Shown one piece after another: positions 1-39,699 of a DNA stretch of 39,699 nt (positions within the stretch are counted from its first letter, which is position 1; every line of letters begins with the position of its first letter). The translations under genes were made by a program, and so were the position numbers. Location: positions 1 through 39,699 of the IMG/VR virus record IMGVR_UViG_3300047200_000128; one strand, written 5' to 3'. The notes under the pieces were generated by a model. It had not been told where the DNA came from, made no database searches, and saw only the letters and a list, made by a program, of their open reading frames with translations. This stretch comes from a virus.

Positions 1-561
1 TGTCAGATGGATGTACTACACGAGATAAGCACAGACGATGACACCGAATACGAATGGATCTTAAAGATTGCCAGAATGAACGAACGATTGGGCATCGAGT
101 TCTATGATGGATATCCGCTGACAAATATGAAGGCTGGTGATTTATTGGAAGAACTGGTAGGGTGTAAATACGTGACTACTAAAGAAGATATAACAAAATA
201 CAGAGAGGCTCGAAGAAATACGGTGACTTACACCAGATCGGATGGCAAACAGGCACAGAGTTATACTACTAAAGGTCAAGCGATTATAGCTGAACTTCAC
301 AGACAGGCAGACACAGCAAGAGCCGAGAGACACAGACAGACTATAAAAAAGATTGCCAGACAGAAACAGCAAGAGATTGACTTACAAGATCCAGGTAGAG
401 CAGACAAGTTAAGAAAGCAGACCACGGATTTATTGTATGCCGATTTATTGGCTGGTGCTATAGCGTGGCAGGAATATAACCAGATGATGTATGACATACA
501 CGGAGGTTATGAGGCTTGGACAGAGACAAAGCCTCAACTATTGATTAGAAAGGAAAAGTGA
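1..561 (+). CDS. GIY-YIG endonuclease, C-terminal part, cut by the window edge
   Basis: The reading frame is open from base 1 (Cys-Gln, then Met at base 7) and stops at 559-561. The matching region of the full gene at 38741-39490 reads the same Cys-Gln-Met, so this is a 5'-truncated copy of that gene lacking the N-terminal GIY-YIG domain, not a gene starting at base 7. By eye the 184 comparable residues are roughly 84 percent identical, and the first 82 bases are identical. The visible part is the charged, helical C-terminal region, rich in Arg, Lys and Gln, plausibly for DNA binding. The stop overlaps the primase start. It is either a tandem paralogue or, more likely, a strain variant left at a contig end. 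Confidence 0.75.
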   Translation, partial: CQMDVLHEISTDDDTEYEWILKIARMNERLGIEFYDGYPLTNMKAGDLLEELVGCKYVTTKEDITKYREARRNTVTYTRSDGKQAQSYTTKGQAIIAELHRQADTARAERHRQTIKKIARQKQQEIDLQDPGRADKLRKQTTDLLYADLLAGAIAWQEYNQMMYDIHGGYEAWTETKPQLLIRKEK

Positions 562-1484
562 TGAAAGATATATTATTAGAGCATCAAGAGAACTGGAGGT
601 ATTGTAGAGTTAGAGCAGGAGAAAAGAAGCCATATCCAGCAGATTGGCAAAATAATCCGCTACGATTACACGAAGTAGATAGTGCGAATATTGGATTGAT
701 ACTGGGACCCAAGGGCAACGGTGTATGTGCTATTGACTTCGATGGTACAAGTGCCTGGCACTGGATTGAACAGCAGGGTGTTCGGAGAAGCGGACTGCGA
801 AGTATAGCGTGGAGTTCGGGCAAGACTGATAGATGCCAAATGGCGTTTATAGTGCCTGAAGAGTATTGGGATGTATTAAAGACCAAGAAGGTCACTACAG
901 CAGACAGAGAAGGCTTCGAGTTTAGATGGGCTGGCGGACAGAGTGTATTACCACCAAGTATTCATCCAGACACTAAAGAACCTTATTACTGGATTATACC
1001 ACCTGCCGAAATGATTGGCGAGAACTGGAGAGACATTGAGATAGATGTTATACCCGAAGATTTATTGACGGTATGGCTGACACTGATAGCAGAAGAAGGT
1101 CACAGAGACATAGACACTGAACCTGAAGTGATATTGGATGATTTAACTGATGCTGAGATTAAAGAAGTAGAACAAGAGTTAAACGAACTTAAGCAAAGAA
1201 AGCCGACATTAGCGTATGATGACTGGAGAACGGTATGCTGGGCTGTAGCACATCATATCGGCAGGGGTGCGGCAAAGATAGTGATCAATAACTATTACCC
1301 CGAGCAGAAGCGAGGGGAATATGATTTACTATTCAAGACCTGGAACAAGGGCAAAAGCCCGACACTGGGCAGTCTAAAGTTTATAGCAGGTACAAGCAAG
1401 CATCAGCGAGAACTATTAAGAAAGGTGGCACACGAAGTGACTTACCAAATATATAAACAAAGGAGAGCAGATGGAATACAATGA
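561..1484 (+). CDS. Primase-polymerase (Prim-Pol) with PriCT-type C-terminus
   Basis: Probable replicative primase. Residues about 40-60 carry the first Prim-Pol motif (NIGLILGPKGNGVCAIDFDG, with the metal-binding Asp-Phe-Asp). Residues about 90-105 carry SGKTDRCQMAFIVP, and about 120-140 carry a segment with LPPSIHPDTKEPYYW, typical of the family. Residues about 210-275 (YDDWRTVCWAVAHHIGRGA onward) resemble the PriCT domain of phage and plasmid primases. The usual His of the second motif appears to be Gln here. I chose ATG 561 over GTG 558: an AGAAAGGA Shine-Dalgarno is correctly spaced for it, and the second copy at 39584 has no GTG before the ATG. It overlaps the helicase gene by 14 nt, so the two probably work as a primase-helicase pair. 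Confidence 0.85.
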   Translation: MKDILLEHQENWRYCRVRAGEKKPYPADWQNNPLRLHEVDSANIGLILGPKGNGVCAIDFDGTSAWHWIEQQGVRRSGLRSIAWSSGKTDRCQMAFIVPEEYWDVLKTKKVTTADREGFEFRWAGGQSVLPPSIHPDTKEPYYWIIPPAEMIGENWRDIEIDVIPEDLLTVWLTLIAEEGHRDIDTEPEVILDDLTDAEIKEVEQELNELKQRKPTLAYDDWRTVCWAVAHHIGRGAAKIVINNYYPEQKRGEYDLLFKTWNKGKSPTLGSLKFIAGTSKHQRELLRKVAHEVTYQIYKQRRADGIQ

Positions 1485-2805
1485 GATATTAAAAACAATG
1501 ACGCCAGAACAAATAGCGGCATTCGCGGCAAATATACCTAAAGGTGTAGCGTTCCCGAAAATGAATAACCAAAGACGACCAAGTCAAACACTGGATAACT
1601 ATCAAGCATTATTCGATCACTATGGCGTGACCATAAAGTATAATGAAATGAGTAAAGAAACAGAGATACTGGTGCCTGGTTATCCAACTGGAGGTGCGTT
1701 ATATAATAACGCTGTTATTGCTAAACTGCGTGATTTATGTTATCAAAATGATTTTACACCAACTGAACTGGACAAATACATAGAGATTGTAGCAGAAGAA
1801 AACAAATATCATCCTGTTAAAGATTGGATAGATAATATAGAATGGGATGGCAAAGATAGATTGCCAGAATATTACGGCAGTATTATTTTATCGGACTTAA
1901 ATCCGATGAAAGAAGTGATGATGAGAAAATGGGCATTGAGTCTGGTAGCGGCATTATATCATCCGAACTTTAGTTGCGAAGGTGTATTGACGTTCTCGGG
2001 CAAGCAGGGACAGGGCAAGACTATCTGGGTTGAAGAGCTTATACCACCAGAATATCATAATGTCTGGAACAAAGATGCGGTGACACTGGACGTGAATAAC
2101 AAGGATAGTTTATTTAAGGCATTGAGTTATTGGATAACAGAACTGGGAGAACTGGACAGCACGTTTAAGAAATCGGATATTGAAGCATTGAAAGGATTTA
2201 TTACAGAGAAGGTTGATATGATCAGAAGTCCGTATGACCGTAAAGCAAATAAGTTCCCAAGACAGACCGTATTTTATGCCACGGTGAATGATGATGAGTT
2301 TTTACAGGACACACAGAACAGAAGATTCTGGGTATTGGCTATCGAAGACTTTAGTCTGGGAGGCATTGATGTTGGGCAGTTCTGGGCACAGATCAAGCAA
2401 GAGTATCTAAAAATCCGAGACAAGATTGGCAGCGGAGCACAGCGTAAGAAAAATGATGAGTATGGTTGGTTTATGTCACCCAGCGAACGCCAGATTATGG
2501 CACCATTACAAGAAAGTTTTAAGAGTGTAGATCCCATTGAAGAAAAAATATCGGTGACGATAAAGCCATTGGCAGAAACTGGACATAACAGAGATTGGGT
2601 GAATTGTACAGAGATTCTGGAACGATGCGGATATATGCGACCAAGCAAACGTGATTGTCACGCGGCAGGTAAAGCGTTGAAAAAGATGGGATTTATTCCA
2701 GACAGAACCAAAAAATATGGAGTAGAGTTCTACTCGAATGGTAGTTGGTCGATGGCTGGCAGCGATAACATATCAGTTAAACTGGTAGATAAACTCAGAA
2801 AGTAG
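1471..2805 (+). CDS. VapE/D5-like superfamily III replicative helicase
   Basis: ATPase of the virulence-associated-E family, probably the helicase partner of the overlapping primase. Residues about 165-180 contain the Walker A segment FSGKQGQGKTIWVEELIP. Residues about 215-230 contain YWITELGELDSTFKKSDIEA, the Walker B and following region typical of VapE/D5 proteins. Residues about 245-285 contain a run ending in the Arg-rich motif with FLQDTQNRRFWVLAI. The C-terminal 90 residues look like a winged-helix region. Its 444 residues fit the family. The start has an AAAGGAG Shine-Dalgarno. The stop codon lies inside the first TAGTAGCA repeat of the putative origin, consistent with replication proteins encoded beside their origin. 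Confidence 0.85.
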   Translation: MEYNEILKTMTPEQIAAFAANIPKGVAFPKMNNQRRPSQTLDNYQALFDHYGVTIKYNEMSKETEILVPGYPTGGALYNNAVIAKLRDLCYQNDFTPTELDKYIEIVAEENKYHPVKDWIDNIEWDGKDRLPEYYGSIILSDLNPMKEVMMRKWALSLVAALYHPNFSCEGVLTFSGKQGQGKTIWVEELIPPEYHNVWNKDAVTLDVNNKDSLFKALSYWITELGELDSTFKKSDIEALKGFITEKVDMIRSPYDRKANKFPRQTVFYATVNDDEFLQDTQNRRFWVLAIEDFSLGGIDVGQFWAQIKQEYLKIRDKIGSGAQRKKNDEYGWFMSPSERQIMAPLQESFKSVDPIEEKISVTIKPLAETGHNRDWVNCTEILERCGYMRPSKRDCHAAGKALKKMGFIPDRTKKYGVEFYSNGSWSMAGSDNISVKLVDKLRK

Positions 2806-2982
2806 TAGCAGATAGTAGCAGATAGTGGCAAGATGGTAGCGGTGAAATCAGCATTACAGGTATCGCAAATACTGGTTGCTACTATGTGCTACTATATAAT
2901 ACAAATATATAAAGATTTATATATAATATTACATATAGTAGCAAACGAGAAAAAGATAGTAAAGTAGTAGCAGATAGTGGCA
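2799..2982. repeat. Iteron-like cluster around an AT-rich core: candidate replication origin
   Basis: Six exact copies of the octamer TAGTAGCA are present: direct at 2803-2810, 2813-2820, 2936-2943 and 2965-2972, and inverted (TGCTACTA) at 2877-2884 and 2887-2894. Two one-mismatch copies, TAGTGGCA, lie at 2823-2830 and 2975-2982. The core at 2884-2937 is almost pure A/T with many TATA and ATAT steps. The outer clusters share the longer repeat AAAGTAGTAGCAGATAGT. The inverted copy at 2876-2885 can pair with 2934-2943 over 10 bp. No gene fits here. Iterons plus an AT-rich unwinding region beside primase and helicase genes is a common origin layout. Function is inferred. Confidence 0.6.
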
Positions 2983-3007
2983 CTAAACAGAAACAAGGAA
3001 TAAATAT

Positions 3008-3364
3008 ATGAAAGGAAAAGAGATGAAGAAAACAAACAAAACAAACGAAATAGCCAGGTTCAGGTTATTCAGTCAAGAATGGAATGTCAGATATGGCAGA
3101 GAAACAGAACTGGATGACGAACTGGGATTATGCTTACCAGATAGACGCGAGATACTTATTGACGAGCATCAAAACACGGATAGTAAAAAACACACGCTTA
3201 CACACGAACTTATACACGCTGTTGAGCAGAAACTATTATTGAACTTAACAGAAAATCAGGTTGATTTATTGGCACTGGGATTATTGGATCTGTTCAGGAA
3301 TAATCCACATTTAATGGTAGTGTTCGAAGAAACTGGAGTATGGGAGATTAAAGCATATGCGTGA
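3008..3364 (+). CDS. Small HELIH zinc metallopeptidase (ImmA/IrrE-like)
   Basis: The 118-residue protein has a clear gluzincin active-site motif, LTHELIHAVEQ, at residues about 62-73: two His ligands and the catalytic Glu. It is preceded by a segment with LCLPDRREILIDEHQ, as in many small phage and mobile-element peptidases of the ImmA/IrrE type. Members of that family cleave repressors or regulatory proteins; some SprT-like proteins have a similar motif. The target is unknown. Two in-frame starts are plausible: ATG 3008 with AAGGA eight bases upstream, and ATG 3023 with AAAGGA six bases upstream. The stop overlaps the start of the HNH-like gene by 8 nt. It sits directly after the candidate origin. 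Confidence 0.75.
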   Translation: MKGKEMKKTNKTNEIARFRLFSQEWNVRYGRETELDDELGLCLPDRREILIDEHQNTDSKKHTLTHELIHAVEQKLLLNLTENQVDLLALGLLDLFRNNPHLMVVFEETGVWEIKAYA

Positions 3365-3761
3365 AACACATAGAAGTATAGGTGAATGGGACTGGAACAG
3401 CGAAATACTATGGAAAAAGATAATACAGACAGATGACGAAAGTTGCTGGACCTGGATTGGTAGCACTGGTCCACAAACGAACTTATTCGGAGCACGACGA
3501 AACGGAAAACCACAAATGACACAGGCACGAAGAATATTATATAGAGATGTATATGAAGAAGACTGCGATGACAAACAGATTAAGATGAAATGTAAAAATG
3601 CTTATTGTATGAACTGGCATCACTTCGAGACTACACCGAATCAAAGACGCTATTACAAAGATGGAGTAGAGCGAGGCAAGCGAGAACAGATAGATCCAAA
3701 AGCAGGATTACAACGAGCGAAACTTAAGAAAGTATTAGCAGACTGGGAACAAGGAGAATAA
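3357..3761 (+). CDS. HNH-endonuclease-like protein, possibly catalytically degenerate
   Basis: The 134-residue protein has the layout of small phage HNH proteins: a CWTWIGSTG segment near residue 30, a middle ARRILYRDVYEE segment near residue 60, and a zinc-ligand-like CKNAYCMNWHHFE segment near residues 79-91. In active members these segments normally read HR..Y and H.C.N..C.NP.H. Here the first conserved His appears to be Arg and the second Met, while the two Cys and the final His remain. It may therefore bind DNA or zinc without being a normal nuclease. The C-terminus is Lys/Arg/Glu-rich. It overlaps the upstream peptidase gene and is followed one base later by the next gene. Confidence 0.6.
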   Translation: MRETHRSIGEWDWNSEILWKKIIQTDDESCWTWIGSTGPQTNLFGARRNGKPQMTQARRILYRDVYEEDCDDKQIKMKCKNAYCMNWHHFETTPNQRRYYKDGVERGKREQIDPKAGLQRAKLKKVLADWEQGE

Positions 3762-3762
3762 A

Positions 3763-4029
3763 ATGAGCAGACCAAAACCAAAAGTATTACATTCGATCGA
3801 AGTAGGAGATGGTACTATCTGGGAGATATTAGAAGCAGAGGCTTACTACGCGATTACTTACGAAGGCAAGCCTGTAGGCATTAGAATAACACAGAGCAGT
3901 ATGACAAACAACGAACACTTATATAAAAAACTGAGTTATACGAATCTGGGCAACGCAAGAGCACAGGTAGCAAAACTGAACTATAGATTTAAGACTACAG
4001 GATTCGACTTAATGATGATTGAAGTATAA
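3763..4029 (+). CDS. Small conserved phage protein, unknown function
   Basis: 88 residues, mixed alpha/beta, no membrane segment. It begins MSRPKPKVLHSIEVGDG and has a YAITYEGKPVGIRI strand pair, then a KKLSYTNLGNARAQVAKLN helix-like segment. The pattern resembles small proteins I recall from aquatic phages, in which the GKP and N-A-LN positions recur, but I cannot name a function. The start has AAGGAG upstream, and the gene follows the HNH-like gene after one base, so they are probably co-transcribed. It ends just before the first dyad-containing promoter. Confidence 0.65.
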   Translation: MSRPKPKVLHSIEVGDGTIWEILEAEAYYAITYEGKPVGIRITQSSMTNNEHLYKKLSYTNLGNARAQVAKLNYRFKTTGFDLMMIEV

Positions 4030-4046
4030 AATGGTAAAACTGACCA

Positions 4047-4101
4047 TTGACTTATTATTGGATTAGTGTATAATAACAGAATAGTAGGATAAATACTATT
4101 G
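4047..4101 (+). promoter_or_regulatory. Sigma70-like promoter plus AATAGTA dyad with T4-late-like motif (copy 1)
   Basis: TTGACT at 4047-4052 and TATAAT at 4069-4074 are separated by 16 nt. Immediately downstream a perfect 7-bp inverted repeat, AATAGTA (4080-4086) and TACTATT (4094-4100), flanks GGATAAA. The right half reads GATAAATACTATT, close to the T4 late-promoter consensus TATAAATACTATT. A start 6 nt after TAAATA would be G4101. The same composite recurs at 5091 and 6690. The dyad lies where the early transcript would start, so it could be an operator, a 5' RNA hairpin, or a second late promoter. Confidence 0.7.
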
Positions 4102-4130
4102 TAGAACATAACAAAGAAAGGGACTACAAA

Positions 4131-4424
4131 ATGACACAACTAAACTTAACAGCGATCAAGGCTATGGCGATAGCAACAGCATATTACCAACGCGATTGGA
4201 TACCTGGAACAAGCATTGAAGAAGTATTCGATGACTTTAACGGAATACGAGAGCAGGCAGAAGATAACTTACGCTGGGCGAAAGTAGGTGGGTATATTAC
4301 TGAAGCAGATATAGCAGAAGCGTTATGGGGTATGGACAAAGACGAGTATCTGGATTGGAAAGAAGAGATGGGAATAGATATGACAGACAACGAAATGATG
4401 AACGTGATACACAACGCTTATTAA
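4131..4424 (+). CDS. Small acidic early protein, unknown function
   Basis: 97 residues, helical and acidic, with many Glu, Asp, Trp and Met. It has an N-terminal helix (LTAIKAMAIATAYYQRDW) and a C-terminal EYLDWKEEMGIDMTDNEM segment. There is no transmembrane segment or catalytic motif. The start follows AGAAAGGGAC. It is the first gene behind the dyad-containing promoter at 4047, so it is probably expressed early; small acidic early phage proteins often bind host factors or mimic DNA, but nothing here proves that. It is followed 17 nt later by a second early gene. Confidence 0.7.
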   Translation: MTQLNLTAIKAMAIATAYYQRDWIPGTSIEEVFDDFNGIREQAEDNLRWAKVGGYITEADIAEALWGMDKDEYLDWKEEMGIDMTDNEMMNVIHNAY

Positions 4425-4441
4425 ACAGAAAGGACACGGAT

Positions 4442-5086
4442 ATGACACAGATTTACTTACAACTTACACGCAACAGAACTGGCGAGGTAGCAACGCTACG
4501 ATTAGAAACAGCACTGGAACTTATTCGAGAGTATGACAAGAAGCAACGCTTTATGAATATGCTGGGACAAGAGACTTACTGGAAGAAGAACAGACTTACA
4601 CTATGGAAGCAGATAACTGACAACGAAATACAGGAAGAAGAAAAAACTGAAGTAGCAGAACTTAACAAAATCAACAGGAGTGTTAGAGACAAGATAATAG
4701 GCGGACTGATTATGGTGGAGTTCGAGCACACAGAATATATGCTGGATAAAATAGCATATCGAATGGAAACACATTACGCAGAGAAGTTCAAGATACGAGA
4801 AGAACTGGCAGCACTGAAAGAAGAACCAAAATACTTTAGTCATCAAGAAGATTATAACTATGACTACAACACAGGCAGAGGTAAATCTTTAAGGTCAAGA
4901 CGCATTATTACGCAGAATCTGGTAGTTAGACACGCAGATATGGAAAACTTTAACAGAGAGATGACAGCACTATACGACAAGTACGCTGTCAAAGATTCTA
5001 CTAAACTACGCAAAGGTAAAAGATACTTCGATGTAAATGAGTTAGCAAAACGATATTACAGAAAATACTATAAAATGGGCAAATAG
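4442..5086 (+). CDS. Early protein of unknown function, charged and helical
   Basis: 214 residues starting at ATG 4442, which has AGAAAGGA correctly placed upstream. The frame is open further upstream, but that stretch lies inside the preceding gene. The protein is very rich in Lys, Arg, Glu and Tyr and appears mostly helical: an N-terminal beta segment (TQIYLQLTRNRTGEVATLRL), then long helices, with a probable coiled coil around residues 55-130. The C-terminus is basic (RKGKRYFDVNELAKRYYRKY). I recognise no family. It shares the early operon with the 97-residue protein. Confidence 0.7.
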   Translation: MTQIYLQLTRNRTGEVATLRLETALELIREYDKKQRFMNMLGQETYWKKNRLTLWKQITDNEIQEEEKTEVAELNKINRSVRDKIIGGLIMVEFEHTEYMLDKIAYRMETHYAEKFKIREELAALKEEPKYFSHQEDYNYDYNTGRGKSLRSRRIITQNLVVRHADMENFNREMTALYDKYAVKDSTKLRKGKRYFDVNELAKRYYRKYYKMGK

Positions 5087-5090
5087 ATTA

Positions 5091-5145
5091 TTGACTTAAG
5101 AGTAGATTAGTGTATAATAACAGAATAGTAAGGTAAATACTATTG
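5091..5145 (+). promoter_or_regulatory. Sigma70-like promoter plus AATAGTA dyad with T4-late-like motif (copy 2)
   Basis: TTGACT at 5091-5096 and TATAAT at 5113-5118, spacer 16 nt. The dyad AATAGTA (5124-5130) and TACTATT (5138-5144) flanks AGGTAAA. The segment GTAAATACTATTG matches copy 1 except at the start of the late-like motif. The similarity to the region at 4047 extends to the start of the next gene (GTAGAACATAACA-AGAAAGGG), so this is a duplicated regulatory cassette. It drives the 214-residue gene at 5175. Confidence 0.7.
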
Positions 5146-5174
5146 TAGAACATAACATAGAAAGGGAACTACAA

Positions 5175-5819
5175 ATGGCGAAGAAACAAAACAAAACAAA
5201 CCAGGCATTCGGATTACTATTCGGAGCAGAAGAACAACAGGCTACGGTTAGAGTACAAGAACTATTCGAACGCAACACACAGGCAAAAGAGTGTTATCTG
5301 GTAGTCAAAACTGGCAACAGCGGAACAAAGATCAACGACTTATATAACACAACGATATGGAACGAAGGCAAAGAGATTAAACTGGCTGGACGACACAGAC
5401 TACAAGGTCCGTGGTTAAGAAGTATTACAGATCAACTTAAGCAAAGCGGTATTACTGGCACGGTTAGTATCTTTAATCATACTATCGAAGACGCAGAAGA
5501 ACTTATCAACGAACATCAAAAAATGATGATTAAGTTAGCAAAGGGAGTAGATTGGAAGGTAGTAGCAAGAGTAAATCTCGAAGAGAAAGAACTGGATGGT
5601 CTTATTAAAACTTTAGGTGTAGAGAACTTCGAGAACGAGTTAGCACAAAGCAGAGTTAGCGGAACTTACAACGCTTACAGACATACAAAATACGACAAGT
5701 ACAAAACAACAAGCAACTATCAAAACAACAAACTTATAAACGAGTGTAGATTAGAATACAAGAAAAGACAGGCAGACTTTATCGGACAACGGTTAAGCAA
5801 GTACATAGAAATATTATAA
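5175..5819 (+). CDS. Early protein of unknown function
   Basis: 214 residues. The N-terminus is basic and polar (MAKKQNKTNQAFGLLFGAEE). A middle alpha/beta part (CYLVVKTGNSGTKINDLY, then TGTVSIFNHTIEDAEELINE) is followed by a helical, basic and Tyr-rich C-terminus. No transmembrane segment, zinc ligands or known enzyme motif is visible. It stands alone behind its own copy of the dyad promoter, and a further promoter follows it, so it is probably a monocistronic early gene. The upstream AGAAAGGGAAC supports the start. Confidence 0.7.
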   Translation: MAKKQNKTNQAFGLLFGAEEQQATVRVQELFERNTQAKECYLVVKTGNSGTKINDLYNTTIWNEGKEIKLAGRHRLQGPWLRSITDQLKQSGITGTVSIFNHTIEDAEELINEHQKMMIKLAKGVDWKVVARVNLEEKELDGLIKTLGVENFENELAQSRVSGTYNAYRHTKYDKYKTTSNYQNNKLINECRLEYKKRQADFIGQRLSKYIEIL

Positions 5820-5835
5820 ATGGACAAATACACTA

Positions 5836-5875
5836 TTGACATAGTATAAATAGAATGCTATAATAAATACATAGA
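5836..5875 (+). promoter_or_regulatory. Sigma70-like promoter with overlapping TATAAATA motif, no dyad
   Basis: TTGACA at 5836-5841 and TATAAT at 5859-5864 with a 17-nt spacer. A TATAAATA motif lies inside the spacer at 5845-5852, and a second TAAATA at 5864-5869 overlaps the -10. The AATAGTA/TACTATT dyad of the other three early promoters is absent. The 5' leader would be short and contains GAAGGA before ATG 5889. Confidence 0.6.
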
Positions 5876-5888
5876 AGGAACAAACACT

Positions 5889-6308
5889 ATGAACACTTAT
5901 GAACACATACGCTGGAACAGAAACTTTATTATATATTATACTAAAAGAAGTAGCAAGCATCAAATAGACTACGAGTGTATAGTAAATGCTAAAACATTAG
6001 ATGACGCAAAAGAAGCATACTATGAACAAGTATATGATGACAACGACGACGTTATGACTGGTGTAGGTGAGATAAAACTTACGAACAAACAAATAGTTAA
6101 AAACGAAGTATATGAGTTAGTTATAGAAGAACTATTCGGCACTCGAAACTTCGGATACAAGGTAGATTTAGCATATGAATATGATGACCAAGATTTATAT
6201 GATGACGAAGTAGAAGTTATAAACGCTATGAAAGGAGAAGGCATAGACAAGATTATGATGGAACACGAAGCATATAATAGATATATGAATACAAGAGAAT
6301 CAAAATAA
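5889..6308 (+). CDS. Acidic early protein, unknown function
   Basis: 139 residues, strongly acidic in the C-terminal half (a run around YEYDDQDLYDDEVEV near residues 97-111) with many Tyr. The N-terminal half (HIRWNRNFIIYYTKRSSKH, then VNAKTLDDAKEAYYEQVYDD) looks like a small alpha/beta domain. Highly acidic early phage proteins sometimes act as DNA mimics or inhibitors of host DNA-binding proteins; this is only a possibility here. It has its own sigma70-like promoter and is followed within 5 nt by the Fur-box-like palindrome. Confidence 0.7.
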   Translation: MNTYEHIRWNRNFIIYYTKRSSKHQIDYECIVNAKTLDDAKEAYYEQVYDDNDDVMTGVGEIKLTNKQIVKNEVYELVIEELFGTRNFGYKVDLAYEYDDQDLYDDEVEVINAMKGEGIDKIMMEHEAYNRYMNTRESK

Positions 6309-6312
6309 TCTA

Positions 6313-6331
6313 AATGAGAATGATTCTCATT
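6313..6331. promoter_or_regulatory. Fur-box-like 19-bp palindrome
   Basis: AATGAGAATGATTCTCATT is a perfect inverted repeat with 9-bp arms around one base. Its 7-1-7 core TGAGAATGATTCTCA matches the Fur 7-1-7 core TGATAATGATTATCA at 13 of 15 positions, and GAGAAT/ATTCTC variants occur in natural Fur sites. A further half site AATGAGAA lies at 6387-6394, next to a TAAATA motif. It could also form an RNA hairpin (AATGAGA stem, 5-nt loop), but no U-run follows. The regulated gene would be the small protein at 6433. Confidence 0.5.
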
Positions 6332-6396
6332 ACGCAAACAAGGCAAGGGCGAGGACGCTACAAACACGGTGCTACACGATAAACAGAATGAGAAGA

Positions 6397-6403
6397 TAAA
6401 TAG
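6397..6403 (+). promoter_or_regulatory. TAAATA late-like promoter motif
   Basis: GATAAATAGATACAAC at 6395-6410 matches the start of GATAAATAGATGTATAG upstream of the gene at 38592 over its first eleven bases. Both sit about 30 nt before a small acidic-protein gene preceded by a purine-rich Shine-Dalgarno. No good -35 is visible. A start about 6 nt after TAAATA is possible but unproven. Confidence 0.35.
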
Positions 6404-6432
6404 ATACAACATAGAAACAAAAGGAGAACACT

Positions 6433-6609
6433 ATGAAACAAACTTATAAACAATGGCTGGCAGAATGTCTGGACAAAGACGAAGATGAGATAACAGGATT
6501 AGATATGGACGCAGACAGCAGAGCGATCTACGATAATCTTTATAGTGAGTATCACTTTATGATGATGATAGAAGACGATCATCAGCGGTGTAGAACAGCG
6601 TTCGATTAA
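6433..6609 (+). CDS. Small acidic protein (58 aa), unknown function
   Basis: Starts MKQTYKQWLAECLDKDEDE and ends with a segment containing YHFMMMIEDDHQRCRTAFD. It is acidic and probably two helices; no domain is recognised. The start has AAAGGAG about 10 nt upstream (6421-6426). It follows the Fur-box-like site and a TAAATA motif, and a GC-richer hairpin region follows it. Its coding character is supported by the Shine-Dalgarno, the acidic composition shared with neighbouring early proteins, and a clean frame. Confidence 0.6.
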   Translation: MKQTYKQWLAECLDKDEDEITGLDMDADSRAIYDNLYSEYHFMMMIEDDHQRCRTAFD

Positions 6610-6611
6610 GA

Positions 6612-6663
6612 CACGCTGGTACACGCTGTAGGATCGCGACAGACATCGCGGTGCATCAGCGTG
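6612..6663 (+). other. GC-rich intergenic hairpin element
   Basis: Between the 58-residue gene and the next promoter, CACGCTG occurs twice (6612-6618 and 6622-6628), and either copy can pair with CAGCGTG at 6657-6663. Inside is a second stem, CGCGA (6635-6639) with TCGCG (6646-6650), loop CAGACA. The segment GGTGCATCAG (6650-6659) recurs exactly at 7071-7080 in the next structured intergenic element. The GC content stands out from its AT-rich surroundings. There is no U-run, so a simple intrinsic terminator is unlikely. Confidence 0.45.
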
Positions 6664-6689
6664 GCTAAACAAAATGGACAGATTGCTTA

Positions 6690-6744
6690 TTGACAAGGTG
6701 TTAGAATCGTGTATAATAATAGAATAGTAGGATAAATACTATTG
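6690..6744 (+). promoter_or_regulatory. Sigma70-like promoter plus AATAGTA dyad with T4-late-like motif (copy 3)
   Basis: TTGACA at 6690-6695 and TATAAT at 6712-6717, spacer 16 nt. Dyad AATAGTA (6723-6729) and TACTATT (6737-6743) flanking GGATAAA, giving GATAAATACTATTG as in copy 1. The downstream leader differs from the other copies (TCAACAAAGGAGATATACG) and carries a strong Shine-Dalgarno for ATG 6764. The core is conserved while the flanks diverge, which suggests selection on the dyad and late-like motif themselves. Confidence 0.7.
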
Positions 6745-6763
6745 TCAACAAAGGAGATATACG

Positions 6764-7060
6764 ATGACACAATATGATGAAGATGAATTTATAATGGTAG
6801 AAGAGACACCAACACCGATGGCAACGGTTTACCTCCAGGGTGGTTATGGTCCAACAACTTTTAACGTGGGGCAAGTGGTCAGAGTCACAGCCAAAAATAT
6901 TTGGGTAGATACAACTCAAGGTGAATTTTATTTTCGCAAAGGCATAATGAGATTTACGCTCAGGAAGAATGGACAATACGCATCAGTGGACAATGGTGAT
7001 CTACAATGGTTATACTTTGAACCAGATCCTTTGGTCAAGTTTGTCAGCAACGGATTATAA
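6764..7060 (+). CDS. Small beta-rich protein, unknown function
   Basis: 98 residues with an acidic N-terminus (MTQYDEDEFIMVEETPTP). This is followed by alternating beta strands with Gly turns (ATVYLQGGYGPTTFNVG, QVVRVTAKNIWVDTTQGEFY), compatible with a small barrel such as an SH3- or OB-like fold. No family is recognised. The start has AAAGGAGA at ideal spacing behind the third dyad promoter. It is the last gene of the early block, before the structured boundary region. Confidence 0.65.
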   Translation: MTQYDEDEFIMVEETPTPMATVYLQGGYGPTTFNVGQVVRVTAKNIWVDTTQGEFYFRKGIMRFTLRKNGQYASVDNGDLQWLYFEPDPLVKFVSNGL

Positions 7061-7067
7061 CATAGCA

Positions 7068-7106
7068 CACGGTGCATCAGGTTTGGGAGAACCTGTTAGC
7101 ACCGTG
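7068..7106 (+). other. Long stem-loop after the early block
   Basis: CACGGTGC (7068-7075) pairs with GCACCGTG (7099-7106). Inside, CAGGTT (7078-7083) pairs with AACCTG (7090-7095) around loop TGGGAG. The small AT/TTA internal loop gives 14 bp in all. It starts 8 nt after the upstream stop codon. It is followed by AAAAAGCAG rather than a U-run, so it may be an mRNA 3' end stabiliser or processing element. ACACGGTGC also occurs at 6364-6372, and GGTGCATCAG at 6650-6659. Confidence 0.5.
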
Positions 7107-7176
7107 AAAAAGCAGAGGGACCTTTTCGATTTAACACCATTCTTCGAAAAAAAAACCCTTTAAAATCAACAACTTA

Positions 7177-7260
7177 CGCGAACAAAAAAACACTTTTTTC
7201 GCGAGTGGCTACTACCCCCTTACCGAGCATAAAAACGTGCTCAAAACAGGGGTTATTTTT
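7177..7260 (+). terminator. Compound terminator-like hairpins at the early/late boundary
   Basis: The first hairpin is CGCGAA (7177-7182) with TTCGCG (7198-7203), extendable by an A-run/T-run pairing. The second structure is nested: ACCCC (7214-7218) pairs with GGGGT (7249-7253) and encloses GAGCA (7225-7229) with TGCTC (7238-7242). It is followed by TATTTTT at 7254-7260. This probably stops early transcription just before the virion gene promoter. No gene fits 7061-7317. Confidence 0.5.
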
Positions 7261-7287
7261 CGGCAGCAGGATGCTTGACACTATGAC

Positions 7288-7299
7288 TAAATAATAGAA
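7288..7299 (+). promoter_or_regulatory. TAAATA late-like promoter of the first virion operon
   Basis: CTAAATAATA at 7287-7296 lies just after the compound terminator and 25-30 nt before ATG 7318. The same CTAAATAATA core occurs before 12777, 25675, 30728 and the predicted RNA at 38393. A TTGACA at 7275-7280 lies upstream, but no -10 at normal spacing is evident. Confidence 0.5.
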
Positions 7300-7317
7300 T
7301 AATACTGGAAAACCAAG

Positions 7318-9510
7318 ATGGCACAAATCAAAAACCCATTAGACGAAGTACGCATACCCTTCGCCAAGATGACATTCACTCCCGACGTTCCTTCAACAGC
7401 GTTAGGACCCAACGAATACAACATCGGACTTAATGTCGAGACAGACGTTAGAGGCATACGCTCGGTAGCAGGTGAGCAAGAGTTCTTCTCAGCCTTAACA
7501 GGCACACCAACTTACATCAGTGGTGGATTCAGAGCAGACACATTCTTTTGGTTCATCGTGGCAACAACCGAAGGTAAATGGTGGGCAACATACAACGGAA
7601 CCTGGCAAGACATAACTCCAACAGGTGGAGACTTTACACAATACACACAGGCTACCAACATCACAGAAGCTTGGAACGGAACCGTGCCGTTCTTCAATGA
7701 CACGGTGAATCCGCCAATGGTATGGCTGGACGGTGATGCCAAGATGACACTATACAGCAACGTCTTACCAACAGGCATAGATGACATCGTGTATGCCAGT
7801 CCAACAACACAGCGAGCCAAGTATAACTACTGGAGAACTTTAGCAGACACTACCATAGTTCCTGGCACTGGATTAAACGGTGCTCCTGTAGGTTCAGGCT
7901 TACTAACCATAGGAACATATTTGGATGGTGCTACTTTAGAAGTAGGTCAGTACGTGGTAGCAACAAACTTATACGGCACACCCAATACCAATTTCGCTTA
8001 TGGTACCAAGATTACTGCCAACATCTCAGGTAGTGGCACAGGATCAACGTGGATAGTAAATATATCACAGACTGCCACAGCAGGCACAGGCACAGACCAA
8101 TGCGTCTGCGGTCCATATCCTGCCATACCTTACAACCCTGGAGACAAGATAGTCATCAGTGGAGTCAATGGTGTATTCAACGGAACATTCACGGTGGCTC
8201 CAAATCCTGGTCCAATTTTAGCATCTACACTTTATAGTGTCAGGTATCTGGCTGTGCCAACAAGTGGTTATCCAGGAGGTGGAAGTGTAGCACCATTATA
8301 CTCGTGGAACTATAATCCATACTGGAGCAAGTATCACGCAGACTGGATGCGTATGTATTCAACTCCCAATGTAGGATCAATACTGGTAGCAGGCAACCTT
8401 ACAGCAACCAACTCAACTACTACAGCAACAGAGTTATATCCAGTGACTATACAATGGTCGCAGGCTTTTGGTCTTAACCAAGCACCCTTGACCTGGGAAC
8501 CTACTATTACCAACGTAGCCAACCAGTTAGAAGTTCCGCTACGAGGTCCAGCGTTAGACGCATTTCCCAGCAACGGTAAATTCTTTTTATGTTCATACTG
8601 GGACACGGTGGTATTCAGCCCACTAAATTACTCAACAACTTCAGCACCTATCTTGGGTGTAAGTTTATATAATCAAGGCAGAGGATTACTCAGTTCAAAC
8701 TGCTGGGCAAACACAGACAAGTTAGTCTATGGTATTGATGCCAGAGATATCTGGGTATTTGATGGACAAGACTTTCAAGGTATTGGTAATCAGCGTGTTA
8801 AAAATTGGTTCTACGATCAGTTAGATCCACAATATTACAACCGAGTGTTTATGGAAGCCAACAGCCAAAAGAACCAGATTGAGATTTATTATCCAGACCG
8901 CACCGCAGTCAATGGTGTTCCCAACAAGATGCTATCATACAGATATGATATAGACTGCTGGAACGCACCCAGAGATATATCGAGTGCCACTATGGGCTGC
9001 GAAAGTCCTATCTATACAGAAAGCCCACCTGGAACTTGGAACGCCAACCTTGGATCAAGAACCGTGGTGTTTGCTCAGGGTGTGACAAATTCAAAAATTG
9101 TTCAAAAAGATATTGGCTATGCCAAGGCTAATGGTAGTGCCATAACAAGCAGGTTCAGACGAGACAATATTAAAATGATTAAAGATTATTCAGGAAAACT
9201 TATGGTTCATAGGATCTTACCTGAAGCAGTGAATATTGGTGCTATACCATTTTCAAGCAGCGACGAGATTGTAATCACTCCAAGCACAGGCACTATTAGT
9301 GTCACTATAGAAGGTGCTCAAAGTGTTGGACAAAGTCCTACTACTCAAGCAAGTCAAGCAATGACTTTAAACACTGACAATCCTTGGATACAAATGAATC
9401 AAAATAGTTATCGTGTCAATAGCATAGAGTTAGGTAATTCATCAAGCACAAACATATGGATGTGTAGTGCTACAACCTGGCAATTCACACAAGTCGAGGA
9501 TGATCGCTGA
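7318..9510 (+). CDS. Tail nozzle / tail hub protein (P22 gp10-like)
   Basis: 730 residues. The N-terminal part (EVRIPFAKMTF, then NIGLNVETDVRGIRSVAGEQ) and the C-terminal propeller-like part (VYGIDARDIWVFDGQDFQG near residue 470, then RVKNWFYDQLDP and IEIYYPD) match the pattern of podovirus nozzle proteins, which close the portal-adaptor channel below the capsid. Residues about 180-335 look like an inserted pair of Gly/Thr-rich beta domains (YGTKITANISGSGTGSTW; PGDKIVISGVNGVFNGTFTV), absent from compact nozzle proteins and similar to segments in two other virion proteins here. The next gene starts within its stop codon (TGATG). It is first in the virion operon behind a TAAATA motif. Confidence 0.7.
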   Translation: MAQIKNPLDEVRIPFAKMTFTPDVPSTALGPNEYNIGLNVETDVRGIRSVAGEQEFFSALTGTPTYISGGFRADTFFWFIVATTEGKWWATYNGTWQDITPTGGDFTQYTQATNITEAWNGTVPFFNDTVNPPMVWLDGDAKMTLYSNVLPTGIDDIVYASPTTQRAKYNYWRTLADTTIVPGTGLNGAPVGSGLLTIGTYLDGATLEVGQYVVATNLYGTPNTNFAYGTKITANISGSGTGSTWIVNISQTATAGTGTDQCVCGPYPAIPYNPGDKIVISGVNGVFNGTFTVAPNPGPILASTLYSVRYLAVPTSGYPGGGSVAPLYSWNYNPYWSKYHADWMRMYSTPNVGSILVAGNLTATNSTTTATELYPVTIQWSQAFGLNQAPLTWEPTITNVANQLEVPLRGPALDAFPSNGKFFLCSYWDTVVFSPLNYSTTSAPILGVSLYNQGRGLLSSNCWANTDKLVYGIDARDIWVFDGQDFQGIGNQRVKNWFYDQLDPQYYNRVFMEANSQKNQIEIYYPDRTAVNGVPNKMLSYRYDIDCWNAPRDISSATMGCESPIYTESPPGTWNANLGSRTVVFAQGVTNSKIVQKDIGYAKANGSAITSRFRRDNIKMIKDYSGKLMVHRILPEAVNIGAIPFSSSDEIVITPSTGTISVTIEGAQSVGQSPTTQASQAMTLNTDNPWIQMNQNSYRVNSIELGNSSSTNIWMCSATTWQFTQVEDDR

Positions 9511-10751
9511 TGGCTACTTATCCTATTGGTGGTGGTGATGAACAAGGTTTATTAGAAGCTGTAAATTATGTTGCTTCAGGACCCAGTGGTCTTGGACAAT
9601 ATAATGTTGGATTTAATAAATCTACTAATGCTTGGATCACAGGCAATTTTAGATTGCCTTATAGTAATACTACTTTTACCAGAACTTATGTAGCACCCAT
9701 CGCATTATCTACCAGTGAATGGCTGGATGATTTAACTTGGAAATATACATTTACCACACCGCAGGCTGTAGCACCTTTTACTATTGGTAATAACATCACG
9801 GTTAGTGGTGTCACGCCCAGTGATTATGATGGCACATTTAGCAGAGTTGGTGTTGTAGAATGTACTACTACTTACGTTATTGCCAGAGCGTCAGGTCCTT
9901 ATCCTAATCCAGGAACTACAGGCACAGGAGGCACGGTAAGTTTAGAAGTAATTTATTTTGACTTTCCAACCACTGGTGATTACATTACAATATCCACAGA
10001 TTGTAATGGTATTCTCAGTGTAGTAGGACCTGAAGATTATGTAAATTTGTCAGCGTTTATTACCAGACAAAATGCTTTAGGCATCAGTGGTAAAGTTGTA
10101 GAACCTGGCAGTAATGGTAATTTTGGATTCGCAGTTCAATTAAATAGATACAAGGCTTTTAATAGTGGAACTGCCGCTAACCCACAATACTTTTACGAAT
10201 TCGATACCACGGTAGCAGAACAAACACAGCAGTTATTTTTAACTGGTGGTCTGGGACAAATATTGACTTTAAGTATTGATGCTACATCAGGAACTAAAGT
10301 TGATACAACACCAGCAGGATATTTTGCTACTATAGAAGCATTTCAGATGACTACTACTGGCACTGGAGAAAATCAAGCATTTAATATAGATTTGCCAAGT
10401 AGTGTGGCTGGAGCATATACTACTGCCAACACTACAATTGCTATTAATAATCCTGGCTATAATTTTGTGGCTGGAGATAAGATTACAATTCCAGGTGCCG
10501 ATTTAGATGGTGTGACACCTACTAACAATTTAGTATTAAATGTTGTCAGTGCTACAACACTACCCAGTAGTATTTCGATTGATCCAACTACAACTTTTAC
10601 CACGTTGTTAGATCATCCCGCACCTGGACTTTACTGGTATATTTTAGAATTCTTATTTCAACCGCAGGCAGGTGGCAGTGATGTTGTTTGGTATGTCACA
10701 GATATTGAAGCAGGCAGACGCAGTCTTACAGCACAACTGATTAAAAAATAA
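9510..10751 (+). CDS. Virion structural protein, beta-rich, unknown role
   Basis: 413 residues, almost entirely beta-strand and Gly/Thr/Ser-rich, typical of phage virion surface proteins. Residues about 90-150 contain a domain with IGNNITVSGVTPSDYDGTF and GPYPNPGTTGTGGTVSL, similar to the insertion in the preceding nozzle. The C-terminal part contains INNPGYNFVAGDKITIPGAD and ends with a short basic tail (SLTAQLIKK). One-base overlap with the nozzle gene implies coupled synthesis, so it probably joins the tail. No enzyme motif is seen. Confidence 0.65.
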   Translation: MATYPIGGGDEQGLLEAVNYVASGPSGLGQYNVGFNKSTNAWITGNFRLPYSNTTFTRTYVAPIALSTSEWLDDLTWKYTFTTPQAVAPFTIGNNITVSGVTPSDYDGTFSRVGVVECTTTYVIARASGPYPNPGTTGTGGTVSLEVIYFDFPTTGDYITISTDCNGILSVVGPEDYVNLSAFITRQNALGISGKVVEPGSNGNFGFAVQLNRYKAFNSGTAANPQYFYEFDTTVAEQTQQLFLTGGLGQILTLSIDATSGTKVDTTPAGYFATIEAFQMTTTGTGENQAFNIDLPSSVAGAYTTANTTIAINNPGYNFVAGDKITIPGADLDGVTPTNNLVLNVVSATTLPSSISIDPTTTFTTLLDHPAPGLYWYILEFLFQPQAGGSDVVWYVTDIEAGRRSLTAQLIKK

Positions 10752-10760
10752 ATAATACAA
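10749..10760 (+). promoter_or_regulatory. TAAATA late-like motif overlapping a stop codon
   Basis: AATAAATAATACAATG spans the stop codon of the upstream gene (TAA at 10749-10751). The next gene starts at 10777 with AAGGA in between, so this transcript would have a short leader with a Shine-Dalgarno. Confidence 0.4.
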
Positions 10761-10776
10761 TGAACAAGGACTTTGA

Positions 10777-12741
10777 ATGAACAAGAATAATTTACCAACA
10801 TTAGCAGAAATGCTGGCTAACTATGGCAGAGATGGTGACACCATATTAGCACACATCAATCCCGAAGAAGCGGCTATGCTTAAGCGTATGGGCGGCAGAG
10901 GCACTATCAATCCTCGAACAGGTTTGCCAGAATTTGCTTTTGCTGACGATAGTTGGCAATATGTAAATGCTGATGGTGGTGGTGATTGGAGCGATCCTGG
11001 TGGTTATGATCCTGGAGGTTATGATCCTGGAGGTTATGATCCTGGAGGTTATGATCCTGGAGGTGGTGTTGAACCAAGTCCTGGAGGTGGAGGTGGAGGT
11101 GTTGATCCAGGCTACACAGAACCAGTTTACACAGAACCAGTTTACACAGAACCAGTTTACACAGATCCACCTGCTACAGATCCACCATACACTGAGCCTG
11201 TTTATACAGATCCACCTGCTACGGATCCTCCGTATGTGCCACCTACTGAAGCACCTACAGAATCTATACCAGAGATTATTATTACTGGTGGTCCAGTTGA
11301 GCCTACAGATCCTCCAAGTATTGTTATTACTGGAGGTCCAGTGCCGCCAACAGAACCACCTACTCCAGAAATTACATTTAGTTTTAGTGCTATAGAACCT
11401 ACTGAAGAAGTCAGTGAGATTATTATTACTGGTGATCGTCCAAGTAAAACTGAATTACCATCAGTGACATTTAGTTTTACAGAAACTTTACCACCACCAA
11501 CTGAAGGTCCTATTATTCCTACAGAAGAAATCAGTGAGATTATTATTACAGATATTCGTCCTACTCCAAGTCCTACAGAAGAAATCAGTGAAATTATTAT
11601 TACAACTGATAGACCAAGTAGAACTACAGAATCGTTTAGTTTTACTGATATGACGTTGCCTGAAATTATTACTGAAACAGAAGAAGTCAGTGAAATTATT
11701 ATTACTGGTGATAGACCAAGTAAAACACAAAGCGTGACTGAAACGCTGACATTTAGTTTTACTGATATGACGCTGCCTACTTTACCACCAACAGATACAC
11801 CTGAGATTCCAGAAATTATTATTACTACTGATAGACCTACTAAATCTATTATTGAAACTGATCCACCTACATTGTCGTTTAGTTTTACAAGTATGACACT
11901 ACCTCCTGAAACGGAAACGGAAAGCATACCTGAAATTATTATTACTACTGATAGACCTACAAAGACTATCATAGAAACACTTCCACCTACATTGACATTT
12001 AGTTTTACGGATATGACGTTGCCTACTCTGCCACCAACAGAGCCACCTACAACGCCACCTCCAACTACGCCTCCACCTACAACAGAGCGTCCAACATTTA
12101 CATTCAGTTATACTCCAACATTACCGCCAACGTTGCCACCTACATTGCCTCCAACAATTAGACCAACTTTGCCACCTACATTGCCACCTACACAACCTCC
12201 TCGTAATGGATTAGGATTGAACCCAGGTTTTATCAACCCCAGTGATTTTTATAATACCACGGATGTTGCTCAGAGTAAGTACAACTGGGGCAGTCACGGA
12301 TATCAGGTTGGACCTAACTTTGATGACATTGCTTACAATCAAGCCTATGGCAGTGACCAACCTTGGGGATTACAACAACTTGCTAAACCATTGACAGGCA
12401 GTCAAATAGCAGATTTAATCGCAGGCAAAAATGTGCCACAGGAAGCAATAGCCAAAGCAAGTAGAAGACAAGCGTATAATCCAGCCAGTATGGTGACACC
12501 AAACGCTAACAACACTTATCAACTACCAACTATTCAGGCAGCAGGAGCAATAGCACCTACAACTGCTCCTACTTCTATTAGCCCTACTTCACAAGCACAA
12601 CAAGCCGAGATTGTTAAACAACTTGGTAGTAATTGGATGGAAAGACAACAACGAGCAGCCGCCATAGGCGACTGGGAAACTTATAATCAAATTCAACAAA
12701 CGGTGAATTCGATTATCAATCCAGTAATAGATAGATTCTAA
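10777..12741 (+). CDS. Virion protein with long Pro/Thr-rich tandem-repeat stalk
   Basis: 654 residues. The N-terminal domain (residues 1-65, with DTILAHINPEEAAMLKRMGG and NPRTGLPEF) resembles the head of proteins found in many aquatic phage genomes. Next are YDPGG repeats (residues about 76-96), a Gly run, YTEPV and TDPPATDPP repeats, then residues about 160-450 with seven EIIIT units and a related SIVIT unit, each tied to a DRPTK-like turn and alternating with FSFTDMTLP-like units. A PPTLPPT linker (about 448-475) precedes a conserved-looking C-terminal domain of about 180 residues ending VNSIINPVIDRF. The repeats suggest a stretched beta/polyproline stalk, perhaps surface exposed. Copy number is probably variable between strains. 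Confidence 0.7.
   Translation: MNKNNLPTLAEMLANYGRDGDTILAHINPEEAAMLKRMGGRGTINPRTGLPEFAFADDSWQYVNADGGGDWSDPGGYDPGGYDPGGYDPGGYDPGGGVEPSPGGGGGGVDPGYTEPVYTEPVYTEPVYTDPPATDPPYTEPVYTDPPATDPPYVPPTEAPTESIPEIIITGGPVEPTDPPSIVITGGPVPPTEPPTPEITFSFSAIEPTEEVSEIIITGDRPSKTELPSVTFSFTETLPPPTEGPIIPTEEISEIIITDIRPTPSPTEEISEIIITTDRPSRTTESFSFTDMTLPEIITETEEVSEIIITGDRPSKTQSVTETLTFSFTDMTLPTLPPTDTPEIPEIIITTDRPTKSIIETDPPTLSFSFTSMTLPPETETESIPEIIITTDRPTKTIIETLPPTLTFSFTDMTLPTLPPTEPPTTPPPTTPPPTTERPTFTFSYTPTLPPTLPPTLPPTIRPTLPPTLPPTQPPRNGLGLNPGFINPSDFYNTTDVAQSKYNWGSHGYQVGPNFDDIAYNQAYGSDQPWGLQQLAKPLTGSQIADLIAGKNVPQEAIAKASRRQAYNPASMVTPNANNTYQLPTIQAAGAIAPTTAPTSISPTSQAQQAEIVKQLGSNWMERQQRAAAIGDWETYNQIQQTVNSIINPVIDRF
11005..12203 (+). 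repeat. In-frame tandem repeat tract in the stalk protein gene
   Basis: Near-identical GGTTATGATCCTGGA-type units (about 11000-11063) are followed by GAACCAGTTTACACA units (about 11120-11160). An imperfect longer pattern then runs to about 12110, in which GAAATTATTATTACT (Glu-Ile-Ile-Ile-Thr) alternates with TTTAGTTTTACTGATATGAC, and finally CCACCTACATTG units to about 12200. DNA-level repetition could allow length change by slippage or recombination. Confidence 0.8.
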
Positions 12742-12748
12742 ATGATGC

Positions 12749-12760
12749 TAAATAATACAA
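12749..12760 (+). promoter_or_regulatory. TAAATA late-like promoter with Shine-Dalgarno leader
   Basis: GCTAAATAATACAATAC begins at 12747. AAAGGA then precedes ATG 12777. A start 6 nt after TAAATA would give a leader of about 17 nt. The reverse strand upstream of the acetyltransferase gene carries a near match (TTAAATATACAATACC). Confidence 0.5.
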
Positions 12761-12776
12761 TACAAAGGAACCAATT

Positions 12777-13490
12777 ATGAGTGGCGGAAAATCCAACAAT
12801 CAAAGTTCAACAGACCCAAAACTAACGGCTGCTCAAGCAAGTCAGGTTGAGGCACAGAACAAATTCTTTACAGACACATTAGCACCTACATACACGGGTG
12901 CTGTTAAAGGTGCCACTGATGTTTATAATCAGGCAGCAGGTGGCGTGTTAAATGCCGCACAAAATCAAGCTGGAGCAGCCAGACAAGCCCAAGGTGCTTT
13001 AGGAGAAACAGGTGAAAGTGCTTTACGCACTGGTATTGGTGGATTACAGAGTTTATTCAATCCTGATTACGAAAAAAATCAGATTATGAGTGCTCTTGCT
13101 CCCGCACAAAGTCAATACCAACAAAATATTGCTAATCAACAAGCACAATTTGGTGGCACTGGTAATTTAGGTAGTGCCAGACAAGCCTTGGCTGGACAAC
13201 AATTAGCTGGCAGCACACAAAGCCAAATGGCTAAAACTGCCGCTGACATTCAAGCACAGGTAGCACAACAACGAGCAGGCGTGGGCGGACAATTAGCACA
13301 ATTAGGACAAAGTGGTATTGGTCAAGCCTTGGGTGCCGCTGGACAAGCAACTCAGGCTGCTATGACACCACAACAATTATATAATCAGTACGCTTCAGTT
13401 ATATTTGGCACACCAGCAGCCAGTTATAATCTTGGACCAACTGGTAGCAACACTTCAAGCAGTGGTTCAAACATTGGCTTTAAGATTTAA
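12777..13490 (+). CDS. Internal virion (DNA ejection) protein, Ala/Gln-rich
   Basis: 237 residues, very rich in Ala, Gln and Gly, predicted as long amphipathic helices, with a polar Ser/Asn/Gly tail (GPTGSNTSSSGSNIG). The N-terminus (MSGGKSNNQSSTDPKLTAAQ) and the repeated QQ.AQ.G.GNLGSAR.ALAGQQ pattern resemble small internal core or ejection proteins in podovirus virion operons, just upstream of two larger internal proteins. Such proteins are packaged inside the capsid and leave with the DNA to build a conduit. Assignment rests on composition, order and pattern only. Confidence 0.6.
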   Translation: MSGGKSNNQSSTDPKLTAAQASQVEAQNKFFTDTLAPTYTGAVKGATDVYNQAAGGVLNAAQNQAGAARQAQGALGETGESALRTGIGGLQSLFNPDYEKNQIMSALAPAQSQYQQNIANQQAQFGGTGNLGSARQALAGQQLAGSTQSQMAKTAADIQAQVAQQRAGVGGQLAQLGQSGIGQALGAAGQATQAAMTPQQLYNQYASVIFGTPAASYNLGPTGSNTSSSGSNIGFKI

Positions 13491-13499
13491 GGAATAACG

Positions 13500-15953
13500 A
13501 TGAATTATAATCCGTTAGACGACGAAGAAGAACGCAAAAGACGAGAAGCCGCTATAGCGGCTATGGGCGACAACGAACCTGTAGGCAGAGGTCCTGTAGA
13601 TCCAAGTTTTATGGATACTGCTGGGCAATTTATTGGCAACAGAGTTGATTCTGCTATGAACAGAGTTGGACAGGCTGGTAATACATTGATGAATCCTCAA
13701 GCGGCTTTACAACAACGTATGGCTAATGAACAAGAACAAGAAGCAGCCGATACTGAAGTTAGAACACAAACTACTAAAACTTATGGTGATGGCAGTCAAG
13801 AACGAATAGTAAAAACACAGGTTCCTTCTGGTCAAGCACAACAACAAGCACAACAAGCACCTATGGGTGCTATGATGGGTCCTGTTGTTCCAAATAGTCC
13901 TGAAGCACAACAACAAGCACAGCAATTTGCTCAGGCAATGGCACAAGCACAACAACCAAACCGTGGATTGACAACACCTATCGCAGGTATGCCAGATAAT
14001 TTATCTGCTCAAGGTGCTATTTCACCACAGGCAGCACAACAACGCCCTGTAATGGCACAATTACCACAGCCTGGACCAGCAGTTCAAGTTGCGGGTGCTA
14101 CACAAATGCCACCACAGGCAGGACAAGTTGCGGGTGCTCCTGGTGCCAGTTTAGCACAGGCAGGTGCTCAGGCACAGGCACAAGCACAAGCACAGGCACA
14201 AGATCAAGAAAATGGTATCAGCCAACAACCCGCACCCTGGGTTCAGGCTGCCAATGATGCTGGAACTAATTTAACTAAATTATTTGATGTAGCCGCAAAA
14301 CATCCAGAAAGCCGTGATATGATTATTGGCAAAATGGAATTAGCGTTAAAAAATAAAACCAAAGAAGATGAAGCAATGGATATTATAAAGGACGCTCAAA
14401 ATGGCGGACTTAAAGGATTAAACAAACTTCAACAAGCAATCAGACCAGAAAAAGGCAAAGCCAAAGAAGAAGTCACGGTAAATGATTATCTTAAAGCATA
14501 TATGTATAAGCGTTTGGGTTTAGATGCTATGGCTGCTGATGTTCAAAACAAAATTATTGGCAAAGATACAAAATTTGGACAAGTATCAATTGCTGGTCAA
14601 AATTGGCAAGTAGAAACCGATCCAAGCGGACAAATTATCAGAGCCAAAGATGATGAAGGAACTATTGCCACAGAAGCAACTTTAAATAAACTCAGAGCCA
14701 GCGGAGTTAAATCTGGTGGTCAAGCATATGGATTTACTGGCGAATCAAATACTATTCCTGTTGGTCAGCCTGATGCTGGTCAAGAATATCGTCAAAGAAC
14801 TAATAGTGTTAGCGGTGCTATTGAAAATGTTATTACTACTGGTCCTAATGCTGGTACATTATATGGCGGACCTCCTGGTGCTGCGAAAAGTGTTAGCACG
14901 GCTTACGCTAAAGCAGTCAATCAAGCGTTTATTGACTCTGAAACTAAACCTACACTTGCGGCTTCTACTGAAGCATTGAAAAACGCAGGAATGTTGGGTG
15001 AAGACACTTATAATAGAACGTTGGAATCTATTAAACGCAGAGCACCAGATATTTTTAGACAAATTAGTTCAGGACAAGCAGGCACACCTCCAGCACCTAC
15101 TGGCACTGGTGCTACAACTGGCGATAACGCTAAAATGTTGGATAGTTTAAACAGAGATTTAGAAGCTAATACTCGTGAAGTGTCACGATTACCTGCTAAT
15201 GATCCACGCAAAAAAATATTAGCAGAAGAACGCACAAGAACTGAAGCAAGAATCGCAGAACTTGGTGGCAGAGTAGCCCCAAGCGTAGGCGGTGGTACTC
15301 CTGCTCAAGGTGGCGGTGATAGTTTAACTACAATAAAAGGCAAACAAGAAACTGCTGTTGCTATTGATAAAGCAAAACAACAATCCGACATCAACGTTGC
15401 CGAAGCCGCTAAAACAGAACGAGTTAAAGAAAACGCTAAAACTATTGATGCTAAATTAGACCAATTGACAAGTACGCAACGAGTGGCTGATGCTGGCATA
15501 CAAAACTTACAAAGTGGTAATCATTTATTTGGTGGTGGAACAAATCAAATTGAATATTTTAGACAAGCAAATATTCCGCTACAAGAAAGAACTGCTAATT
15601 TTGGCAACACTCAGGCAATTCTTAAATTGGCTGCTACAGACAATTTGGAAACTTTATCCAAGTATATTAAACCATTGAGTAATAGTGATTTGGCATATAT
15701 TGAAAAATTTAATATCAATGAACGTTCAAGTCCTGCCGAAGTTGAAAAATGGCTGGGACATTATTATCGTGCGGCTTCTGCGGCATATCAACGACAAGCA
15801 GATTTATATAACAACCCACAAGCCCCTGCTGGTAAAGCACCACCACCATTATCACCAAGTGGCGGACTCGCAAGTCAAATTCCAGGACAAAATCCTGCTG
15901 CGGCTTCATTGCCAATTCGAAAATTTAATCCAGCAACGGGAAGAATCGAATGA
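13500..15953 (+). CDS. Large internal virion (ejection) protein, Gln/Ala-rich
   Basis: 817 residues. Acidic/basic N-terminus (NPLDDEEERKRREAAIAAMG). Residues about 110-240 form a low-complexity QQAQ / AQAQAQ region, then a helical domain (about 245-330), a more globular middle (about 360-500), a charged coiled coil (about 560-660) and a C-terminal helical domain (EYFRQANIPLQERTANFGNT, and EVEKWLGHYYRAASAAY). The composition and its position between the small internal protein and the AAA+ ejection-type protein, which it overlaps by 4 nt, suggest an internal core or ejection protein. No lysozyme or transglycosylase motif was found. Confidence 0.6.
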   Translation: MNYNPLDDEEERKRREAAIAAMGDNEPVGRGPVDPSFMDTAGQFIGNRVDSAMNRVGQAGNTLMNPQAALQQRMANEQEQEAADTEVRTQTTKTYGDGSQERIVKTQVPSGQAQQQAQQAPMGAMMGPVVPNSPEAQQQAQQFAQAMAQAQQPNRGLTTPIAGMPDNLSAQGAISPQAAQQRPVMAQLPQPGPAVQVAGATQMPPQAGQVAGAPGASLAQAGAQAQAQAQAQAQDQENGISQQPAPWVQAANDAGTNLTKLFDVAAKHPESRDMIIGKMELALKNKTKEDEAMDIIKDAQNGGLKGLNKLQQAIRPEKGKAKEEVTVNDYLKAYMYKRLGLDAMAADVQNKIIGKDTKFGQVSIAGQNWQVETDPSGQIIRAKDDEGTIATEATLNKLRASGVKSGGQAYGFTGESNTIPVGQPDAGQEYRQRTNSVSGAIENVITTGPNAGTLYGGPPGAAKSVSTAYAKAVNQAFIDSETKPTLAASTEALKNAGMLGEDTYNRTLESIKRRAPDIFRQISSGQAGTPPAPTGTGATTGDNAKMLDSLNRDLEANTREVSRLPANDPRKKILAEERTRTEARIAELGGRVAPSVGGGTPAQGGGDSLTTIKGKQETAVAIDKAKQQSDINVAEAAKTERVKENAKTIDAKLDQLTSTQRVADAGIQNLQSGNHLFGGGTNQIEYFRQANIPLQERTANFGNTQAILKLAATDNLETLSKYIKPLSNSDLAYIEKFNINERSSPAEVEKWLGHYYRAASAAYQRQADLYNNPQAPAGKAPPPLSPSGGLASQIPGQNPAAASLPIRKFNPATGRIE

Positions 15954-18610
15954 CACAAAGAATCGAAGTACCTGGTATGGGTATTGTCGAGTTCCCAGAC
16001 TCGATGAACGATGATCAAATTGCGGCTGCCATTAAACAAAATATGGCACAGCAACCGCCTGCGGCACCTAAACAAGAATCTATGTTTAGTGCTACAGGAT
16101 TACCAGCCAAAGCGATGGGTGCTTTTGAAACAGGTTTATCTACATTAAGCGGATTAGCGGCTGTGCCAGCAAGTGCGGCTGCTGGTATTTACGGAACACT
16201 AACCAGTGGAAAATATGGAACCCAAGAAGGTATTAGAACTGGTGATGCGTTAGCCAGACAAGTTCAAGAAAAAATGACATATCGTCCTACTACAGAAAAA
16301 GGTCAAGAATATGTACAAAATGTTGGTCAAGCATTCGAAGCCAGTAAAATACCGCCAATTATGGCTGGTCCTATGGGTATGGTTGGTCTTGGCGGTGCTG
16401 GAGGAAATACTATTCCCAACGCAACCAGATATGCGGCTGGCAGAGCCGTAAATATACCAAAACAAACATATACTGGATTTACTGGAAGTTTAGGTAGTGC
16501 CGAAAACAGACTAATTGCCAAACCTGGCACTTTAGAAGCAGATATACCAGTTTATCAACGTCCAAGTGCGTTAGAACCTGCTGGCAATCAATATATACCC
16601 GATCCTGTATTACAACAAATGAGAAATCAACAGATTACTCCTGAACAAGCCCTTCAAGGAATGGAAAATTGGAATCCTGCCCAAAAAGCCGCATTAGAAC
16701 GCACCAAAGGTATGGTGCCATTAGCAGATCAAAAATGGCAGGGTGTTGGTGAAATATTAGCACAACCATATCAAAGTTGGAAAACTGCTTTACCAAGTTT
16801 ATTGGCTAATGTCGGTGTTCCTGGTTTAGCAGGCTTATATGCTGGCGGTCCTGTTGGTGCTGCCTTGGGTGTATTAGGAAAAATAGGCTTAAATACCGCA
16901 CAAGCAATTAGAACTGGAAATAAAATTCGTGGTGCCAATGAATTAGAAAATGTTGGATTTACTCGTATGACAGATGCTGAACGAGCAGCATTAGCACAAG
17001 CACAAAAAAATCCACAACCATTAAGTCCAGGTCCTATGCCTACTGGTGGAACACCACCACAGACACCACCACCTGCTGGTGGAATGCCACAAACACCACC
17101 ACCAGGTCCAGCACCTATGGGTGGAGCACCTTCTATGGCTGCTCAAACTCCTGCGGCACAAGCGGCTGCGGCTACAACACAGGCTAAAGTACAGCAAACT
17201 ACTGGTGCGGCTGTTCCACAAGCAGAACCACCTATACCACAACCAAAGCCGCAAGCGGCTGCGGCTCCTGCTGTAGAACCAGTGCCGTTAGAAAAATGGG
17301 AGCAACAACGATTACCTCATAAAAATACACCTGTTATTGAACAAGCATTACAAGAAAAAATTGCCACAGATCCAAATCTTGCTGGTTTTGATAAAAATTA
17401 TGTTGTTCCATCTACATTGAGACAACCAGTAAATGATTTTGTCACAGGTAAAACACCAAATATTGTAGCATATGGTGGACCTGGAACTGGTAAAACAAGT
17501 ATGGCTGGTGAATGGCTGGCAAAAAATCCAGGAGGTAAAGTTGTATATTTGGATTCTAATAGTTTTAATGCTAAACGAGCAAGCGGTTTAATTGAAAGTA
17601 ATAAAACCGCACCAGGAAAAACCTTGTATATTATTGATGAAGCAGATAAGTTTGGTAAAAAAATTAGTGCCGAAACTGGTGCCGAAACCTCAAATCCTGC
17701 CCAATTGAGGAATTTAGCAAAATTAAAAGACAATACAGCAAATAGTGTGTTTTTAGCAACTACCAATGATATTAAAAATATACCAGAAATGCTTAAACCA
17801 GGTAAAGGATTTACTTCAGTAAATGTAGACCATCCACTAACTCCTGCCGAACGACAGACATTTGCCTTAAATATTGCTAAAAAGTTTAATGTAGATAAAA
17901 CTCCTGCGGAAATACAAGCAATAGCAGATAACCCTGCGTTAAAAAGTTTTAGGGATATTAAAAACGCTGTTAGTGAAGGTTATAGTTTGAAACGTCCACC
18001 ATCATTTGGTAATGCTCCATTAAAAGGCAGAGTAGATTTACCTGACCAACTAACTACATTGATTGATAATTTTAATGATAACGCAACAAGTAAAAATGTT
18101 TTAATATTTGATAAAAGTGCGTTTAAGGCAGATCCTAAATTATCCGAAAAATTAAATAAGGCTCATCCCATTACTTCAATGACCGACGCTGACATTATTC
18201 CAGAAATGATGATTAAAGGTAGTGCTACAAGTCCAACTTATCGTGTAGTTATTAGAACTAAAGAAGATGCCAGACAATTGTCAAGTTGGAAAGGTACTTT
18301 GGAACGCTCTAACGAATATGAATTACCAACAAGACTTATTATTGAAGATCAATATGGATTATTAGATCCTGCTATACATAGTCGTGCTGAGATGGTTGAT
18401 AAATCATATTTTACTAAACCAGCAGTAAATGCCAAAGCCGTAGATGTTGCCAAGGCAATACAACGTGGTGAAGATTTAGGTATTGTTAAATCACCTAAAA
18501 CACAACCTGAAGTAAAATATAACCATCCTTGGGAAATGCGTAGAGCACTAACTGGCACTATGCCTACAGAACAATTAGAAGCGTTGATTAAGAAAACATT
18601 CCCAAAGTAA
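15950..18610 (+). CDS. Ejection-type virion protein fused to an AAA+ ATPase
   Basis: 886 residues. Residues 1-30 (IEVPGMGIVEFPDSMNDDQI) match the N-terminal signature of many phage internal/ejection proteins. Residues about 45-340 are Gly/Ala-rich with hydrophobic stretches that could insert into a membrane (about 53-85 and 278-315). Residues about 345-450 are a Pro/Ala/Gln linker. Residues about 500-680 form an AAA+ ATPase: Walker A GGPGTGKT at about 509-516, Walker B LYIIDEAD at about 559-566, sensor-1 LATTND at about 602-607, then a helical lid (LTPAERQTFALNIAKKF). The 200-residue C-terminal domain is unrecognised. It overlaps the upstream internal protein gene by 4 nt. Inference: packaged in the virion and delivered into the cell, where ATP hydrolysis could drive DNA uptake or remodel a host target. 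Confidence 0.7.
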   Translation: MTQRIEVPGMGIVEFPDSMNDDQIAAAIKQNMAQQPPAAPKQESMFSATGLPAKAMGAFETGLSTLSGLAAVPASAAAGIYGTLTSGKYGTQEGIRTGDALARQVQEKMTYRPTTEKGQEYVQNVGQAFEASKIPPIMAGPMGMVGLGGAGGNTIPNATRYAAGRAVNIPKQTYTGFTGSLGSAENRLIAKPGTLEADIPVYQRPSALEPAGNQYIPDPVLQQMRNQQITPEQALQGMENWNPAQKAALERTKGMVPLADQKWQGVGEILAQPYQSWKTALPSLLANVGVPGLAGLYAGGPVGAALGVLGKIGLNTAQAIRTGNKIRGANELENVGFTRMTDAERAALAQAQKNPQPLSPGPMPTGGTPPQTPPPAGGMPQTPPPGPAPMGGAPSMAAQTPAAQAAAATTQAKVQQTTGAAVPQAEPPIPQPKPQAAAAPAVEPVPLEKWEQQRLPHKNTPVIEQALQEKIATDPNLAGFDKNYVVPSTLRQPVNDFVTGKTPNIVAYGGPGTGKTSMAGEWLAKNPGGKVVYLDSNSFNAKRASGLIESNKTAPGKTLYIIDEADKFGKKISAETGAETSNPAQLRNLAKLKDNTANSVFLATTNDIKNIPEMLKPGKGFTSVNVDHPLTPAERQTFALNIAKKFNVDKTPAEIQAIADNPALKSFRDIKNAVSEGYSLKRPPSFGNAPLKGRVDLPDQLTTLIDNFNDNATSKNVLIFDKSAFKADPKLSEKLNKAHPITSMTDADIIPEMMIKGSATSPTYRVVIRTKEDARQLSSWKGTLERSNEYELPTRLIIEDQYGLLDPAIHSRAEMVDKSYFTKPAVNAKAVDVAKAIQRGEDLGIVKSPKTQPEVKYNHPWEMRRALTGTMPTEQLEALIKKTFPK

Positions 18611-18612
18611 GG

Positions 18613-18624
18613 TAAATAATAGTA
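18613..18624 (+). promoter_or_regulatory. TAAATA late-like promoter predicting a leaderless Dps-like mRNA
   Basis: GGTAAATAATAGTATG: TAAATA at 18613-18618, and the A of the ATG is exactly 6 nt after its last base. No Shine-Dalgarno can fit between motif and ATG, and the nearest purine run (AAGTAAGG) lies inside or before the motif. Confidence 0.5.
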
Positions 18625-19055
18625 TGAAAACAACTGAACAACTAACACAGGTCTTTTACGACAACTTCGTAGCATACTACAGAAGCCACGCTGCCCACGC
18701 AAATGTCACAGGCAGAAACTTTAGAAGCGACCACAAATTACTACAAGGTGTATATGAACGCAGACAAGCACAGATAGATGTCATAGGCGAACTATTACGC
18801 ACATTACAAGAAATGATGCCCACTGATTTACAAGAAATCATTGAAAACTCAGAACTACCCACAGATGCTATAGAAGGCTCGGCTGATGAGTTGCTACGAA
18901 TGGTTTTGGCTGATTTAGAACAATTATGCGGTTGCTTCCAAGAACTTAATGAAGTAGCAGAAGAAGATGAGCACGATGAGATTGCTAATTACGCACAAGA
19001 ACAGATTTTAGATTTGAATAAGAGTATTTGGATGTTGAATAGCACTTTAGAATAA
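18624..19055 (+). CDS. Dps-like ferritin-family protein
   Basis: 143 residues, all-helical. Residues about 7-60 (LTQVFYDNFVAYYRSHAAHA, then NVTGRNFRSDHKLLQGVYE and IDVIGELLRTL) match the Dps family pattern AHWNVxGxNFxxLHxxF. Compared with E. coli Dps, the ferroxidase ligands H51, H63, D78 and E82 have equivalents; D67 is Gln. Later helices (SADELLRMVLADLEQL; EQILDLNKSIWMLNSTL) match Dps helices, including the W-M-L near the end. Family members form dodecamers that oxidise and store iron and protect DNA. It has its own late-like promoter with no leader and converges tail-to-tail (9-nt overlap) with the acetyltransferase. Its short N-terminus lacks the Lys-rich DNA-binding tail of E. coli Dps. 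Confidence 0.7.
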   Translation: MKTTEQLTQVFYDNFVAYYRSHAAHANVTGRNFRSDHKLLQGVYERRQAQIDVIGELLRTLQEMMPTDLQEIIENSELPTDAIEGSADELLRMVLADLEQLCGCFQELNEVAEEDEHDEIANYAQEQILDLNKSIWMLNSTLE

Positions 19056-19535
19056 ACGCTTGTAAGCGTATGACCCACGCACATCATAACCTGCCTTTTG
19101 GTGAAGTTTAAGAAATGCTTGTTGGTCATTACGCATAGTAGTAGAACAGACGATAGGACTTTGACTCAATAATGCGAAACCTTCCCATAATTGTATCATA
19201 TCTTTTATTAGCATCACTCTGCTTCTACTTGTTAGGCGTAGATCAAGGTGTGCCATTCGCACCCCAACCATCTTATCGTCACTCCACGGAGCAAAATCGT
19301 TAGTCTTTGCCCAAGTGTAAGCAAGTAGATTCCCATTAGGTTCTACAGCAACGCTAAAGAGTTCGGTAGTAGGTTTATAGAATTGATTGATAATTGCCAA
19401 GGTAATATTTCGAGAATATGTAATTGGCTCAGGAGTAAAGATAGTATCTATTTCGGTTTGGAAGTTGGCTTCAGCCAAGGCTACAATAGCAGAGACATCT
19501 GTGCCTAAAGCTGGTCGCCAAATATATGAGTTCAT
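19047..19535 (-). CDS. GNAT-family N-acetyltransferase, the only reverse-strand gene
   Basis: 162 residues. The N-terminus IWRPALGTDVSAIVALAEAN is the typical first beta-alpha unit of GNAT enzymes. Residues about 80-95 (LFSVAVEPNGNLLAYTWAKT) fit beta 2-3, and residues about 140-160 (QAFLKLHQKAGYDVRGSYAYKRL) fit the C-terminal helix and strands. The acetyl-CoA motif (Q/RxxGxG/A) is not obvious, so the enzyme may be diverged. Substrate unknown; phage GNATs can modify host proteins or toxins. The start has AAAGGA on its strand (19542-19547). Its promoter region is shared, back to back, with the small terminase gene. Opposite orientation suggests a cargo (moron) gene. Confidence 0.65.
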   Translation of the reverse strand: MNSYIWRPALGTDVSAIVALAEANFQTEIDTIFTPEPITYSRNITLAIINQFYKPTTELFSVAVEPNGNLLAYTWAKTNDFAPWSDDKMVGVRMAHLDLRLTSRSRVMLIKDMIQLWEGFALLSQSPIVCSTTMRNDQQAFLKLHQKAGYDVRGSYAYKRLF

Positions 19536-19558
19536 TTCAGTTCCTTTCTGGTATTGTA

Positions 19559-19564
19559 TATTTA
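19559..19564 (-). promoter_or_regulatory. Reverse-strand TAAATA late-like promoter
   Basis: Reading the minus strand, GATTAAATATACAATACC (19567 down to 19550) is followed by AAAGGA and then ATG at 19535. This resembles CTAAATAATACAATAC plus AAAGGA before 12777. It is divergent from the TATAAATA at 19570 on the plus strand, only 6 nt away. Confidence 0.45.
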
Positions 19565-19569
19565 ATCTG

Positions 19570-19583
19570 TATAAATAATATTA
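19570..19583 (+). promoter_or_regulatory. TATAAATA late-like promoter predicting leaderless terminase mRNA
   Basis: TATAAATA at 19570-19577 is a full match to the T4 late core. ATG 19583 starts 6 nt after its last base (TATAAATAATATTATG). There is no Shine-Dalgarno between them. Confidence 0.6.
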
Positions 19584-19954
19584 TGACAAATAAAAAAATT
19601 GTTCCAACAAAAGCAGATCCTAATCCCAAAGGCGTGAATGCCAAGGGTGGATATCGTCCCAATGCTGGCAGACCCAAAGGCAGCAAGGATAATGTCACGA
19701 TCAAACATTTACTGGAAAATATCTATAAACAAACAAGTGGTAAAGATTACGAAGAACTATTGATTGAAGACTTTTTACAAGCCCGAAATCAAGGCGACAA
19801 ACAGACCGTGATTAAGTACCATAATCTTATCTTAAGCAAGGTTATGAATACCCTGACTAAAATTGAAGTCAATGAACCCGCAGATGCGATTGCGGCAAAA
19901 CAACTGGCATTTGCTGAAGCACTTGCCAAACTAACAGGCGTTAAGAACGTATAA
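19583..19954 (+). CDS. Terminase small subunit candidate
   Basis: 123 residues from ATG 19583 (MTNKKIVPTKADPNPKG). The frame is open further upstream, but that part crosses the promoter and has no ribosome site. A basic N-terminal stretch with GGYRPNAGRPKGSKDN is typical of phage small-terminase and related DNA-binding proteins. A helical region follows (EELLIEDFLQARNQGDKQTV, IKYHNLILSKVM), and the C-terminus is Ala-rich (AAKQLAFAEALAKL). It would recognise the packaging site and regulate the large subunit. The large terminase lies 2.2 kb downstream with six small genes between, which is more than usual. The small gene at 21875 is an alternative candidate. Confidence 0.6.
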   Translation: MTNKKIVPTKADPNPKGVNAKGGYRPNAGRPKGSKDNVTIKHLLENIYKQTSGKDYEELLIEDFLQARNQGDKQTVIKYHNLILSKVMNTLTKIEVNEPADAIAAKQLAFAEALAKLTGVKNV

Positions 19955-19963
19955 ATAATACTA
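19950..19963 (+). promoter_or_regulatory. TATAAATA late-like promoter predicting a leaderless mRNA
   Basis: TATAAATA at 19950-19957 includes the stop codon of the small terminase gene. ATG 19963 begins 6 nt after the last A (TATAAATAATACTATG). No Shine-Dalgarno can fit. Confidence 0.6.
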
Positions 19964-20124
19964 TGAAAAACGGACTATATGCCAATATAAATGCCAAGCG
20001 TGATAGAATCAAGGCTGGCAGTAAAGAAACAATGCGAAAGCCTGGTACCAAAGGTGCTCCTACAGCCAAGGCATTTACAGAATCGGCAAAGACAGCCAAA
20101 CCAGTTAAAAGGAAAACAAAATGA
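19963..20124 (+). CDS. Small basic protein (53 aa), unknown function
   Basis: Begins MKNGLYANINAKRDRIKAGS and is rich in Lys, Ala and Thr, with a KPGTKGAPTAKAF segment and a basic end. Short proteins starting with this kind of Tyr-Ala-Asn-Ile-Asn-Ala-Lys-Arg motif recur in aquatic phage packaging regions as I recall them, but no function is known to me. It is predicted to be leaderless. Its stop overlaps the next ATG (ATGA). Confidence 0.65.
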   Translation: MKNGLYANINAKRDRIKAGSKETMRKPGTKGAPTAKAFTESAKTAKPVKRKTK

Positions 20125-20411
20125 CAGATAAATTATCTTATGCTATCGGTGGTGCGGCTGCTAAAGGCTCACCAAACAAATTCAGTGGTAATCCTAACCA
20201 AAAAGGCAACCCTGACGCACTAATCAATAAAGGTCAAGGACCCAGAGGCGGTGGAACAGCAATGCCATACTGCGGACACGAAATGACCAAAGGTTCAAGT
20301 AATCCACAAAAGCGTCAAGCAGTCAGTGATGGACAAACTAAATCTATGCCTAATCTTGGCAGAGAAAAGTTTGACTTCGCCCGTGGTCCAACAAAAGGTA
20401 ATCAACTATGA
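20121..20411 (+). CDS. Gly/Asn-rich small protein, unknown function
   Basis: 96 residues, probably largely disordered and basic: a run with SPNKFSGNPNQKGNPDALIN, a RGGGTAMPYCGHE segment with single Cys and His, and a KFDFARGPTKGNQL end. It overlaps both neighbours by 4 nt (ATGA junctions), so it is translationally coupled. The upstream AAAAGGAAAACAAA serves as ribosome site. Its place in the packaging cluster suggests a minor virion or assembly factor, without further support. Confidence 0.65.
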   Translation: MTDKLSYAIGGAAAKGSPNKFSGNPNQKGNPDALINKGQGPRGGGTAMPYCGHEMTKGSSNPQKRQAVSDGQTKSMPNLGREKFDFARGPTKGNQL

Positions 20412-20743
20412 CAGCATTTATGATTGCTGGCGGTGTCACCATAGTTGCTCAAGACGACACAGCCACAATAAGTTTGGATGAAGCAACAAATACCGTCACT
20501 GGTAATAAAAATATCAGTGTGCTAAAAATAGATAATCCAAGTTTAGATACTAATCTTGGAATTACATTTAGTTTAACTGACGACCCTGTCGCATATGATT
20601 TAAGCAACGCTGTTGTTGTTCCAGCCCAGGGCACCGTATTTGTTCAAGTTGCTGGTGCTAACAACACAGGTCCAGTATATGTTCGTAATACTGGCGGTGG
20701 TTCTGGCGGTGCTTATGTTCAACCAGTAATATTAGTAGGATAA
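20408..20743 (+). CDS. Small beta-rich virion-type protein
   Basis: 111 residues, beta-rich with Ig-like spacing: MIAGGVTIVAQDDTATISLD, then ISVLKIDNPSLDTNLGITF and NAVVVPAQGTVFVQVAGANN, ending in a Gly-rich loop (RNTGGGSGGAYVQPV). It could be a capsid decoration or minor structural protein. No specific family is recognised. It is coupled to the preceding gene by an ATGA overlap. Confidence 0.6.
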   Translation: MTAFMIAGGVTIVAQDDTATISLDEATNTVTGNKNISVLKIDNPSLDTNLGITFSLTDDPVAYDLSNAVVVPAQGTVFVQVAGANNTGPVYVRNTGGGSGGAYVQPVILVG

Positions 20744-20753
20744 AGGAAAAATT

Positions 20754-21047
20754 ATGTCAAACCCACAAAGCAAACCAATCAATCAAAAGCGTGGACCTCA
20801 AACAGGCAACGCAGGCAACACTACAAAGCGTAATGCTTTTATGGATGCCAAATCAACTTCCAGCAGTGAGAAAGCAACTTTAGCCAATATGGTGACAAGT
20901 GCTTTAGAAATGCGTGGCAGAGGTGTAGCACCTAAAGTAAATCCAGCATTAGAAGGATTACACGAAAGAACTGGTCCTAAAACAAACCCAACTGCTAATG
21001 GTAGCAAACTACCAGCAAAATACAAAAAACCTACCACAAAAGGTTAA
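20754..21047 (+). CDS. Small basic, probably disordered protein
   Basis: 97 residues rich in Lys, Pro, Asn and Thr, with one likely helix (STSSSEKATLANMVTSALEM) in the middle and basic flanks such as KLPAKYKKPTTKG. AAAGGAAAAATT upstream supports the start. It ends 16 nt before the terminator/promoter element at 21053-21090, so it is the last gene of this sub-operon. Function unknown. Confidence 0.6.
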   Translation: MSNPQSKPINQKRGPQTGNAGNTTKRNAFMDAKSTSSSEKATLANMVTSALEMRGRGVAPKVNPALEGLHERTGPKTNPTANGSKLPAKYKKPTTKG

Positions 21048-21052
21048 AGTAG

Positions 21053-21060
21053 TATAAATA
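21053..21060 (+). promoter_or_regulatory. TATAAATA late-like promoter reading into the terminator stem
   Basis: TATAAATA at 21053-21060 is a full match. A start 6 nt downstream would be G21066, inside the left arm of the next hairpin. RNA from this promoter would carry only a GCAGTC/GACTGC stem at its 5' end. Confidence 0.5.
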
Positions 21061-21062
21061 AC

Positions 21063-21090
21063 AGAGCAGTCCAAGACTGCTCTTGTTTTG
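21063..21090 (+). terminator. Intrinsic terminator
   Basis: AGAGCAGTC (21063-21071) pairs perfectly with GACTGCTCT (21075-21083) around loop CAA, followed by TGTTTTG. It separates the small-protein cluster from the 254-residue gene. The U-run is interrupted by G, so termination may be partial. Confidence 0.7.
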
Positions 21091-21113
21091 TATAGTTATG
21101 AAAGGAAATTGAA

Positions 21114-21878
21114 ATGATAACAAGCAATACAGATAGCCCTTGGGCAGATAAGCCCCAAGAACCAGTAGTAGCACCTACAACAAAAAAAGCAGTAGCCCCT
21201 AAAGCAGTGACCAACGCTGAATATGATTTAGAGGGATTGATGACTGACTTCCCCACAGCCAAAGAATTAGAACGATTTGTTTTTGACGAAACAGGCATCG
21301 TATTAAATTTAAAAGGCAGAGCAAATAAACTCAAATATCAGGTAGCAATGGATACACTTAACGGTGTGACTATTGAAGATAAATTCAAAGGCGATTTTAA
21401 TCCTTATGTTGATAAGGCTGAGATGATTCCTGTAGATCCGTTGAAAGAAGTTCCACCAAAAGATCCAAACTTACCTGACCGCAATCAAACACAAAATATA
21501 TTTTTATGTAATACGGTACCTCATCCCAATGATGAATTTAGAGCAAGAGATGAAAAAGTCAGTATCTTGTTCCGTAAATATAAAAATGGTATGATTAGTT
21601 ATGAGTGTTTAGGTCCTGTTCATCAAGTTGAATCTGGTAGTAAAATTGACAAATATGGACGCACTCGTCCAGAAATTATTAAATGGGAAGATCCACGCAC
21701 AGGAGAACAAACTATTGTCCGTGAAGATGGCACACTAACACCGCAGGGCAAACGCTTGCGTGGTATGATGATGACATTCAAAGTCAATAAATCAAACCAA
21801 TGGGATGTATGGATTGACAGAGATTTTATCAGTCTTGATGATTCAGTTAAAAACAATCCTTGGGATTTGAGTAAATGA
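21114..21878 (+). CDS. Conserved-looking phage protein of unknown function
   Basis: 254 residues, hydrophilic, with a Pro/Ala/Lys-rich N-terminal tail (about 1-35), a helical segment (DLEGLMTDFPTAKELERFVF), and a C-terminal beta-rich domain (VSILFRKYKNGMISYECLGP, then TPQGKRLRGMMMTFKVNKSN and WDVWIDRDFISLD). AAAGGAAATTGAA precedes the ATG. The stop overlaps the next start by 4 nt in the run leading to the large terminase, so a packaging-related role is possible. No family named. Confidence 0.65.
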   Translation: MITSNTDSPWADKPQEPVVAPTTKKAVAPKAVTNAEYDLEGLMTDFPTAKELERFVFDETGIVLNLKGRANKLKYQVAMDTLNGVTIEDKFKGDFNPYVDKAEMIPVDPLKEVPPKDPNLPDRNQTQNIFLCNTVPHPNDEFRARDEKVSILFRKYKNGMISYECLGPVHQVESGSKIDKYGRTRPEIIKWEDPRTGEQTIVREDGTLTPQGKRLRGMMMTFKVNKSNQWDVWIDRDFISLDDSVKNNPWDLSK

Positions 21879-22171
21879 CCGCACGTGAAACAGAGATCAA
21901 GGCAGCACAAGACGCTGCTCGATACAATGACACGCTTATCTTACAAAAAGTAAATGCCAGTCATCGTATAGCATTCGCTGACAAATACCCAGGTCAGGTA
22001 GAACATATACTTCGTTTAATCACTGAACGATTACAATTTGGTTTAACTAAATTAGAACACACCGACTTACAAAATCCAGATACTTGGATATTAGATTGTA
22101 AAGAAATCTGCGACCTTGCTCACGCTATGGCTGCGGTAAATTCTATACGCAATAATATAAAGGCTGTATAA
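21875..22171 (+). CDS. Small helical protein directly before the large terminase
   Basis: 98 residues, mainly helical: TARETEIKAAQDAARYNDTL, then YPGQVEHILRLITERLQFGL and a helix with EICDLAHAMAAVNSIRNNI. No DNA-binding basic motif is obvious. ATGA overlap upstream and TAATG overlap with the large terminase gene indicate tight coupling, so it may be a terminase cofactor. Because a small terminase normally sits exactly here, this is the rival candidate to the protein at 19583. Confidence 0.6.
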   Translation: MTARETEIKAAQDAARYNDTLILQKVNASHRIAFADKYPGQVEHILRLITERLQFGLTKLEHTDLQNPDTWILDCKEICDLAHAMAAVNSIRNNIKAV

Positions 22172-23787
22172 TGTTAGGACAAGATGTATTGATGGCAAGA
22201 GCACTACGCTACAGCGTGGATAAACACGGTCTTTCCACCGACGCATTAAAAAATATACCAGGTTCATTACAATCACAACTAATGGATTTGGCTATTACGG
22301 TGGCTGAAGATATGAAGTTTAATGGTTTAAAATACTTTAGACCGTTTGAACACCAGACTAAATTCTTTGCCACTGGCGAACACAGCAGACGAGGCATATT
22401 GGCTGCCAACAGGATTGGTAAAACCGTAAGTACTTGTTTTGAAACAGCCTGTCATTTAACAGGCTTGTATCCAGATTGGTGGAACGGACATAGATTTACA
22501 AGCCCGATAACTTGTATGGTGGCTGGCGAAGGTTGGTCACAGGTAGCATTAGTGCTACAGAATGAATTGTTAGGAACTCAAGATGTTAAGATTACTGAAA
22601 ACCTGGGAACTGGTGCTATTCCTCGTAGTTGTATTGTTGTTGATACTATGCGAAATGATGGTGCCAATTGTATCGGTGTCGAGATTCGTCACACTTCTGG
22701 GGCTAATAGTTATCTTTTATTCGCAAATTATACTCAGGAGGTTCGTCAATTACAAGGTTTTAAACTTAATTTGGCAGTCTTCGATGAACAACCGCCTGAT
22801 GATTTCTTCAGTGAGATTGTCACTCGAACGGCTACTACGCAAGGAAAGGTTCTCTGCTCATTCACGCCACTTAAAGGATTAAACGGACTTGTCAGTAAGT
22901 TCTGGAACAAAGAAGAAGGCTATAACTATATCAGGGTAAGTTGGGATGATTGTCCTGAATATGATCCTTGGGGACAGCCATTTTTACTTAAAGAAACAAG
23001 ACGACAATTAGAACGAGATTATCTACCACACGAGAGAGAAGCCCGAATAGCAGGTAAGCCTGTAATGGGCAAAGGTGCTGTATTCCAGTTAAGTGATTGG
23101 GCAGCAGTGACATACAAAACTGGTGAAGTTGATTTTAACAGAATGCCAAACATTCAACGTGTTATAGCACTTGACTTGGGATTGGTCAATGACAAAACGG
23201 TGATCAGTCTAATGTATTGGGAACCAGTAGAAAAAGTTGCTTATTTACACAGACAGATTGTTATACAAGGCATTGAAGAAGCTGTTCCAACTCAGTATGT
23301 AAATCATTTACTCAGACCTGAAGTATTTGGCACACCTATCGTATTACCAGCAGATGCGGGAACGCAGGGCAGATACACTATGAGTAGCAGTAGTATTCGT
23401 GAGTTATTTGAAAGTTATGGTTTAAATCTATACGAGAAAGCCATTATGAATCCGCCTGACCAATATGGCAAGCAGAATAATCACAAAAGTTATGGTATCA
23501 ACCAGATGCGACAGATGTTTGAAACTGGTGCTTTATATGTAAATGAAAATTGTACGCACTTCTTAACTGAAGCACAAAATTACTTCGTTGATGAAAAAGG
23601 CAGATTCAGTGATCCAGACGATTGTATAGATAGTTGTCGTTATGCGTTGATAGCAGTATTACAAGGCATAGCAGAACCTTTTGACGGAATGAACAGCCAG
23701 CAAAGAATGAGAGCACAACGTGATAGATATGTTAAATATAATGATAGTCAAAAACCAAGTTGGAAAAAGACATACACAGCAGAATAA
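22171..23787 (+). CDS. Terminase large subunit
   Basis: 538 residues. ATPase half: Walker A-like AANRIGKT at residues 78-85, Walker B AVFDEQ at about 202-207, then the coupling motif SFTPLKG near 232. Nuclease half with the three expected acidic positions: D335 in IALDLGL, D395 in PADAGTQG, and D487 in the DDCIDSCRYAL segment. This is the motor that cuts concatemers and drives DNA into the prohead. It starts at ATG 22171 overlapping the upstream stop. A second Met at residue 8 is possible. Confidence 0.92.
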   Translation: MLGQDVLMARALRYSVDKHGLSTDALKNIPGSLQSQLMDLAITVAEDMKFNGLKYFRPFEHQTKFFATGEHSRRGILAANRIGKTVSTCFETACHLTGLYPDWWNGHRFTSPITCMVAGEGWSQVALVLQNELLGTQDVKITENLGTGAIPRSCIVVDTMRNDGANCIGVEIRHTSGANSYLLFANYTQEVRQLQGFKLNLAVFDEQPPDDFFSEIVTRTATTQGKVLCSFTPLKGLNGLVSKFWNKEEGYNYIRVSWDDCPEYDPWGQPFLLKETRRQLERDYLPHEREARIAGKPVMGKGAVFQLSDWAAVTYKTGEVDFNRMPNIQRVIALDLGLVNDKTVISLMYWEPVEKVAYLHRQIVIQGIEEAVPTQYVNHLLRPEVFGTPIVLPADAGTQGRYTMSSSSIRELFESYGLNLYEKAIMNPPDQYGKQNNHKSYGINQMRQMFETGALYVNENCTHFLTEAQNYFVDEKGRFSDPDDCIDSCRYALIAVLQGIAEPFDGMNSQQRMRAQRDRYVKYNDSQKPSWKKTYTAE

Positions 23788-23796
23788 GGAATTGAA

Positions 23797-24756
23797 ATGA
23801 AGATTTTTATTAGCATAGCGAGTTATAGGGACCCGCTGTTAGCAAATACGGTTAAAGATGCTTACGATAACGCACACCACAAAGATAGTTTAGTATTCGG
23901 TATAGTAGATCAAAGTTATGGAATGGAAACATTTGACCCAAACTATTTTGCGTTTAAGAAACAAATTAGATATGTCAGGATAGAACCACATTTAGCCCGT
24001 GGTGCTTGTTGGGCAAGACATTTATGCCAGACATTATATAACGAAGAAACTTACTATTTCCAAATAGATAGTCACACTATATTTGACAAAGACTGGGATT
24101 TATATTTTATTGAGCAGTATAGACACATAGAACAATATCACGCTAATCCTGTTATCAGTAGTTATCCATATCCCTTTGATATTATTGACGGAGATTTAAC
24201 TAACTTGAAAAAAGGACAAACCAGTAAAGATTGTATGTTGTTGGCTGTCAATGAAGAACATACATTTAAGAATGACAAAGAACAACACGCCAGTATTCGT
24301 GGAACTTACTTGGCAAAATATGAACCTTGTCACGCATTTTTAGTTGCTGGTGGATGTTTGTTTGGTCCTGGACATTTAGTAGAACGAGTGCCTTATGATC
24401 CGCATATCTATTTCAGCGGTGAAGAATGTAGTTATGCTTTAAGACTATGGACACACGGCTATAACTTATTTCATACTTGTAAGATGCCAGTGTATCATCA
24501 ATATATTGGTAAGTATAGAAACAAGGCTTGGGCAGATAAAATGATTGAACCGCATACGCAGACTAAATGGCACGAATATAGCACGGCTGGTAAAAGCCGT
24601 AGTTGGCGTGTGACTACAGGTAAAGAACTTGGTATCTATGGATTAGGCACTAAACGCTCACTTAAACAATATATTGATTTTTGTGGATTAGATTACATCA
24701 ACCAAAAATATACTGACAAAAAAGTAGCAGAATTAAATTATAAGGACCCAATATGA
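23797..24756 (+). CDS. GlcNAc-transferase-like glycosyltransferase
   Basis: 319 residues. Residues about 4-35 (IFISIASYRDPLLANTVKDA, then DSLVFGIVDQS) match the start of the Skp1-type GlcNAc-transferase family. DSHTIFDKDWD at about 91-101 gives the DxH/DxD-type nucleotide-sugar and metal site. Residues about 180-240 (FLVAGGCLFGPG, then FSGEECSYALRLWTHGYNLF and PVYHQY) match the family's conserved EE..ALRLWT.GY segment. It probably moves a sugar from a UDP-sugar to a protein or other acceptor. The acceptor is unknown; a virion protein is a natural guess because the gene lies between large terminase and portal. The next gene overlaps its stop by 4 nt. Confidence 0.8.
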   Translation: MKIFISIASYRDPLLANTVKDAYDNAHHKDSLVFGIVDQSYGMETFDPNYFAFKKQIRYVRIEPHLARGACWARHLCQTLYNEETYYFQIDSHTIFDKDWDLYFIEQYRHIEQYHANPVISSYPYPFDIIDGDLTNLKKGQTSKDCMLLAVNEEHTFKNDKEQHASIRGTYLAKYEPCHAFLVAGGCLFGPGHLVERVPYDPHIYFSGEECSYALRLWTHGYNLFHTCKMPVYHQYIGKYRNKAWADKMIEPHTQTKWHEYSTAGKSRSWRVTTGKELGIYGLGTKRSLKQYIDFCGLDYINQKYTDKKVAELNYKDPI

Positions 24757-25295
24757 AATACACCAGAGGAAATGTTAGTACAGACAGAGAATTTAACCGT
24801 CCAAGTATTCCAGCCATTGTTGCTTGGTATGACGAAATAAAGTTAGAAGCAGAACGCAGTGGTTATCAAGCATATTTGACTGGTAGAAGTTTAACTGACA
24901 TCAACGCTACTATGGATGTTGATGTTGTATTTACAGGCAAAATGAACATAGATGCTGTAGAGCATTTATTGATTTCCAGTGTAGTCACAGGCTTTAGGCA
25001 TAAATTATTGATAGATGCTCGTTGGCAAAATGTCATTGAAACAGCAGAATATAAAGATGGTAAGATTACAATTTTGCCCACTGAGTTTGTATTCTTAAAC
25101 TATCACGAACACGACAACGGACAAGGACGCAAGGTTATCAATGATTACAGATTACATCCTGCTTTTAAGGCAGTCAATGACAATTTAGTTGGCAGCACAT
25201 ATCAGCGTATGGCTAAAAAACTTAAACCACATTTAGAACAATATATAATGAAACACGGCAAACTTGCCTACTTACCTTTAGGAGCAACAGAATGA
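24753..25295 (+). CDS. Nucleotidyltransferase-like protein
   Basis: 180 residues. Residues about 40-70 (YQAYLTGRSLTDINATMDVD, then VVFTGK) resemble the minimal nucleotidyltransferase core, where a Gly-Ser turn is followed about ten residues later by Asp-x-Asp on the next strand. The following ILPTEFVFLNY strand could hold the next core strand, but the third catalytic Asp is not evident. The protein is otherwise alpha/beta with a basic C-terminal helix region. It is coupled by ATGA overlaps to the glycosyltransferase and to the next small gene. It could act with the glycosyltransferase in a modification pathway; this is inference. Confidence 0.45.
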   Translation: MKYTRGNVSTDREFNRPSIPAIVAWYDEIKLEAERSGYQAYLTGRSLTDINATMDVDVVFTGKMNIDAVEHLLISSVVTGFRHKLLIDARWQNVIETAEYKDGKITILPTEFVFLNYHEHDNGQGRKVINDYRLHPAFKAVNDNLVGSTYQRMAKKLKPHLEQYIMKHGKLAYLPLGATE

Positions 25296-25531
25296 AACAA
25301 CCAGTGACACCACATCCAGGTAGAACGCCAGAGGCAAATATTACCAACAGAGAAGATTACAAGTTGGACTTATCATTACGAAAGCACAGCGAAGATCAGT
25401 ATGTATTAAAGATTAAAAAATACGTGCCAGAATTAGGATGGAGAGAATTCTTTTTTATGGTCAGTCCAGAAGAACTGGATAGAATACGCACAGCATTAGA
25501 TTTAGGAGAAGCATATGGGAAAAGGAAGTAA
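25292..25531 (+). CDS. Small alpha/beta protein, unknown function
   Basis: 79 residues: a strand pair YKLDLSLRKHS and QYVLKIKKYVPELG, then WREFFFMVSPEELDRIRTAL as strand plus helix. The strand-strand-strand-helix order recalls PC4-like single-strand DNA-binding folds, but similarity is weak. ATGA overlap with the upstream gene, and 17-nt overlap with the next small gene in another frame. Confidence 0.6.
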   Translation: MKQPVTPHPGRTPEANITNREDYKLDLSLRKHSEDQYVLKIKKYVPELGWREFFFMVSPEELDRIRTALDLGEAYGKRK

Positions 25532-25646
25532 TCGCAGACAGGAAGATGTTAAAAAGGTCAGGGACAACTGGGACGCAATATTCGGAAAAAAAGACAGAAA
25601 AGAAGAAAAGCCTAATACACCATTGCCTAATAATAACGCTAAATAA
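25515..25646 (+). CDS. Very small basic protein (43 aa)
   Basis: Begins MGKGSNRRQEDVKKVRDNWD, continues with AIFGKKDRKEEK and ends in a polar PNTPLPNNNAK tail. The start lies inside the end of the preceding gene with TTTAGGAGAAG upstream as ribosome site. Short proteins with this MGKGS-R-D-W-IFG layout recur beside terminase and portal genes in aquatic phages as I recall them. Function unknown. Its stop codon is part of a TAAATA motif. Confidence 0.6.
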   Translation: MGKGSNRRQEDVKKVRDNWDAIFGKKDRKEEKPNTPLPNNNAK

Positions 25647-25651
25647 TACAA
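25640..25651 (+). promoter_or_regulatory. TAAATA late-like promoter before the portal gene
   Basis: GCTAAATAATACAATAAAC begins at 25638. ATG 25675 follows about 30 nt later, with AAAGG about 12 nt before it. Same core as at 12749. Confidence 0.45.
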
Positions 25652-25674
25652 TAAACTAAAGGTAATTACCCAAT

Positions 25675-27936
25675 ATGTTAGACATAAAAAATACGATACT
25701 TCCAGATATCAATAAGAACGTAAAACGCAACGCTAACTTCGTGCGTTTGAAGAATTTATTAGATACAAAAATGGCAAGTTTCTTACGCTATTTGGCTACT
25801 AAAAATGCTGTGAATAGAAGTGCCGACTATCACTATCTATGCTTGGCAGTGACAAACTCAACTGCTCCTGTAAATGGCATTGATTATATTCACCCAACCG
25901 TAAAACCAGTTGTAGATTATACTACAGCGGTTATTGCCAAAGGGCTAATGCCAGGTGGCGAAATCAATTTTGAATTCGTAGCCGACGGTGAAGATGATGA
26001 AATAGCGGCAAGACAAGCCACGGATATGGTAAGTAAGGTTGTCAATCAGATGAACGATCCACACTTTATTCTTGAGCGTTGGATTATGGATGCTAACTTA
26101 CACAAGAATGGTATGATGATGATTAAGCCTGTCAGAGAACAAATCGTCCGTTATATAGAAACAACTGGTACTAATGATCAATTACGAGCATTTGAACAAC
26201 AAGCAGCCGAAAGTGGTTTAACAGCATTACGCCAAAGCAAACGACAAGTTAGTATTGATATGGAAAAGGCTATGGCTGAAATCCAACAAAATCTTGGTCC
26301 TGAACGAGCACAGATGGGTAAAGACCATTTAGAAGGTGCTATGGCTGGTTTTGCCGAAGGCGAAGAATTAGTAGATCAAGAAGATTTAATGAACATCAGC
26401 GTTGATGCTGAAAAATCAGTGTTAGATGACGCTGTAAGTAGAAACACTATATACAAAGCCAAATACAAACTAACTGGTTATAGTATCAACATCAAATTCC
26501 ATCCTATTGCTCAACACTATTGGATCTGCGATCCAACGGTGCCTGAAATTAAAGATCAACCATTCTGCGGGTATTACGACCCAATGACCATACAGGAAAC
26601 TATGGAGTTGTATCCTGATATCAATTTAGAAGAATTTAGACGACACGCTGAATACAACCAAAGCGGTGCGTATCAAGCGGGTAGTGTATTAAACAACTTG
26701 GCTATTCACGCCCGAGATAGTGTGCCTGTTATGGGCTTGCCTGTTAGCAGTGGTGCCAGCCAAGACGAAGATGCCAGAATCGTATCAGTGGTCACGGCTT
26801 GGAACCGATTTGACATTGACGGTGATGGTGAGTTAGAACTTATTGAGATTATCTATAGTGGTTCATATATTATCAGTGCCAGAGAGGTTGAGTTTATTCC
26901 TGTGGCTAATATGTGTCCTCGTCCCTTACCAGGAAACTTCTATGGTATGAGTGTAGCAGAATCAGTGGTTCCTGCCCAAGAATATAATACTTCAGCGGCA
27001 AGAGCAGAGATTCAGTTAGGCTTACTAACAGCAACTCCACGCATAGGTGTTAAACCTGATAGACTGGATTTTGAAATGCTACAAGATGGCGAAAGTGCTA
27101 TCTTTATTTTGGACAGCAAATTTGATCCTGCTAAAGACATTTACCAAATTCCTCCACCAAGCGGAAACTTGGCGTTTTTGGAAACTGCTATGGAACGTAT
27201 TGCCAAAGACACAATGGCATTGGTTGGTATGACACAGCCCACAGATGTATTCAATCCTGAAGTTATGGCTCCTGGCAATAGTGGTATTAAACTACAAATG
27301 GCTCTTACACCTAACCAAATTATTCAGGACAATATTGTTAGAAATGCTGCCGAAGGACTTAAAGAAGCACTATGGTTAGTATGGAGAACATTGATACAAT
27401 ATGGCGATGATTATGGTGTTAAAAAGTTAGCATCAACATTCCACCCTGACAAGAAAGCAGAATATCTTGATTATTTGGCGTGGGACGATATGAACTTCTG
27501 CGAGCGTAAAGAAATACATTTAGAATTAGCGGTTGGTATGATGAGTGAAGAAAATGCTTTGGGTAGATTACAAATCATTCAAAAGTGTCAGGCTGACTTG
27601 TATGCTACAACGCAGGCTATGGTCACTGCTGGTACTCTAACACCAGAAGTGTATAAAAAGGTCAAGAAGCCTTTTGCGGACACTCTGTATGTTTTAGGTG
27701 TCAAGGACTGCGATACTTACTTACCAAGTGATGAAGAAGTCCAAACTATGATTAGTGCTGGTGCTGAAGCAATGAAGAACAGAGAACCAAGCCCAGAAGA
27801 CAAGAAACGCTTGGCAAGTGCGGCATTGGATGATATGCGAGCAACTCAGATTAAAGCCGAAATGGAAGGCACTGATGCCGAAAGCCAATTAGACTATATG
27901 GCATTAGCACAAGGAACTCCTAAAGTATATAGTTAA
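25675..27936 (+). CDS. Portal protein (P22-type)
   Basis: 753 residues, near the length of P22-type portals. It begins with a helical N-terminus, then YHYLCLAVTNSTAPVNGIDY and the VKPVVDYTTAVIAKGLMPGG segment. A stem and crown-like part has ARIVSVVTAWNRFDIDGDGE and YSGSYIISAREVEF. The wing segment PVANMCPRPLPGNFYGMSVA is followed by LVGMTQPTDVFNPEVMAPGN and a helical C-terminus. The portal forms the 12-subunit channel for packaging and ejection and nucleates the prohead. Its neighbours (large terminase upstream, scaffold and capsid downstream) fit. Confidence 0.85.
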   Translation: MLDIKNTILPDINKNVKRNANFVRLKNLLDTKMASFLRYLATKNAVNRSADYHYLCLAVTNSTAPVNGIDYIHPTVKPVVDYTTAVIAKGLMPGGEINFEFVADGEDDEIAARQATDMVSKVVNQMNDPHFILERWIMDANLHKNGMMMIKPVREQIVRYIETTGTNDQLRAFEQQAAESGLTALRQSKRQVSIDMEKAMAEIQQNLGPERAQMGKDHLEGAMAGFAEGEELVDQEDLMNISVDAEKSVLDDAVSRNTIYKAKYKLTGYSINIKFHPIAQHYWICDPTVPEIKDQPFCGYYDPMTIQETMELYPDINLEEFRRHAEYNQSGAYQAGSVLNNLAIHARDSVPVMGLPVSSGASQDEDARIVSVVTAWNRFDIDGDGELELIEIIYSGSYIISAREVEFIPVANMCPRPLPGNFYGMSVAESVVPAQEYNTSAARAEIQLGLLTATPRIGVKPDRLDFEMLQDGESAIFILDSKFDPAKDIYQIPPPSGNLAFLETAMERIAKDTMALVGMTQPTDVFNPEVMAPGNSGIKLQMALTPNQIIQDNIVRNAAEGLKEALWLVWRTLIQYGDDYGVKKLASTFHPDKKAEYLDYLAWDDMNFCERKEIHLELAVGMMSEENALGRLQIIQKCQADLYATTQAMVTAGTLTPEVYKKVKKPFADTLYVLGVKDCDTYLPSDEEVQTMISAGAEAMKNREPSPEDKKRLASAALDDMRATQIKAEMEGTDAESQLDYMALAQGTPKVYS

Positions 27937-27940
27937 ATAA

Positions 27941-27953
27941 TATAAATAAGTTA
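27941..27953 (+). promoter_or_regulatory. TATAAATA late-like promoter, near-leaderless
   Basis: TATAAATA at 27941-27948. ATG 27953 begins 5 nt after the last A (TATAAATAAGTTATG), one base closer than at the other sites. TAAATA also occurs at 27934-27939. Confidence 0.5.
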
Positions 27954-28297
27954 TGATAAATGACAACACGGTGGAGTTTTACAACTCCAGATTAAATATA
28001 GATTTGAGCAGTTTGAAGAACCTAAAGCCAGAACAGGCTGATAAAGTTCGACACTATGGATCACAGGCTGAGAACTTGTTAAAGAACAAGGATTTGGCTA
28101 TGTTTATACACCATTTTAAGTTTGAAGTGGCTGATGCCTTGGGTAATATCAGGACACACACTCCAGATGACAATGCCGAACGAGTTGCGTTAAGTAATCA
28201 ACTTGTAGGTATTGACAATTTTGTAAGCAGCCTTAAACGGGCGGCATACTTAAAAAACCGTATTGGTAATACTAACGAAGTACCCGATACTAATTAA
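27953..28297 (+). CDS. Small helical protein between portal and scaffold
   Basis: 114 residues, helical and polar: LSSLKNLKPEQADKVRHYGS, then LAMFIHHFKFEVADALGN and LVGIDNFVSSLKRAAYLKNR. No motif. The place between portal and scaffold suggests a head assembly or minor head protein. It is followed after 10 nt by the scaffold gene with AAAGGAAATTAA between. Confidence 0.6.
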   Translation: MINDNTVEFYNSRLNIDLSSLKNLKPEQADKVRHYGSQAENLLKNKDLAMFIHHFKFEVADALGNIRTHTPDDNAERVALSNQLVGIDNFVSSLKRAAYLKNRIGNTNEVPDTN

Positions 28298-28307
28298 AGG
28301 AAATTAA

Positions 28308-29462
28308 ATGACAGATACGATTAGCCCTAACACCCCTCAAGGTGCGGTCACTGAATCAGCAGCAGTTCCGAGTATGGACTCAATAGCAGCGAAAATGACC
28401 GCAATGAAAGAAATGACTTTGCGTAATCAAATTGGTGCTACCAACCCGACTGCGACAGGAGTAGATGATGAGGCAGAACAATCATCAAGCCCTGTGGCAA
28501 ATGATACGCCAGAAATTGACGATACTGAAGATTATAATAGCGATGGCAGCGATCAAGAAGCAGATGCCCCTGAAGAGGTAAGCACTGGTAGTAATGATTC
28601 ATTGGCAGACGAACTTATTGACTTTGTAGAATTTGCGGAGACTAATCCCAACGCTAAATTCAAGTTTGTAAAAAACGGCAAAGAAGTAATTATGGATGCC
28701 AAAAAAGCGGCAGCAATATTAGGTCAAGGTGGAGCAATACACGAAGACGCAAGGCAGTTAAAGATAGAACGAGCAGAGTTTGACGAGTATCTACAAGAGA
28801 CACAAGCCAGACAAGAAGGTTTAACTTTAGCAATGGAATTTACCGTTCAGCCAAAGCTACAGGCAGCGTATGATGAGATTGTAAAAACACAAAATTATCA
28901 AACAACGTTCCAACAGCAATTGGCAAGAACAAGTGATCCTGCGGTAGCCGCAAGGATACAGGCAAGTATGGCACAGAATGAACGCTGGATACAGCAACAA
29001 CAACAGGTTATATCACAAATTAAACCTGCTATTGACCAGTTCAGGCAAGTGCGTAGTCAGCAAGTATCCGAACGATTAGACGCAGCCCGACGAGGATTTA
29101 CAGACAAAGAGTTGAAAAACGAATATGTCTATAATGAAGTCAGGGATAAGGTTAGCAAACTTTGGAAGAATGCTAAAGATGAAATCATTCCAGGTGTTCC
29201 TAATATAGACCTAATCAGTAGTGACGAAGCACTTTTAAGTCTCGTCCGTGACGGTCTTCGCTACAGAGATAAGCCAACGACAAAATCCGCAGGTTCTTCT
29301 ATGGCAGCATTGACTAATCGCAAAGGCACTTCTTCAGGGAAGGGCAACAACGATGAAATCAGCAAACTTCGTGAGCAAGCCAATAGAGGTGATAAAAAAG
29401 CCTCTGATAACCTTTTAGTAGCACGACTACAGAGTATTCGTAGCGGAAGAGGTGGAAGATAA
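28308..29462 (+). CDS. Scaffolding protein
   Basis: 384 residues. Acidic, low-complexity N-terminus (about 45-100, with EIDDTEDYNSDGSDQEADAP), then a segment with AKFKFVKNGKEVIMDAKKAA, a long Gln-rich coiled coil (about 155-255), and a basic Ser/Gly/Lys-rich C-terminus (about 325-384). This acidic start, coiled middle and basic end is typical of phage scaffolding proteins, whose C-terminal basic helix docks on the capsid protein. Position immediately before the capsid gene supports it. No prohead protease was found, so the scaffold probably leaves intact, as in P22. Confidence 0.8.
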   Translation: MTDTISPNTPQGAVTESAAVPSMDSIAAKMTAMKEMTLRNQIGATNPTATGVDDEAEQSSSPVANDTPEIDDTEDYNSDGSDQEADAPEEVSTGSNDSLADELIDFVEFAETNPNAKFKFVKNGKEVIMDAKKAAAILGQGGAIHEDARQLKIERAEFDEYLQETQARQEGLTLAMEFTVQPKLQAAYDEIVKTQNYQTTFQQQLARTSDPAVAARIQASMAQNERWIQQQQQVISQIKPAIDQFRQVRSQQVSERLDAARRGFTDKELKNEYVYNEVRDKVSKLWKNAKDEIIPGVPNIDLISSDEALLSLVRDGLRYRDKPTTKSAGSSMAALTNRKGTSSGKGNNDEISKLREQANRGDKKASDNLLVARLQSIRSGRGGR

Positions 29463-29486
29463 TAACCATTATTAAAGGAAAATAAA

Positions 29487-30662
29487 ATGGCAGAAATTAC
29501 AACATCCCAAATTGGCAATGGCACAACACTACCTTATAGTGCTGATATCGTTGTTAAAGATTTAGACCTCGACGTGTCTAATCGTGTCAAGGACGACACG
29601 CCCGTACTCAATATGTGTATGAGCAAAAAGCGTAAAGTAAATTCTACGCTACCACTATGGACTGATGACATTTATCGTGCTCCTCAAGTTCAAGCACAGA
29701 TCGAAGGTGCCACGGTTTCTACAAGTCAAGCAGAGAGCAATCAACGCTATAACTTGGGCAACTACACGCAGATTTTCAGCACGGTTATTGCCGCTTCTGG
29801 AACTGCCCGTGCCGTTCTACAATCTGGTGGCGACCCCCAGGCGTATCAGGAGGTAAAACAGCTAATCGAATTGATGTTCGACGTTGAGCAACAATTAGTT
29901 CGTGCCGACCAAATCGGAACGAAGTATGCTGGTCAAAGTGGTACAGCAAGCGGTTTGCCAGCAGGACAAACAGGTCGTCGTATGGGTTCATTAAACTCAT
30001 TCGCAGGCACTATGTCTTTCAACACAACCAGTGGTAGTTTGAGTGGTTTAGATACATTCTTCAATAACGAAGATACAGATAGTTCTACTCAAATCAGTAA
30101 TGCCCTTCGCATTTATGCTAATGGTAATTACTACTATGGTGGAACATTTACTCCTCAGTATTTTAGCCCAGCGTTATACAAGCAATTGGTCACGGTTGCT
30201 GAACAACGCTACAATGCTAAAATTCGCACGGTAGTTGCTCCAACATCACTACGCACTTCATTGAGCGATAATATGCCTCAGTCAAGAGGTATCAATCGTG
30301 TTGATTCAGCACGTGGTGACACTATCCAAACTTATGAGGGTGATTTTAATTACACTTATGAGATTTTCGATAGTTGGATTATGGACCAAGTAAATGCTAA
30401 CAGCATCTACTTCCTAAACGAGGACGTTCTCCAGTGGGGATCTTTACGCGATTTAGGTCCTAACAATGAAGTATTCTCTAACGCTGATGCGTCATTGGAT
30501 CAATTCATTATGGAAGGTACATTGATCGTTCGCAATCCAGCAGGCGTAGGTGTTCTAAACAACATTCAAGCAGGTACTACAGCACAGAGTTCTTTACCTG
30601 GTGCTCGTGCTTCAGTATTGGTAAGTCGCACAAACTTCGGTCCTGGCGACGTCACACCTTAA
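29487..30662 (+). CDS. Major capsid protein (SU10/DUF5309-like)
   Basis: 391 residues. The N-terminal third (KDDTPVLNMCMSKKRKVNST, LPLWTDDIYRAPQVQAQIEG) and RYNLGNYTQIFSTVIAASGT follow the DUF5309/SU10 capsid pattern: P-x-L near the start, W-x-D, EGA, then NYTQI...SGTA. The C-terminal part (RTVVAPTSLRTSLSDNM, DSWIMDQVNANSIYFLNEDV) looks like the HK97-fold A-domain strands. Strong Shine-Dalgarno AAAGGAAAAT. The gene is followed by an intrinsic terminator, as expected for the most abundant virion mRNA. An N4-gp56-like family is the main alternative label. Confidence 0.85.
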   Translation: MAEITTSQIGNGTTLPYSADIVVKDLDLDVSNRVKDDTPVLNMCMSKKRKVNSTLPLWTDDIYRAPQVQAQIEGATVSTSQAESNQRYNLGNYTQIFSTVIAASGTARAVLQSGGDPQAYQEVKQLIELMFDVEQQLVRADQIGTKYAGQSGTASGLPAGQTGRRMGSLNSFAGTMSFNTTSGSLSGLDTFFNNEDTDSSTQISNALRIYANGNYYYGGTFTPQYFSPALYKQLVTVAEQRYNAKIRTVVAPTSLRTSLSDNMPQSRGINRVDSARGDTIQTYEGDFNYTYEIFDSWIMDQVNANSIYFLNEDVLQWGSLRDLGPNNEVFSNADASLDQFIMEGTLIVRNPAGVGVLNNIQAGTTAQSSLPGARASVLVSRTNFGPGDVTP

Positions 30663-30685
30663 ATCTTTTTAAGATTATAAGTGAC

Positions 30686-30713
30686 AAGGGCAACTTCGGT
30701 TGCCCTTTTGTTT
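30686..30713 (+). terminator. Intrinsic terminator after the capsid gene
   Basis: AAGGGCAAC (30686-30694) pairs with GTTGCCCTT (30699-30707) around a stable TTCG tetraloop and runs into TTGTTT (30708-30713). A TAAATA promoter follows 4 nt later. Confidence 0.9.
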
Positions 30714-30716
30714 GGC

Positions 30717-30728
30717 TAAATAATACTA
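30717..30728 (+). promoter_or_regulatory. TAAATA late-like promoter predicting a leaderless mRNA
   Basis: GCTAAATAATACTATG: TAAATA at 30717-30722, ATG 30728 exactly 6 nt after its last base. It lies directly behind the capsid terminator, so the downstream block needs its own promoter. This is the clearest context for a real promoter. Confidence 0.6.
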
Positions 30729-31315
30729 TGAACGACATAAATCAACCTGAATATCTGGACGATAACGATCCAGAAAAAAACCACGATTACTGGAGACAAG
30801 ATCACGGTGGTATAGTGACTACGCATAATGGCGTGGCTGAAAAACTACTGGCTAATAACAACGACTTGTATAATAGTATGAAAGGTGATTGGAAAAGAAC
30901 TGATACTAACAAGAGTGGCAATATGATTGTGACTACTGGCAGAGAAGATGGTAAGTTTTACATTAAACGAGAACAACAGAATACTGACGAAATTAAACAG
31001 CGTGTAAAGAACTATAGACACGCTGCCGAACTTGGTATTCCAGACCCTATGGCACCTATTGGTGAAGATGGAAAACTAACTTACAAGTGGATGGATTTGC
31101 CTACGGTTATAAGTATTCGTATCAGTGACCAATATTTTGATGGTATCCCTTGGAACGCCATTAAGAATGACAGAACACTTAAAGCCCAGTTTTACAGAGT
31201 TGTTCAACAAGAATACCCAGAATATGTGACATACCCAGGTGGTAAATTGCCTATTCCCATAGATGTGCCTTATCCTACAAAAAAAGGCGAGAAAAAATAT
31301 TTTAGAGGACATTAA
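30728..31315 (+). CDS. Protein of unknown function between capsid and adaptor
   Basis: 195 residues, hydrophilic and rich in Asp, Lys, Tyr and Asn: MNDINQPEYLDDNDPEKNHD, then MIVTTGREDGKFYIKREQQN and a C-terminal basic part (YPTKKGEKKYFRGH). It may be a head or neck accessory protein by position. No motif is recognised. The ATG has no Shine-Dalgarno and is predicted leaderless; the adaptor gene follows after 2 nt. Confidence 0.65.
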   Translation: MNDINQPEYLDDNDPEKNHDYWRQDHGGIVTTHNGVAEKLLANNNDLYNSMKGDWKRTDTNKSGNMIVTTGREDGKFYIKREQQNTDEIKQRVKNYRHAAELGIPDPMAPIGEDGKLTYKWMDLPTVISIRISDQYFDGIPWNAIKNDRTLKAQFYRVVQQEYPEYVTYPGGKLPIPIDVPYPTKKGEKKYFRGH

Positions 31316-31317
31316 AA

Positions 31318-32529
31318 ATGTTTGTAATACCCACCGCTGACGACCTTGTGACATTCATCAAAGACTTTACTGGTTCTACCAATGACGCAGAAATAAAGAA
31401 ATGTATTTTTATGGCAGAAATGTCAATGAGAAATATCGAATTACCAGCATTACGCTGTGATCCTTACGCACCTGAAAATATTGGTATAGCGGATCAAGAT
31501 GGTAGAGTGCCAATTCCTGGTGATATGAACAAGCCTATCCTGTTCTTCCAACAAGGAGCACAGGTCACTACCAGTGCCACAGCCACAGGAACTATAAGTC
31601 AATTTACTATTACATTGACTTCTACTCCAGCCCAGACTATACAGAATAATATGCTGGTGTCAGGAACTGGTATTGCCACTGGTGCTCAGGTAGTGAATGT
31701 CACTGGTGGAGGTGGCAGTGGTTCAGTAGTCACTTTAAGTATTGCTAACACCGCAGCGGTGTCAGGTACTATTGTATTTGCTACTAACGCTAACAACAGC
31801 AACCAAAGCGGACCTTGGATTGTCTATGACAGAATTGGTGATAGAGATATTATTACTCAGGGTATGCTTGCCCAATTGTATTTGACACCTGTAAATGTGC
31901 CAAATGTTATTCGTGGTAAATTCAGTGAAGTGGCAAACAAATATCAATTTTTGCCGTATGTCGCTGAAGGTAGTCTTATCAATTTATACTACTATCGTGC
32001 TTGGCAATTGTTATTTGCTCCACGCAGTGATGTATTGGTTAGTGCTACTGGTAGTGTAAATCCTATTAGTGGCACAGGACCTTGGACTATTGCTATCACT
32101 GGTATGACAGATATCAACGGTTTAAATGTCGGTGATCACATTACTGCCACAGCAGGAACAGGTAGTCTGGGCACTGGCTTTACCACTGCTATTGTCACAC
32201 AACTAACTTCAAGCACTTCAATTCGAGTTGTAGTCACTGGTGGTACAAGCCCCCAAGGTGGCACAATAACTAATGTCAGTATTACAGATTTAACGGTTCA
32301 AAGCAACCAAGTTCTACAGACCTGGGCAGAAGGCTATGTCTATGCTACCCTGCGTGAGTATTACATTAAACGACACAATGCTGAAGATGCTCAGGTATAT
32401 GCTCAAAAGTTTGAGAATGCCTACAACATCGTAGAAGATCAAAACAATTTAGGTAAGTGGAGTGGCGGACATACTAAACTAACTTCAGTATGGCAACCTC
32501 GTCAATACAGAAACTTCGCTTACAAATAA
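31318..32529 (+). CDS. Head-tail adaptor protein (P22 gp4-like) with inserted beta domains
   Basis: 403 residues. The conserved adaptor core is split: residues 1-80 (SMRNIELPALRCDPYAPENI, then DGRVPIPGDMNKPILFFQQG), residues about 165-235 (IVYDRIGDRDIITQG, GKFSEVANKYQFLPYVAEGS, LINLYYYRAWQLLF) and residues about 330-403 (LQTWAEGYVYATLREYYIKR and the C-terminus). Between them are two Gly/Thr-rich beta insertions, at about 83-160 and 240-325. They resemble those in the nozzle and in the 413-residue protein. The adaptor ring joins portal to nozzle; P22 gp4 is only about 166 residues, so these insertions probably decorate the neck. The assignment is a fold-pattern judgement. Confidence 0.65.
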   Translation: MFVIPTADDLVTFIKDFTGSTNDAEIKKCIFMAEMSMRNIELPALRCDPYAPENIGIADQDGRVPIPGDMNKPILFFQQGAQVTTSATATGTISQFTITLTSTPAQTIQNNMLVSGTGIATGAQVVNVTGGGGSGSVVTLSIANTAAVSGTIVFATNANNSNQSGPWIVYDRIGDRDIITQGMLAQLYLTPVNVPNVIRGKFSEVANKYQFLPYVAEGSLINLYYYRAWQLLFAPRSDVLVSATGSVNPISGTGPWTIAITGMTDINGLNVGDHITATAGTGSLGTGFTTAIVTQLTSSTSIRVVVTGGTSPQGGTITNVSITDLTVQSNQVLQTWAEGYVYATLREYYIKRHNAEDAQVYAQKFENAYNIVEDQNNLGKWSGGHTKLTSVWQPRQYRNFAYK

Positions 32530-32538
32530 GGATAACCA

Positions 32539-34701
32539 ATGGCAAACAATAGTTCATTATACGGTGACAATACAAACAGCCAGGGAGCAAGTCCCAGCAA
32601 TTATACCACTCTTTATAGTGGTGGCACAACACCAGTGCCAGGTGGTGATAACGTTGTTATCACAGGCACACTCACGGTCAATGGCTGTTCAATATTCACA
32701 GATTGTAGTGCCTTTAATTTATTCCCGCAAAATGCCAACACATTAAATATTGGTTTAGAATCTACTACACTTGCCTTGGGTGCTACCACAGGCGTGACCA
32801 CGGTGCGTAATCAATTGGCTACTGCCGATTATAGTTTTCCCACAGCAGATGGTAGTGCCAACCAAGTATTGATCACCAACGGTGCTGGTGTTTTAAGTTT
32901 TGCTAATGCCAGCAGTTTGCCTGGTATTGTCACAAGTATCACTGGCACAGCCAATCAGGTTATTGCCAGTAGCCCAACTGGTGCGGTGACTTTGAGTTTG
33001 CCGCAGAGTATTGCTACTACGAGTAGTCCTGTATTCGCAGGTGTCACTGGCGGAAATGTCACGGTTGGCATTATAAATGATAATACTATATCAACTATCA
33101 CTGGTGATTTGACTATTGATAGTGCCAGTGATTTGGTAAAGGTTGATGCTACTACTTTTAATGTCAATAGTAATAATTTGTTTGTCAATAACAACAGAGT
33201 TGGTATAAACAATAATGCTCCTGATTTTGAACTACATTTAGATCAGGGGCAGGATAGTCTTACACAATTTGGTATGACTAATAATGAACGCACTTTTATT
33301 ATCAGTAATAACGGTGCTGATGATTTGCTGAGTTTATACTATGGTGTTATTCCTCCAGCAGGCGACAACAGACTACAATTTAATTTAACAGATCAATGGT
33401 TTAACACTGGCAAACTTGGTGTTGGCACGGCTACACCTGCCTATGAATTAGATGTCAGCGGTACTGGTAGATTTACCAGCAATCTTATTGCCACTGGCGG
33501 CATACAATTAAATGGATCAACCAGTGGGTATAGTAATATTATTCAACCTGCTACTGCGGCAAATATTCAATATGTATTGCCAAATGCTCAAGGTGGTAGT
33601 TCAACCGTTTTAACAAATGATGGCAGTGGAAATTTATCGTGGGCATTGCCTGGAGGTGGTGGATCAACTTTTGGTAATATCACTATCGCTGTAGATACTG
33701 ACAATACTATATCTACTACTACAGGTCCTTTGCTTTTAGCCAGTGCTACGGGTGATGTAAGTGTATCATCAAAGTTAGGTATCAATACTTCGACACCAGG
33801 TCAAGAACTTACTATCAGCGATGGCGGTGATGGTTATGTTCAGTTGGGTATGATCAACGCAGAACGATTATGGGTAGTGACTAATAACGCTGGTGATAAT
33901 ATAATATCATATAGTGTTCAAGAAACTGCTGGACCTGTTGTAAATAGACTTCAGTTTGATGCCACAGGAGGTGATCAATGGTTCCCAAGTGGCAGACTGG
34001 GTGTTGGCACGGCTACTCCTGCCTACGAATTAGATGTTCAGGGTAGTGGTAGATTTACAAATAATATTATTGCTGGCACCAGTTTAACTTTACTTGGTGC
34101 TACCAGTGGTTATAGTAATTTTGCTCAACCATCAGTTGCCGCAAATATTGGCTATACTTTACCCTCGGCTCAGGGTCTGGCAAACACCGTTTTAACCAAT
34201 GATGGCAGTGGTGCTTTAACCTGGGCATTGCCTGGTGGCGGTGGAAGCACATTTGGTAATATCACGGTGGGTGTTGTCACTGACAATACTATATCAACTA
34301 CCACTGGTGATTTAGTTTTAGCCAGTGCTACAACTAATATTGACGCCAGTTCTGCTATTATCAACGCAAATGGTTATACTATTGATGGCAGAGGCACTAC
34401 AGATAGTAGTTCTACTACTACTACCAGCACAGCCACGGTGACACTAAACAATACAACCAGAAATGGATTAAAGTGTCTTATCAGTGTCGTAGATAATGTC
34501 ACCAGTGCCAGACATATTGTAGAAGCATTGTTATTAGAACAAGGAACTACTGCTTATATTACAACATACGCAGAAATGTATTCAAGTGCCGCATTAGCGA
34601 CATTCTCGGCAGTTATTAGTGCTGGTAATTTAACATTACAGGCTACTCCTGCTTCAGCAAATTCTACTACCTTTACGGTAATCAGAACAAGTATAAACTA
34701 A
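32539..34701 (+). CDS. Tail fibre protein 1, with tandem repeats
   Basis: 720 residues, Gly/Thr/Asn-rich, strongly beta. After an N-terminal attachment region it has two copies of a 194-residue unit containing DNTISTTTGDL, a LGVGTATPAYELDV segment, LPNAQGGSSTVLTNDGSGNL and WALPGGGGSTFGNI, plus a third partial copy. The C-terminal domain (residues about 615-720, with LKCLISVVDNVTSARHIVEA) resembles tip domains of aquatic phage fibres. The protein should trimerise and bind the host surface. Start has AAGGATAACC upstream. Confidence 0.75.
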   Translation: MANNSSLYGDNTNSQGASPSNYTTLYSGGTTPVPGGDNVVITGTLTVNGCSIFTDCSAFNLFPQNANTLNIGLESTTLALGATTGVTTVRNQLATADYSFPTADGSANQVLITNGAGVLSFANASSLPGIVTSITGTANQVIASSPTGAVTLSLPQSIATTSSPVFAGVTGGNVTVGIINDNTISTITGDLTIDSASDLVKVDATTFNVNSNNLFVNNNRVGINNNAPDFELHLDQGQDSLTQFGMTNNERTFIISNNGADDLLSLYYGVIPPAGDNRLQFNLTDQWFNTGKLGVGTATPAYELDVSGTGRFTSNLIATGGIQLNGSTSGYSNIIQPATAANIQYVLPNAQGGSSTVLTNDGSGNLSWALPGGGGSTFGNITIAVDTDNTISTTTGPLLLASATGDVSVSSKLGINTSTPGQELTISDGGDGYVQLGMINAERLWVVTNNAGDNIISYSVQETAGPVVNRLQFDATGGDQWFPSGRLGVGTATPAYELDVQGSGRFTNNIIAGTSLTLLGATSGYSNFAQPSVAANIGYTLPSAQGLANTVLTNDGSGALTWALPGGGGSTFGNITVGVVTDNTISTTTGDLVLASATTNIDASSAIINANGYTIDGRGTTDSSSTTTTSTATVTLNNTTRNGLKCLISVVDNVTSARHIVEALLLEQGTTAYITTYAEMYSSAALATFSAVISAGNLTLQATPASANSTTFTVIRTSIN
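33060..34330 (+). repeat. 582-bp in-frame tandem duplication in tail fibre 1
   Basis: GGTGTTGGCACGGCTAC occurs at 33418 and 34000, and TTTGGTAATATCAC at 33670 and 34252: both 582 nt apart, which is 194 codons. The first unit starts near 33060 and the second ends near 34260, with a partial third to about 34330. The copies have diverged, so the duplication is old but still recombinogenic. Confidence 0.85.
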
Positions 34702-34720
34702 CATAAGGATTGTGTGAATT

Positions 34721-37309
34721 ATGTCAAACGAAAAATTCAAAGTTAAATTCGGTCTTGCCGTAGGCGATACCGCTGCCACAATAGATGGTACAACAGGTAA
34801 TATTGTCACTAATGGTGATATAGATATTAAAGGTGGAGACATCACCAACACTACTGGCAATTTAACATTGAACAGCAGTAGCGGAACTATTATATTAAAC
34901 AGCAATGGCACACTGGGCGTGACCTTACAACCAATCACAGGTTTTAATCCAAATGCCGACTTTACAGGTAATATCGTCAAAGGTGCTATACGCACTGGTG
35001 CTGGTGAAGCCAGTGGTAATGTATATGAATTTTTTGGCGGTGCTAATCCTTCAACTGGTATCAGCATCGACAACACAGACAAACCTGCTGATAGAACCAG
35101 CATAGTTTTAAGAAACTATGGTGCGAGTTTAAGTGGTGGTTTGCCTCGTAATAATATTATTATGGAAGCAGCCAGAGGAAGTGCGGCAAGCCCAACGGCT
35201 GTTCAAAACACTGACAATTTAATGGAAATTCAAGCCACTGGTTATACCAGTGCTGGATGGCTCAGTGATCAAAATGTCAGCGGTGTTCCTGCTCCAGCGG
35301 GTATTGTTAGAATACGAGCCGCTGAAAACTGGACAAATGGAGTCAATAATGTAGGAGCAACTTTTCAAGTCGTGCTACAACCCACTGCTACCGCAATGAC
35401 AGCGGGTGGTGGTAGTTTGCTTGCCAGTTTTATCAACAATCCACAGGCAACTACTATTAGAAGTGATAGTATTTTAACTCAAAATAAAGCAGGAACGCAG
35501 ACAACTTCGTTGGACAACATTGGACAATACAGAACATCAGGTAGTTTAACTGCCTTGGGCACAACAACTTTTAACAGCGAATTGGCATTAAACGCAGTCA
35601 GTGAATTGTTAAACACTAACACAGCGGCTGGAACAAGTGTTGCTATTCAAACTAACTATAGACCAAGTAGTGGTAGTGCTACATACTCAGTGCCGCAGTC
35701 AGGTAATAAGTTGGGTAATTTCCGTTTTAATAGTTATAGCGATGCGGCTGGTAGTTATGTATTGGCTAACCAAGTAATTGCTGAAGCCAGTGAGAATTGG
35801 ACACCGACAGCCAACGGCAGTAGAATCTCATTTTTTGCCAATAAACAAGGACAGAGTTGGACAACAGGTCATACTAATGTAGGACTTTTTAGTCCTGAAA
35901 TTACTACTTTGGACGCTACAACTATTACATTAAACAGCAACGGCACTCTGGGTTTTACATTAGAACCAATCACTGGTTTTAATCCAAACGCTGATTTCAC
36001 TGGTAATATTGTCAAGGGTGCTATTAGAGATAGTACTGCCAAAGCTAATGGTGATATCTGGCAGGTTGTCGGTCCTGCTGCTCAAACAACAGGTATTAGT
36101 ATTGATAACACTGACAAGGTTGCTGATAGAACAGGTATAGTTCTGCGAAATTATGGTGCCAGTTTAGCAGGTGCCGTTCCCAGAAATACTATCATAGGTG
36201 AAGGTGCCAGAGGCACGGCTGCGGCTCCGTTAAACTTGAACTCTGGTAATAGTATTATTGATATTATTGCCAATGGTTATACCAGCACTGGCTGGGCTAC
36301 AGATTTGGTCACAGCCCCTGGAATTATGCGTTATGTCACTACCGAAGCCTGGAATAATGGCAGTAATAATGTAGGCACTGGTTTTCAAGTTTTAACTTTA
36401 CCCACGGCAACTGCTTTATCTACTACCAATCTTCAAACAACTATCAGTGCTAATCCGCAGACATTTAATACCAGAAGTGATTCTTATAACTGGAGTAAAG
36501 GCAAAGCCTTTATTGGTTTTGGTAGTGTTCCTACTATGATGACCTTAAATGAAAATGGTGGCAAGGTTGGTTTAACGGTAAGTCAAACTCGTGCTACCAC
36601 AGCCAGTGATTTTGCGTTAGTGAATTTTAATACACAGCGTAGCACTGATGGTATAAATTATACCCCGACACAGAATAATGATATTTTAGGTTCATTTAAG
36701 TGGAACGGTAATGCTTATACCAGCACAAGTCCTGGGGTTCCTGCTGGTCCAGGTGCGGAGGTTATTGCTAAAGCCACAGAAAATTGGACAGCCACAGCCA
36801 ACGGAACCAGATATAACTTCTTTTGTATGAAGACTGGCACATTAAATTCCTATGACACATTTGGTGGCAACCCAGATAGTTTTTCGATAAACAGCGATAT
36901 TATTACATTTAAGAATTTTGATAGTTCAGTGACTCGGGCTACAATAGATTCAACAGCGGCTACATTTACGGTGCCAGTGACAACTGAAATCACTACAACT
37001 ACAATCAGTGAAGGCACGACTTATACACCAGCAGCCACGGTGGATAACAACATCAGTGTTCAAATCAATACTTTGGCAGGTGGAACTACGGTCATTGACC
37101 TGGCAAGTTTAACTGGTAATAACCGTGGAGCAAGTTATAACATTTTGGTGTTTAACAATACTGGCAGTGGCACACCTATACAAGTTAAAAATACCAGAAT
37201 CAATACCAATAACTTGATGACACATACTATTACCACAGGTAATAGAATTATTATCAATGCTTATATTGTTGGCGACTACGCCACAGCCACACATTTGAAT
37301 GTAGCATAA
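34721..37309 (+). CDS. Tail fibre protein 2, with internal duplication
   Basis: 862 residues, beta-rich. The N-terminus (MSNEKFKVKFGLAVGDTAAT, then DIKGGDITNTTGNLTL) is a head domain I recognise from many aquatic phage fibres. It has a large internal duplication: LNSNGTLGVTLQPITGFNPN at about residue 58 returns about 345 residues later as LNSNGTLGFTLEPITGFNPN. Both copies are followed by DFTGNIVKGAIR, TGISIDNTDK, DRT-IVLRNYGASL, and an ENW or EAW segment. The C-terminal 110 residues (SVQINTLAGGTTVIDLASLT onward) form a separate tip. Probably a trimeric host-binding fibre or spike. Confidence 0.75.
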   Translation: MSNEKFKVKFGLAVGDTAATIDGTTGNIVTNGDIDIKGGDITNTTGNLTLNSSSGTIILNSNGTLGVTLQPITGFNPNADFTGNIVKGAIRTGAGEASGNVYEFFGGANPSTGISIDNTDKPADRTSIVLRNYGASLSGGLPRNNIIMEAARGSAASPTAVQNTDNLMEIQATGYTSAGWLSDQNVSGVPAPAGIVRIRAAENWTNGVNNVGATFQVVLQPTATAMTAGGGSLLASFINNPQATTIRSDSILTQNKAGTQTTSLDNIGQYRTSGSLTALGTTTFNSELALNAVSELLNTNTAAGTSVAIQTNYRPSSGSATYSVPQSGNKLGNFRFNSYSDAAGSYVLANQVIAEASENWTPTANGSRISFFANKQGQSWTTGHTNVGLFSPEITTLDATTITLNSNGTLGFTLEPITGFNPNADFTGNIVKGAIRDSTAKANGDIWQVVGPAAQTTGISIDNTDKVADRTGIVLRNYGASLAGAVPRNTIIGEGARGTAAAPLNLNSGNSIIDIIANGYTSTGWATDLVTAPGIMRYVTTEAWNNGSNNVGTGFQVLTLPTATALSTTNLQTTISANPQTFNTRSDSYNWSKGKAFIGFGSVPTMMTLNENGGKVGLTVSQTRATTASDFALVNFNTQRSTDGINYTPTQNNDILGSFKWNGNAYTSTSPGVPAGPGAEVIAKATENWTATANGTRYNFFCMKTGTLNSYDTFGGNPDSFSINSDIITFKNFDSSVTRATIDSTAATFTVPVTTEITTTTISEGTTYTPAATVDNNISVQINTLAGGTTVIDLASLTGNNRGASYNILVFNNTGSGTPIQVKNTRINTNNLMTHTITTGNRIIINAYIVGDYATATHLNVA
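34901..36560 (+). repeat. 1035-bp in-frame duplication in tail fibre 2
   Basis: AGCAATGGCACACTGGG at 34901 and AGCAACGGCACTCTGGG at 35936 start matching stretches 1035 nt (345 codons) apart. The best-matching part spans about 600 nt of each copy; the intervening part (about 35500-35900) partly matches 36580-36850 (ENWT-TANG-R-FF segment). Confidence 0.8.
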
Positions 37310-37310
37310 T

Positions 37311-37586
37311 ATGGATAACTTCAAAGAAACCACGCTCAAAGGGCATATACACTTATGCGAACTACGCTATAAGAATTTAGAACAAAGGTTAGATAATGTC
37401 GAACAAAGGCTTGCTCAGATTGAAAACAAAGTCGGTGACTTGGGTAGTCAGATCCAATCAAACTTACTTGAGATTAAACTTGTATTACAAAAAGCCAACA
37501 ACAGGAGGGATGTTCAGATTATTGCTACCCTGGGAACTATAGCCGTGGCTATAATCGGCAGCGTGGCAGTATGGTTAAATAGATAA
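37311..37586 (+). CDS. Holin-like small membrane protein with coiled coil
   Basis: 91 residues. Residues about 15-60 are a heptad-like coiled coil (LEQRLDNVEQRLAQIENKVG, then LGSQIQSNLLEIKLVLQ). Residues about 70-88 (IIATLGTIAVAIIGSVAVWL) form one transmembrane helix ending with Asn-Arg. This layout is common in small phage lysis-associated membrane proteins such as holins. It follows the fibre genes, a usual place for lysis genes, and ends on the ATG of the next gene (TAATG). No partner endolysin is recognisable nearby. Confidence 0.6.
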   Translation: MDNFKETTLKGHIHLCELRYKNLEQRLDNVEQRLAQIENKVGDLGSQIQSNLLEIKLVLQKANNRRDVQIIATLGTIAVAIIGSVAVWLNR

Positions 37587-37948
37587 TGCGAAAAAATAAA
37601 CCAAGTTATTGGACTTACTTACAAAGTGTCAAATATCAGTTCCCAGATCCCAGAATACGAATTGCCCGACAGATTGGCTGGCAAAAGTTCAATGGCAGTG
37701 AAACTTCATTCTCATTACCAGAGCCTGATAACTATAACCGAGCCGTGATCACAGATAAACTCGTTGAATGTACGTTCGTTGAGAACCAAGTTATGTATAA
37801 AACCCAAGACGGTTGGGTATGCGTGATGTTGGTCGATGAAGAACTATCAGGAGAGTATTCAGCGTGGCTGGAACGCTTAAAGCCCGTGGCATATTGGCAG
37901 CATACTAATCCACCAATATTAAGAAAACACAGGCTATTACCGCTATAA
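37586..37948 (+). CDS. Protein of unknown function next to the holin-like gene
   Basis: 120 residues, basic, Trp- and Tyr-rich: SYWTYLQSVKYQFPDPRIRI, then VMYKTQDGWVCVMLVDEELS and the end RKHRLLPL. No signal peptide, transmembrane helix or lysin motif. It overlaps the holin-like gene by one base, so it might belong to a lysis cassette, but nothing proves this. Confidence 0.6.
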   Translation: MRKNKPSYWTYLQSVKYQFPDPRIRIARQIGWQKFNGSETSFSLPEPDNYNRAVITDKLVECTFVENQVMYKTQDGWVCVMLVDEELSGEYSAWLERLKPVAYWQHTNPPILRKHRLLPL

Positions 37949-37962
37949 CTGGCAGGTTGGCA

Positions 37963-37974
37963 TAAATAGTATTA
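37963..37974 (+). promoter_or_regulatory. ATAAATA late-like promoter predicting a leaderless mRNA
   Basis: CATAAATAGTATTATG: TAAATA at 37963-37968 and ATG 37974 exactly 6 nt after its last base. No Shine-Dalgarno can fit. Confidence 0.55.
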
Positions 37975-38255
37975 TGAATAAAGAAGATATTATACGCTGG
38001 TTCGCTGGATTATGTCCTACCATCGAACTGGATAATGGTAAAATATATTTGGACAACGATCACTTACTGGTTTATTTGGAACCTAAAGATGGTAAAATAA
38101 CTTTGGGCAGTGAGATACACGATGCCAAGGCTACTTACCTGATTGGTGATTACGATTACGAGACTGACGACAAGCTGATAGCAGTTTGGAGTGAGTTTAT
38201 GGATTTGAACAATGACACACCTCGATCTATTAGCACAACTTTATTTGGCGTTTAA
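37974..38255 (+). CDS. Small acidic protein (93 aa), unknown function
   Basis: Helix plus beta pattern: MNKEDIIRWFAGLCPTIELD, then NGKIYLDNDHLLVYLEPKDG and an acidic stretch (GDYDYETDDKLIAVWSEFMD). No known motif. It is the first gene of a short unit ending at the predicted RNA, behind its own late-like motif. The next gene starts inside its end, in another frame. Confidence 0.6.
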   Translation: MNKEDIIRWFAGLCPTIELDNGKIYLDNDHLLVYLEPKDGKITLGSEIHDAKATYLIGDYDYETDDKLIAVWSEFMDLNNDTPRSISTTLFGV

Positions 38256-38388
38256 GAGCGACGATTGGGATTATGCCCAACAACTCCAACGTGAATACCC
38301 AGAACTGGCAGCAGAAGTATATGGTATGGTATTACGAGCAGAGAGTGAGATAGAGTTTAATAAGTTAGTGGATGACTTGACTAAATAA
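38212..38388 (+). CDS. Small helical protein (58 aa), unknown function
   Basis: MTHLDLLAQLYLAFKSDDWD, YAQQLQREYPELAAEVYGMV and a C-terminal helix, all amphipathic. It starts inside the preceding gene, overlapping it by 44 nt. No clear Shine-Dalgarno is visible, so translation may depend on coupling. The stop codon is part of the TAAATA motif that precedes the predicted RNA. Confidence 0.5.
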   Translation: MTHLDLLAQLYLAFKSDDWDYAQQLQREYPELAAEVYGMVLRAESEIEFNKLVDDLTK

Positions 38389-38393
38389 TAATG
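38382..38393 (+). promoter_or_regulatory. TAAATA late-like promoter of the predicted RNA
   Basis: CTAAATAATAATGTAG: TAAATA at 38382-38387, and 6 nt after its last base is G38393, the first base of the 8-bp closing stem. The ATG at 38391 is followed at once by TAG, so no protein is made from it. Confidence 0.5.
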
Positions 38394-38511
38394 TAGTAGC
38401 ACACTTCGAGTCGCAACGACCTGAAGTATCCTCAATATGTATATATCCCTTTCTACAAGGCTACTACATTAAAGCCCCGATTATCGCCATTTTCGGGGCT
38501 TTTTCTTTTTT
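38393..38511 (+). ncRNA. Predicted structured small RNA ending in an intrinsic terminator
   Basis: GTAGTAGC (38393-38400) pairs with GCTACTAC (38460-38467); at DNA level the perfect arms are 12 bp (38389-38400 with 38460-38471). Inside, ACTTC (38403-38407) pairs with GAAGT (38423-38427), and the stem continues by a G-U pair, one mismatch and GTCG/CGAC to a CAA loop. About 30 nt of A/U/C-rich sequence follow, then a 10-bp terminator stem. It contains no useful ORF, has a late-like promoter and strong terminator, and does not fit a tRNA (no T-arm, no usable anticodon arm). Its 5' end shares TAGTAGCA with the origin repeats. Confidence 0.5.
38471..38511 (+). terminator. Strong intrinsic terminator
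   Basis: AAAGCCCCGA (38471-38480) pairs perfectly with TCGGGGCTTT (38493-38502), 12-nt loop, then a run of T broken by one C to 38511. It separates the late genes from the replication operon. Confidence 0.9.
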
Positions 38512-38557
38512 GGCGAAATAAGTCTCAGATTTACCAACAAATAACAGAAGACAGAGA

Positions 38558-38563
38558 TAAATA
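38558..38563 (+). promoter_or_regulatory. TAAATA motif upstream of the replication operon
   Basis: GAGATAAATAGATGTATAG at 38554-38572, about 30 nt before ATG 38592, after the strong terminator at 38471-38511. Something in 38512-38591 must restart transcription for the replication genes; no convincing sigma70 -35/-10 pair is visible, and this motif is the best candidate. Confidence 0.4.
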
Positions 38564-38591
38564 GATGTATAGTTAAGAAAGGATATAAACT

Positions 38592-38741
38592 ATGACAACA
38601 CTAACATTATGGTGGAAAAGCAACGCTGACGTGGCAGAGGAGCAACAACAGCAGACAATAACGGACTATACGCCTGAGCAGGTCAATGAGATTGAGCAAG
38701 AGCAGGAAGATGAGGACGAGTATTTGGAGATGATGGCATAA
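38592..38741 (+). CDS. Small acidic protein (49 aa)
   Basis: MTTLTLWWKSNADVAEEQQQ, then a Glu/Gln/Asp-rich helix ending in YLEMMA. Very acidic. AAGAAAGGATA upstream gives the ribosome site. Its stop overlaps the GIY-YIG start (TAATG), so translation is coupled. No known family; it may simply be an operon leader protein or an inhibitor of a host factor. Confidence 0.55.
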   Translation: MTTLTLWWKSNADVAEEQQQQTITDYTPEQVNEIEQEQEDEDEYLEMMA

Positions 38742-39490
38742 TGACTACACTCTACACGTTATTCTTTGAAGCGGAACCAGATAATCCAGTGGTCTTTTAT
38801 GTCGGGCATACCAATGATGTAGATAGACGCTGGGCAGAGCATATCAATAACGCTTTTAATGAAAATCATCAAGAGTATGAGACATACAAGTATCGCTGGA
38901 TAAGAAGCTTAAAAGATATGGGTATCGAATGTCAGATGGATGTACTACACGAGATAAGCACAGACGATGACACCGAATACGAATGGATCTTAAAGATTGC
39001 CAGAATGAACCTACGATTGGGTATAGAGTTCTATGATGGTTATCCCTTGACAAATATGAAGGCTGGTGATTTATTGACAGAACTGATAGCGTGTAAATAC
39101 GTGACCACTAAAGAAGATATTACCAAATACAGACAGGCTAAAAAGCATACTATCACTTATACTAAAAGCGATGGCACAGAGGCTGAGAGTTATACAACCA
39201 AAGGGGCAGCGATCATCGCTGACTTACACAGACAGGCAGATGCGGCAAGAGCCGAAAGACACAGACAGAGTATTAAACAGATTGCCAGACAGGCACAGCA
39301 AAAGATTGACTTACAAGATCCAGGTAGAACAGCGAAGTTAAAGCAACAAACCAGGGATTTATTGTATGCTGATTTATTGGCAGGCTGTATTAAATGGCAG
39401 GAATATAACCAAATGATGTATGATTTACACGGAGGTTATGAGGCTTGGACAGAGACAAAGCCTCAACTATTGATAAGAAAGGACAAGTGA
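38741..39490 (+). CDS. GIY-YIG endonuclease, full length
   Basis: 249 residues. Residues 1-65 carry the GIY-YIG fold: LYTLFFEAEP (first strand, Y), VVFYVGHTNDVDRRWAEHIN (YVG, the catalytic Arg and the EH helix), then a YKYRWIRSLKDMGI helix. Residues about 65-120 continue the nuclease domain; residues about 120-249 are a charged helical tail rich in Arg, Lys and Gln. It could be a free-standing homing-type endonuclease or a nuclease acting in phage DNA metabolism. Its position directly before primase and the presence of a diverged copy at the other window end mark the locus as variable. One-base overlap with the next small gene. Confidence 0.8.
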   Translation: MTTLYTLFFEAEPDNPVVFYVGHTNDVDRRWAEHINNAFNENHQEYETYKYRWIRSLKDMGIECQMDVLHEISTDDDTEYEWILKIARMNLRLGIEFYDGYPLTNMKAGDLLTELIACKYVTTKEDITKYRQAKKHTITYTKSDGTEAESYTTKGAAIIADLHRQADAARAERHRQSIKQIARQAQQKIDLQDPGRTAKLKQQTRDLLYADLLAGCIKWQEYNQMMYDLHGGYEAWTETKPQLLIRKDK

Positions 39491-39582
39491 TGACTGAATA
39501 TGAAGGATTGATGATAGACATATTGAAAAAGATATGCGAGAAACTGGATGACATAGCCAGAGTTATTGATGAAAGGAATTGA
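39490..39582 (+). CDS. Very small protein (30 aa) between endonuclease and primase
   Basis: MTEYEGLMIDILKKICEKLD, then DIARVIDERN: one amphipathic helix. It starts on the endonuclease stop (TGATG) and ends just before the primase ATG. It is absent from the corresponding junction at 559-561, where the endonuclease stop overlaps the primase start directly. So this is a small insertion or deletion between the two variants of the locus. May be non-functional. Confidence 0.4.
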   Translation: MTEYEGLMIDILKKICEKLDDIARVIDERN

Positions 39583-39583
39583 T

Positions 39584-39699
39584 ATGAAAGATATATTATT
39601 AGAGCATCAAGAGAACTGGAGGTATTGTAGAGTTAGAGCAGGAGAAAAGAAGCCATATCCAGCAGATTGGCAAAATAATCCGCTACGATTACACGAAGT
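39584..39699 (+). CDS. Primase-polymerase, N-terminal part (repeat of 561-676), cut by window end
   Basis: The first 38 codons (MKDILLEHQENWRYCRVRAG onward) are identical in DNA to 561-676. The ribosome site is GAAAGGAATTGAT here instead of AGAAAGGAAAAGTG. This confirms ATG, not the upstream GTG, as the primase start. Most likely the same gene seen twice because the contig closes on itself. Confidence 0.8.
   Translation, partial: MKDILLEHQENWRYCRVRAGEKKPYPADWQNNPLRLHE
39584..39699 (+). repeat. Terminal direct repeat with 561-676
   Basis: 116 of 116 bases match 561-676, ending exactly at the window end. The sequences just upstream differ (39583 back to 38931 against 560 back to 1 are only partly identical). 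A perfect match that ends at a contig border is the usual sign of circular assembly or of a terminally redundant, permuted genome. Confidence 0.85.

Follow-up and report, generated by a model that had tools for sequence, protein, structure and literature searches.

Ejection proteins of podoviruses, such as T7 gp14, gp15 and gp16 and P22 gp7, gp16 and gp20 (PMC8954989), share several features with the product of ORF 15950-18610 in our window, which is the whole stretch of DNA analysed, a virus record of 39,699 bases. In the available part of that source the likeness extends to genome position, a hydrophobic Gly/Ala-rich part, a neighbouring peptidoglycan hydrolase, rapid divergence and domain swapping; however, the same part mentions no AAA+ or other ATPase, whereas the window protein carries an AAA+ module. 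Polyvalent proteins (Iyer 2017, PMC5512222) also bear effector domains, on proteins believed to enter the host together with the phage genome, and a head of the window type is found on ART-PolyVal proteins as well. On the other hand, 'AAA' is absent from the accessible text of that paper, which also states that a layout of N-terminal delivery part and variable C-terminus is not that of polyvalent proteins, whereas the proteins found at the position of the window gene in related phages (hereafter slot proteins) do have that layout. No polyvalent domain (ART, MPTase, MTase-helicase, PBECR and others) was detected in the window protein, for which Pfam, PHROG and NCBIfam show AAA-type matches only. 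The MuF polymorphic toxins of temperate phages (PMC5576092, in the portion available) likewise combine an N-terminal phage part with a variable C-terminal payload; the window protein has no match to a MuF domain in Pfam, PHROG or NCBIfam, and the slot and the following dps-like gene are separated by 13 bases only, with no immunity gene between them. P1 DarB, as described in PMC5512222, is an ATP-using enzyme of the virion that acts on entry against restriction, as is proposed here for the window protein, but it is a SWI2/SNF2-class ATPase with a methylase and another delivery part, whereas the window has AAA+; together with N4 vRNAP and T4 Alt from the same text it represents the ejected enzymes, the kind to which the window cargo is proposed to belong. 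The T4-type clamp loader gp44 and RFC are the closest AAA+ proteins by profile, in a clade not separable from RuvB, but the window gene lies in a late module and its domains after the AAA+ core are unlike theirs. We would file the product of ORF 15950-18610 among ejection proteins with enzymatic cargo, putatively as a variant form, and a literature search by title and abstract start returned no description of ejected AAA+ cargo or of polymorphic ejection proteins.

The window contains Prim-Pol and VapE-like genes, and its TerL shares 50% identity with the TerL of one Manatee Spring podovirus and about 33% with the TerL proteins of Pseudomonas and Vibrio phages; a host search with TerL in genome contigs gave no match. 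Structural genes flank ORF 15950..18610 on both sides, and the putative portal and capsid genes among them were assigned by position, without a family match. Directly upstream, within the same ejection/structural module, lies an ejection-protein candidate of 817 amino acids (13500..15953, forward strand), preceded by a conserved gene for a protein of 237 amino acids (12777..13490, forward strand). Among ten scanned homologues of the upstream candidate, three have an SLT and one a VanY domain, in keeping with an ejectosome that includes a peptidoglycan hydrolase, as presented in the available part of PMC8954989. On the other side, a dps/ferritin-like gene (18624..19055, forward strand; PF00210, E 6e-13) serves as the anchor of the slot in relatives. 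It stands directly 3' of the slot in the window and in relatives. A reverse-strand ORF (19047-19535, 162 amino acids) overlaps its end and is kept in most relatives, with no family match.

ORF 15950..18610 (forward strand, as are all features within it) starts with an ATG, overlaps the stop of the upstream gene by 4 bases and, by its translation and Pfam, encodes an ejection-type protein of 886 amino acids with AAA+ cargo. The first-pass annotation had paired a VPGMGIVEFPD N-terminus of ejection type with an AAA+ module in this one gene, and the pairing holds, within the module described above. The head (residues 1-39; 15950..16066), delimited by motif, profile match to the slot protein of L128 and structure model, includes the VPGMGIVEFPD motif at residues 7-17 (15968-16000) and is predicted to be beta-beta-alpha, with pLDDT 87-95 over residues 1-30. 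A Gly/Ala-rich trunk (residues 40-350; 16067..16999), defined by iterated profile and structure model, ends in a predicted long helical hairpin at residues 259-334 (mean pLDDT of the model 62), and leads into a Pro/Ala linker (residues about 351-455; 17000..17314) with boundaries set by eye, the two regions appearing in the order already reported. The AAA+ core, D1 (residues 456-690; 17315..18019), rests on Pfam, PHROG, hhalign and the alignment with the slot protein of another contig, L142. Its Walker A, Walker B and sensor 1 had been called intact, and are located at residues 509-517 (GGPGTGKTS; 17474-17500), 558-566 (TLYIIDEAD; 17621-17647) and 602-607 (LATTND; 17753-17770). Domain D2 (residues 691-830; 18020..18439), a possible degenerate AAA+ without an ATP site, is followed by a short C-terminal module, EMRRAL...LEALIKKTFP (residues 856-885; 18515..18604), that also turns up within the slot protein of L018 (60%) and that of L014 (41%). 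The GC content of D1 and D2 is lower, at 33-35%, but their third-position GC resembles that of the trunk, so recent import is not concluded from the lower value. A chimeric assembly was considered and appears unlikely: the gene is in frame, the flanks on both sides come from the same phage group, and L142 independently joins AAA+ to the dps-like gene.

A DNA pattern search of viral contigs for PGxGxVEFPD found 33 stretches with 24 distinct heads, the contig of L128 being included a second time as L186. In all 33 there is a Met 6-9 residues before the motif, which places the motif at the N-terminus; the frame opens, at a stop or contig edge, no more than 19 codons upstream of the motif in 24 of them and is open for 41-80 codons in the other nine. 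When 31 head proteins were scanned (two very short ones, cut by contig ends, were set aside), PHROG DNA ejection protein was matched by three, DNA transfer protein by one, ART-PolyVal (Pfam) by three, and tail associated lysin and tape measure by one each. Very large proteins, the longest stretch with 2562 amino acids, start with a VPGxGIVEFPD-type head in L164, L192 and L194, that of L164 with ART-PolyVal. Residues 13-155 of the window protein are 38% identical to the 'DNA injection protein' of MW202713 (E 1e-17), another part of which belongs to a PHROG DNA ejection family (phrog_26400, E 2e-38), and similarity to this annotated ejection protein is confined to those N-terminal residues. A PHROG scan gave the window protein itself no ejection-family match, and the trunk model retrieved one uncharacterised phage protein from BFVD and no solved ejection protein from PDB. 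From the head, the similarity to annotated ejection proteins and the upstream gene, we regard it as quite probable that the product of ORF 15950-18610 is an ejected protein.

The AAA+ assignment of D1 is given by Pfam AAA (PF00004, residues 507-616, E 7.6e-10, 39.8 bits with the cut-off at 21.2) and by PHROG, where the best matches are clamp loaders (E 3.2e-8 for the window protein). Against a gp44 alignment, D1 reached 97.6% in hhalign (E 4e-12), and single-sequence hhalign gave RuvB (6e-7), T4 gp44 (5e-6), FtsH (4e-5), RavA (2.5e-4) and DnaX (0.011). In the single-sequence comparison RuvB ranks no lower than T4 gp44, the two being about alike, and gp44 is closest only as an alignment profile; the comparison points to no single clade. 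The module of the window and that of L142 are about 36-38% identical (E 4e-55), and both retain Walker A, the Walker B Asp-Glu, sensor 1 TTN and an FRDIK motif that is out of register with gp44. The conservation of these motifs between copies about 36% identical argues for D1 as a working ATPase, as judged from the alignment. No arginine finger was seen in D1 by eye, in the alignments, at the position of the clamp-loader SRC box.

D2 is conserved in L142. By eye, its segment RLIIEDQYGLLDPAIHSRA looks like sensor 1 plus the SRC box of clamp loaders; it includes LDPAIHSRA, ending at 18388. A model of D1 and D2, for which two sequences were used, was of low quality (mean pLDDT 55.7), and its whole-model Foldseek matches, with TM about 0.2, were discarded. 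The low-confidence D2 model aligned with RFC subunits (VIA) with Z up to 8.7 over 118-124 residues at rmsd 3.3-3.7 A, in a comparison biased to AAA+ because its candidates had been picked on the whole AAA+-containing model. Profile comparison of D2 by hhalign was non-significant with gp44 (E 0.11), DnaX (0.45) and D1 (0.058), and a search of PDB sequences gave one weak poxvirus match only. From the fold comparison and the motif seen by eye, D2, earlier described as an unknown domain of 200 residues, may perhaps be a second AAA+ module lacking an ATP site, a weak lead that the sequence comparisons do not support.

The slot was compared across relatives found with TerL (225, the best 80 of which were used) and with the dps-like gene (78 loci); 153 loci were read, and a locus was kept if it had a dps-like gene preceded by 1 kb or more of sequence. 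This gave 61 distinct ORFs upstream of dps, of which 58 abut it, the exceptions being L100, L115 and L147; the ORF of L147 is the upstream gene, and its VanY match was excluded from the count of slot cargo. L004, nearest by backbone, has TerL 95%, dps 89% and the reverse-strand gene 93% identical to those of the window, and its slot protein does not match the window protein significantly. In L142, whose TerL is 83% identical over the 241 residues available and whose dps is 64% identical, AAA+ and the following domain occur at about 36% in the same slot, with a C-terminal end that differs from the window after D2; the L142 contig is cut on the 5' side, so that the protein's head is missing. The slot protein of L128 has the window's head, continues with a stretch that is otherwise characteristic of proteins bearing different heads, and has no AAA+. 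Of 62 slot proteins (the 61 plus the window), 19 match an iterated profile built on residues 41-350, and all 19 have at least 476 amino acids (best of 372 reversed or shuffled control sequences, E 0.07); the remaining slot proteins are mostly shorter, with other heads, some made of short tandem repeats. Such repeat heads occur in L111, L129, L034 and L204 (FDPDAFLA, YSxLSDEEL, EYVxDPELLKKLN), and suggest that valency may matter for packaging.

Pfam finds AAA in two of 61 slot proteins (a set that includes the window and leaves out the near-duplicate L097), an N6-methyltransferase below the curated cut-off in one, and otherwise scattered weak matches; by Pfam and PHROG most slot payloads have no recognisable activity. 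In L015 (L015:3513-6758) residues 803-914 match PHROG DNA methyltransferase families (E 1.2e-17), and this methyltransferase-like SAM domain occupies the place of the window's AAA+; no NPPY-type motif was found in it, so the domain may be inactive. The exchange is clearest between L204 and L205, which are 90.6% identical in nucleotides up to L204:6062, do not align over the next 597 bases (375 in L205), and then return to 95.4% identity; the second aligned stretch starts at L204:6660, within the final codons of the gene. The break falls at GGSMEMMS, a motif type present in 11 of the 19 trunk proteins and also in L142, L153, L204 and L205, and not in the window protein. As far as these alignments tell, the slot gene is mosaic, made up of heads that can be swapped, a common trunk of about 250 amino acids and mostly unrelated C-termini. 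Relatives keep the flanks and swap the C-termini, and the C-terminal half, including AAA+, is therefore very probably exchangeable cargo and not a core entry motor. The survey of relatives that the first-pass annotation suggested bears out an exchange of the ATPase part, and a constant separation of the two halves into different genes was not seen among them. The whole window protein has no relatives in viral contigs, where profile and both single sequences recovered L142 as the only further copy of the AAA+ module; genome contigs yielded none. Phage records held no match to D2 or to the L142 module and only weak clamp-loader-like matches to the window's C-terminal part, and a plasmid search returned weak AAA matches only.

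We propose that head and trunk get the protein packaged, and that it would travel alongside the DNA down the short tail to reach the host envelope, where the hydrophobic trunk probably remains with the entry conduit and the C-terminal cargo would end in, or facing, the cytoplasm. There, as infection begins, AAA+ and its partner domain would spend ATP on remodelling a complex of the host or one bound to DNA, most likely disarming a defence or redirecting host machinery. The layout of head, trunk, linker and swappable C-terminus fits the delivery of an early-acting effector, and ejected proteins act before phage gene expression and so are in a good position to be the first to encounter host defences; 'effector' is nevertheless an extrapolation, given that most slot payloads lack recognisable activity. 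To the whole reading, an ejection protein delivering an exchangeable AAA+ remodeller early in infection, we assign a probability of roughly 55%, with two AAA+ copies in the slot, that of L142 cut at its start. Counter-defence or host take-over is our best guess for the role of the cargo, at about even odds.

The annotation had also raised the idea that the ATPase could pull DNA in. An AAA+ motor at the cytoplasmic end of the ejection conduit would suit a module carried by an ejection-type protein in an ejection module, and a genome ejection motor has been proposed for phage DEV (PMC10925440, by its title), but AAA+ occurs in only two of the 61 slot proteins scanned, and relatives with TerL 95% identical do without it. 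These relatives enter with other payloads, so entry in this group does not depend on AAA+; a general motor is disfavoured, and we regard this explanation as unlikely. Slightly less likely is an AAA+ chaperone acting on heads or ejection proteins in the infected cell and at most incidentally packaged. The location within a late structural module agrees with it, as do the AAA+ chaperones (MoxR, BCS1, Clp-like) proposed for virion assembly in jumbo phages (PMC7824862, in the part available), but fusion to an ejection-type head and trunk does not, nor does the lack of AAA+ in most slot proteins.

The remaining alternatives concern the nature of the ATPase. A pseudo-ATPase retained as a binding or structural part could be read from the missing trans arginine finger where clamp loaders have the SRC box, yet the Lys of Walker A, the Asp-Glu of Walker B and the Asn of sensor 1 persist in two copies that share 36% identity, and D2 keeps a candidate SRA box, which makes a dead enzyme improbable. 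A replication ATPase, such as a clamp loader, that became joined to a structural gene would account for the best PHROG matches and for the gp44 alignment, but the RuvB scores and the wrong genomic module count against it, and a Pfam scan of 19 of the 40 listed window ORFs showed no clamp or DNA polymerase; we give this origin very little credence. Beyond the preferred reading of an ejected, exchangeable AAA+ remodeller, a bolder version is offered only tentatively, namely a polymorphic ejection system with interchangeable heads, a membrane-prone trunk and payloads swapped at a junction motif, in which the window payload would be a tandem AAA+ whose half without an ATP site supplies the arginine finger. 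If such a system exists, closely related phages would re-arm through it for different hosts or defences. The slot comparison alone separates the delivery part from the payload, closely related freshwater phages differing strongly here, and mining the slot beside the easily recognised dps-like gene could show what phages inject besides DNA.

Elsewhere in the window, the structural module includes a protein of 654 amino acids (10777-12741) with many degenerate Thr/Pro-rich repeats (EIIIT seven times, FSFT five times), and a GlcNAc-type glycosyltransferase (23797-24756; PF11397, E 3e-53) is encoded between the terminase and portal genes. The ends of the window, 1-676 and 38930-39699, repeat each other at 87-96% identity with one indel, which suggests a near-complete genome, putatively terminally redundant or circular, with diverged copies of a GIY-YIG-type gene.

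Follow-up and report, generated by a model that had tools for sequence, protein, structure and literature searches.

A predicted small RNA from an uncultivated phage belongs to a previously unlisted family whose loops match ribosome-binding sites of phage leaders

Genomic setting of the element

The analysed stretch of DNA (the window) is a virus record of 39,699 bases from IMG/VR. It carries genes for terminase, portal, major head protein, primase and helicase, and nearly all genes of the phage lie on the plus strand. The element at 38380-38511 occupies the border between structural and replication genes. Its upstream neighbour is a 58-aa ORF and its downstream neighbour is a 49-aa ORF, followed by a GIY-YIG nuclease gene. 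The features of the locus were as follows.

38380..38387, plus strand: late-promoter-like motif ACTAAATA, with predicted start at G38393, overlapping the stop codon of the 58-aa ORF
38393..38511, plus strand: predicted small RNA of about 119 nt, with homologues in related phages
38393..38400, plus strand: 5' arm of closing stem P1, GTAGTAGC, pairing with 38460-38467
38403..38427, plus strand: inner hairpin P2, of varying sequence and kept pairing
38438..38457, plus strand: short hairpin P3, UGUA-UAUAUCCCUUUC-UACA, with a conserved pyrimidine loop; the stem of 3-4 bp is tentative
38446..38454, plus strand: anti-Shine-Dalgarno core UCCCUUUCU, whose complement AGAAAGG is the top-enriched leader 7-mer of the lineage
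38460..38467, plus strand: 3' arm of P1, GCTACTAC, complement of the 5' arm
38471..38511, plus strand: intrinsic terminator, a 10-bp stem (AAAGCCCCGA/TCGGGGCTTT at 38471-38502) with a T-rich tail
38558..38563, plus strand: motif TAAATA, the separate late promoter of the downstream gene

A host search with the terminase in GTDB genomes gave no relative. The two ends of the record (1-676 and 38930-39699) repeat each other, with 86.5% identity over 564 bp and 92.8% over 152 bp; there are two diverged copies of the GIY-YIG gene and of the first part of the primase gene. The repeats probably reflect a genome that is circular or terminally redundant and whose assembly drew on a mixed population, or else a genuine duplication.

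Late-promoter motif

TAAATA occurred 36 times on the plus strand of the window and 5 times on the minus strand. About 20 of the plus-strand copies, between 3001 and 38558, precede genes of both modules, and the motif is similar to T4 late promoters. Because it is so one-sided and typically lies just before genes, TAAATA appears to behave as the promoter element of this phage. T4 late promoters have the consensus TATAAATA. The gp36 promoter of phiEco32, tAATGTAtA, is a single element with the start 6-8 bp downstream (PMC8948821). TAAATA would resemble both in being a single-element phage promoter with this spacing, but differs from them in that no sigma factor for it was recognised by PHROGs among the window proteins scanned.

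Predicted fold of the RNA

Dinucleotide shuffles gave -17.4 ± 3.0 kcal/mol, whereas the RNA itself folds at -37.3 kcal/mol (z = -6.6). P1 (GUAGUAGC/GCUACUAC), P2 and the weak P3 meet in a three-way junction, and the terminator comes after it. An earlier sequence-only reading of the window had described a hairpin inside the closing stem; the inner fold is corrected by adding P3. The CCUUU of the P3 loop is predicted to be open, with unpaired probability of 0.83-0.99.

Other points of that reading agreed with the sequence: G38393 opens the 8-bp stem with 38460-38467, the perfect DNA arms of this stem reach 12 bp in the window, the strong terminator is present with T-rich sequence after its stem, and no tRNA or tmRNA was found by ARAGORN. 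The reading of a single ATG with a stop after it did not hold, as a second ATG at 38437 opens an 11-codon frame (MYISLSTRLLH). The frame is not conserved in relatives and a peptide was rejected.

The chance of an in-register stem of at least 9 bp is about 0.004 per TAAATA, and the window has 41 such sites. From one genome alone the arrangement is moderately surprising, which is suggestive and not decisive. The homologues with kept layout described below remove this doubt.

Relatives and covariation

An IMG/VR search with the terminase gave 225 related stretches, and 80 were kept. Four further distinct members of the window's own lineage (class A) were identified from DNA and protein neighbours: L107 in G003, L111, L112 in G008, and L110 in G006 with an identical copy in G007. 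A sister lineage (class B) was reached via a conserved tail-side protein, and a motif scan followed by a filter for promoter and stem yielded twelve members. Covariance models added three class B members (G024, G045, G022) and six more divergent ones (G021, G023, G027, G030, G033, G037). The class B model recovers class A at E values of 3e-5 to 2e-3, so the two classes form one superfamily. L109 and most other hits of the pattern scan were discarded as coding sequence or as being without promoter and stem.

The family comprises about 26 members including the window, so that the register of promoter, closing stem and terminator first proposed here is common to about 25 others. Nearly all relatives have the same promoter motif at the same distance from the stem (TAAGTA in L372 and L374), and a terminator-like stem at the matching place.

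Over 10 arm sets from both classes, 98.9% of P1 cells were paired, and since the arms were picked as those that pair, slid and shuffled controls weigh more than this raw percentage. Compensatory changes, which had been set beforehand as the check on the closing stem, occurred in eight of nine P1 pairs (0 of 500 shuffles), and the covariation score was 0.775 against 0.295 in shuffles. Full-length MAFFT alignments misplace the 3' arm, so P1 and P2 pairs were scored after the two arms had been linked through a fixed spacer. The covariation in P1 is due to L110, with a compensatory change of G-C to A-U, and to the sister lineage, where P1 sequence differs between subgroups with pairing kept; RNAalifold on four close class A members gave P1 without covariation. 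P2 is almost wholly different in sequence among class A members and perfectly paired. Its five sequences were 100% paired, with compensatory changes in five of six pairs (0 of 500 shuffles for both pairing and covariation score). Stems thus vary, and the conserved sequence within each lineage is the exposed loop. The class A loop UAUAUCCCUUUCUA is nearly constant in five distinct members.

Rfam showed no family at gathering or relaxed thresholds, and the best sub-threshold hits were far below cut-off (e.g. PrrF with 21.5 of 90 bits). A DNA search with the whole element in 50,697 cultured-phage records gave no significant match. As judged by comparison of related genomes, the relatives in IMG/VR settle the question that the element is an RNA, and it is a member of a previously unlisted family of predicted small RNAs in about two dozen related phages.

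Some additional structures were seen in the relatives. One subgroup (L189 at 4470-4510, L191 at 1590-1630, L307, L309 and L328) has a small conserved hairpin after P1 (GGUCGCAAUGACC, GACGCAAUGUC and similar, with a GCAA-type loop), and then AGUCCGGAAA and the terminator. In L194 several TAAATA sites follow one another at 3718-4060; after each come a hairpin and a terminator-like stretch containing UAUCCUUUCC or GAGUAUCCUC, and these may form an array of additional small RNAs. In L195 the stretch 5138-5300 holds a late promoter and then a longer structured segment closed by CGTAGTTG/CAACTACG and containing GTCCGGTGAAACTCCGGTGG, with no match in Rfam.

Complementarity of the loop with phage leaders

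The loops are complementary to ribosome-binding sites in leaders of the phage's own genes, a feature missed in the sequence-only reading. Three such regions were found in the window.

38576..38587, plus strand: ribosome-binding region AGAAAGGATATA of the adjacent gene (start 38592), complementing the loop with one bulged C
4115..4123, plus strand: predicted target AGAAAGGGA in the leader of gene 4131 (97 aa), a 9-nt exact complement, rank 2 of 47
5158..5167, plus strand: predicted target TAGAAAGGGA in the leader of gene 5175 (214 aa), a 10-nt exact complement, rank 1 of 47

The leader of gene 6764 had rank 3 of the 47 starts. Exact sense-strand complements of the class A loop with 9-10 nt were located at ribosome-binding sites, 7-8 nt before start codons, at two genes in the window (4131 and 5175), two in G003 and one in G007.

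Late-promoter leaders were also ranked by 7-mers without bias. In class A the top 7-mer was AGAAAGG (10 of 79), the complement of loop CCUUUCU, and in class B it was GGCAAAT (11 of 61), the complement of the invariant AUUUGCC; the leaders are partly homologous and related phages are not independent, so p-values of this ranking are too small. The motifs do not swap, with GGCAAAT in 0 of 79 class A leaders and AGAAAGG in 2 of 61 class B leaders. The class B duplex has two parts in correct order, with 5'-CCUUU..UAUUUGCC-3' of the small RNA facing 5'-GGCAAAUA..AAAGG-3' of the leader. In the predicted fold, part of the UAUUUGCC motif is base-paired. Exact class B stretches reach 12 nt in L190 and 11 nt in L207; the long exact leader matches are GGCAAAUACAAA in L190, GGCAAAUAACA in L207 and UAGAAAGGGA in the window.

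In each of 16 members tested, the duplex energy with the leader of the adjacent gene was reached by at most 14 of 300 permuted small RNAs (6 of 300 in the window, rank 5 of 47). The adjacent gene ranked 1-5 among 10-47 gene starts in nine of ten genomes ranked, and the exception was G007 (17 of 45); in G045 and L307 the adjacent gene was not scored among the gene starts. Composition-matched loops reached the best-target energy of class A in 23 of 200 cases for the window, 4 of 200 for G003, 73 of 200 for G007 and 58 of 200 for G008. By this comparison the best energies are not clearly special except in G003, because any pyrimidine-rich loop pairs with a Shine-Dalgarno sequence. Taken over the family, the exposed seed appears complementary to translation-initiation regions beyond chance, more weakly so against permuted class A loops, and seed and target seem to change together between lineages (AGAAAGG with CCUUUCU in class A, GGCAAAU with AUUUGCC in class B).

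Proposed function and alternatives

We propose, with a probability of roughly 0.65, that the element encodes a stand-alone, terminator-ended antisense RNA, made from a phage late promoter, which masks ribosome-binding sites of the phage's own mRNAs. The RNA structure, the conservation, the fixed promoter register and the match of loop and leader motifs within lineages were established by computation; what we infer is production of the RNA, its pairing in trans, and repression. Transcription would start at the late promoter, P1 would close the molecule at its 5' end, and P1 with P2 would form a rigid body. P3 and the unpaired junction would then expose a pyrimidine motif, UAUAUCCCUUUCU in the window lineage and UUCCUUU with UAUUUGCC in the sister lineage. 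In trans, this motif could pair with phage mRNAs whose leaders begin at promoters of this type, over or beside the Shine-Dalgarno sequence. The RNA would appear with late transcription and most likely lower translation of small genes of the replication or early module; in the window, the high-ranking genes 5175, 4131, 6764 and 38592 belong to the replication side of the genome.

The main rival is a cis-acting leader: on transcripts from the tail genes that read through the terminator, the element would fold onto the ribosome-binding site downstream and block it, leaving translation to transcripts that begin at the gene's own promoter. It would fit with the constant position of the element just upstream of a gene with matching leader, marking the border of structural and replication genes. 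However, the element carries a promoter of its own, placed so that the start falls at the stem, and it ends in a strong terminator. A second late promoter serves the downstream gene, and the best-matching leaders in the window belong to the distant genes 5175, 4131 and 6764, in trans, so we consider this explanation unlikely. Less likely again is a mimic of the 16S rRNA 3' tail, in which the loop UCCCUUUCUA, near to CCUCCUUUCU, competes for the Shine-Dalgarno sequences of host mRNAs and so stops the host's translation. The motif is exposed and rich in pyrimidines, and its CCUUUCU is common to the usual 16S 3' end. But the core CCUCC is not kept, UUCCUUU with UAUUUGCC of the sister lineage fits phage leaders rather than 16S rRNA, and the phage's own mRNAs would be hit too.

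The compact stable junction, the conserved single-stranded segments and the genomes resembling those of short-tailed phages would also suit a protein-binding or structural RNA of the virion or polymerase (a packaging RNA like that of phi29, or a 6S-like decoy), with incidental loop complementarity. It is improbable, since loops differ between lineages in step with the leader motifs, stem sequences are not conserved and Rfam has no match. A DNA-level element such as a cruciform, a protein site or an origin-related site had been suggested for the 12-bp perfect arms, and TAGTAGCA at the 5' end of the element is also present six times near 2803-2972. In relatives the arms shrink to the transcribed part, and the stem either reaches just to the predicted start or stops one pair short of it; G-U pairs occur in the stem, P2 covaries, and the conserved part is the loop, so that a DNA-level role is very improbable. 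At 2803-2972, after the helicase gene and ahead of gene 3008, the six TAGTAGCA copies are spread over both strands, with near-copies in addition. They form the densest 8-mer cluster in the window and a likely replication origin (iterons). G003, G007 and G008 all retain the P1 sequence, yet no such cluster was found in them, which also speaks against a DNA-level site; between lineages the sequence of P1 is free to vary with the loops kept. For these reasons pairing with the origin or boundary region, as was hinted from this match and from GGCTACTAC at 7207, is unsupported; both matches exist and look like chance.

Comparison with known phage RNAs

The c4 RNA of P1/P7 pairs by its loops around the ribosome-binding site of the phage gene ant and blocks translation (PMC12197685). 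The antisense RNA proposed here is similar as a small structured phage RNA with loops complementary, by prediction, around phage ribosome-binding sites. C4 RNA is encoded just upstream of its target; RNase P releases it from the ant transcript, and its role is in the immunity of temperate phages. In contrast, the present RNA would have its own late promoter and terminator, a long closing stem at its 5' end and several predicted targets. C4 was absent even from the weak hits of the Rfam search, so no homology was found.

The sar RNA of P22 and OOP of lambda are likewise phage-made antisense RNAs, known to repress phage mRNAs. Being encoded on the opposite strand and overlapping their targets, they are fully complementary to them, whereas the present RNA shares its strand with the predicted targets and would pair imperfectly. 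PreS and VpdS, trans-acting phage small RNAs of Hfq type, are comparable as independent small RNAs with short pairing. Known RNAs of that type act on or compete with host RNAs, whereas the matching targets found here are phage leaders.

Significance

It is possible, though we hold this more tentatively than the masking of ribosome-binding sites itself, that the family is widespread and fast-evolving, typically sits at the border of structural and replication genes, and co-evolves with the leader code (AGAAAGG or GGCAAAU) as a regulon-wide translational switch for late-promoter mRNAs. Few cases are known of lytic phages timing their own gene expression by small RNAs. If true, it would mean a whole family in abundant uncultivated phages with an evolutionary record of small RNA and target leader changing together; several lineages offer exact loop and leader pairs, and a covariance model can be used to search for further members.
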